Below, piece by piece: positions 1 to 36,076 of a DNA stretch of 36,076 bases (positions are counted from its first letter, which is position 1; every line of letters starts with the position of its first letter). The notes under the pieces were generated by a model that was given only the letters and a program-made list of their open reading frames with translations, was not told where the DNA came from and did not search any database. The DNA lies in contig SXID01000262.1 of assembly GCA_005772955.1 (NCBI GenBank), forward strand, positions 1-36,076, in the 5' to 3' direction. This DNA comes from Planctomycetia bacterium. GTDB lineage: Bacteria > Planctomycetota > Planctomycetia > Gemmatales > Gemmataceae. The translations under genes were made by a program, and so were the position numbers.

Positions 1-328
1 AAGAACCCGCTGCGGTAAGGCAAGATCGCTGAACGGCTCACAACCCGAACCATCCCTTCAGGCGTGTGGTCGGGTGACTTCTCACCGCGCGTAGCGTGAT
101 GGTTAGATTGTAGTCATCACGCTACGTGTGATGACGCGTGACGACGTCCTCACGCTCAACCACGTCCGACCCATGCATCGGATCGCGCAGCGATATAGTC
201 CCGACCGCAGCGTTATTCGCACCATCAATTAGCGTTCTTGCGCGGCTGGGGTAGACGCGAACCCGCTCTTCCGGGTAGGGTACGGGTGTTTATCACTATC
301 CGCCTTCCCGCGCCTCAAGAGGTACACC
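1..328. other. Gap before recQ with a 12-bp inverted repeat
   Basis: No supportable gene lies here. The first bases include short frames that end at stops within the first 32 bases and could be the tail of a gene upstream, but too little is visible to call one. The clear structure is a perfect 12-bp inverted repeat, CGTAGCGTGATG at 90-101 and its complement at 115-126, around a 13-base AT-richer loop. It could be a terminator-like hairpin or an operator, but no T tract follows. I see no convincing -35/-10 pair for recQ. Confidence 0.4.
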
Positions 329-2557
329 GTGCCAGCCCCGCTGCCGCTGCCGCCTGCGCTGTTCGCCGCTGTTGCGCGGTACTGGGGGTTCGCCACGCTC
401 CGGCCGCTTCAGGAACAGGCCATTCGCGCGGTCCTCGGCGGGAGAGATTCACTTGTCGTCATGCCAACTGGCGGCGGGAAGTCGCTCTGCTTTCAGGCGC
501 CCGCCGTCGTTCGCGGTGGGCTGACCGTCGTGGTTTCGCCGCTCATCGCGCTCATGAAGGATCAAGTAGACGGCCTCGCCCGCATCGGCGTACCGGCCTC
601 GCGGCTCGATAGCACGCTCAATGCCGCTGAACGCACAACCACATTTGAAGGCATCCGCAACGGCACCACACGACTCGTGTTCACTTCGCCCGAACGACTG
701 GTGAACACCGACGTGTTCAGGATGCTCCAGAACGCCAACACGCACACGGTCGCGATCGACGAAGCGCACTGTGTCAGCCACTGGGGACACGACTTCCGCC
801 CAGAGTACCGGCAACTCGCGAGGCTCCGCGAGTTCTTCCCCAAAGCCGCCGTTCACGCTTACACCGCCACCGCCACGGAACAGGTGCGACGCGACATCGC
901 GCAGCAACTCAACCTGAGCAACCCCGACATTCTGGTCGGAAACTTCGACCGGCCGAACCTCACGTTCCGCGTGCTTCCGCGACTCGATCTTCAGTCGCAA
1001 GTGCGCGAAGTGATCGACCGGCACGCCGGCGACGCGGGGATTGTGTACTGTCTGCGCCGCAAGGACGTGGACGAGATGACCGCGGCACTCAAGACCGCAG
1101 GATATCGCGCGGTGCCGTATCACGCCGGGATGGACAACGCGGCGCGGCGCGAGAGCCAGGAAGCGTTCGCCGCCGAAGACGCGGACATCGTGGTAGCGAC
1201 GGTCGCGTTCGGCATGGGGATCGACCGCTCGAACGTGCGGTTCGTGATCCACGCCGCGATGCCCAAGACCATCGAACACTACCAGCAAGAAACCGGGCGC
1301 GCCGGCCGCGACGGGCTGCCGTCCGAGTGCGTATTGCTCCACTCCGGCGCGGACTTCATTACGCTCAAGTCGATCATCGAGAAGTCGGCGGAAGAGGCGC
1401 AGGCCGCGCCCGAGTACGTCGCCGCGAGCGTGCGACACCTCGAAGAAATGGGCCGGTACTGTCGCGGCGCGCTGTGCCGGCACAAGGCGCTCGTACAACA
1501 CTTCGGCCAAACCTACACCACACCGAACTGCGAGGCGTGCGATATCTGTCTCGGCGACACGCAGGAAGTCCCGGACGCGGTGACCGTCGCGAAGAAGATT
1601 CTGTCGTGCGTCGCGCGCGTGAAGGAAAGCTTCGGCGCGTCGCACGTCATCGACGTGCTTCGCGGCGCGGACACAGCCAGCATCCGCGCCCGCGGGCACC
1701 ACGAACTCAGCACGCACGGGCTACTGAAGAGTGTACCCAAAACAGACCTTCGAGACTGGATCTATCAACTCATCGGGCAAGACGTGTTGGTGCAGGCCGG
1801 TGACGAGTACCCGCTACTCAAGTTGAACGCGGCATCGTGGGCCGTGATGAACGGCAAGCAAACCGTTCGGCTCATTCAGCTCGCGCGGCGCGAGAAGCGG
1901 AGCGGCACGTCCGCGGCGACACCGGGGCAACCGTTCGCGCTGCCCGCAGGCGCCGACGCGGAGTTGTTCGAGATGCTGCGGAAGCTCCGCCGTCAGGAAG
2001 CGTCGCATGATGGGGTACAGCCGTACGTGGTGTTCCCCGACACGGTACTCGCGGAAATGGCGCGCGGCCGACCGACCAGCGAGGACGCGCTCCGCCGCAT
2101 CTCCGGCGTCGGCGATGTACGGCTCCAAACCTACGGCCGAACCTTCCTGAAGGCGATCATCGCGCACTGCCTTCGCACCGGACTGTCGGAGAACGTGCCG
2201 ATGCCGAAGGCCGCGCCAAGAACCGCGCCCGCGGTGCCGGCTCTCCCGGCCGCGAAGCCGTCCGGGAAGAAGGAAGTCGCATTCAAGATGTTCCGCACCG
2301 GAGCGTCGATCGCAGAGGTCGTGTACAAGACTGAACTCGCGCCCGCGACGGTCAACGAATACCTCGCGGACTTCGTGCGCGCGGAGAAGCCGAAATCGAT
2401 CTTCAAGTGGGTGCCGGAAGACGTATGCGAGCGAGTCGCAGCCGCCGCGGAGATTCACGGCACCGAGCGCCTCAAACCGGTGTTCCTCGAACTCAACAGC
2501 GAAGTCAACTACGAGGCGATCCGGGTCGTGATCGCGTTTATCACAATACAAGATTAG
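329..2557 (+). CDS. recQ: ATP-dependent DNA helicase RecQ
   Basis: This is a superfamily 2 3'-5' DNA helicase of the RecQ family, acting in recombination and replication-fork repair in the cytoplasm. The 742-residue protein shows Walker A PTGGGKS at 46-52, the DEAH box at 144-147 followed by the RecQ-typical [16 protein letters not shown] motif III near 179, and motif [13 protein letters not shown] near 319-329. A zinc-binding module has C378/C383 and C401-x2-C404-x2-C407. An RQC winged-helix region follows (about 410-510), then an HRDC domain at about 544-620. The last 95 residues look like the helix-turn-helix tail (HTH_40 type) found on some RecQ and YpbB-like proteins. The start is a GTG, giving a normal RecQ N-terminus. 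It stands alone, with 254 bp before the next gene. Family identity is certain; the tail domain is inferred from pattern. Confidence 0.96.
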
Positions 2558-2799
2558 GGCCAGGGTCGCTAAATCGCTCGTCTCGTCGATCCAGCCCCAC
2601 ATACAGCTCCGATCTTGTCGCGGCGCACGGAGCCAATTCGCAAGACCACGCTCTGCCCGAATCCGCTTGCGTCAGGGCCGGCGCGGGGCTTATTCTTCAC
2701 TATCTTTGGAGGCTGTCCCCCACCCCAGCATCATCGCTTCATGGCGTCCCCGTAGCTGCGTGTCTGTCCTTCGCGGTCATCGTTCATCTCTCACAGCTT

Positions 2800-2804
2800 G
2801 GAGG
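2800..2804 (+). promoter_or_regulatory. Shine-Dalgarno GGAGG that fixes the DUF1559 start
   Basis: GGAGG lies seven bases before ATG 2812. The reading frame is open for 135 codons upstream of this ATG, but that stretch reads as arginine-rich noise, and the prepilin-like leader begins exactly at 2812. Confidence 0.8.
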
Positions 2805-2811
2805 TTCATCG

Positions 2812-3780
2812 ATGCATCTTTCCCTCGCTCGCGACCGGCGTGCGTTCACGCTGATCGAACTGCTTGTCGTGATCGCGATAATCGCGATCCTGATCGGGCT
2901 GCTGCTGCCCGCGGTGCAGAAGGTACGCGAAGCCGCGGCCCGCATGAAGTGCCAGAACAACCTCAAACAGTGGGGCCTCGCGATGCACAACTACCACGAC
3001 ACCACCGGGGCGCTCCCGTACTTCACGCGAGTCACGCCAAACCGCCAGAACTGGGCACCTTTCGTGATGCCATACCTAGAACAGGCGAACATGGTGTCTG
3101 CATACAACCTGAACGTCAACTGGTACGACGCTCCCAACCTGGCCGTCACGCAGGTGCAGTTGAACGTGTTCTACTGCCCGAGCGACCGCCCCGGAGCGAC
3201 GTGGACGGACCAGACCAGTTACCCCTCGGCCCGCGCGAACTACCTCGTGAGCTATGGGAACGTGACCTTCGGCGGTGGCGCAATCGGCCCGCGGCGCGGC
3301 GTCTTCGGCTGCTCCGCCGCGACGAGCGGGGCGAACACGTTCACCCCCTACCAGACCACCTTCGTGCAGATCACTGACGGTCTGTCGAATACGGTCCTCA
3401 TGTCCGAGGTCATCGTTGCCAGACTTGACAACAACCAAAACGGCGCCGGAACCTGGCAGAACGGCGACTTCCGCGGGCACATCTGGCACGATGCCACCTC
3501 GTCGAACCCGGCCCACTGCCCGAACATCTTCATGACCATCAACCCGCCGAACAGCACGGTGCCGGACAACGCGCTCTGCGGCATCGTGGCCAACACCGAC
3601 CCGCTCATGCCCTGTACCAACGGCAGTAGCCTGACCCGCCAGAACACCGCGCGGAGCCGGCACACCGGCGGCGTCAACGCCGTCCTCGCCGATGGTTCGG
3701 TGCGGTCCGTCTCGAACTCGACCTCCCAGGCCGCGTGGCAAGCGATGGGGTCGATGGACGCCGGCGACATTGTTCCCTAA
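2812..3780 (+). CDS. DUF1559 domain protein with type IV prepilin-like N-terminus
   Basis: This is a 322-residue member of the DUF1559 (SBP_bac_10) family, expanded to many copies in planctomycete genomes. The N-terminus is a type IV pilin/pseudopilin leader: basic residues, then A11-F12-T-L-I-E16 with the usual glutamate at +5 after the predicted cleavage, and a hydrophobic helix to about residue 34. The conserved [16 protein letters not shown] block follows. Near the C-terminus is the H-x9-DG motif ([12 protein letters not shown]) that marks the family. It is probably processed by a prepilin peptidase and assembled at the membrane or envelope; the true function of the family is unknown. The gene for a small lipoprotein follows after 61 bp, the usual partner arrangement, so the two are probably co-transcribed. 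Confidence 0.94.
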
Positions 3781-3790
3781 CTGAGGCATC

Positions 3791-3814
3791 CCCGCCGACC
3801 ACTCTGGCGGCGGG
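3791..3814 (+). terminator. Small GC hairpin between DUF1559 gene and lipoprotein gene
   Basis: CCCGCCG (3791-3797) pairs perfectly with CGGCGGG (3808-3814) across a 10-base loop, 10 bases after the DUF1559 stop. There is no T run, so it may be an attenuator or mRNA-stabilising hairpin that lets DUF1559 be made in excess of the lipoprotein, not a full terminator. Confidence 0.4.
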
Positions 3815-3841
3815 CTTCCCTAATACTTTCCGAGCGAGCTC

Positions 3842-4243
3842 ATGAACCGAGTCGAGGGATTCGCGCTGTGTCTGATCGTTTGCACTGCGCTGGCCGGGTG
3901 TGGCAACCGACCAGGGGACGTAACGGGAACCGTCACGTTCGACGGCGCACCAGTCGCCGACGGTGCCCTCCTCTTCGTCAAGGACGGCGGCACGGCCAAG
4001 GAAGGAGCGGTAATCCGGGATGGAAGGTTCCAGACGAAACTCCCGCCGGGCAAATACATGATTGAGGTGAACGCACAGAAGGTCGTTGGTAAAAGAACTC
4101 AGAAGGGGTTCGACGGGAAGGACGAGGAGATCGAACTCAAGGATGAGATGATCCCCGAACGCTACAACTCCAAGACGGAACTGAGTGAAGAGATCAAACC
4201 CGGCCCGAACCCGCTCAAGTTCGACCTGAAAAGCAAGAAGTGA
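3842..4243 (+). CDS. Small lipoprotein, carboxypeptidase-regulatory-like fold
   Basis: This 133-residue protein begins with a lipoprotein signal peptide: hydrophobic stretch then lipobox LAGC with the modified cysteine at residue 20. The mature part, starting GDVTGTVTFDGAPVADGALLFV, matches the small beta-sandwich (carboxypeptidase regulatory-like or transthyretin-like) proteins that follow DUF1559 genes across planctomycetes. The body is lysine- and glutamate-rich towards the C-terminus. It is probably anchored in the envelope facing the periplasm. The specific role is unknown; position suggests it works with the DUF1559 protein upstream. A large palindromic repeat begins 30 bp after the stop and may end the transcript. 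Confidence 0.88.
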   Translation: MNRVEGFALCLIVCTALAGCGNRPGDVTGTVTFDGAPVADGALLFVKDGGTAKEGAVIRDGRFQTKLPPGKYMIEVNAQKVVGKRTQKGFDGKDEEIELKDEMIPERYNSKTELSEEIKPGPNPLKFDLKSKK

Positions 4244-4272
4244 ACCGCACCCGTTGCCGCTCTGTCATAGGA

Positions 4273-4491
4273 GTAATGCGTCTACGCCAAAGTGTCCCGT
4301 GGCGGTGGTTTGCTTCTTCCCCTTCTCCCCTTGCGGGAGAGTGCGGCGAGTCTTCGCGCCGAGTGAGGGGAAACGGTAACCCCTCCGAGCCGCAACCCCT
4401 CACCCGTCGGCGAAGCGCCGACACCCTCTCCCGCAATGGGAGAGGGGACAACAGCGCCGCCACAGGTGACAACTTTGCGTAGACGCACTAC
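4273..4491. repeat. Composite palindromic element, about 219 bp, MITE-like
   Basis: Nearly the whole gap between the lipoprotein and the oxidoreductase is one imperfect inverted repeat centred near 4382. The outer arms (4273-4296 and 4468-4491) share the core TGCGTCTACGC and match at about 20 of 24 positions. A second shared block is GTGGCGG. The inner arms (4319-4370 and 4396-4447, 52 bases each) are self-complementary, and each contains its own small hairpin of the CTCCC...GGGAG type. It has no protein-coding capacity I believe. The form is that of a non-autonomous element or a large RNA hairpin. Outside it, 4492-4581 holds nothing recognisable. Confidence 0.75.
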
Positions 4492-4581
4492 TACTTTGGA
4501 ACACCCAACGCTTCACGCGGCCCACCGCTTCGGGTAGCATCTCCTCCGTACTACCCTTCCTCACACCGGAGCCTTTCGCCA

Positions 4582-5823
4582 ATGTCCTCTCCTTCTCCAG
4601 ACCGCCGCACGTTCATCGCGGGTTCCGCCGCGGGCGCGATCGCGCTCGGCGCCCCTGCTGTTCACGCACTCGGAGCTAACGAGAAACTCAACATCGGCCT
4701 CATCGGAAGCGGCAACCGCGGGCGCACCATCAGTCAGGAGTGCGTGAAGGCCGGGCACAACGTCGTTGCTGTCGCGGATATCGCCAAGTTCCGCCACGAC
4801 TTCATCATCGGGAAACTCGCCGAAGTCAAAGGCCCGAAACCGGCCGTCTACGACGACTACAAGCAACTCCTCGAACACAAGGGACTCGATGCGGTCATCA
4901 TCGCGACCCCGGACCACCACCACAAGGAACAGTTGCTCGCGGTCATGGCCGCGGGCAAGCACGCGTACTGCGAGAAGCCACTCAGCCACACCATCGAGCA
5001 GGGCAAGGAAATGGTCGCGGCCGTTCGGAAGGCCAAACGGATCGTGCAGGTCGGCAATCAGCGTCACAGCGGCGAACACTGGGCACGCGCCCGCGACGTG
5101 ATCCACTCCGGTGACTTCGGCGATCTGGTTTGGGTGAAGGTGTGGGACTGCCGCAACTGGATCAAGAAAGACCCGTTCGCGCCCCCAGCCACATTCAACG
5201 CGGCCCAGATCAAGGGCGTGAACTGGGACGCGTTCCTCGGCACCGCGAAGAAGGTTCCGTTCGACCCGGTTCGTTACTGGGCGTGGCGCTGGTACTGGGA
5301 CTACGCTGGTGGGTTGCTCACCGACATCGGCGCGCACCAACTCGACATCGTGCAGTGGCTCGGCGGCGTCGAGATGCCCAGGAGCGTGATCGCGAACGGC
5401 GGCACTTACCACTTCAAGCACTGGGAAACGCCGGACGTGGTTCACGGCGTCTGGGACTACGGCAAGTTTACGGCCACGTTCGCGGTCGAGTTCGTTAACG
5501 GATTCGATGGTGTGGGCGCCACGTTCTACGGCACGAAGCAAACGCTACACTGCGACGCGGACGCGGGTGGCACGATCAAGCTGTTCGACACGATCGAGAA
5601 ACTCACACCAACTATGAAGCCAAAGGCGGAGTGGAAGGTGGAGAACGAAACGCCACTGCACGTCCGCAACTGGCTGACTGCGGTGAAGGACAACAAAGAT
5701 CCGAGTTCGCCAATCGAGTTGGGGCACCGCGTCATCACCGCGGCGCACCTCGCGAACATCGCCTACCGCACAGGGAAGAAGGTGTTCTGGGACGCCAAGA
5801 AGGAACAGATCGTGAGCGGGTGA
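4582..5823 (+). CDS. Exported Gfo/Idh/MocA-family oxidoreductase
   Basis: This 413-residue NAD(P)-dependent oxidoreductase is of the type planctomycetes export for sugar or sugar-acid metabolism. It opens with a twin-arginine signal (DRRTFIAGSAAG, arginines at 8-9), implying folding with cofactor in the cytoplasm and Tat export. The Rossmann motif GSGNRG is at 42-47. The family signature EKP is at 132-134 (AYCEKPLSHT), whose lysine is the usual catalytic residue. Histidine- and tryptophan-rich substrate-side segments follow (HQLDIVQWLGG near 253), in the common GFO_IDH_MocA C-terminal fold. The substrate is unknown. The start is supported by the signal peptide. The upstream palindromic element isolates it from the lipoprotein gene. 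Confidence 0.93.
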   Translation: MSSPSPDRRTFIAGSAAGAIALGAPAVHALGANEKLNIGLIGSGNRGRTISQECVKAGHNVVAVADIAKFRHDFIIGKLAEVKGPKPAVYDDYKQLLEHKGLDAVIIATPDHHHKEQLLAVMAAGKHAYCEKPLSHTIEQGKEMVAAVRKAKRIVQVGNQRHSGEHWARARDVIHSGDFGDLVWVKVWDCRNWIKKDPFAPPATFNAAQIKGVNWDAFLGTAKKVPFDPVRYWAWRWYWDYAGGLLTDIGAHQLDIVQWLGGVEMPRSVIANGGTYHFKHWETPDVVHGVWDYGKFTATFAVEFVNGFDGVGATFYGTKQTLHCDADAGGTIKLFDTIEKLTPTMKPKAEWKVENETPLHVRNWLTAVKDNKDPSSPIELGHRVITAAHLANIAYRTGKKVFWDAKKEQIVSG

Positions 5824-5835
5824 ACAACCGGCATC

Positions 5836-5890
5836 GCGTAGCCGCGACCCGAGGGGAGCACGAACGCTCCGCTGCGCGTCGCGGCTACGC
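5836..5890. repeat. Paired AGCCGC-family palindrome
   Basis: GCGTAGCCGCGAC at 5836-5848 is perfectly complementary to 5878-5890. Inside, GGAGC (5855-5859) pairs with GCTCC (5866-5870). The same core appears in single copy at 15941-15966 and, in variant form, at 26036-26130 and 35544-35568. Here it fills the whole 79-bp gap between two genes and could act as a transcription terminator. Confidence 0.8.
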
Positions 5891-5902
5891 AGAGGTAGTT
5901 GG

Positions 5903-6646
5903 ATGTCCGACGAAAGCGCGTTCCTCGAAATGCTGAGGGCGAACCCCGCCGACGACACTGCGCGGCTCGTCTACGCCGACTGGCTCGACGAACGTGACGA
6001 ACCGCAAAAGGCACAGTACCTCCGCGCGGTTGCAGACCTCGCTTGGCTGACCGGAGGCACGCCCGAGTACACCGCAGCGGCCATCAGCCTGTTCACCGCA
6101 TGCCCACACACGGACCTGATGTGGCGCAACAAAACCGGCGCCCGGTTCGACGTGGTGCTGGAGCGGTTCGACGACAAGATTCGGGTGATCAGGCTCATCC
6201 ATGAGCGCATCGGTTGCGGCCTGGCCGGGGCAAAGGCGCTGGCCGAGTCAGTACCGGTGGCAATTTTCTCGTGGTTGCCGTTTGAAGCCGCTCTTCCCGA
6301 CCTATTGGCGTTCGGCCACCCGAACGCGGGGCGGATCGAGGCGTGCGTGCGCCCGACGGCATTGCCGCAAGGCGCCCCGGGCGCGGAGTTTGACATTCTC
6401 CTGTGTGCTTTGCACCCGGAAACGAGCTACGGGCGTAACTTCCCCGTTTATTTTTTTGTTGCCCAAACGCTGAGCCTCAGCACCGACGAAGCAACGGCCC
6501 GGCCCCGCTCCCTACCAGTGATGGTCGCCTCAGGTCTGCACTCGAAGGAAGTGATTGACTTTATTCATCAAATGAAGCTGGCGTGCAACGTCGGCCAAGG
6601 TCTCCCATCGGGCGCGATCCGCGTCGTACCCCGACTCCCGTCGTAA
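5903..6646 (+). CDS. TIGR02996 domain protein with ribosomal L7/L12 C-terminal-like domain
   Basis: This 247-residue protein starts with a TIGR02996 domain (residues 1-45: ESAFLEMLRANPADDTARLVYADWLDER), known mainly from Gemmata and relatives and often attached to repeat proteins. Residues about 81-150 closely follow the ribosomal protein L7/L12 C-terminal domain: FDVVL, then K92-x-x-VI, then a GxGLxxAKxLxES core at 104-116. In L7/L12 this surface binds translational GTPases; here the role is unknown. Residues 160-247 are not recognised. No signal peptide or membrane helix is visible, so it is probably cytoplasmic. A run of seven T residues at 6451-6457 is unusual for this GC-rich gene. The next gene starts 12 bp after the stop, with its ribosome-binding site directly at the stop. 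Confidence 0.85.
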   Translation: MSDESAFLEMLRANPADDTARLVYADWLDERDEPQKAQYLRAVADLAWLTGGTPEYTAAAISLFTACPHTDLMWRNKTGARFDVVLERFDDKIRVIRLIHERIGCGLAGAKALAESVPVAIFSWLPFEAALPDLLAFGHPNAGRIEACVRPTALPQGAPGAEFDILLCALHPETSYGRNFPVYFFVAQTLSLSTDEATARPRSLPVMVASGLHSKEVIDFIHQMKLACNVGQGLPSGAIRVVPRLPS

Positions 6647-6658
6647 GGAACCGCTCCC

Positions 6659-7588
6659 ATGTTCATCTTCGAGAAAGCCCCCTTCCCTTCGTGTCACGCG
6701 TCCACCATCGTGGAGCAGGAAGCGGGTAAGTTCATGGCCGCGTGGTTCGGTGGGAAAGCCGAAGGCGCGAAGGACGTCGAAATCTGGGCGAGCACGTTCG
6801 ACGGCAAGTCGTGGACCGAGCCGAAGGTGCTGGGCACCGAACCTGGGCAGCCGTGCTGGAACCCTGTGCTGTTCAAGACCGCGAAGGGCACGCTGGTTCT
6901 GTGGTACAAGGCCGGCCCGAAGCCGGATAACTGGACCGGGTACGTCCGTACGTCGCCTGATAGCGGCAAAACCTGGACCAAGCCCGAGATGATGCCGAGC
7001 ACGTTTATGGGCCCGGTGCGAGCCAAGCCGATTCAGCTCGCGAATGGTACTATTCTCGCCGGTACTTCGTGGGAGAGCTACAAGAACTGGGTGCCGTTCG
7101 TGGACCGCTCCACAGACAACGGCAAGACCTGGAAACGCTCGAACCCGTTCCCGGTCCCGGCCAAGTTCAACCAGATTCAACCGACTCTATTTGAAGGAAA
7201 AGACGGGAAGATCGTCGCGCTGATGCGGTCGAGCAACCCGCGTATGATCTGCCGCGCGGAATCGAAAGATGGGGGCGAGACATTCACTCCAGCGGAAGAG
7301 ACGAAGCTTGCGAACCCGAGCGCCGGCATCGACTGCGTGAAGACCAACGAAGGCGATGTCTTCCTGATCTACAACCCGAACGCGTTGCTCCGCACGCCGA
7401 TCAGCCTCGCGCGTTCCACCGACGACGGGAAGACCTGGAAGAAGGTCGTTGACCTCGATACCGAAATCGGCGAATACTCGTACCCTGCTATCATTCAGTC
7501 GGCCGCGGGTACTCTAGAGATCACCTACACGTGGAAGCGAACGCACATCAAACACCAGAGCGTGGACCCCAAGAAGTACCGGGACTGA
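6659..7588 (+). CDS. Sialidase-like (BNR/Asp-box) beta-propeller protein
   Basis: This 309-residue protein has four clear Asp-box motifs (S-x-D-x-G-x-T-W/F): at 99-106, 151-158, 202-209 and 253-260. They mark successive blades of a sialidase-type six-bladed propeller. Related bacterial proteins are annotated as exo-alpha-sialidase or sialidase-like glycoside hydrolases, and many cleave other sugars or only bind glycans. No signal peptide is visible, so unlike secreted sialidases it is probably cytoplasmic unless export is non-classical. AAGGAA at 6645-6650 sits eight bases before ATG 6659 and supports this start. The upstream stop is 12 bp away, so it is probably co-transcribed with the TIGR02996 gene. 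The substrate is not determinable. Confidence 0.87.
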   Translation: MFIFEKAPFPSCHASTIVEQEAGKFMAAWFGGKAEGAKDVEIWASTFDGKSWTEPKVLGTEPGQPCWNPVLFKTAKGTLVLWYKAGPKPDNWTGYVRTSPDSGKTWTKPEMMPSTFMGPVRAKPIQLANGTILAGTSWESYKNWVPFVDRSTDNGKTWKRSNPFPVPAKFNQIQPTLFEGKDGKIVALMRSSNPRMICRAESKDGGETFTPAEETKLANPSAGIDCVKTNEGDVFLIYNPNALLRTPISLARSTDDGKTWKKVVDLDTEIGEYSYPAIIQSAAGTLEITYTWKRTHIKHQSVDPKKYRD

Positions 7589-8070
7589 CCACCGTCCGCA
7601 TCCTTCCCACTCGCGAAGAAGAGGCGGAACTCCTCGTCCTCCGCGCGCTGGCGAAGGTGATGGACGAAGCCATCGTGATCCCCAACACGAACGTCAAGGT
7701 CGGGCTGGACGCGGTGCTTGGACTGCTTCCCGTGGTGGGGGATCTGGGAGGCGCCGCGATCGGCTCGTACATCCTCCGCGCAGCCAACCGGTTAGGCGTG
7801 CCCACAGTCGTGATCGCTCGCATGTTGTTCAACCTGCTAATCGACGCGGTGATCGGGTTCATTCCAATCTTCGGCGATTACCTCGACGTGCTATACCGGG
7901 CCAACGCGAAGAACGCAGCACTCGTGGTCGAAGCAGTGGAGAACCGCCAGACGGCCGCGCGGTCAAGTTGGTTGAAGCTGATCGCCACGTTCGGGGTGTT
8001 CCTGCTAATCGTGGGCGGGAGCCTCCTAGGGACAGTATTTGTGGTGAAGCGGTTGTGGAACGCGCTGTGA
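7531..8070 (+). CDS. DUF4112 membrane protein
   Basis: This protein of up to 179 residues carries the DUF4112 pattern: LAKVMDEAIVIPNTNVKVGLDAVLGLLPVVGDLGG followed by NLLIDAVIGFIPIFGDYLDVLYRANAKN. Two hydrophobic hairpins hold the repeated PVVGD/PIFGD turns, and a C-terminal transmembrane segment lies at about residues 150-172. The start is uncertain. GTG 7531 overlaps the sialidase gene by 58 bp, and its first about 20 residues look like out-of-frame translation of that gene. A CTG near 7585 is possible. The first in-frame ATG (7660) would cut into the conserved domain. Function is unknown; the family is predicted to be an integral membrane protein. Tight overlap suggests co-transcription with the sialidase-like gene. 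Confidence 0.83.
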   Translation: MEANAHQTPERGPQEVPGLTTVRILPTREEEAELLVLRALAKVMDEAIVIPNTNVKVGLDAVLGLLPVVGDLGGAAIGSYILRAANRLGVPTVVIARMLFNLLIDAVIGFIPIFGDYLDVLYRANAKNAALVVEAVENRQTAARSSWLKLIATFGVFLLIVGGSLLGTVFVVKRLWNAL

Positions 8071-8207
8071 ATTGTTGTTGGCCTCTGTCGCGATCACTAC
8101 ACTAGCAATCGGTTTTAGGGCGGTGCGATCCACCTGTAACTGCCCTTCTCGCCGCCCGCTCTCCGTGCCTGTCGCGCGGTTCAGCCTGCGGCACGCATTT
8201 CCCTCAA

Positions 8208-10253
8208 ATGAGCGAACAACCCGGTGCCCCCGCGGAGCCGGCCAAGCACATCCCACACCAGTCCTTCTGGCTGTTCGTGATGTGTCTGACCGGGGTCGAT
8301 TATTTCTCGACGCTCGGCTACCAGCCGTCGATCGCATACCAGAACGCTGGCCTGCTCGCGCCGATTGCAACGGTGGTGTTGGTGCTGGTCACGCTATTCG
8401 GTGCGTTGCCCATCTATGCCTACGTCGCGAAGAAGTCCTTCGAGGGACAAGGCTCAATCGGGATGCTCGCGAAGCTCGTCTCCGGGTGGCCGGGCAAGGT
8501 CATGGTTCTCGTGCTCCTCGGCTTCGCCGCGACTGGGTTCGTCATCACCAAGACGCTGTCCGCTGCCGACGCCGCCGTTCACCTGCTCGAGAACCCGAAC
8601 TGGCCATGGCAGCCCGGCCCCGGTGAAACCGCCCAGCTCATCGCGGTAACGATGCTGCTACTCATGCTGCTTGGTGCAATGTTCATGCGTGGGTTCCGCG
8701 AGGTGATCGGGCTGGCCGCCGTTATCGTCGCGGTCTACCTCACGCTCAATCTCGTCGTCCTCGGCGCTGGCGTGAACTACCTGATCGACCACCCGGAGAA
8801 ATGGCACGCGTGGATCATCCGGCTCGAACGCGGCGAATGGTATCTGGCGCACAATCCGCTCGGTTCAGTCGCGGGCTTCGGCGGCATGTTGGCAGTTAGC
8901 CTGCTACTGTTCCCCAAACTCGCGCTCGGCCTCAGTGGATTCGAGACCGGTGTCGCGGTGGCGGCCCACGTCCGCGGGCGCGCGGATGACGACCCCAAGA
9001 ACCCGATGGGCCGGATCGCCAACATCCGCAAACTGCTCATCACCGCCGCGGTCATCATGTCGGTGTATCTGCTCGCGACCTCGGTCGTCATCAGCACCCT
9101 CATCGAGCCGGAGGAGATTACCCCGGTGAAAGCAGAGGGCGGGCTGCCGAAGGACACGAACGGCAAAGAGCTGAAACACGTCGAGGACTGGCCGAAGACA
9201 CCCGCCGCTGGCCGCGCGCTAGCGTACATCGCGCACGGACAAGGCGGGTACGGGAAGTCCATCTGCCGGCTATTCGGCCCGACCTTCGGCACAATCTACG
9301 ACATCAGTACCATCGTCATCCTCTGGTTCGCCGGCGCCAGCGCAATGGTGGGACTGCTCAACCTCGTACCACAGTACCTCCCGCGATACGGCATGGCGCC
9401 CGAGTGGGCGAGCGCGGTGCGCCCGTTGGTGTTGCTCTTCACCGGGGTGAACCTGCTCGTCACCTGGGTGTTCAAGGCGAACGTGGACGCGCAGGGCGGG
9501 GCCTACGCGACCGGCGTCCTCATGCTGATGACGAGCGCGTGCGTGGCCAGCGTCATCGACGTGTGGCGCGAGCGCGAGGGCCGGTGGTATCAGCGGCTGT
9601 CGTGGCGATTCGTCCTCATTACCGCTGTGTTCGTCTACACCACGGTCGCGAACGAAGTGGAGAAAGGCTTCCAAGGGCTGATAATTTCGCTGTTCTTCAT
9701 CGCGACCATCCTCGCCATGTCGTTCTGGTCGCGGTGGTCGCGCAGCCGCGAACTGCGGTTCGCGGGGTTCAAGATACCGGACGCCGAGTCGCGGCTGATG
9801 TGGGACACGCTCCGGGACCTGGAGCTATCGGTGCTGGTGCCGCACCGGCCGGGTCGGCGGAGCCTCGCGAACAAGGAATCGCAGATCCGCCGCGAACACC
9901 GCATCCCACGCGACCTCGTCATCATTTTCGTCCAAGTGGAACTGGCTGACGCGAGCGACTTCGTGAACGAACCGGTACTGCGTGTGGAGCAGGAGGACGG
10001 CCGCTACGTGTTGAAGATCGCCGGGGCATCCTCGATCGCGCACACACTCGCGGCGTTGGCTCTGGAGATGGCGAAGGTGGGGCGCCCACCGGAGGTTCAC
10101 TTCGGGTGGACCGACGACAGTCCGGTGTCCGGCACGCTCGGCTTCCTGCTGTTCGGCGAGGGCAACGTACCGTGGATGGTGCGAGACCTGATCCGCCGCG
10201 CCGAACCAGATGAGGCGAAGCGCCCGCTCATCATCATCGCGGGCACAGCTTGA
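8208..10253 (+). CDS. APC-superfamily amino acid/cation permease
   Basis: This 681-residue multi-pass transporter has an N-terminal motif (GVDYFSTLGYQPSIAY) and helix pattern resembling the amino acid-polyamine-organocation superfamily, including the KimA-like potassium/amino acid branch. About 12 hydrophobic segments occupy roughly residues 20-520, with a charged extracytoplasmic insert near 300-345. The last about 150 residues (after SRWSRSRELRFAGFKIPD) form a soluble C-terminal domain, probably cytoplasmic and regulatory. It could import an amino acid or potassium; the sequence does not decide. The 137 bp before ATG 8208 contain no recognisable element and no strong ribosome-binding site. 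It ends convergent to the kinase gene, with an inverted repeat between them. Confidence 0.82.
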   Translation: MSEQPGAPAEPAKHIPHQSFWLFVMCLTGVDYFSTLGYQPSIAYQNAGLLAPIATVVLVLVTLFGALPIYAYVAKKSFEGQGSIGMLAKLVSGWPGKVMVLVLLGFAATGFVITKTLSAADAAVHLLENPNWPWQPGPGETAQLIAVTMLLLMLLGAMFMRGFREVIGLAAVIVAVYLTLNLVVLGAGVNYLIDHPEKWHAWIIRLERGEWYLAHNPLGSVAGFGGMLAVSLLLFPKLALGLSGFETGVAVAAHVRGRADDDPKNPMGRIANIRKLLITAAVIMSVYLLATSVVISTLIEPEEITPVKAEGGLPKDTNGKELKHVEDWPKTPAAGRALAYIAHGQGGYGKSICRLFGPTFGTIYDISTIVILWFAGASAMVGLLNLVPQYLPRYGMAPEWASAVRPLVLLFTGVNLLVTWVFKANVDAQGGAYATGVLMLMTSACVASVIDVWREREGRWYQRLSWRFVLITAVFVYTTVANEVEKGFQGLIISLFFIATILAMSFWSRWSRSRELRFAGFKIPDAESRLMWDTLRDLELSVLVPHRPGRRSLANKESQIRREHRIPRDLVIIFVQVELADASDFVNEPVLRVEQEDGRYVLKIAGASSIAHTLAALALEMAKVGRPPEVHFGWTDDSPVSGTLGFLLFGEGNVPWMVRDLIRRAEPDEAKRPLIIIAGTA

Positions 10254-10260
10254 GTCGGCT

Positions 10261-10341
10261 CAGGTCACAAGTCTGTTACTCTCAAGGCGAGGACATAAGG
10301 CGACATCGTGTTCGACTCAAGACTTGCAGACATGTGACCTG
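10261..10341. terminator. Inverted repeat between convergent genes, likely bidirectional terminator
   Basis: CAGGTCACAAGTCT at 10261-10274 faces AGACTT (10320-10325) and GTGACCTG (10334-10341) on the other side, so CAGGTCAC and AAGTCT are both matched. It lies entirely between the permease stop (10253) and the kinase stop (10358) and could end both transcripts. The loop is long and there is no T tract. Confidence 0.5.
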
Positions 10342-10357
10342 AAGAACCGCGCAGTGG

Positions 10358-13300
10358 CTATTCCGGCCGGGTATCCCACACCGCGACCTGTCCTTCGCCA
10401 CCGGTCACGAGCAGCTTGCCGTCCGCAGAGAACTCGATGACGGTGACCGGCGTCGAGTGCCGACGGAGCCCGAACAGCTCCTGCGCCGTCCGTAGATCCC
10501 AAAACTTGACCTCACCCGTCGCACACCCGCTCACGAGGGTGCGACCGTCGGGCGTAGCACCCAAGCCCGTGACCCGGCCGACGTGACCGAACAGTTTCAT
10601 CTCTTCCCGTCCACCAACAGTCCAGACTCCTACCACACCGTCGCGCCCCGCGACCGCGATTCGAGCGCCCGCAGGCAAGAACCGGAACGCGGCTTGCTCG
10701 TCGGCGGGGACCGTTGTCAGCCGCTCCGGTGTGCCGATGACCCACACGCCCACGCCGGTCGTGGTGCGAGCGGCGATGTACAGCCCGTCATCGGAGATGG
10801 TGATGTCGCGCACCGGACGCCGGTGCCCGGTGTCGATTGTGCCCACTGCGGTCTTGTCCTTGACCGCCCACACGCTCACACGCCCCGAATCATCGCCCAC
10901 GGCCAATCGCACCCCGTCCGGGGTGAGAGACGCGGCCGTCGGCGTGAGGTAGTCTGGTAACTTCACGCGCAGCCGCTCCTCGACCACGCCGCCAACGGAA
11001 CAAACGACCGCGTCTCGCCCGTCGAAGACGACGCCGCGGCGCGTCCCGTTTTCCAGGAGTTGCACCGCGCGGAACCTGCGTTCGCCACCCTCGACGACTG
11101 TTGCTTTCCGACTACCCTTCTCGAACTCCGTGAGTTCGGTGTCCGTGGTGATGACGAACTCGCCACTCCCGGGGCGCGCGACACTTGGGTGTACGCCGAT
11201 TGCGGTCACGCGTCCGACCGTCGTGACACCCAAGTCGCGCGCATCAGACGGAAGATTCCATGAACGGATGACGCCGTCAGCGCCAGCGGTGAACAGCGTC
11301 TTGCCGTCGGGGGAGTAGACCCCAGCGCGCACCGGACCGATGTCGCCGGTGGGGAACTCCTGGAACGGAAGTTGCACACGGCCGAGGGTTCCGCTGAGGG
11401 CAAACCCTCCTCGGCCCGGCACGATCACGACCCATTCGACCCTTCCGGCGGCCGGCAACAAACGCGGCACCTGGCTGGGAGCCAGGAAGAGCGCGCCGTG
11501 GTCGAACCCGAGTATCGTTGTCCCGTCGTCAGCGATCGCCAGCGCGTTAACCCACCGCCCCGCGGGGTATCCTGGTCCCGTACCCGGGAGAAGGTCGGCA
11601 GTGTAGCAACTCACCGCTCCGTCGTTGTCCGCAACGACGACGCTCTTCCCGTCGCTCGAAACATGGATGCGGACGACAACCCGTTTCGCCCCCTCTGGAA
11701 CGACGATCGCCCGTTCGACTTCTCCGAAGGTCTGCCGCGTGAGTCGGCCGCTCCGCCCACCGGCGTAGAGTGCGTTGCCATCCGGCGAGAGCGCGAAGCA
11801 GTGCGAGCCGGCGGCAAAATTACGAAGGTCAGGGGACGCCTCAATAGGCGCTCCGTTCGGTGCAACGCCCCATCCCGTCACGCCCGTCGATTGGCTCTTG
11901 GTGAGGAGCAGCGTACCGCCCCTCGCGAACGCGACCTGGTGGAGTGCACTGTCGTGTGCCTTCACCGTGCCGAGTTGCTTGCCGGTGGCGCGGTTCCAGA
12001 CGGCGAGCGTGCCGTCGGCGTGGCCGCTAGCGAGCCGGGCGCCGTCAGGCGACACCGCGAGCGCGGTCACCGGGCCGGCGGGGCAGACGATCAGCAGCCG
12101 CTCGGCCTTCACCTGACGTGAGAGGTAGTCGTGCGCGAAGTCCGGAGACTCCGAGGGCGGACCCGTGCGGCGTGCCGAGTCAAGCGCGTCGGTAGCGGAT
12201 TTCGTGTTCCCGGCGCGCCAGGCGTGGAACGCATCCCGTACATGGCGGACGTACTCGCGATGCCGGTCGGTGCGGTCTCGGTCGGCCTGGTCACGAACGA
12301 AGGTGTCTCGTTCCGTCCTGAGCTGGGCCGTTTGGAACGAGTTTCGATACGAGTTCCAGGTGCCGAGAAGCGTTACGGCCAGTGCCACGACGGCGAGAAC
12401 CACCACGGCGACGAACTGGTCGTTGCGGCGGACCCAGCGGAGCGTGCGACCGGACCACGCGAGCGGGCGGGCGACCGTGGGTTGTCCGTCGAGGAACCGA
12501 CGCAGGTCGTCGGCCAGGTCGATCGCAGTGCGGTACCGTTCGCTCGTGGTGACGGCCATGGCCTTCAGACAGATCGCCTCCAGGTCGCGCGGGATGTCGG
12601 GCCGCAATTGCCGCGGGTGCATGGCTCTCCCCTCGACAGACTGGCGCAGGATCTCCACGTCGCTGGCCCCATCGTAGGGCGCGCGGCCCGCGACCAGTTC
12701 GTAGAGCACTACCCCCAGTGCGTAAACATCGGCCGGCGGGCCGATGTCCTGGCGCCGGGCCTGGGCTTGTTCTGGAGACATGTATTTCGGTGTGCCGAGG
12801 ATCTGCCGCGTGCCGGTCTCCGATGGGCCGCCGCGATCGGCCAGTTTCGCCAGCCCGAAGTCCACCAGGCGCGGGATGTAGTACTCGCCGCGCAAGTGCA
12901 CGCTCCCAGCGGGTGGTTCGTCGTTCTCCGCAACCTTCATCTCCTGTAGGATCACGTTGTTCGGCTTCAGGTCGCGGTGGAGTACACCGCGGTCGTGCGC
13001 GTGCTGAACCGCGTCAGCCATGGTGGCGATGAGCCGGGCCGCCTGCCGCACGGGGACGGGAAACGCCTGCCGGTCGATCCACCCGGCGAGTGTCTGACCG
13101 GGGCAGAACGTGGTAGCGATGAAGCAAATCGGGCCGACCTCGCCCCACTCGTATACCGGCACCAGATTAGGGTGGTCGAACTCAGAGGCCGCGAGCGCTT
13201 CGAGTTTGAGTCGACGTTTCGCGTCCTCGTTCATCAGCATGTCGGGGCGCGGAACCTTGAGCGCAACCTCGCGCTGGAGTTTGGGGTCGTAGGCGAGGAA

Positions 13301-13624
13301 CACTATCCCGCACCCGCCCTTGCCGAGTTGCCGGCGCAGTTCAAACCGGCCAATCCGGTGTGGGCCGCTCGGAACGGGGACCGGTTGGCTCGGACGGTCG
13401 ATGCGGTCTGGATCTGGAAGCACTTCGCCGCGCGAACCCTCATTGAACCCGTCCAGGTGCAGCGGTATCACGGGGTGTTCAGTCGTGTTGGGCGGGGGAT
13501 TGACTGGCGGGAACGAGGCGTGGACCGTGAGATCTTTCACGTCCCCACCCTCAAGCCCCTGATCATAGGCTGCAAGGAACCGGGCCAGGGTCTCGTCGAG
13601 TTTCAGTGAGTCGGACGAATCCAT
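10358..13624 (-). CDS. Membrane Ser/Thr protein kinase fused to WD40 repeats
   Basis: This 1088-residue protein joins a Hanks-type kinase to a WD40 sensor domain, a common planctomycete architecture. Numbered from ATG 13624, it shows the glycine loop GKGGCG at 101-106, catalytic lysine in VALK at K123, HRDLKPNN with the catalytic aspartate at 218, DFG at 255-257 and SPEQ in the activation segment. All catalytic residues are present. A proline-rich leader precedes the kinase. A transmembrane helix lies at about 404-422, followed by a charged coiled segment and then WD40-type repeats from about 510 to the end (SPDGARLASGHADGTLAVWN and similar). The kinase is cytoplasmic and the WD40 part is on the far side of the membrane. 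An in-frame ATG at 13696 adds 24 residues, but these come from an AT-rich stretch that looks like leader. Neither start has a strong ribosome-binding site. Confidence 0.93.
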   Translation of the reverse strand: MDSSDSLKLDETLARFLAAYDQGLEGGDVKDLTVHASFPPVNPPPNTTEHPVIPLHLDGFNEGSRGEVLPDPDRIDRPSQPVPVPSGPHRIGRFELRRQLGKGGCGIVFLAYDPKLQREVALKVPRPDMLMNEDAKRRLKLEALAASEFDHPNLVPVYEWGEVGPICFIATTFCPGQTLAGWIDRQAFPVPVRQAARLIATMADAVQHAHDRGVLHRDLKPNNVILQEMKVAENDEPPAGSVHLRGEYYIPRLVDFGLAKLADRGGPSETGTRQILGTPKYMSPEQAQARRQDIGPPADVYALGVVLYELVAGRAPYDGASDVEILRQSVEGRAMHPRQLRPDIPRDLEAICLKAMAVTTSERYRTAIDLADDLRRFLDGQPTVARPLAWSGRTLRWVRRNDQFVAVVVLAVVALAVTLLGTWNSYRNSFQTAQLRTERDTFVRDQADRDRTDRHREYVRHVRDAFHAWRAGNTKSATDALDSARRTGPPSESPDFAHDYLSRQVKAERLLIVCPAGPVTALAVSPDGARLASGHADGTLAVWNRATGKQLGTVKAHDSALHQVAFARGGTLLLTKSQSTGVTGWGVAPNGAPIEASPDLRNFAAGSHCFALSPDGNALYAGGRSGRLTRQTFGEVERAIVVPEGAKRVVVRIHVSSDGKSVVVADNDGAVSCYTADLLPGTGPGYPAGRWVNALAIADDGTTILGFDHGALFLAPSQVPRLLPAAGRVEWVVIVPGRGGFALSGTLGRVQLPFQEFPTGDIGPVRAGVYSPDGKTLFTAGADGVIRSWNLPSDARDLGVTTVGRVTAIGVHPSVARPGSGEFVITTDTELTEFEKGSRKATVVEGGERRFRAVQLLENGTRRGVVFDGRDAVVCSVGGVVEERLRVKLPDYLTPTAASLTPDGVRLAVGDDSGRVSVWAVKDKTAVGTIDTGHRRPVRDITISDDGLYIAARTTTGVGVWVIGTPERLTTVPADEQAAFRFLPAGARIAVAGRDGVVGVWTVGGREEMKLFGHVGRVTGLGATPDGRTLVSGCATGEVKFWDLRTAQELFGLRRHSTPVTVIEFSADGKLLVTGGEGQVAVWDTRPE

Positions 13625-13766
13625 CAGCAATTGACCAGACGTGGTCGGGCGATCGCCCCGCCCCAAAGTATCAAGTTTACTATATCCAGTACGCATTGCA
13701 GAACCGCGATTTCCGTGAAATCACCCGCGGTTGGCCTGCTATCCTGTCCTGATCCGCACTGCTCAT

Positions 13767-13770
13767 GAGG
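13767..13770 (+). promoter_or_regulatory. Shine-Dalgarno GAGG favouring the GTG start of the MDR gene
   Basis: GAGG ends nine bases before GTG 13780. That start gives the family-typical beginning V/M-K-A-L-V-V, whereas the ATG at 13765 overlaps this site and adds five atypical residues. Confidence 0.5.
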
Positions 13771-13779
13771 ATCACCGTC

Positions 13780-14784
13780 GTGAAAGCACTTGTCGTTCAG
13801 TCCGCGTTCGGGTTCGAGAACATCGCAGTCGTAGACCGACCCGACCCGACACTGGGGCCAGGACAGGTTCTCGTGCGCGTGCGGGCGGTGTCGCTGAACT
13901 TCCGCGACCTGCTCCTTGTGAAGGGGCAGTACAACCCGCGTCTGCAGTTCCCCCGAATCCTAGGTTCCGACGCAGCCGGTGAGGTCGTCGAGGTCGGTGA
14001 CGGCGCGACGCGCTTCAAAGTAGGTGATCGCGTGGCGAACTGCTTCATGACGGGTTGGAGCGAAGGCCCGATTACCGACGCGGCTGCGAAATCCGCGCTT
14101 GGCAGCGACCGCGATGGCGTGTTCGCCGAACTCGTGCCGATTGACGAGCGAGCGCTAGTGAACGTACCGGAACACCTCACGTTTGAAGAGGCCGCGACGC
14201 TGCCGTGCGCCGCGGTGACGGCGTGGAACGCGCTGACAACGGCCGAAACCGGGCCAGGCACAACCGTGCTTCTCCAGGGCACGGGCGGCGTGTCGATCTT
14301 CGCACTCCAGTTCGCGCACGCACTCGGCGCGAAGGCGCTAATCACTTCCAGTAGTGAGGAGAAACTCGCCCGCGCCGCCACACTAGGCGTGACTGCGGGC
14401 GTGAACTACCGCACGAACCCGGACTGGGACAAGTGGGCGCGCCAGCAGACCGGCGGCAGCGGTGTCGATGTGGTAGTCGAGGTAGGCGGTGCGGGCACGC
14501 TGGAGCGATCGCTGAAAGCAGTCCGAACGGGTGGGCATGTCGCGCTGATCGGTGTGCTAGCAGGTACGGGCGCGATCAACCCTATGATGATCCTTATGAA
14601 GGCAATCCGGGTGCAAGGCGTGTTCGTCGGTTCGCACGCGATGTTCGAGGAGATGAACCGCGTCATCGTAGAGAAGCGGATCCGGCCTATGATCGACCGG
14701 GTGTTCCCGTTCGCGGAGGCTGGCGCCGCCTTCAAGCATCTCGAAAGCGGTTCGCACTTCGGCAAGGTCGTGATGAGCTTTTGA
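13780..14784 (+). CDS. NAD(P)-dependent MDR-family alcohol dehydrogenase / quinone oxidoreductase
   Basis: This protein of about 334 residues belongs to the medium-chain dehydrogenase/reductase superfamily. It has the N-terminal GroES-like domain (VKALVVQSAFGFENIAVVDRP, then SLNFRDLLLVKGQYNP), GSDAAGEVVEVGDGATRFKVGDRV, and a Rossmann domain with GTGGVSIFALQFAHALGAKALITSSS. Typical zinc ligands at the catalytic site are absent: where zinc alcohol dehydrogenases have a cysteine, this has NFRDL. It is therefore probably a zinc-independent reductase of the quinone-oxidoreductase type, despite frequent 'zinc-type alcohol dehydrogenase-like' labels. The substrate is unknown. An alternative start is ATG 13765. 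It is divergent from the kinase gene (155 bp between the two chosen starts) and convergent with the sulfatase-like gene. Confidence 0.92.
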   Translation: MKALVVQSAFGFENIAVVDRPDPTLGPGQVLVRVRAVSLNFRDLLLVKGQYNPRLQFPRILGSDAAGEVVEVGDGATRFKVGDRVANCFMTGWSEGPITDAAAKSALGSDRDGVFAELVPIDERALVNVPEHLTFEEAATLPCAAVTAWNALTTAETGPGTTVLLQGTGGVSIFALQFAHALGAKALITSSSEEKLARAATLGVTAGVNYRTNPDWDKWARQQTGGSGVDVVVEVGGAGTLERSLKAVRTGGHVALIGVLAGTGAINPMMILMKAIRVQGVFVGSHAMFEEMNRVIVEKRIRPMIDRVFPFAEAGAAFKHLESGSHFGKVVMSF

Positions 14785-14798
14785 ATAGAAGAATGACA

Positions 14799-14867
14799 AA
14801 CCATAAAGGCGCGAAGGACACAAACAAGACCGAAGGCGAGATTTGTGTCCCGTTTGCCTAGGTGGTT
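14799..14867. repeat. Inverted repeat between convergent genes (GGACACAAA type)
   Basis: GGACACAAA at 14816-14824 is perfectly complementary to 14842-14850, and AACCA at 14799-14803 to 14863-14867; the stretches between match only partly. It fills the gap between the MDR stop and the sulfatase-like stop and may terminate both. The sequence type (AACCA-AAAGG-GGACACAAA) resembles a dispersed intergenic repeat and not a gene-specific terminator. Confidence 0.55.
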
Positions 14868-14869
14868 AA

Positions 14870-16144
14870 TCACTCCTCTCTTTTCTCCACCTCCGCGCGC
14901 AATTTCGCTTCGAGTTCGTCCACGCGGTCGATGTTCCCCCGGCGGACGTTGTTCACCTCACAGCGATCGTCCGGCTTCTCGTACAACAGCGGCTCGCGCG
15001 GTGGGTCGCCCTCGGGCACGCGCGTCGGCACCAACAGCGCTGAGTCGTGGGTGCGAATCGCGATTTCAGCAGCATCACCGAGTTCGAGTGTCGTGGACGC
15101 AAACTCGCGCGCGGAGGGTGCTTCACCGCGGGCGAGCGGGAGCAAGTTGAAGCCGGTCGCGTCAGAGGGCGGTGTGATCCCAAACAACGCGAGCAGTGTT
15201 GGGAACACATCCGGTGGTTGTGTGAACCCCGACACCCGGCGACCGGCGTGTTCCGCACCAGGTAGGCGCAGGAACAGCGGCAGGTGAACGAGTTCTTCGT
15301 GGAGCCAGGGCCGGTGAATCCCGATCTGCCCGTGTTCGCCAAGCGGGTACCCGTAGTCCGACGTGACCAGCCACGCGGCCGACTGATCCAGGCCGAGTTC
15401 GCGCAGGTAGTCGAACAGGCCGCCGAGTTCCGCATCGAGTTTGGTCACGACGGACGCGAACGTCTTGTGCAACCAGTCCCAGGCGTCAGGATCGGCGCGG
15501 TCGAATGGTCCGGTCGGCGGGTCCGCGAACGGCGTGACCGGTTCTTCATTCGGGAATGGGTCGGCCGTGGTCGGTTCGGGTTCCTCGTCTTCCCCGTCCA
15601 CCGCTTCCTCAAGATCGCCTCCAGACTCCCCGTTCTTGGTTGGTTCCGCTGATTCTTCTTCGGGCGCGGGGGCGAGTTCGTCTTCGAGATACGCCTCGAA
15701 CACGTCTTGCTGCACATCCCACGGCGGAATGAGCCGGTCCGTTTCGATCCAAAGGATAAAGTCGGACGCATCCGCAAGACGGTCGAGAATGTCAGGGAAT
15801 GCGCGCAAGAGGTGTTCGAGCGGGGAGGCATCCTCGGCTTGTGGGCGCGCGTCGAACACTTCGCCCCAGCAAGCGTAGAACCAGTCGGGGGCGTCGGTGT
15901 CGGGGTGGTTCGCGCGCACCAAAAGCGTCTTCGTTCCTTCGCGTAGCCGCGACCCAAAGGGGAGCGTCCCCCCCAACCACGCACGGCGAGCCGCGGTCGG
16001 CTCGGGACGATCGCTGATGTGCCGGTCAAACGTGACTGCCTCCGACGCGAGTCGGTCGAGGTGCGGCGTCCCGACCCAGTCGTTGCCGTACACGCCCAAC
16101 CACCCGGTCGGGCATCCGTTCAGCGCGAAAACGATTACTTTCAT
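14870..16144 (-). CDS. Sulfatase-like protein with degenerate active site
   Basis: This 424-residue protein has the alkaline-phosphatase/sulfatase fold pattern: GVYGNDWVGTPHLDRLASEAVTFDRH near the N-terminus and TSDYGYPLGEHGQIG, LHEELVHLPLFLRLPG and PPDVFPTLLALFGI towards the C-terminus. The key residues of an active type I sulfatase are missing. The metal-binding DD near the N-terminus is replaced by LN. The formylglycine motif C/S-x-P-x-R is not seen (PTAARRAW at 49-56 aligns there). SD-H-G has become SDYG. A strongly acidic low-complexity insert of about 50-60 residues occupies the middle. No signal peptide. The start at 16144 is chosen because a purine-rich GGAAGGA precedes it and the beta-strand MKVIVFALNG begins there; the open frame extends 15 codons further. 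It is probably a pseudoenzyme or a very divergent phosphohydrolase. Confidence 0.82.
   Translation of the reverse strand: MKVIVFALNGCPTGWLGVYGNDWVGTPHLDRLASEAVTFDRHISDRPEPTAARRAWLGGTLPFGSRLREGTKTLLVRANHPDTDAPDWFYACWGEVFDARPQAEDASPLEHLLRAFPDILDRLADASDFILWIETDRLIPPWDVQQDVFEAYLEDELAPAPEEESAEPTKNGESGGDLEEAVDGEDEEPEPTTADPFPNEEPVTPFADPPTGPFDRADPDAWDWLHKTFASVVTKLDAELGGLFDYLRELGLDQSAAWLVTSDYGYPLGEHGQIGIHRPWLHEELVHLPLFLRLPGAEHAGRRVSGFTQPPDVFPTLLALFGITPPSDATGFNLLPLARGEAPSAREFASTTLELGDAAEIAIRTHDSALLVPTRVPEGDPPREPLLYEKPDDRCEVNNVRRGNIDRVDELEAKLRAEVEKREE
15941..15966. repeat. Half-copy of the AGCCGC repeat inside the sulfatase-like gene
   Basis: The bases GCGTAGCCGCGACCC (15941-15955), then AAAGGGGAGCG, match the left arm of the palindrome at 5836. 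The facing arm is absent. On the coding strand it specifies residues about 60-68 (TLPFGSRLR) immediately after the position of the missing sulfatase catalytic motif. Confidence 0.75.
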
Positions 16145-16254
16145 ACGGTGACGGATCCTTCCGAGTGTGAGAAGGTTCACTAAGACCACGCGGGCCTATT
16201 CACTGCGGTCCGTGGTGATAAACTATCGAGGTACGCATCGCAGAGGGGGTTCGC

Positions 16255-18108
16255 GTGCTCGGTCCGATCTTTTCGCGGGAACTCGTGACCGTGCCGCGGC
16301 GCAGCGGGCACTTCGCCCAGCGCATGGCTATCGTCGGCATGCTCGGCATCCTCGGCATCACCACGTGGCAGGCGACAATCGGGTTCTCCCGTGACGCCAC
16401 GCTCGGCGAGACCGCGAACTTCGGGCTGCTCCTGTTCCAGATCGTCGCGTTCGTGCAATTGCTCCTCACGCTGTTCTTCGCCACGCTCTCGGCCGCGAGC
16501 GCCGTCTCGCAAGAGAAGGACCGGCGCACGTTCGTGCTGCTCCTGCTCACGGACATGCGCGATTACGAGATCGTACTCGGAAAACTGGTCGGCGCACTAC
16601 TCCCGGTGCTGATTCTGCTGTTCGTCAGCGCGCCGGTACTTTCCATGCTCTTGTTGCTCGGTGGGATCAGCCCCGAACAGGTACTTCAAGCAGAACTGGT
16701 GCTGCTCGCGTCGGCTACCGTGGCCGGGTCGCTCGGTGGGTTGGTGGCGTTGTGGCGCGAGAAGACGTATCAGGCGCTCGCGCTCTCCGTACTCTTCCTC
16801 GTGCTGTACGTTTGCCTGTCGCAAGGCGTCGGTACAGTTGGGCCGCTCGTCGCGAGCGACACCGACTGGAGCAGCGTGCAGGCGTGGCTCGACCCATTCG
16901 TCGCGATGCAATCGGTCCTGGAACCGCCGACCGGCGAGTGGCAGGGGATCGCGCCCGCCTACGGCTTCGTACTGGTGATGGTCGTGCTATGCGCCGCGCT
17001 AAATGGGGTGGGCATCTGGAAGTTGCGGAAGTGGAATCCGAGCGGCGAGCCGATCATGCAGCGCGAGGGCGCAGAGGAGGCAATCAGGTCCGCGGCCGGG
17101 GAAGCGGACGAAAACGAGGAAGCCGAGAAGCGGGCGAAGGCACACGCCGCACCGGGCGAGGTGCGAGCGGTGTGGCCGAACCCTATCCTCTGGCGCGAAG
17201 TCCGCACGCTTGCTTACGGCCGGCGCCCGATGCTCGTAAAGCTCGCGTTTGGGATCGTGCTCACACTCATTCTGTACTTCGCCATCAGCGAACTAAACCG
17301 CCCTGGCGGGCGTCCCGGCTTCGCCGCGGCCTACGGCCTCGTCCCGGTCGCGGTGCTGAGTCTGCTCCTCGTCGCGGCGCAGGCGGTGACTTCGATCACC
17401 TCGGAGCGCGATGGCGGTGCGCTCGATGTGCTGCTCGTGACAGACGTTTCGCCAAAGGAATTCGTCTTCGGGAAGTTACTCGGAGTGTTGTACAACACGA
17501 AGGAATACATCATCCCGCCGCTGTTGCTCGCGGTGTTCTACGCGGTCCGCGGGGCGCTCGCGCGCACGCCACCGGGAACATCATCTGGCGAAGTCCTCGC
17601 GGCGAACGCCGGGCCGCTAGTCGCGGTCAGCGGGGCTATTGTCGTGCTGTTCGGGTTCGCGGTTGCGCTGGGGTTGCACGTGTCGCTCCGCATCTCGCAG
17701 AGTCGGCTTGCGATCGCGCACACGCTGGGCACCGTGTTCTTCCTTTCGGTTGGCACGCTTCTCAGCATCTATCTGATCGTCATCAACGGCGGCAGTTTCA
17801 GCAACCAGTGGTTCAGTTTCATTTCGTTCCTGGTTGTGGGTGTCGGCGGGTTGCTATACGTGCTGAATGCCGACCGCCCTTCCCCCGCGCTGACGCTCGC
17901 GAGCGTGGTGTGTCCGCTAGCGATGTTCTACTGCGTGGTGAACGTGTTGATCGGCGGGAAGCCGGGCACCGATGAATCGGCGGACCCGCTTATCCCATTC
18001 CTGATGCTCGGTGCCGCGTTCGGGTTCACCATTTACGCGATGCTGTTCCCGTTGGTTACCGAGTTCGATGTGTCACTTGGCCGCACCGCGCAGCCGAACG
18101 AAGGGTGA
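16255..18108 (+). CDS. ABC-2 type permease with internally duplicated halves
   Basis: This 617-residue multi-pass membrane protein looks like a fused pair of ABC-2 permease subunits. The first half starts GPIFSRELVTVPRR and contains ASAVSQEKDRRTFVLLLLTD followed by GKLVGAL. The second half starts NPILWREVRTLAYGRR and contains TSITSERDGGALDVLLVTD followed by GKLLGVL, so the two are homologous. A charged cytoplasmic linker (about 262-305) separates them. Each half has about six hydrophobic segments. The start is a GTG with AGAGGGGG just upstream (16242-16249). No ATPase gene is adjacent, so its partner must be encoded elsewhere. It probably exports or moves a lipid, polysaccharide or drug-like substrate. 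The neighbour upstream is divergent. Confidence 0.88.
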   Translation: MLGPIFSRELVTVPRRSGHFAQRMAIVGMLGILGITTWQATIGFSRDATLGETANFGLLLFQIVAFVQLLLTLFFATLSAASAVSQEKDRRTFVLLLLTDMRDYEIVLGKLVGALLPVLILLFVSAPVLSMLLLLGGISPEQVLQAELVLLASATVAGSLGGLVALWREKTYQALALSVLFLVLYVCLSQGVGTVGPLVASDTDWSSVQAWLDPFVAMQSVLEPPTGEWQGIAPAYGFVLVMVVLCAALNGVGIWKLRKWNPSGEPIMQREGAEEAIRSAAGEADENEEAEKRAKAHAAPGEVRAVWPNPILWREVRTLAYGRRPMLVKLAFGIVLTLILYFAISELNRPGGRPGFAAAYGLVPVAVLSLLLVAAQAVTSITSERDGGALDVLLVTDVSPKEFVFGKLLGVLYNTKEYIIPPLLLAVFYAVRGALARTPPGTSSGEVLAANAGPLVAVSGAIVVLFGFAVALGLHVSLRISQSRLAIAHTLGTVFFLSVGTLLSIYLIVINGGSFSNQWFSFISFLVVGVGGLLYVLNADRPSPALTLASVVCPLAMFYCVVNVLIGGKPGTDESADPLIPFLMLGAAFGFTIYAMLFPLVTEFDVSLGRTAQPNEG

Positions 18109-18122
18109 TAGAATTCAGAAGA

Positions 18123-18232
18123 CCGAGCCACGGATGAACCCAGATAAACACGGATCAGAAACAGAATCGCTTCGAATACGAACTGTTCTGTCTTCTTTGA
18201 CCCATGGTTCTCTGCGTTCATCCGTGGCTCGG
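18123..18232. repeat. Inverted repeat with CCACGGATGAAC arms
   Basis: A 17-base arm, CCGAGCCACGGATGAAC (18123-18139), is perfectly complementary to 18216-18232. Flanking AGAAGA/TCTTCT and an internal CAGAAACAG/CTGTTCTG pair extend the hairpin. The loop contains the related string AAACACGGAT. Arms of this composition are a dispersed intergenic repeat type in planctomycete-like genomes. It sits between the permease stop and the C45 gene and may terminate the permease transcript. Confidence 0.75.
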
Positions 18233-18260
18233 CTTCTTCTCGTTTTCGAGGAAGTCCGCA

Positions 18261-19397
18261 ATGAAGCGATTCGCGTGTCTCGTTGCTCTGCTTGTGTTCG
18301 CATCCCTCGCGCGGGGTGAGGAGCCGAAGTCGTTCCCGGCCGCGAAGCACGGCAAGGGCGAACTGAAATACGTCGAGAATGTGCCGTTGCTGGTCGTGAA
18401 GGGCAAGCCGGCGGAGATGGGCGAGCAGTTCGGCAAGCTCGCGATTCTGAACGCTCCGGGCCTCACCGACCTGCACAAGCAGTTCCTCGAAGACGCGGGG
18501 CAGACCAAGTTCTACCCATTTCTCGAAGGTATGTCGAAGAAGCTGAAGCCAAACTTCCCGGCGCACATCGCGACCGAACTGGAGTCCGCCGCAAAGGCAT
18601 CCGGGCGCGAGGAAGGGCTGCTGCTGTTCGCCAACACCATCGCCGACCTGACGAGCGGCTTGGGGTGTTCCACGATCATCGTGGAGAAGGATCGCAGCAA
18701 GACGGGCGCACCGATCTTCGGGCGCAACTTCGACTGGCAACCGACCAAGGGCATCACGGAACACACGCTGGTCGTGGTCTACAAGGGCGAAGGCAAGCGG
18801 GCGTTCGCCGCGATGACCGTCAGCCCAATCACGGGCGTCATTAGCGGCATGAACGACGCCGGGTTGTGCGTCACCATCAACGAGATCAGCATCAAGCGGA
18901 GCAAGGACAAGCCCGAGTTCAACTGGAAGGGCACACCGCTGTTGCTGACCTTCCGCCGCGTCTTGGAAGAGTGCGCGACCGTGTCCGAGGCGGAAAAGCT
19001 CCTGCGCGACCTCCCCCGAACCACGACCTGTTGCATGACGATCTGCGACAAGAGCGGCGGCGCGGTGTTCGAGTTGACGCCGAACAATCTGGAAGTGCGC
19101 AAACACGTGAACGGCGTGTGCTGCTGTACAAATCACTTCCGCAGCGACGCGCTGAGTGTGACAACAAAATGCGATCGCTACGATGCTCTCTCCCCACTCC
19201 AGAACAAGGACGCGGCGAAACTCAGTGTGAAGGACGTGTTCGCGGAACTGGACAAAGTTCAGCAGGGGAAACATACGCTACAGTGCATGGTTTTCGAGCC
19301 AGTTGAGCGTGTGTTGCACCTCGCCTACGGCACCGGCTCCGCGACCAGAATCGCTCCGGTGAAACTGGAGTTGGGCAAGATGTTCGACGAGAAGTAG
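18261..19397 (+). CDS. Exported C45 / acyl-CoA:6-APA acyltransferase-like Ntn hydrolase
   Basis: This 378-residue protein begins with a Sec-type signal peptide (MKRFACLVALLVFASLARG), so it is predicted to be exported. The mature part resembles the peptidase C45 family (isopenicillin N acyltransferase-like, linear amide C-N hydrolases). The likely self-cleavage site is Gly-Cys in SGLGCSTII, with nucleophile C136. It is followed by the conserved GRNFDW at 154-159, and by GMNDAGLCVTINEI. These are the features of autocatalytically processed N-terminal-nucleophile enzymes, which hydrolyse or transfer amide bonds of small molecules; the substrate here is unknown. Several cysteines (CCMTIC, CCCTNH) are notable. 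GAGGAAG at 18249-18255 precedes ATG 18261; the open frame extends 19 codons upstream, but only this start gives the signal peptide. Confidence 0.88.
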   Translation: MKRFACLVALLVFASLARGEEPKSFPAAKHGKGELKYVENVPLLVVKGKPAEMGEQFGKLAILNAPGLTDLHKQFLEDAGQTKFYPFLEGMSKKLKPNFPAHIATELESAAKASGREEGLLLFANTIADLTSGLGCSTIIVEKDRSKTGAPIFGRNFDWQPTKGITEHTLVVVYKGEGKRAFAAMTVSPITGVISGMNDAGLCVTINEISIKRSKDKPEFNWKGTPLLLTFRRVLEECATVSEAEKLLRDLPRTTTCCMTICDKSGGAVFELTPNNLEVRKHVNGVCCCTNHFRSDALSVTTKCDRYDALSPLQNKDAAKLSVKDVFAELDKVQQGKHTLQCMVFEPVERVLHLAYGTGSATRIAPVKLELGKMFDEK

Positions 19398-19414
19398 TCC
19401 ATGAAAAGCCGCCC

Positions 19415-19455
19415 GCGGCTTCGCGTGTGGTCGCGCTCACGCCGGGCGAAGCCGC
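19415..19455. terminator. GC-rich hairpin after the C45 gene
   Basis: GCGGCTTCGC (19415-19424) is perfectly complementary to 19446-19455 with a 21-base loop. It lies in the 87-bp gap before the Rieske gene. It may be a terminator, or a decayed copy of the GCCGC-rich repeat family seen at 26036. Confidence 0.45.
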
Positions 19456-19484
19456 AACCGCCATTCCTGGCGTAAGGTGTCCCC

Positions 19485-20588
19485 ATGCCAACCGGTACAC
19501 TTCAAAATCTCCTTGCGGCGTTCGACCCCGAACTGCCGCTGGAGTGCGGAAGTACCATCCCGAACACGTGGTATACATCGCCCGAAGTTTATGCGCTCGA
19601 ACGCGACGCGGTGTTTACTCGCACGTGGCAAATGGTCGGGCGCTGCGAACAAGTGGCGAAGCCGGGACAGTTCCTCACGGCCGACATCGCGGGCGAACCG
19701 GTGTTGGTGGTTCGCGGTGAAGATGGCGCGCTTCGTGCGTTCTTCAACGTGTGTCGTCATCGTGCGGCACGTGTGTGCACCGAGGAGTGCGGAACCGCGA
19801 CGAAGCTCCGCTGCCACTATCATGGCTGGACGTACGACCTGAGCGGCCACCTGCGCGGCGTACCGGAGTTCGACGGCGTCGAAGGCTTCCGCCGTGAGGA
19901 CAACGGCCTACCGCCGGTCGAGGTCGCGGAGTGGGGTCAGTTCGTTTGGGTACACCTGACTCCGCCACGCGAATTGCTCCCCTCGTATCTGGGTCCGTTG
20001 GTGCCTTGGGCAGAGTCGCGGAGTGCGTTCGCGGGTTTGAAATGGTACGCACGGAAGAGTTACGACCTCGCGTGCAACTGGAAGGTGTACGCGGACAACT
20101 ACCTCGACGGCGGCTACCACGTGAACACGGTTCACCCAGCGCTCGCGGGCACGCTCGACTACCGCGAGTACCGCACCGTGCCCGACGGGAACACGGTTCT
20201 CCAGAGCGCGCCGACAAAGCCCGCGGAAGGCGACGCGGGCCGCACCCGCACCGGCGACGCGGCCTACTGGTGGCTGTACCCGAACTTCATGCTGAACGCC
20301 TACGCCGGCGTGATGGACACGAACCTCGTGCTTCCGCTCGGCGTGGACCGATGCCGCGTTTTGTTCGACTTCTACTTCGCCGAGTCGCTGACGGATGACT
20401 TCAAGCGGCAGAGCATTGAAGTAGCGGAGCAGGTGCAGCTTGAGGACATCGGCGTATGCGAAGAAGTGCAGCGCAACCTGCACAGCCGAAGTTACACGAC
20501 GGGGCGATTCAGCGTGAAACGCGAGAACGGCGCGTACCACTTCCACACGAAGTTGGGGCGTGTGCTACAAGAAGCGATCCGTGTTTAG
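19485..20588 (+). CDS. Rieske non-haem iron oxygenase, choline-monooxygenase-like
   Basis: This 367-residue protein is the large subunit type of ring-hydroxylating/choline monooxygenases. The Rieske [2Fe-2S] motif is C90-x-H92 ... C110-x2-H113 (CHYHGW). The mononuclear iron site is in DNYLDGGYHVNTVHPAL, with H212 and H217 as ligands. The DNYLDGGYH wording is what plant choline monooxygenase and bacterial relatives such as glycine-betaine oxygenases show, hinting at a quaternary-ammonium or similar small substrate. No signal peptide; cytoplasmic. No ferredoxin or reductase gene lies next to it, so electrons must come from a partner elsewhere. TAAGGTG at 19473-19479 supports ATG 19485. The substrate assignment is inference. 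Confidence 0.9.
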   Translation: MPTGTLQNLLAAFDPELPLECGSTIPNTWYTSPEVYALERDAVFTRTWQMVGRCEQVAKPGQFLTADIAGEPVLVVRGEDGALRAFFNVCRHRAARVCTEECGTATKLRCHYHGWTYDLSGHLRGVPEFDGVEGFRREDNGLPPVEVAEWGQFVWVHLTPPRELLPSYLGPLVPWAESRSAFAGLKWYARKSYDLACNWKVYADNYLDGGYHVNTVHPALAGTLDYREYRTVPDGNTVLQSAPTKPAEGDAGRTRTGDAAYWWLYPNFMLNAYAGVMDTNLVLPLGVDRCRVLFDFYFAESLTDDFKRQSIEVAEQVQLEDIGVCEEVQRNLHSRSYTTGRFSVKRENGAYHFHTKLGRVLQEAIRV

Positions 20589-20636
20589 CGTGCGACCCTG
20601 CGGGTCGCCGCTCCATTGTGCGAAGGGGTTTCATTC

Positions 20637-21611
20637 GTGGGCGAAGAGGCGGCAAAGTTTCGATCCGGTCTGGCGTTCGGTCTGATCGCGTACCTGTGGT
20701 GGGGGTTGGTGCCGCTGTACTTCGCCGCGCTTGCCACGTTCGGTGTGCCGGCGTGGGAGATCCTCGCGCACCGCATCGCGTGGTCGCTCCCCATCATGAT
20801 TCTGCTCACGATGGTTGTCGCGGGCTGGAGCGACGTCTGGCGCGTTCTGCGATCGCGCAAGCTCGTCCTCACGCTCCTGCTGTCGTCCACGTTCCTCGCG
20901 GTCAACTGGCTCATCTACATCTACGCGACCGTCACCGGGCGCGTGGTCGAAGCGAGCCTCGGCTACTACATGATGCCGCTTGTGAATGCAGCGCTCGCCC
21001 CGATCTTCCTGAAAGAGAAACTGCGCCCGGCACACTATCCGGCGCTCGCGATGGTCGCGATTGGTGTGGCGATCCCATTCGTGTGGAAAGGGAATTTCAC
21101 CTGGATCGCGGTCGCGCTGCCGATCACGTTCGGGCTGTACGGGCTGGTGCGGAAGAAAGTCGCGGTCGAGAGCATGACCGGCCTCACGGTCGAAACACTG
21201 CTGATGCTCCTGCCATCGCTCGGCTTCCTCCTCTACCTCTCGGCGCACGAGCAGAACCACATGACGTCGAACGACTGGGGTCTGAACGCGCTGCTCGCGT
21301 TCAGCGGCATCGTCACTGTGGTGCCGCTGCTCACGTTCACCCTCTCGCTGCGCCGGTTGCCACTCCTGGCGATCAGCTTCTTGCAGTTCTTGTCGCCCAC
21401 GGTGCAAATGCTGATCGCGATCACCTGGCTCGGCGAATCGCTCACATCGGAACGAATCGCCGCGTTCGTCTGCGTGTGGACGGCCGTGCTGATCTTTATT
21501 GCGGATGCTCTGTGGCAAGCACGCCAGAATCGCCGCGCCTCGTGTCGCATTGACCCCGGAGGTCTCACACCACAATTCGGTGTACTTCCGACTGCGGTTC
21601 CCCACCGGTGA
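20637..21611 (+). CDS. rarD: RarD/EamA-family drug/metabolite exporter
   Basis: This protein of about 324 residues is a ten-helix EamA transporter of the RarD branch. The RarD pattern is clear: GLIAYLWWGLVPLYFAAL at the N-terminus, EILAHRIAWSLPIM, NWLIYIYATVTGRVVEASLGYYMMPLVNAALA, FLKEKLRPAHY and the C-terminal SFLQFLSPTVQMLIAITWLGESLT. RarD proteins were named for chloramphenicol sensitivity, but their natural substrates are uncertain. The start at GTG 20637 is preferred because AAGGGG (20623-20628) lies eight bases before it. A TTG at 20616 is also in frame. The stop is only 48 bp after the Rieske gene's stop to this start, so the two may be co-transcribed. The last 47 bp overlap the end of the convergent M24 gene and add about 15 non-conserved residues. 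Confidence 0.93.
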   Translation: MGEEAAKFRSGLAFGLIAYLWWGLVPLYFAALATFGVPAWEILAHRIAWSLPIMILLTMVVAGWSDVWRVLRSRKLVLTLLLSSTFLAVNWLIYIYATVTGRVVEASLGYYMMPLVNAALAPIFLKEKLRPAHYPALAMVAIGVAIPFVWKGNFTWIAVALPITFGLYGLVRKKVAVESMTGLTVETLLMLLPSLGFLLYLSAHEQNHMTSNDWGLNALLAFSGIVTVVPLLTFTLSLRRLPLLAISFLQFLSPTVQMLIAITWLGESLTSERIAAFVCVWTAVLIFIADALWQARQNRRASCRIDPGGLTPQFGVLPTAVPHR

Positions 21612-22746
21612 CGTGAACCTTGCCAGCCGCGTCGATGTACACGTCCACCTCGCTCCGCACACCGAACTCGGGAAGGTAGATTCCCGGTTCGATACTGAAG
21701 CACGTACGCGGAATGATGCGACGATCCTCACGCGTCTCTAGCCCGTCAATGTGCGCGCCATTGCCGTGAACCTCCTGCCCGATGTTGTGCCCGGTGCGAT
21801 GCGTGTAGTGATCGCCGTACCCCGCGTTCTCGATTACCGCACGGGTCGCGTTGTCCACTTCCCAACCGAGTAACGGCTTGCCGGCCGCGAACGTGTCCTT
21901 CACCTTCTTGATGCCCGCGTCGCGGGCCGCGGCCACGATGTTGAACACCTTCGTGTACTGCTCCGGCACGCTGTCGCCGACATACGCGACGCGGGTGTAA
22001 TCCGCGTACACCGCTCGCGGGCGGACCATCTTCGCCCACAGGTCGATGAGCACGAACGACCCCTTCTGAATCGGCGTGTCGGTCGCGACTGCGGTGTCGA
22101 AGTGCGGGTCGCCACTGTGCGGGCCGACGCCCACGATCGGCGGGCTGTAGGTCGTCATTCCGCTATCCGCAAAGTGTTTCATGATGCGTGCCTGTACTAC
22201 GGTTTCCAGGACCGATCCCTTCGCCTTGATCTCATCCGCGATGAACTTGAAGGCCACGTCGTAAGCGTCGCGGCACAACTTCGCGGCCTCGAAGTGCGAC
22301 TTCTCCTGGTCCGCGTCCCACACCGCCTCGAATTGCTGAATGAGGTCGCCTGACCCAACAACCGCGCATCCGAACGACTTCACGAGTTCGATGGTGCCCG
22401 CATCCACGCGGCCGATGTACGGGTTCGCGTTACGCTCGCTGTACTCCATCGCGACGCGCTTCGCCCCGCTGACGAGCGACCCAACGCCGGCTTCGAGGTC
22501 TTGCCACCTGCGGTACACGGTCTTGTTCGCGCCGGGTAAGTGATCGAGCGACGACGGTTCGATGGCGTGAACCAGCTTCTTCGGTTCGCCGTTGGCGGGG
22601 ACGAAGTAGAACCACCGCCGCGATAGCTTCGGGTTTACGTCCGCGACGCGCTGCGCGAGCACGTTGATGCCGCGGAAATCGTACAGCAGCCAGCCGTCGA
22701 AACCAGCTTCACGAATCGCGGCTTGAACGGCGGACAGGTCGAACAT
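21565..22746 (-). CDS. M24-family metallopeptidase (Xaa-Pro aminopeptidase type)
   Basis: This 393-residue protein has an N-terminal creatinase/prolidase-type domain (about 1-135) and a pita-bread catalytic domain. All five metal ligands of an active M24 peptidase are visible: D235 (LIDLWAK), D249 (YADYTR), H320 (HRTGHNIG), E353 (SIEPGIY) and E366 (RSEVDVYI). This argues for a dinuclear-metal aminopeptidase of the Xaa-Pro type and against creatinase, which lacks the metal site. No signal peptide; cytoplasmic. AAGGAG seven bases before ATG 22746 supports the start. It is convergent with and overlaps rarD, and divergent from the cytochrome gene. Confidence 0.92.
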   Translation of the reverse strand: MFDLSAVQAAIREAGFDGWLLYDFRGINVLAQRVADVNPKLSRRWFYFVPANGEPKKLVHAIEPSSLDHLPGANKTVYRRWQDLEAGVGSLVSGAKRVAMEYSERNANPYIGRVDAGTIELVKSFGCAVVGSGDLIQQFEAVWDADQEKSHFEAAKLCRDAYDVAFKFIADEIKAKGSVLETVVQARIMKHFADSGMTTYSPPIVGVGPHSGDPHFDTAVATDTPIQKGSFVLIDLWAKMVRPRAVYADYTRVAYVGDSVPEQYTKVFNIVAAARDAGIKKVKDTFAAGKPLLGWEVDNATRAVIENAGYGDHYTHRTGHNIGQEVHGNGAHIDGLETREDRRIIPRTCFSIEPGIYLPEFGVRSEVDVYIDAAGKVHVTGGEPQSEVHRIVV

Positions 22747-22796
22747 GATGGCTCCTTCGCTCGCTTTTGAGGGGCAGCTAAACTAGCTGATTCCAC

Positions 22797-22824
22797 TTGC
22801 GAGTGCCACCATCATCGGGATAAT
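22797..22824 (+). promoter_or_regulatory. Possible sigma-70-like promoter for the PA14 cytochrome gene
   Basis: TTGCGA (22797-22802) and GATAAT (22819-22824) are separated by 16 bases in the 121-bp divergent gap, about 44 bases before ATG 22868. The gap is locally AT-richer than its surroundings. Planctomycete promoter rules are poorly known, so this is a candidate only. Confidence 0.35.
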
Positions 22825-22867
22825 CAACTATTCGCACTACCCTACCTAACTGAAGCCTACCACCCCA

Positions 22868-25800
22868 ATGCGATACCGCTACTTCCTCCTCGCGCTCGCC
22901 ACGCTCTCTCTGACGACGGCAGCACGTGCGGTCGAACCGGCCGACCTGAAACCCGGTCTCGTCGCGACGTACAGCGACGTGAAAGACGGCGCCAAATCGC
23001 CCTCAGTGACGCGACTGGAGCCAACGGTCGCGCTCACGCTCGCGTCAAAGGCCGAAACCACGCACCCGGCGCTCGAAACTGGTGGTCTAATGACGTGGAA
23101 GGGGCACATCAACATCGCGCGCCGCGGGTCGTACACGTTCTCAAGCACCGTGCGCGGCGGGCGACTCGTCGTGAAAGTCGGCGGCAAGGAGGTACTCGAT
23201 GCGAACTCGTCCGGCGAACCGGTCGTCAACAAAACCGGGCCGGAGAACACGTTCGAGGGCGGCGTGGAAACCTTCGAAGCGACGTTCACACGCGTGATGA
23301 GCGACGCCGGATCGCGTGTCGAACTCTTTTGGCAGGGGGCGAGTTTCATCAAGGAACCGGTGCCGGCGCAGTTCTTCGGCCACCTCGCGAAGGATCGACC
23401 GAAGGAGTTCGCGACCGACAACGCGCTCGCCCACGGCAGGTTCAAGTTTGAGGAACTCGCGTGCGTGAAGTGCCACCGCCCAGGCGCCAACGATCGAATG
23501 GCGAAGACCCTCGTCGAACACGGCGCACCGAACCTGACCGACATCGCGAAGCGCGCGTACCCAGGCTGGATCTACACCTGGCTCGATGACCCCTCGAAGC
23601 TCCGGGCACACACCACCATGCCGCGCACATTCGGGAACGACGAAGCAGGCGCCGCCGAGCGCTACGCGGTCACGCAGTACCTCGTCTCGCTTTCTGGGAA
23701 GCCGCTCGACGTCTACAAACTGCCTACCGTTCCGCCCAACAACATCAAGCAAAGCATGGACCGCGGACGTGTACTGTACAGCGTGACCGGGTGCGCCGCG
23801 TGCCATTCGGACCCGCTGCCCAAGAAGAAGAAGGACGACGACGAGGAGAAAGAACCGCTCGCGCCGACCGATTACGTGTACGGTGTCGGCACGCTGAGCG
23901 GCCCTACCCCGAAGTACAGCCTCGGCGGTCTCGGCGGAAAGTTCCGCCCGGAGACTCTCGCGGCGTACCTTCAGAACCCGCTGAAGTCGAACCCGCACGG
24001 CCGCATGCCGAACCTGAACCTGAGCGCCTCCGAAGCCACCGACATCGCGATCTTTCTGTGCCGCGTCCCCGACGAACACGTGACGCCGGACAAGGTTCCT
24101 GTTCCGAGGATGACCGCGCTCGAAATCGGCAAGAAAGTGTACGAGGAACACTACGGCTTGAAGGCCCGCGACGAGATCGCGGCGCTGGAGAAACTCGCCG
24201 CGGACAAGCAGTGGCTCGCTGTCGGCCGCACGCTCTCCGACGTAAAAGGTTGCATCAACTGCCACACCATCGAAGTGGGCGGGAAAGCGCGTCAACCGCT
24301 AGACGCGTTCCCGCAGTTGGCCGACATCAAGAAGGCCGGTGAAAAGGGCTGTCTCGACGTGCGCCCCGACGCGGCAAGAGTGGCCCGCTATCCGCTGGTG
24401 CCTGCCGAACGCGAGGCGCTGCTCGCGTTCGTGAAGGACGGCCTCACCGGGGCTGGCTCATCTGCGCCAGCGTATCAGGCGCGGGTCGCGTTGCGGCGGT
24501 TCAACTGCCTCAACTGCCACACACGCGATGGCGAAGGCGGCATCCCAACCGAACTCGCGGACCAGATGCGGCTGCTCGAAAAAGTCGAGAACGCGGACGA
24601 CGTGCGGCCGCCCGTACTCACCGGTGTCGGCCACAAGACACGCACGAGTTGGCTAAAGTCGGTACTCACGCAGAGCGGCCGTGCCCGCCCGTGGATGCAG
24701 TTACGGATGCCGCAATACGGCGAGCCAAACGTCGGGTTCCTGCCCGAAGCCATCGCGTCGCTCGAGGGAACGGTGACCGACGATCAGGTTCACGTTGTCG
24801 AGCGTACCGCCGCGAAAATCGCCGCAGGGCGCAACATCGTTGGCAAGGGCGGTCTGGGATGCATCTCCTGCCATGACATCGGCGGCGTCGCGAACACCGG
24901 CACACGCGGACCCGAACTCGCAACGATCAACCAACGCGTGCGCTACGAGTGGTACGAGCGATGGTTGAGCCAGCCCCTTCGAATGGCGCCAGGCACACGA
25001 ATGCCGCAAGCGTTCGTGGACGGCAAATCAACGCTCTCGACCGCGTTCAACGGAAGCCCGCACCTGCAAGCCGAAGCGATGTGGGCCTACCTCGCGCTCG
25101 GTCCAGGGCCGGGGTTTCCGCTGCCCGACGGCCTTGAACCGCCGAAGGGACTGGTGATCGCGGTGAAAGACCGGCCAGAAGTGTTGCGCACGTTCATGCC
25201 GGATGCGGGGAGCAAGGGCATCGCGGTCGGCTATCCGGGTTACGTGTCGATCGCGTTCAGCGCGGACCAGTGCCGCACCGCGTACGCGTGGAGCGGGAAC
25301 TTTCTTGACGCAACACCCGTGTGGAACAATCGCGGCGGCAACCCGGCGAAGTTGCTCGGACAGAAGTTCTGGACCGCCGCGCCCGGTCACCCGTGGGGGC
25401 TGACGAAGTCTGGCGCCGAGCCGCCGGACTTCCTGGCACGCGCGAACAACCCCGCGTTCGGTCTCCCCTTACCGCTCGAACCGGCCCGCATCTACGACGG
25501 CCCGATGGCGGTCAAATTCGACGGCTACAGTCTCGACAAGGACGGCAAGCCAACGTTCCGCTACCGGCTCGATGAGACGTTCAAGGGACCAGAGCTCGCG
25601 GTCGCGGAGACGCCATTCCCCCTGAAGGGGTTGCTCCCGACCGGCTTGGGGCGCAAGTTTGAGGTCGCGATTCCCGGTAACTATCAGGCGTGGTTCCTCG
25701 CGGGTTCCACCAACAAGGAAGCGCGTCTCTTCGACGTGGCCGGAAAGCCGATCAAGCTCGACCTGAAAGCAGAAGAGGTCACCGCGCCCGCGACCGCGCG

Positions 25801-26020
25801 TGTCGTGCTGCCAGGCGACACCGACCGCGCGACGCTGATCGAAGCTGCCGGCGCGCCTGCGGGAAGCACATGGCGATTCGTGAAGACGCGGAGCGGAGGC
25901 TGGCTCGCGGTGTTGAAGTTCCCCGAGTCGAAGACCGACCAGAGAGCCGCATTCACGCTCAACCTGTGGGCACTGCCAAAGGATGACGACACTATCCTGA
26001 AGGATTTGTTCGGCCAGTAA
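22868..26020 (+). CDS. Exported PA14-domain multihaem cytochrome c protein
   Basis: This 1050-residue secreted or periplasmic protein has a signal peptide (MRYRYFLLALATLSLTTAARA). A PA14-like carbohydrate-binding beta-barrel follows at about 25-170 (GLMTWKGHINIARRGSYTFSS, VELFWQG). Then come five haem c attachment motifs: CVKCH 199-203, CAACH 309-313, CINCH 462-466, CLNCH 547-551 and CISCH 665-669. Between the second CxxCH and a GLGGKFRPETLAAYLQNP segment lies a lysine/glutamate-rich linker. The last 380 residues are a beta-rich domain without haem motifs, similar to domains in other large planctomycete cytochromes. It is probably an electron-transfer or dehydrogenase component acting on an exported substrate. 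It stands alone, between a divergent peptidase and the nucleoside transporter, from which a long palindrome separates it. Confidence 0.9.
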   Translation: MRYRYFLLALATLSLTTAARAVEPADLKPGLVATYSDVKDGAKSPSVTRLEPTVALTLASKAETTHPALETGGLMTWKGHINIARRGSYTFSSTVRGGRLVVKVGGKEVLDANSSGEPVVNKTGPENTFEGGVETFEATFTRVMSDAGSRVELFWQGASFIKEPVPAQFFGHLAKDRPKEFATDNALAHGRFKFEELACVKCHRPGANDRMAKTLVEHGAPNLTDIAKRAYPGWIYTWLDDPSKLRAHTTMPRTFGNDEAGAAERYAVTQYLVSLSGKPLDVYKLPTVPPNNIKQSMDRGRVLYSVTGCAACHSDPLPKKKKDDDEEKEPLAPTDYVYGVGTLSGPTPKYSLGGLGGKFRPETLAAYLQNPLKSNPHGRMPNLNLSASEATDIAIFLCRVPDEHVTPDKVPVPRMTALEIGKKVYEEHYGLKARDEIAALEKLAADKQWLAVGRTLSDVKGCINCHTIEVGGKARQPLDAFPQLADIKKAGEKGCLDVRPDAARVARYPLVPAEREALLAFVKDGLTGAGSSAPAYQARVALRRFNCLNCHTRDGEGGIPTELADQMRLLEKVENADDVRPPVLTGVGHKTRTSWLKSVLTQSGRARPWMQLRMPQYGEPNVGFLPEAIASLEGTVTDDQVHVVERTAAKIAAGRNIVGKGGLGCISCHDIGGVANTGTRGPELATINQRVRYEWYERWLSQPLRMAPGTRMPQAFVDGKSTLSTAFNGSPHLQAEAMWAYLALGPGPGFPLPDGLEPPKGLVIAVKDRPEVLRTFMPDAGSKGIAVGYPGYVSIAFSADQCRTAYAWSGNFLDATPVWNNRGGNPAKLLGQKFWTAAPGHPWGLTKSGAEPPDFLARANNPAFGLPLPLEPARIYDGPMAVKFDGYSLDKDGKPTFRYRLDETFKGPELAVAETPFPLKGLLPTGLGRKFEVAIPGNYQAWFLAGSTNKEARLFDVAGKPIKLDLKAEEVTAPATARVVLPGDTDRATLIEAAGAPAGSTWRFVKTRSGGWLAVLKFPESKTDQRAAFTLNLWALPKDDDTILKDLFGQ

Positions 26021-26035
26021 GTTCTTGTTGTAACT

Positions 26036-26130
26036 GTTAGCCGCAAGCCGCGGGCGAGCGCGTCAGCAACACAGCGCGAGCGCATTCTGCGCTGTGTTGC
26101 TGAGGCACTCGCCCGCGGCTTGCGGCTAAC
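26036..26130. repeat. Long two-tier palindrome of the AGCCGC family
   Basis: The outer arms are 23 bases, GTTAGCCGCAAGCCGCGGGC plus GAG at 26036-26058, perfectly complementary to 26108-26130. Inner arms of 15 bases, TCAGCAACACAGCGC at 26063-26077, pair perfectly with 26089-26103 around an 11-base loop. It lies 16 bp after the cytochrome stop and 26 bp before ATG 26156, so it can end the upstream transcript and/or shape the leader of the transporter mRNA. Confidence 0.85.
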
Positions 26131-26155
26131 CCCCCAGATCAAAGGCATTCGCCAC

Positions 26156-27553
26156 ATGATCGCGTCTGCAACCACGACCCCCATCGACCCAACAACCGCG
26201 GACACCGCACCACTTGAGGTCTCGCTGCCGCCAACCCCGTGGAAATGGCGACTCCTCATCCTCGGTGCGGTAGCTCTCGTCGGCGTGGTGGCGTACTTGG
26301 GCAGCGCGGCACTCGCGAACGAACCCCGCATCGCGTACCGCGTGCAGGCTGGGTGCGGCGTTGTGTTCTTCCTCGGACTCGCGGCGTTCTTCTCGAACAG
26401 CCTTCAATCGGTCAGCCGCAAAACGCTGATGTGGGGCATCGGACTCCAGTTCGTACTCGCCGTACTCGTCATGTACTCACCGCAGGTGCAGACGGTGTTC
26501 CGGTGGATCGGGGACGGGATTGAGGCGCTCATCACGGCGTCGGACAAGGGCGCGGACTTCGTGTTCGGCTCTCTCTCGAAAGTGAACGGGCCGTCCGGGT
26601 TCGTGTTCGCGTTCAAGGCGCTGCCGCCAATCATCTTCGTGTCGTCGTTCTTCAGCGTGCTGTACTACCTCGGTGTACTGCAGTTCTTCGTGCGTATCAT
26701 GGCGCGGGCGATGATGTACCTGATGGGCACCAGCGGCGCGGAAACGCTGTCCGTCTCCGCGAACGTGTTCATGGGGCAGACTGAAGCACCGCTCATCGTG
26801 AAACCGTTCGTGCCGAAGATGACGAAGTCGGAACTGCTCGCGCTGATGGGCAGCGGAATGGCGCACATCTCCGGCGGGATGATGGCAGTTTACATCAGCT
26901 ACGGCGCGGACAAAGTGTCGATTCTCTGCACGTGCGTGATGGCCTGCCCGTGTAGCCTCTACCTCACAAAGCTGATCTACCCCGAGGCCGGGAAACCGGT
27001 GACCACGGGCGAGACGCCGATCACCGTCGAAACGCCCTACGTCAACGTGATCGACGCGGCCGCGGCCGGGGTGAAGGACGGCGTGCTACTCGCGATCAAC
27101 GTCGCCGCGATGCTGATCGCGTTCATCGCGTTCATCGCGCTGTTCGACATCATCCTGGGCAGCATCTCACCTGGCCTGACGCTCGACAGGATCTTCGGCC
27201 GTGTGTTCGCCCCGGTCGCGTTCCTGCTCGGCGTTCCGCTCGATGACTGCGACAAGGTTGGCAACTTGCTCGGCCTGAAACTCGCAGCGAATGAGCACGT
27301 CGCGTACCTGAAATACAAAGAGTGGAACACGACCGGCTCCGTGATTCTCCAGGAACGGTCGAAGATGCTGGTGGTGTACGCGCTCACGGGGTTCGCGAAC
27401 TTCGCGTCGGTCGGCATCCAACTCGGGGGAATCGGCGCGATGGCGCCGGGGCGGCGCGCGGACCTCGCAAAACTCGGTCTGAAGGCGCTGTTCATCGGCT
27501 TCCTCGCCACGCTCATCAACGCGGCCATCGCGGGGATGCTGATGAAACTGTGA
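26156..27553 (+). CDS. Concentrative nucleoside transporter (CNT/NupC family)
   Basis: This 465-residue membrane protein is a cation-coupled nucleoside symporter of the CNT family. Family landmarks are present: FVFAFKALPPIIFVSSFFSVLYYLGVLQ, ANVFMGQTEAPLIVKPF (the GQTEAPL nucleoside/cation site) and LLALMGSGMAHISGGMMAVYI. An N-terminal cytoplasmic tail precedes about three helices and then the core. It imports nucleosides from outside, probably with H+ or Na+. The start ATG 26156 has AAAGG about nine bases upstream; an earlier in-frame TTG (26120) lies inside the palindrome and is unlikely. It ends 6 bp from the convergent enolase gene with no visible terminator, so transcripts probably run into each other. 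Confidence 0.93.
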   Translation: MIASATTTPIDPTTADTAPLEVSLPPTPWKWRLLILGAVALVGVVAYLGSAALANEPRIAYRVQAGCGVVFFLGLAAFFSNSLQSVSRKTLMWGIGLQFVLAVLVMYSPQVQTVFRWIGDGIEALITASDKGADFVFGSLSKVNGPSGFVFAFKALPPIIFVSSFFSVLYYLGVLQFFVRIMARAMMYLMGTSGAETLSVSANVFMGQTEAPLIVKPFVPKMTKSELLALMGSGMAHISGGMMAVYISYGADKVSILCTCVMACPCSLYLTKLIYPEAGKPVTTGETPITVETPYVNVIDAAAAGVKDGVLLAINVAAMLIAFIAFIALFDIILGSISPGLTLDRIFGRVFAPVAFLLGVPLDDCDKVGNLLGLKLAANEHVAYLKYKEWNTTGSVILQERSKMLVVYALTGFANFASVGIQLGGIGAMAPGRRADLAKLGLKALFIGFLATLINAAIAGMLMKL

Positions 27554-27559
27554 TCACGG

Positions 27560-28678
27560 TCACGCAACGCCGAACCGTTTGAGCGCGTCGCGGTTCAACT
27601 CGATGCCAAGACCGGGCGTGTCGGGGATCGTGAGGAACCCGTCCGCGTCCGGCTTGAACGGCTTCGTGATTAGCTCGTCCACATAGGGCGACGGCGTGAG
27701 GAACTCGACGTACCGCGCGACCGGCATCGCGGCGGAGAGTTGCAGGTCCGCTGCCAGTCCGATCGCGGTGTTCCAACCGTGCGGCACCCACTGCACGTTG
27801 TGTTCGTAAGCCATCCACGCGATTCGCCACGCCTCGGTCAGTCCTCCGCATTTCGTGCAGTCTGGTTGAACGATATCGGCGCACTGTTGCTCGAACAGCG
27901 GCCGGAAGCTCTGGCGCCGCGTGAACACTTCGCCGGTCGCGATCGGTAACGGTGCGTGCCGCCGAAGTTCCGCGAACCCGGCTAGGTCGTCCGGCGGCAG
28001 CGCCTCTTCAAACCAGACGACGTCGTAGTTCGCGAGCATCTGCGCGGTGCGCAGCGCCCACTTGTAGCCGTGCGGCCAGTACGCGTCGCTCCCACCGGCA
28101 TCGACCATGAGTTCCACGCCCGCCCCGACCGTTTCGCGTGCGGTGCTGATGAGCTGCTCATCGGTCTTCGCATCGCGCCGGCCGAACGGCTTCCAGCCGA
28201 GCTTGATCGCGCGGAACCCGCGTGCGACCGCGGCCTTCAACTTCTCGCGCAGCGGGTCCACCTCATCGAACAACAGCGAGCCGTAAGGCTTGATCTTCGA
28301 GCGGTAGTTGCCGCCGAGCAGTCGCGAAACCGGTTGGTTCGTGATCTTGCCGAACAGATCCCAGAGCGCGATGTCGATACCGCTGATGGCATGTTCGACG
28401 CTCCCACCGCGACCCTGCCAGAACGTGTTCTGCCGCAACTTCTCGCTCACACGCGCCGGCTCGTCGGCGCGTTCACCGATAAGGAACGGCTTCAGCAACT
28501 TCATCGAAGCGCCGGCGAGATGGCTGCTTGTGAACGTGCTGCCGACACCGACCAGGCCGTCGTCGGTGAGAACCTCAACGACAGTATGCACGTTGTCTTC
28601 GGGCGTGAGTTCTTCCGCCCAGCCGCCCTCGACCGTGCCGCCGGTTAATCCTGTGAGTCGAACGTCCGCAATCTTCAT
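27560..28678 (-). CDS. Enolase-superfamily mandelate racemase/muconate lactonising enzyme (1)
   Basis: This 372-residue protein has an N-terminal capping domain and a TIM-barrel catalytic domain. Candidate catalytic and metal residues are K159 and K163 (AIKLGWKPFG), metal ligands D193 (VDAGG), E224/E225 (FEEAL) and E250 (TGEV), and H300 (PHGWN). Together they fit a mandelate-racemase subgroup member that abstracts a proton alpha to a carboxylate, as in sugar-acid dehydratases or racemases. Substrate is unknown. AGGAGG six bases before ATG 28678 gives the strongest ribosome-binding site of the cluster. A long perfect inverted repeat separates it from the creatininase gene upstream. It is convergent with the nucleoside transporter. 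Confidence 0.92.
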   Translation of the reverse strand: MKIADVRLTGLTGGTVEGGWAEELTPEDNVHTVVEVLTDDGLVGVGSTFTSSHLAGASMKLLKPFLIGERADEPARVSEKLRQNTFWQGRGGSVEHAISGIDIALWDLFGKITNQPVSRLLGGNYRSKIKPYGSLLFDEVDPLREKLKAAVARGFRAIKLGWKPFGRRDAKTDEQLISTARETVGAGVELMVDAGGSDAYWPHGYKWALRTAQMLANYDVVWFEEALPPDDLAGFAELRRHAPLPIATGEVFTRRQSFRPLFEQQCADIVQPDCTKCGGLTEAWRIAWMAYEHNVQWVPHGWNTAIGLAADLQLSAAMPVARYVEFLTPSPYVDELITKPFKPDADGFLTIPDTPGLGIELNRDALKRFGVA

Positions 28679-28693
28679 GCGTTGCCTCCTAGC

Positions 28694-28773
28694 GTATTCA
28701 CCGCAGAGAACGCGGAGGATGCCGAGAAAGTAATTGTTCCCTCTGCGATCTCCGCGTTCTCTGCGGTGAATAC
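28694..28773. repeat. 24-bp perfect inverted repeat (ACCGCAGAGAACGCGGAG type)
   Basis: A 24-base arm at 28694-28717 is perfectly complementary to 28750-28773 with a 32-base loop. The arm core is TTCACCGCAGAGAACGCGG. It sits between creatininase and enolase 1, four bases past the creatininase stop, and ends four bases before the enolase's AGGAGG. It is probably transcribed within the operon as a hairpin, or it terminates transcription. Confidence 0.85.
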
Positions 28774-28777
28774 TCTT

Positions 28778-29653
28778 CTATCCTCCCAGCGGGCGCTGAC
28801 CCCATGGGATCGGCATCGTCGGCGGATTGCGGTGACGGTCCTTGCGCACGTCCTTCGGGCGCTCCTTCCACCATGTGATGTAGCGCCCGAGTTGCTTCAC
28901 CGCTTCCTCGTAGACTTGCCCGCCCTTCTCTGCGGTCGCGAGTTCCGCGTCGCCCAGCACGCCGGTGTCGGAGTAACTGCTCGTCCACGAGACTGTCGTC
29001 GCCGGACCCGCGCCGAACAGATCGACCCAGTTGAACGGGCTGTCGTCGTTGTTGAAACTGATCGTGCCGCTCTTGATCAAGTCTTTCCTCACATTGTCGC
29101 CATCGAGATAGAGATAGAGGCTCGTCTCAAGTTCACACGCATGCGAGCAGCCGCCAGGGAACTTGCTCTGTCGCCACTTCGGCATGAACGTCTTGTCCAC
29201 GGTGAGCAGGTTCCACCACGCGACCAAGCTGCACTCCGCGTCCGTTTCCAGGTTCGTGCGGCGGGCGACGAGATCGAGGTTCGGCATGTTCGAGCCATGG
29301 CCGTTCAGCAGGATGATCTTCTTGAAGCCGTGGTACGCGAGCGACTTCGTGATATCCAACACGTGATGCATGAAGTGTTCGAAGTCGGTGTTGATCGTGC
29401 CGGGGAAGTCCATCACGTGCCCGGTGTAGCCGTAGGCGACCACGGGAAGCACGAGCATCTTGTCCGGTATCTCGCGCCCGGTGCCGTTCGCGATCCCGCA
29501 TGGGCACACGAGGTCCACGTCGAGCGGCAGGTGGTGGCCGTGCTGCTCCACCGCGCCGCACGGCACGATACACACCTTGCCTAAATCAACCGCGTCGTTG
29601 ATCTCGGGCCACGTCAGCTTCTCGTAGCGGTATTCCGTCTTCGCGCGACTCAT
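28778..29653 (-). CDS. Creatininase-family amidohydrolase
   Basis: This 291-residue metallohydrolase belongs to the creatininase family, whose members open cyclic or linear amides with two divalent metals. Motifs seen are the metal-binding AVEQHGHHLPLDVD (E36, H38, D45/D47), LLNGHGSN (H119) and GGCSHACELETS (E174/E176). Relatives include creatininase itself, MftE and formamide deformylases, so the substrate stays open. No signal peptide; cytoplasmic. The start ATG 29653 is chosen because GGAG lies six bases upstream; the frame stays open through the repeat upstream (to about 30163), but that extension is repeat translation and antisense to another gene. It is third from last in the minus-strand cluster, flanked on both sides by inverted repeats. 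Confidence 0.9.
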   Translation of the reverse strand: MSRAKTEYRYEKLTWPEINDAVDLGKVCIVPCGAVEQHGHHLPLDVDLVCPCGIANGTGREIPDKMLVLPVVAYGYTGHVMDFPGTINTDFEHFMHHVLDITKSLAYHGFKKIILLNGHGSNMPNLDLVARRTNLETDAECSLVAWWNLLTVDKTFMPKWRQSKFPGGCSHACELETSLYLYLDGDNVRKDLIKSGTISFNNDDSPFNWVDLFGAGPATTVSWTSSYSDTGVLGDAELATAEKGGQVYEEAVKQLGRYITWWKERPKDVRKDRHRNPPTMPIPWGQRPLGG

Positions 29654-29669
29654 GATGCACTCCATCACA

Positions 29670-29733
29670 TCACCAGCCCGCAGCGCAAGAAAGGGCGAGT
29701 GCGATAGCCCCTGCTTGCGCTGCGGGCTGGTGA
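29670..29733. repeat. 20-bp perfect inverted repeat (CACCAGCCCGCAGCGCAAG type)
   Basis: TCACCAGCCCGCAGCGCAAG at 29670-29689 is perfectly complementary to 29714-29733. GGGC (29693-29696) and GCCC (29707-29710) continue the stem. It fills most of the 92-bp gap between enolase 2 and the creatininase gene. Confidence 0.85.
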
Positions 29734-29745
29734 GTGAGTTAACGT

Positions 29746-30864
29746 CTACTTGCTCTCGGCTACGAGGTACTTCTGCACGAACTTCTCGTCCAATGTCACG
29801 CCCAGGCCGGGGCGGTCGGGCACTTCCATCCAACCGTTCACGGACTGAATCTTCTCGTGCGTCAAGTCGTGGCGCAGCGGCGAATCTTCGACGCAATCCT
29901 CGAACACGAACGCATCCCGACACGTCGAAAGCCAGTGGATGCTCGCGGCGACCGTGAGCGGGCTGGTGTAGCAGTGGTTGCACAACCTGGCGCCGATCTC
30001 CTCCACCCGGGCACGGATGTACGCCGCGTCCGTGAAGCCGCAGCGTGAGATATCCACCTGATAAACATCGAGCGCCTGACGGTCGATGAACGGGCGGAAC
30101 GATTCGCGCCCGCACTCCCCTTCCCCGGCCGCGATCGGTATCGGCGAGCGGTCGCGTAGCCACACGTAACCGTCGATGTCATCCTCGCGCAGCGGTTCCT
30201 CGAACCACTCCGGTGTGTACTCCGCGAATGCGTGCGCGCGCCGCAATGCGGTTCGCGCGTCGTAGACGCAGCCAGCGTCGATGAGCAGCGTGTTCTTGCC
30301 CAACCCTTCGCGTGCGCCTTTCACGAGGTCGATGTCCACGGCTTCGGACGTGCCCATCGGCTCCCATCCGAACTTCACCGCGGTGTAGCCCGCATTCACC
30401 CACTTGCTCGCGATGTCCGCGGTTTCCTTCCCGTCTCGACCGAAGAGGATGGACGCGTATCCGCGAACGCGGTCGTGCTGCTTGCCGCCGAGCAACCGGT
30501 GTATCGGTTGGCCGAACGCCTTCCCCTTCAAGTCCCACAGCGCCATATCGACTGCGGCCATCGCGGTGATGCCGACCGCCTTGCGCCCGAAGTACATCGT
30601 CTTGCGATACATCTGTTGCCACAACCGCTCGTGATCGAGCGGGTTCTCACCTACCAGAAGTTGCCGCAATCCGCACGCGATGTTGTGGCTAAACGGCGCG
30701 TCGATGATGGCTTTGACAACTTCCGGCGACGAGTCCGCTTCACCCACCCCTTCAAGGCCGTCATCGGTGCGGATGCGGACCAGTACGGAATCCTGGCTGC
30801 TCGCGGTCTTCGCGATGATGTTCGGGATGCGCAGAATCTGACACACAACTTGCGTGATCTTCAT
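29746..30864 (-). CDS. Enolase-superfamily mandelate racemase/muconate lactonising enzyme (2)
   Basis: This 372-residue protein is a second enolase-superfamily member, equal in length to enzyme 1 but clearly different in sequence. Candidate active residues are K164 (AVKFGWEPMG), metal ligands D196 (IDAG), E222/E223 (FEEPL) and E248 or E250 (AGEGE), and H297 (CNHCYTS). The GITAMAAVDMALWDLKGKAFGQPIHRLLGG block is the standard capping/barrel junction. It probably dehydrates or epimerises a sugar-acid-like carboxylate. Its ATG overlaps the stop of the deacylase gene by 4 nt (ATGA), so the two are translationally coupled. Enzymes 1 and 2 could act at successive steps or on epimers of one substrate. 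Confidence 0.92.
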   Translation of the reverse strand: MKITQVVCQILRIPNIIAKTASSQDSVLVRIRTDDGLEGVGEADSSPEVVKAIIDAPFSHNIACGLRQLLVGENPLDHERLWQQMYRKTMYFGRKAVGITAMAAVDMALWDLKGKAFGQPIHRLLGGKQHDRVRGYASILFGRDGKETADIASKWVNAGYTAVKFGWEPMGTSEAVDIDLVKGAREGLGKNTLLIDAGCVYDARTALRRAHAFAEYTPEWFEEPLREDDIDGYVWLRDRSPIPIAAGEGECGRESFRPFIDRQALDVYQVDISRCGFTDAAYIRARVEEIGARLCNHCYTSPLTVAASIHWLSTCRDAFVFEDCVEDSPLRHDLTHEKIQSVNGWMEVPDRPGLGVTLDEKFVQKYLVAESK

Positions 30865-31886
30865 TGCAGTTTCCGTGGGTCAACGTCGTGAGCGATGCAC
30901 GCGACGCAATCTCCTTGCGCCACGATCGAAGGCGCGCGTGTGGCGATGAGTACTCCCGCGGAGTTCGCGACAACGTACAGGGGTTCGCGGTCCGGGCGTT
31001 CGAGGAAGTGAATCGCGCCGACCGGCTGGTCCGCGTCCACTTCCTCGCCGAGCGGAACGAGGTTCTCGTACACGCCCGACTCCGGCGCAAACCGGTAGTC
31101 TTCCCAGTTGAGCGCCTGAACCCAGCGCGTCGGGTCGAGGCCGAGCGATGCACGCGTGACCGCTTTGCCGGGGAGCAATCCGAAGTGCATGAGTACGTTT
31201 CGCAGACCCATCTGCGTTTCCGCGTGGACGAGCGCGGTCACGTTCTCGCTGCCGCCCATCTCGGTGGTGATGACCGTCTTGCCCTGGCTCTCCGCTTCGA
31301 CCGGGAGCAACCCGGTGCCCGCGATGTCCGCGTACAGGAAGCAGAAGTCGGTGTTCCACGCCTCGGTGCCCGCGAGCATTTGGTCGCGCTGCGCACCTTT
31401 TGGGACCAAGTGCATGTGGGCGCACGGCTCGAAGTCCATGCTGCGCCCGCCGGTGTGAAGATCGATGACGATGTCGGCGCGCGGGAACAATTCCGTGGAG
31501 AGGTAATGCGCGACCATTTCGCACGGCGAGCCCGTCGGACTACCGGGGAACGTGCGGTTGAAGTTCTTGCCGTCGAGCGGTGAGAGTCGCGTTGAGGCCT
31601 TCGCCGCGGGCATTGTGAGCGTCGGAATGAGGATCAGTCGGCCGCTCACTTGCTCGGGTGTGAGTTCGCGAAGCAATCGCATGATCGCGATCTGACCGGG
31701 GTATTCGTCGCCATGATTGCCAGCCATCACGAGCGCGGTGGGGCCGGTGCCACGACCGATCACCGTGACCGGCAGCATGAGGTTCGCCCACCCGCCGAGG
31801 TTGTGCGAGTACGGCACGTACAGGTGCCCGTACTGCTTGCCCGGCTTGTCGAAATCGACAGTAGAACGGATGGGCGAAGCAGTCAC
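30861..31886 (-). CDS. Succinylglutamate desuccinylase/aspartoacylase-family deacylase (DoeB-like)
   Basis: This 341-residue zinc hydrolase belongs to the AstE/AspA branch of the M14 fold. The zinc motif is GNHGDEY (H58, E61) and the third ligand is H144 in DLHTGG. NFNRTFPG near 108-115 is the substrate-binding block, and TEMGG (about 208-212) probably carries the catalytic glutamate. The wording is close to N-alpha-acetyl-diaminobutyrate deacetylase (DoeB of ectoine degradation), but other N-acyl amino acids or acyl sugars are possible. The start is GTG 31886, overlapping the DUF1501 stop by 4 nt (GTGA) with AGGAG upstream. No signal peptide; cytoplasmic. The 3' end overlaps enolase 2 by 4 nt. 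Confidence 0.88.
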   Translation of the reverse strand: MTASPIRSTVDFDKPGKQYGHLYVPYSHNLGGWANLMLPVTVIGRGTGPTALVMAGNHGDEYPGQIAIMRLLRELTPEQVSGRLILIPTLTMPAAKASTRLSPLDGKNFNRTFPGSPTGSPCEMVAHYLSTELFPRADIVIDLHTGGRSMDFEPCAHMHLVPKGAQRDQMLAGTEAWNTDFCFLYADIAGTGLLPVEAESQGKTVITTEMGGSENVTALVHAETQMGLRNVLMHFGLLPGKAVTRASLGLDPTRWVQALNWEDYRFAPESGVYENLVPLGEEVDADQPVGAIHFLERPDREPLYVVANSAGVLIATRAPSIVAQGDCVACIAHDVDPRKLQ

Positions 31887-33283
31887 GCGATCATCTCCTT
31901 CACAACCTTGCCGTGCACATCGGTCAGCCGGAAGTCGCGGCCCGCGTAGCGGTACGTCAGCTTCTCGTGATCGAAGCCGAGTAAGTGCAGCATCGTAGCG
32001 TGCAGATCGTGAACATGCACCTTGTTTTCGGCTGCAGCGAACCCGAAGTCATCCGTCGCGCCGATCACTTGTCCGCCCTTCACGCCGCCGCCCGCGAGCC
32101 AGCACGTGAAGCCGTAATGGTTGTGGTCGCGCCCGTTGAGCGCGGGCAACTCCGCGACCGGCGTGCGCCCGAACTCGCCGCCCCATTGAACCAGCGTCGA
32201 ATCGAACAACCCGCGTTGCTTCAGGTCGCCGAGGAACGCCGCGATGGGCTGGTCCCACTGCTCCGCGAGCTTCTTGTGGTTCGCCGCGAGACCGTCGTGG
32301 TTGTCCCACGGTTGCCCGGCACCGCTCCAAAGTTGCACCACGCGCACGCCGCGTTCGATGAGGCGCCGCGTGAGGAGCAGTTGCCGGCCGATGGTGGTGT
32401 CGCCGTAGAAGTCGCGAATCTTCTTCGTCTCGCGGCTCAGGTCGAACACGTCGGCCGCTTCGGACTGCATCCTGAACGCCAACTCGAACGTGCGGATGCG
32501 CGCTTCAAGTTGGGCGTCGTCCCCACGCTGTGCGAGGTGACGCGCGTTCAGCGCCGCGACGAGGTCAAGTTGCTCGCGTTGCTTCTCAAGAGAAAGATCG
32601 GTGTTGCGGATGTGTGCGATGAGTTTATCGACCTGTGTGTGCTGGCTGTCGATGTATGTGCCCTGATAGACCCCCGGTAAGAACGCGGAGCGCCAGTTCT
32701 GCGTGGTGACAATGGGATACCCGCCGGGGCACATGACGACGAACCCCGGCAGGTTGCGGTTCTCGCTGCCAAGTCCGTAGGTCACCCAACTGCCGAGGCT
32801 TGGGCGCGGTTGGCGGCCGTCGCCGCAGTTCATGAGCAGCAGCGACGGTTCGTGATTCGGCACGTCGGCGTACATGGAACGGATCACGCACATGTCGTCG
32901 ATGTGCGCCGCGGTCCTGGCGAAGATCTCGCTCACCTCGATGCCGGACTTGCCGTACTTCTTGAAGCTGAAAGGCGACCGCATCGCGGCGCCGGTCTTGC
33001 GCTCGGTGCGAAGGTTGCCGGTTGGGATGGGCTTGCCGTGGTATTTGTCGAGCATCGGCTTCGGGTCGAAGGTATCGACCTGCGACGGCCCGCCGTTCAT
33101 GAACAGGTGAACGACGTGCTTCGCCTTGCCCGCGAACTGCGGCTTCTTTGGCGCGAGCGGGTCAGGCGACAAGCCCGCAGCGCGAGCGAGAGGCATTTCA
33201 TCAGCGAACACACCCGCGAGGGCGATGGTGCCAACGCCGGTGCCGCAACGAGCGAGCATCTCACGGCGTGAAAGCGGAAGCAT
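31883..33283 (-). CDS. DUF1501 protein with Tat signal
   Basis: This 466-residue DUF1501 protein belongs to the sulfatase/phosphatase-like fold family abundant in planctomycetes. It starts with a twin-arginine signal (LSRREMLARCGTGVGTIALAG), implying export in folded form. Family blocks visible are HVVHLFMNGGPSQVDTFDPKP, SFKKYGKSGIEVSEIFARTAAHIDDMCVIRSM, GGEFGRTP and GRDHNHYGFTCWLAGGGVKGG. It almost always pairs with a DUF1549/DUF1553 cytochrome gene, as here, 17 bp upstream; the reaction of the pair is unknown. AAGGA just before ATG 33283 supports the start; an earlier in-frame codon adds seven residues. The stop overlaps the GTG of the deacylase. Confidence 0.94.
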   Translation of the reverse strand: MLPLSRREMLARCGTGVGTIALAGVFADEMPLARAAGLSPDPLAPKKPQFAGKAKHVVHLFMNGGPSQVDTFDPKPMLDKYHGKPIPTGNLRTERKTGAAMRSPFSFKKYGKSGIEVSEIFARTAAHIDDMCVIRSMYADVPNHEPSLLLMNCGDGRQPRPSLGSWVTYGLGSENRNLPGFVVMCPGGYPIVTTQNWRSAFLPGVYQGTYIDSQHTQVDKLIAHIRNTDLSLEKQREQLDLVAALNARHLAQRGDDAQLEARIRTFELAFRMQSEAADVFDLSRETKKIRDFYGDTTIGRQLLLTRRLIERGVRVVQLWSGAGQPWDNHDGLAANHKKLAEQWDQPIAAFLGDLKQRGLFDSTLVQWGGEFGRTPVAELPALNGRDHNHYGFTCWLAGGGVKGGQVIGATDDFGFAAAENKVHVHDLHATMLHLLGFDHEKLTYRYAGRDFRLTDVHGKVVKEMIA

Positions 33284-33300
33284 GTTATTCCTTCTCCAGA

Positions 33301-36018
33301 TCAATCCACGAACGCGAACTCGTTGGTCATCATCAGCGCGTGGGCGAGGTCGGCCCAGCGGTCGGCGCCCTTCGCCACGAACGCCAGCGCCAACTTCTTC
33401 TCGTCAGTGGTCGGCTTGCGGCCGTAGACGGTCAGGTAGATCAAGTCGAGCCGGTCTCCCGCGTCCGTGAGTTTCTGCACCGCGGGCAGCGCCACCAGTT
33501 GCTTCGCACTGGCACGCGCGAATGGGCCGTTCATCAGGAACAGCGCCTGCGGGGCTACGGTCGTGTTCGTGCGCTCCGGGGTGAGGCCCGCCGGGTTCGG
33601 CACGTCGAACGTGGTGAGCAGCGATGGGAACTCCAGGCGATCGACGTAGCCATACACCGCGCGGCGATTGTTTGCGCCGAAGAGACGCACCGAGGGGCCA
33701 CCTAGTTTCGGGTCGAGTTGACCACTCACGGCGAGCACCGCGTCGTGTAGCGGCTCGAACTCCAACCGACGCCGGTTCTGCTTCCACAGCAACCGGTTCT
33801 CAGAATCGATCGCGATTGCGTCGGCGCGATCGAGGCTCGATTGGGTGTAGGTGGCTGAGGTCATGATGAGCTTGTGGAGTTGCTTCACCTTCCAGCCCTT
33901 CTCGACAAACTCCGACGCGAGCCAGTCGAGCAACTCCGGGTGTGTCGGCGCGTCGCCGCGAAGGCCGAAGTCGCCCGGTGTGCCGACGAGTGCTTTGCCG
34001 AAGTGGTGCATCCACACGCGATTCACGAACACGCGAGCCGTCAGCGGGTTGTCCTTCGACACGATCCCGCGGGCGAGGTCGAGCCGGCCGCTACCGGGGC
34101 TCGCGAAGGGCTTGCGCGCGGGGTTCGCGATCTTCGGCATCTGTCGCGGCACCGGTTCGCCCGGCCGGCCGGGGTGACCGCGATCGAACACGCGAGGGTC
34201 GTAGGGTCGCGGTGCGTCGTGAACGACCATCGCTCGCGGTGGACCCTTCGCGAGCCAGGTTTCGAGTGCGCGCAGATGCTTCTGATACTCGCCCTGCGTC
34301 GCGCGATCCGGGAACAGCGAGAGGAAGCCCCAGTCGAGCGTGAGCGGCGCGTCGGCCGGTGCATCGGGGCCATAGAGCACCTTGCGAAGTCCCTCGGCGT
34401 CGGGGTCTTTCAGCGACGCGTGCGGCTTCGCCTCTTCTGCCTTCCATCGCTTATCAACGTCGTTGAGGAGCGCGCCATACGTAGCTGCGACTTCCTTCAT
34501 CGACTTGGGTGATGTGACGAATGCGTTCGCCACGAGTTTGTTCGCGCCGGCGACAGCCTTCAGCAGCGCAGGCGCTTTCTCGGCGAACTCCGCGTCGCTC
34601 AACTCCGCGACCGCGTGCCAGTGGAGGAATGCAGGGTGACTACGCTTTTTCGTGTCAGTGAGAAACTGCCGCCAGCGCGTAATCATGCTGGGGTTCAGGT
34701 CGCCGGGGTCCGCGAGCAGCATGAAGTCGTCCGCGGGCGGCTGATTGCGGGCCGCGTGTGCCGCAAGCAGATACTCCCCGGCACGAGCGCGAGCGCCGTT
34801 CACGAGGCCCGTGTGCTTCGCGGTCACGAAGTCCACGAGTTGCTTTTCGAGGAGGTGGAGTGCGACGCGGTAGACCACCGAGTCCAGCCCCGCTGACGCC
34901 GCGCCGACGAGTGGTGGCACGGTCGGTTCAACCGAACTGCGGAGGACGCCATAAAGCGAGTAGTAATCGGCTGCGGGGATCGGGTCGAACTTGTGATCGT
35001 GGCACCTCGCGCACGTCACCGTGAGACCCATCAAGCCGCGAGTCACCACGTCCATGCGGTCGTCGATGATGTCGTGCGTGTTGTTCATGTAGTGCCCGCC
35101 GACAGTCAGGAAGCCAAGCGCGGCTTGCGCTTCCGCGTCGTTGCGGGCGAGCAAATCGGCCGCGAGTTGTTCCATCACGAAGCGATCGAACGGCTTGTCC
35201 TCGTTGAACGCGCGGATCACGTAATCGCGATACGTCCAGGCCCACGGGTACTCTTTCCCCTCGAAGAACACATACCCCTTGTTATCCGCGTAGCGCGCGA
35301 CATCGAGCCAGTGGCGGCCCCACCGCTCGCCGTATCGCGGGGACGCGAGCAACTGGTCGATCAGTTTTTCGTAGGCGTCGGGCGATTCGTCTCTCACGAA
35401 CGCTTCCACCTCTCGCGGTGTCGGCGGAAGCCCGTGCAGATCGAAGGTAGCGCGCCGAACGAGTGTGCGTTTGTCCGCGCGTGGAGACAATGACAGTTTC
35501 CTCTCACTCAGCTTGGCAAGAACGAAAGCGTCGATGGGGTGACCGCTCCCCTTCGGCTCGCGGCTAACGGGGAGTGGTGGGCGTTTGACTGGGAGAAACG
35601 ACCAGTGTTTCGCCGCTGCTTGGGCGATAGCGTTCGGCGAAGCGAGAACCAGCCTGTCCGGCCACGGTGCGCCGAGTTCCACCCACTTTGTGAGTGCCGC
35701 GATTTCGCGGTCGGAGAGCCTCCCCGACGGCGGCATCTTCAGGTCTTTGTCGGTGTGCGATATCGCCTTCAGCAGAAGCCCATCCTTCGGCTTGCCGACC
35801 ACGACGGCCGCTCCGCTCTGGCCACCCTTGAAGAGCGAGTCGCGAGTGTCGAGTCGCAAGCCGCTCTTCGGCTTCTCCGGCCCGTGGCACGATAGACACT
35901 TCTCGACGAGTACCGGCCGCACGCTCTTTTCAAAGAACTCCAACGCGGACGGGTCCGCAGCGCGCACCGTCGCGCTACAGCAGATCGCGGTAAGAGAGAG
36001 GAGCGCTGCGCGGATCAT
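33301..36018 (-). CDS. Planctomycete cytochrome (PSCyt1) DUF1549/DUF1553 protein
   Basis: This 905-residue exported protein has, in order, a signal peptide (MIRAALLSLTAICCSATVRA), a PSCyt1 haem domain (CLSCH at 41-45, GLRLDTRDSLFKGG, MPP at 95-97), DUF1549 (about 160-345: HPIDAFVLAKL, RRATFDLHGLPPTP, YGERWGRHWLDVARYAD) with a second CARCH motif at 336-340, and DUF1553 (about 630-890: NPLTARVFVNRVWMHHFGKALVGTPGDFG). It is a predicted envelope redox protein that works with the DUF1501 protein. The start at ATG 36018 has AGGA six bases upstream; an in-frame TTG at 36033 is less likely. Residues 151-159 (VSREPKGSG), in the linker before DUF1549, are encoded by a copy of the dispersed AGCCGC repeat. 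Confidence 0.94.
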   Translation of the reverse strand: MIRAALLSLTAICCSATVRAADPSALEFFEKSVRPVLVEKCLSCHGPEKPKSGLRLDTRDSLFKGGQSGAAVVVGKPKDGLLLKAISHTDKDLKMPPSGRLSDREIAALTKWVELGAPWPDRLVLASPNAIAQAAAKHWSFLPVKRPPLPVSREPKGSGHPIDAFVLAKLSERKLSLSPRADKRTLVRRATFDLHGLPPTPREVEAFVRDESPDAYEKLIDQLLASPRYGERWGRHWLDVARYADNKGYVFFEGKEYPWAWTYRDYVIRAFNEDKPFDRFVMEQLAADLLARNDAEAQAALGFLTVGGHYMNNTHDIIDDRMDVVTRGLMGLTVTCARCHDHKFDPIPAADYYSLYGVLRSSVEPTVPPLVGAASAGLDSVVYRVALHLLEKQLVDFVTAKHTGLVNGARARAGEYLLAAHAARNQPPADDFMLLADPGDLNPSMITRWRQFLTDTKKRSHPAFLHWHAVAELSDAEFAEKAPALLKAVAGANKLVANAFVTSPKSMKEVAATYGALLNDVDKRWKAEEAKPHASLKDPDAEGLRKVLYGPDAPADAPLTLDWGFLSLFPDRATQGEYQKHLRALETWLAKGPPRAMVVHDAPRPYDPRVFDRGHPGRPGEPVPRQMPKIANPARKPFASPGSGRLDLARGIVSKDNPLTARVFVNRVWMHHFGKALVGTPGDFGLRGDAPTHPELLDWLASEFVEKGWKVKQLHKLIMTSATYTQSSLDRADAIAIDSENRLLWKQNRRRLEFEPLHDAVLAVSGQLDPKLGGPSVRLFGANNRRAVYGYVDRLEFPSLLTTFDVPNPAGLTPERTNTTVAPQALFLMNGPFARASAKQLVALPAVQKLTDAGDRLDLIYLTVYGRKPTTDEKKLALAFVAKGADRWADLAHALMMTNEFAFVD
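35544..35568. repeat. AGCCGC-family repeat copy inside the DUF1549 gene
   Basis: On the minus strand this reads GTTAGCCGCGAGCCG then AAGGGGAGCG. It matches the arm at 26036 at 21 of 25 positions and shares the AAGGGGAGCG end with 15941-15966. It encodes VSREPKGSG between the haem domain and DUF1549, where family members usually have a different, variable linker. Only one arm is present. Confidence 0.65.
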
Positions 36019-36029
36019 GCGATTCCTGT

Positions 36030-36076
36030 TCAAGGCTGGCGGGAACTCTTCTTGATCGTGATCGCGGGCTTGAGCG
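36030..36076 (-). CDS. Possible C-terminal end of an upstream gene (partial)
   Basis: On the minus strand one frame reads LKPAITIKKSSRQP and stops at 36030-36032, 12 bases before ATG 36018. The AGGA of the DUF1549 gene lies directly after this stop, as expected for adjacent genes in an operon. Only 14 codons are visible, so no function can be given and the call could be chance. Confidence 0.3.
   Translation of the reverse strand, partial: LKPAITIKKSSRQP

Follow-up and report, generated by a model that had tools for sequence, protein, structure and literature searches.

The question raised by this locus is what a piece of the ribosomal stalk is doing in a protein that opens with a TIGR02996 domain. 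The gene lies in the window, by which we mean the whole 36,076-nucleotide stretch analysed here (contig SXID01000262.1 of a Planctomycetia bacterium). Its open reading frame runs from an ATG at 5903 to a stop that ends at 6646, giving a product of 247 amino acids, and we divided it as follows.

5903 to 6646, plus strand: gene for a TIGR02996 - L12 CTD - L12-like protein of 247 amino acids (open reading frame, Pfam, NCBIfam, model)
5909 to 6040, plus strand: TIGR02996 domain, residues 3-46 (NCBIfam score; helices in the model)
6041 to 6142, plus strand: helical linker, residues 47-80, with the conserved W74 at its end before the L12 domain
6143 to 6352, plus strand: complete L7/L12 C-terminal-type domain, residues 81-150 (Pfam PF00542, hhalign, model, superposition on 1CTF)
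6365 to 6643, plus strand: probable second, degenerate L12-like domain, residues 155-247, called the third domain below (strand and helix order, shuffle-controlled profile comparison; fold search suggestive)

The match to TIGR02996 at residues 3-46 scored 62.9 bits against a curated cut-off of 29.05 (NCBIfam, E 1.7e-17), and together with the coordinates of the open reading frame it confirmed the TIGR02996 fusion that an earlier, sequence-only reading had placed at 5903-6646. An AlphaFold2 model of the full protein, built on an alignment of 22 proteins, had a mean pLDDT of 84.2 and a pTM of 0.72. Five helices fell within residues 3-78, those of the linker spanning 54-69 and 72-78, and W74 was invariant (22/22 aligned proteins). 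Around the gene, a scan that may not suit Planctomycetes promoters found no sigma-70-like promoter and no terminator-like site.

The same reading had recognised an L7/L12 C-terminal domain (CTD) at residues 81-150, a range that proved right by Pfam, by hhalign, in the model and by superposition on 1CTF. Residues 82-123 matched PF00542 above its gathering cut-off (29.5 bits versus 25.9, E 9.1e-7), the match spanning positions 1-43 of the 67 in the profile. The predicted model had a strand at 82-89, helices at 92-103 and 107-114, a strand at 119-125, a helix at 127-137 and a final strand at 145-151, which is the complete beta-alpha-alpha-beta-alpha-beta order of the L7/L12 CTD across residues 82-151. 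When 22 fusion domains were compared with 30 ribosomal L12 CTDs by hhalign, the two profiles aligned over 66 columns with a probability of 99.4 and an E value of 1.8e-21. Solved structures matched by sequence up to E 10 were bL12 chains only (best E 0.0027). A chance or truncated match to L12 was ruled out by the full fold in the model and the strong profile comparison.

Residues 81-150 superposed on E. coli 1CTF with a Z of 11.6 at 1.1 Å (VIA-align, 66 aligned residues, 32% identity). L12 entries took the top Foldseek ranks, with a best E of 1.7e-3; no Foldseek match had an E of 0.001 or better, either here or for the model of the third domain. The profile and fold searches neither moved the segment to another fold nor left it without a match to L7/L12. 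Chains of the ClpS adaptor superposed on the same residues with a Z of 11.1 at 1.6 Å (73 aligned), a likeness in overall fold by which ClpS and L12 are not separated, but with only 12% identity. No ClpS family was listed by Pfam or NCBIfam up to E 10, in searches where the HMMER filters drop weak matches. The fold is common to L12 and ClpS, and to judge by its sequence the domain is L12. We conclude that it is a genuine homologue of the L7/L12 CTD outside the ribosome.

The window protein itself is not ribosomal bL12, since its score against the bL12 equivalog TIGR00855, 26.1 bits, fell below the curated cut-off of 84.4. In the ribosome, the N-terminal domain of L12 dimerises and anchors the protein to uL10. 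We found no such domain here: PF00542 was the sole Pfam match up to E 10, and residues 1-80 consist of TIGR02996 and the helical linker. The genome also carries a separate bL12 on another contig, C39, as a full open reading frame that matches 67 of 67 profile positions (E 1.2e-23). Compared with bL12, the window protein shares homologous sequence and the complete fold of the CTD, and in most of its relatives basic residues are retained at the corresponding sites of helices 4 and 5. It differs in that TIGR02996 replaces the domain for dimerisation and uL10 binding, in the probable degenerate second copy behind, in the location of its gene outside the rpl operon, in a change of R73 to His, and in strong divergence.

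We surveyed 95 genomes of the family with the L12-domain profile and, counting in the class survey described below, found 23 fusion proteins in 17 of the 95, so the fusion is no one-off assembly error. Full fusions numbered 16 in 12 of the 19 genomes of the genus, with two each in G029 and G050 and one each in G037, G061 and G152. The G152 protein, whose first L12-like domain fell below the profile cut-off, was counted through a whole-length match to the window protein at 33% identity, and it stands outside all trees and all counts out of 22. A class survey of 397 genomes with a profile running from TIGR02996 to L12 returned no fusion outside the family among the best 9 candidates scored per genome, a depth at which a weak fusion could be missed. 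Scanning contigs with the window protein produced 112 pattern matches, none of them a relative, and a search of plasmids gave no match to it; in PHROGs there was one weak match, to the TIGR02996 part only. Two expectations of the sequence-only reading were thus borne out: that this is a non-ribosomal copy, by the TIGR00855 score, the absent N-terminal domain and the separate bL12, and that a survey might turn up the same fusion, by the 23 proteins that share the TIGR02996-L12 architecture.

The window protein resembles other TIGR02996 proteins of Gemmata and its relatives in carrying that domain at its N-terminus, but differs from them in the added L12 domain. TIGR02996 had 42 matches in its own genome and 14 to 96 in each genome of the genus, and 16 out of about 1,109 matches in the 19 genus genomes (about 1.4%) carried an L12 domain.

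Two further kinds of match turned up in these searches. Several genomes (G027, G051, G053, G054, G067, G073, G078, G089 and others) gave matches of about 30 residues to helices 4-5 of L12, which sit in other open frames and appear to be isolated L12-like motifs, lacking the remainder of the domain. G055 has, at C147 (L107), a second complete rplL-like protein including the N-terminal part, beside another bL12. It is a possible bL12 paralogue, and as another complete rplL-like protein it was not counted as a fusion.

Behind the L12 domain, strands and helices followed one another across residues 162-244 of the full model as they do in L12, apart from one additional short helix, and the third domain modelled alone (pLDDT 79.6) showed the plain order. 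The first three Foldseek matches of the latter model were L7 entries (E 0.06 to 0.1, probability 0.93 to 0.96). By VIA-align it fitted ClpS with a Z of 6.6 and the L7/L12 CTD with a Z of 4.9, and penicillin-binding proteins followed close behind; with such low Z values and such neighbours, structure alone does not settle the second copy. In a profile comparison, 14 third domains against 22 first domains scored 24.0 (probability 34.5), while 100 column-shuffled controls scored at most 10.3. The third-domain pair of P0001 and G152 alone reached a probability of 89.7 against the first domains (E 1.9e-6). Pfam found no second PF00542 match within residues 155-247 of the window protein, and none in its G152 relative. 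These comparisons make residues from about 155 to 247 a likely second, degenerate L12-like copy, which the sequence-only reading does not mention, just as it is silent on the fixed locus described below. The third domain of the window protein was clearly recognisable in pairwise comparison only in G152, a member of another genus (z 26), compared with a z of at most 4.4 against 14 proteins of its own genus, and across the 95 genomes searched this subtype was found in G000 and G152 only.

The surroundings of the gene are conserved, and three features define the site.

4582 to 5823, plus strand: Gfo/Idh/MocA oxidoreductase, upstream, conserved neighbour (Pfam PF01408; synteny)
5834 to 5890, no strand: palindromic dispersed repeat (REP-like) in the gap before the gene (own-genome matches; inverted pair)
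6659 to 7588, plus strand: BNR_2 (sialidase-like) gene, downstream (Pfam PF13088, 260.3 bits; synteny)

The BNR_2 gene begins 12 bp after the stop of the fusion gene and is, by synteny, a conserved neighbour. It lay directly downstream in 11 of the 12 genus genomes that bear the fusion gene, the exception being G006, whose contig stops there; the oxidoreductase lay directly upstream in 8 of the 12. Five genomes (G001, G011, G014, G015 and G017) lack the gene, and in these oxidoreductase and BNR gene adjoin, about 120 to 430 bp apart. For two others, the contig ends at this point in G003, and no BNR gene was found in G018, which is 65% complete. Three genomes have two tandem copies of the fusion gene, and the second G012 copy sits elsewhere, off the oxidoreductase-BNR site. 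This pattern of presence and absence between constant flanks marks the gene as a cassette at a fixed site. The repeat contains an exact inverted pair (5837-5848 and 5878-5889), and the stretch 5824-5902 had 61 matches in its own genome, a count that includes the window's own and takes many places on both strands. The palindromic repeat might promote recombination here.

Further downstream, a DUF4112 gene at 7531-8070 shares about 58 bases with the end of the BNR gene when called from its first GTG; its true start may lie further in. A 681-amino-acid protein without a Pfam match (8208-10253) is also conserved, next to the BNR and DUF4112 genes, in the majority of the genus genomes inspected. 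On the minus strand at 10358-13696 is a Ser/Thr kinase-WD40 protein. Many PADLOC PD-T4-6 models match its kinase part, which probably reflects that they describe kinases in general.

Within the cassette the parts diverge at very different rates. Mean pairwise identity among 15 genus proteins was 79% for TIGR02996, 29% for the linker, 32% for the L12 domain and 19% for the third domain. Between G007 and G009, in DNA windows of 100 columns, flanking genes were mostly 91-99% identical and the L12 part 58-79%. Synonymous differences for this pair were 28.2 over 49.2 sites in the L12 part, 11.0 over 34.2 in TIGR02996 and 31.0 over 210.8 in the BNR gene (L12 part versus BNR gene, p 3.5e-9). When only codons of identical residues were counted, the L12 part still exceeded the BNR gene (13/38 versus 31/284, p 4.5e-4), and five pairs, which are not independent, all went in the same direction (p 0.0001 to 0.022). 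Misalignment could produce high apparent synonymous change in the L12 part, but the identical-residue count keeps the direction, with weaker p values. Finite values of dN/dS for the L12 domain ranged from 0.16 to 0.49, several pairs being saturated, which places the L12 frames under constraint. Such an excess of silent change fits exchange of the module, or a more ancient common ancestor of it, better than rapid point mutation in situ.

We also examined the ancestry of the domains. Those of the genus formed one clade (100/99) in a tree built without fus_G012b and without any fusion domain from another genus, and trees joining fusion domains to the bL12 of the host subclade were rejected (p-AU 0.0058 and 0.0139). 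Repeated fresh copying of the host bL12 CTD was rejected on these grounds, with long branches as a caveat. In a wider tree, made without fus_G029a and fus_G012b and with 12 of 30 outside bL12 sequences, a single clade of all fusion domains was not rejected (p-AU 0.46).

Together these data lead us to favour an adaptor acting outside the ribosome, with modules of L12/ClpS fold that bind a varying partner, a reading to which we give about an even chance of being right and which we prefer over, in falling order of probability, docking to translation GTPases, a by-product of paralogue expansion and a conflict system. The favoured adaptor is backed by the complete L12 fold, the homology found by hhalign, the second copy and the separate bL12, and the contrast between a constant TIGR02996 end and a variable remainder supports it as well, as do the excess at silent sites, the third-domain subtype shared with another genus, the spread over 17 family genomes and the constraint on the L12 frames. 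That the partner varies is suggested by sequence divergence, and relaxed constraint could yield much of that picture too, though not the silent-site excess. The L12/ClpS-type fold would serve as a protein-docking surface that once had the ribosomal stalk's partners and that may have been turned, in this family, to partners differing between strains. TIGR02996 would be the constant end that ties the protein to a cellular site or complex, and the modules may be exchanged by recombination. The adaptor role of ClpS would be our favoured functional analogy for the window protein. Open-licence literature, in which TIGR02996 is never named, yielded no function for that domain.

The strongest of the alternatives, though a doubtful one, is that the L12 domain still docks EF-G, EF-Tu, IF2 or RF3 and recruits or sequesters them off the ribosome, in line with the docking or decoy role that the sequence-only reading put forward. 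These are the factors that the L12 CTD binds according to the available part of a published account (PMC12548414). ClpS, a protease adaptor, superposes almost as well, so the shared fold by itself gives no pointer to GTPases. Six positions of the L12 CTD (K65, V66, I69, K70, R73 and K84 in E. coli numbering) are presumably those that contact the GTPases. At these the window copy has K, I, I, R, H and K, five of them identical or conservative, and R73 is lost. It was the sole member with His in place of Arg73, which the 21 other members compared all retain, and this counts against docking by the window protein itself; the relatives G005b and G004a keep all six positions. Among the 22 domains a basic residue was kept at K65 in 16, at K70 in 18, at R73 in 21 and at K84 in 16, so that the four basic contact positions stayed basic in 71 of 88 cells, versus 19 of 88 at four further positions where bL12 has an invariant Lys. 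This difference speaks for a stalk mimic, but a control from the same hairpin mostly removed it: at strict identity the contacts were kept in 58/88 cells and hairpin positions 74, 76, 77, 79, 82 and 88 in 87/132, both 66%. We therefore rejected a specific retention of the GTPase contacts. Docking to translation GTPases is possible. In the tree the fusion domains diverge strongly while bL12 hardly changes, and such divergence is unlike what a conserved contact with EF-Tu and EF-G would predict.

What most favours a remaining link to translation factors, if weakly, is a likeness to the bL12 of the host. In one subclade, 4/4 fusion domains share the three extra loop residues of their host's bL12; in the other (n=12), the short loop of the host recurs in 8 and its Gly at position 81 in 9. 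This likeness in loop length and at position 81 fits a stalk mimic, though the trees reject fresh copying. Parallel change imposed by a common partner would account for it, as would ancient conversion or long-branch error in the tree, and the loop match may also be chance in a variable loop, where 4 of the 12 differ. The bL12 of the short-loop subclade is itself unusual for so conserved a domain: in a comparison of the bL12 of 13 genus genomes it has three residues fewer in the loop before helix 4, and it carries T and G at sites occupied by I and A in the other subclade.

A bolder version joins these elements into a fast-diversifying stalk mimic off the ribosome, in which tandem L12-CTD modules on a lineage-specific TIGR02996 scaffold would bind the cell's translation GTPases or bait stalk-docking toxins or phage factors, with loop and motif shifted in parallel with host bL12 because both would face the same partner. 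We consider this full combination rather improbable.

Unlikely too, and somewhat more so, is that the fusion is one more combination thrown up by the expansion of TIGR02996 paralogues, with little or no function. The abundance of the domain (42 matches in this genome alone) fits such a by-product, as do the absence of the gene from at least 5 genus genomes and the degenerate motif-bearing residues of several members. Against a by-product, all but one fusion among the matches listed were free of internal stops, the finite dN/dS of the L12 domain indicates constraint, and the architecture recurs under five other genus codes (G029, G037, G050, G061 and G152).

Least likely of all is a conflict or defence module in which the L12-like domains serve as bait for, or recognise, stalk-docking toxins or phage factors and vary because their opponents vary. 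Against it stand a neighbourhood of oxidoreductase, BNR and DUF4112 genes and the lack of any mobility gene noticed among the neighbours scanned. PADLOC (2023 library, in which an undescribed system would go unnoticed; E 0.001) gave no match for the window protein or for the BNR, DUF4112 and 681-amino-acid products. Its attractions are the fast modular divergence at a fixed site, with presence, absence and doubling of the gene, and the existence of stalk-docking enzymes such as Cami1, described as 'ribosomal stalk-captured' in the title of Mogila 2023 (as cited in PMC11229360) and present with L12 in PDB 8phj, a structure of Cami1 on the 70S ribosome. Insertion of L12/ClpS domains in a conflict system has also been published, going by the available text of PMC7159879.

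Extraribosomal L12/ClpS domains are in print, so the kind is already known. The available portions of two papers describe them inserted in vWA proteins of beta-propeller conflict systems in Bacteroidetes (PMC7159879) and in HTH-membrane proteins beside Skillet-2 lipocones (PMC12419801). The window protein resembles both in using the fold off the ribosome as one building block among several and differs in its partner domains, those portions describing no TIGR02996 and no tandem. Open-licence literature held no report of an L12/ClpS domain on a TIGR02996 protein, of a tandem with a degenerate copy, or of a cassette diverging so fast at a fixed site. Within the reach of this search, what is new is the joining to TIGR02996, the tandem arrangement and the fast-diverging cassette.

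The meaning of the finding depends on what the modules bind. If they bind translation factors, control or protection of translation off the ribosome would have evolved in one bacterial family. If they do not, a part of the ribosome would have been turned into a variable binding module, and the fusion would offer a first handle on the cargo of the very abundant TIGR02996 domain.
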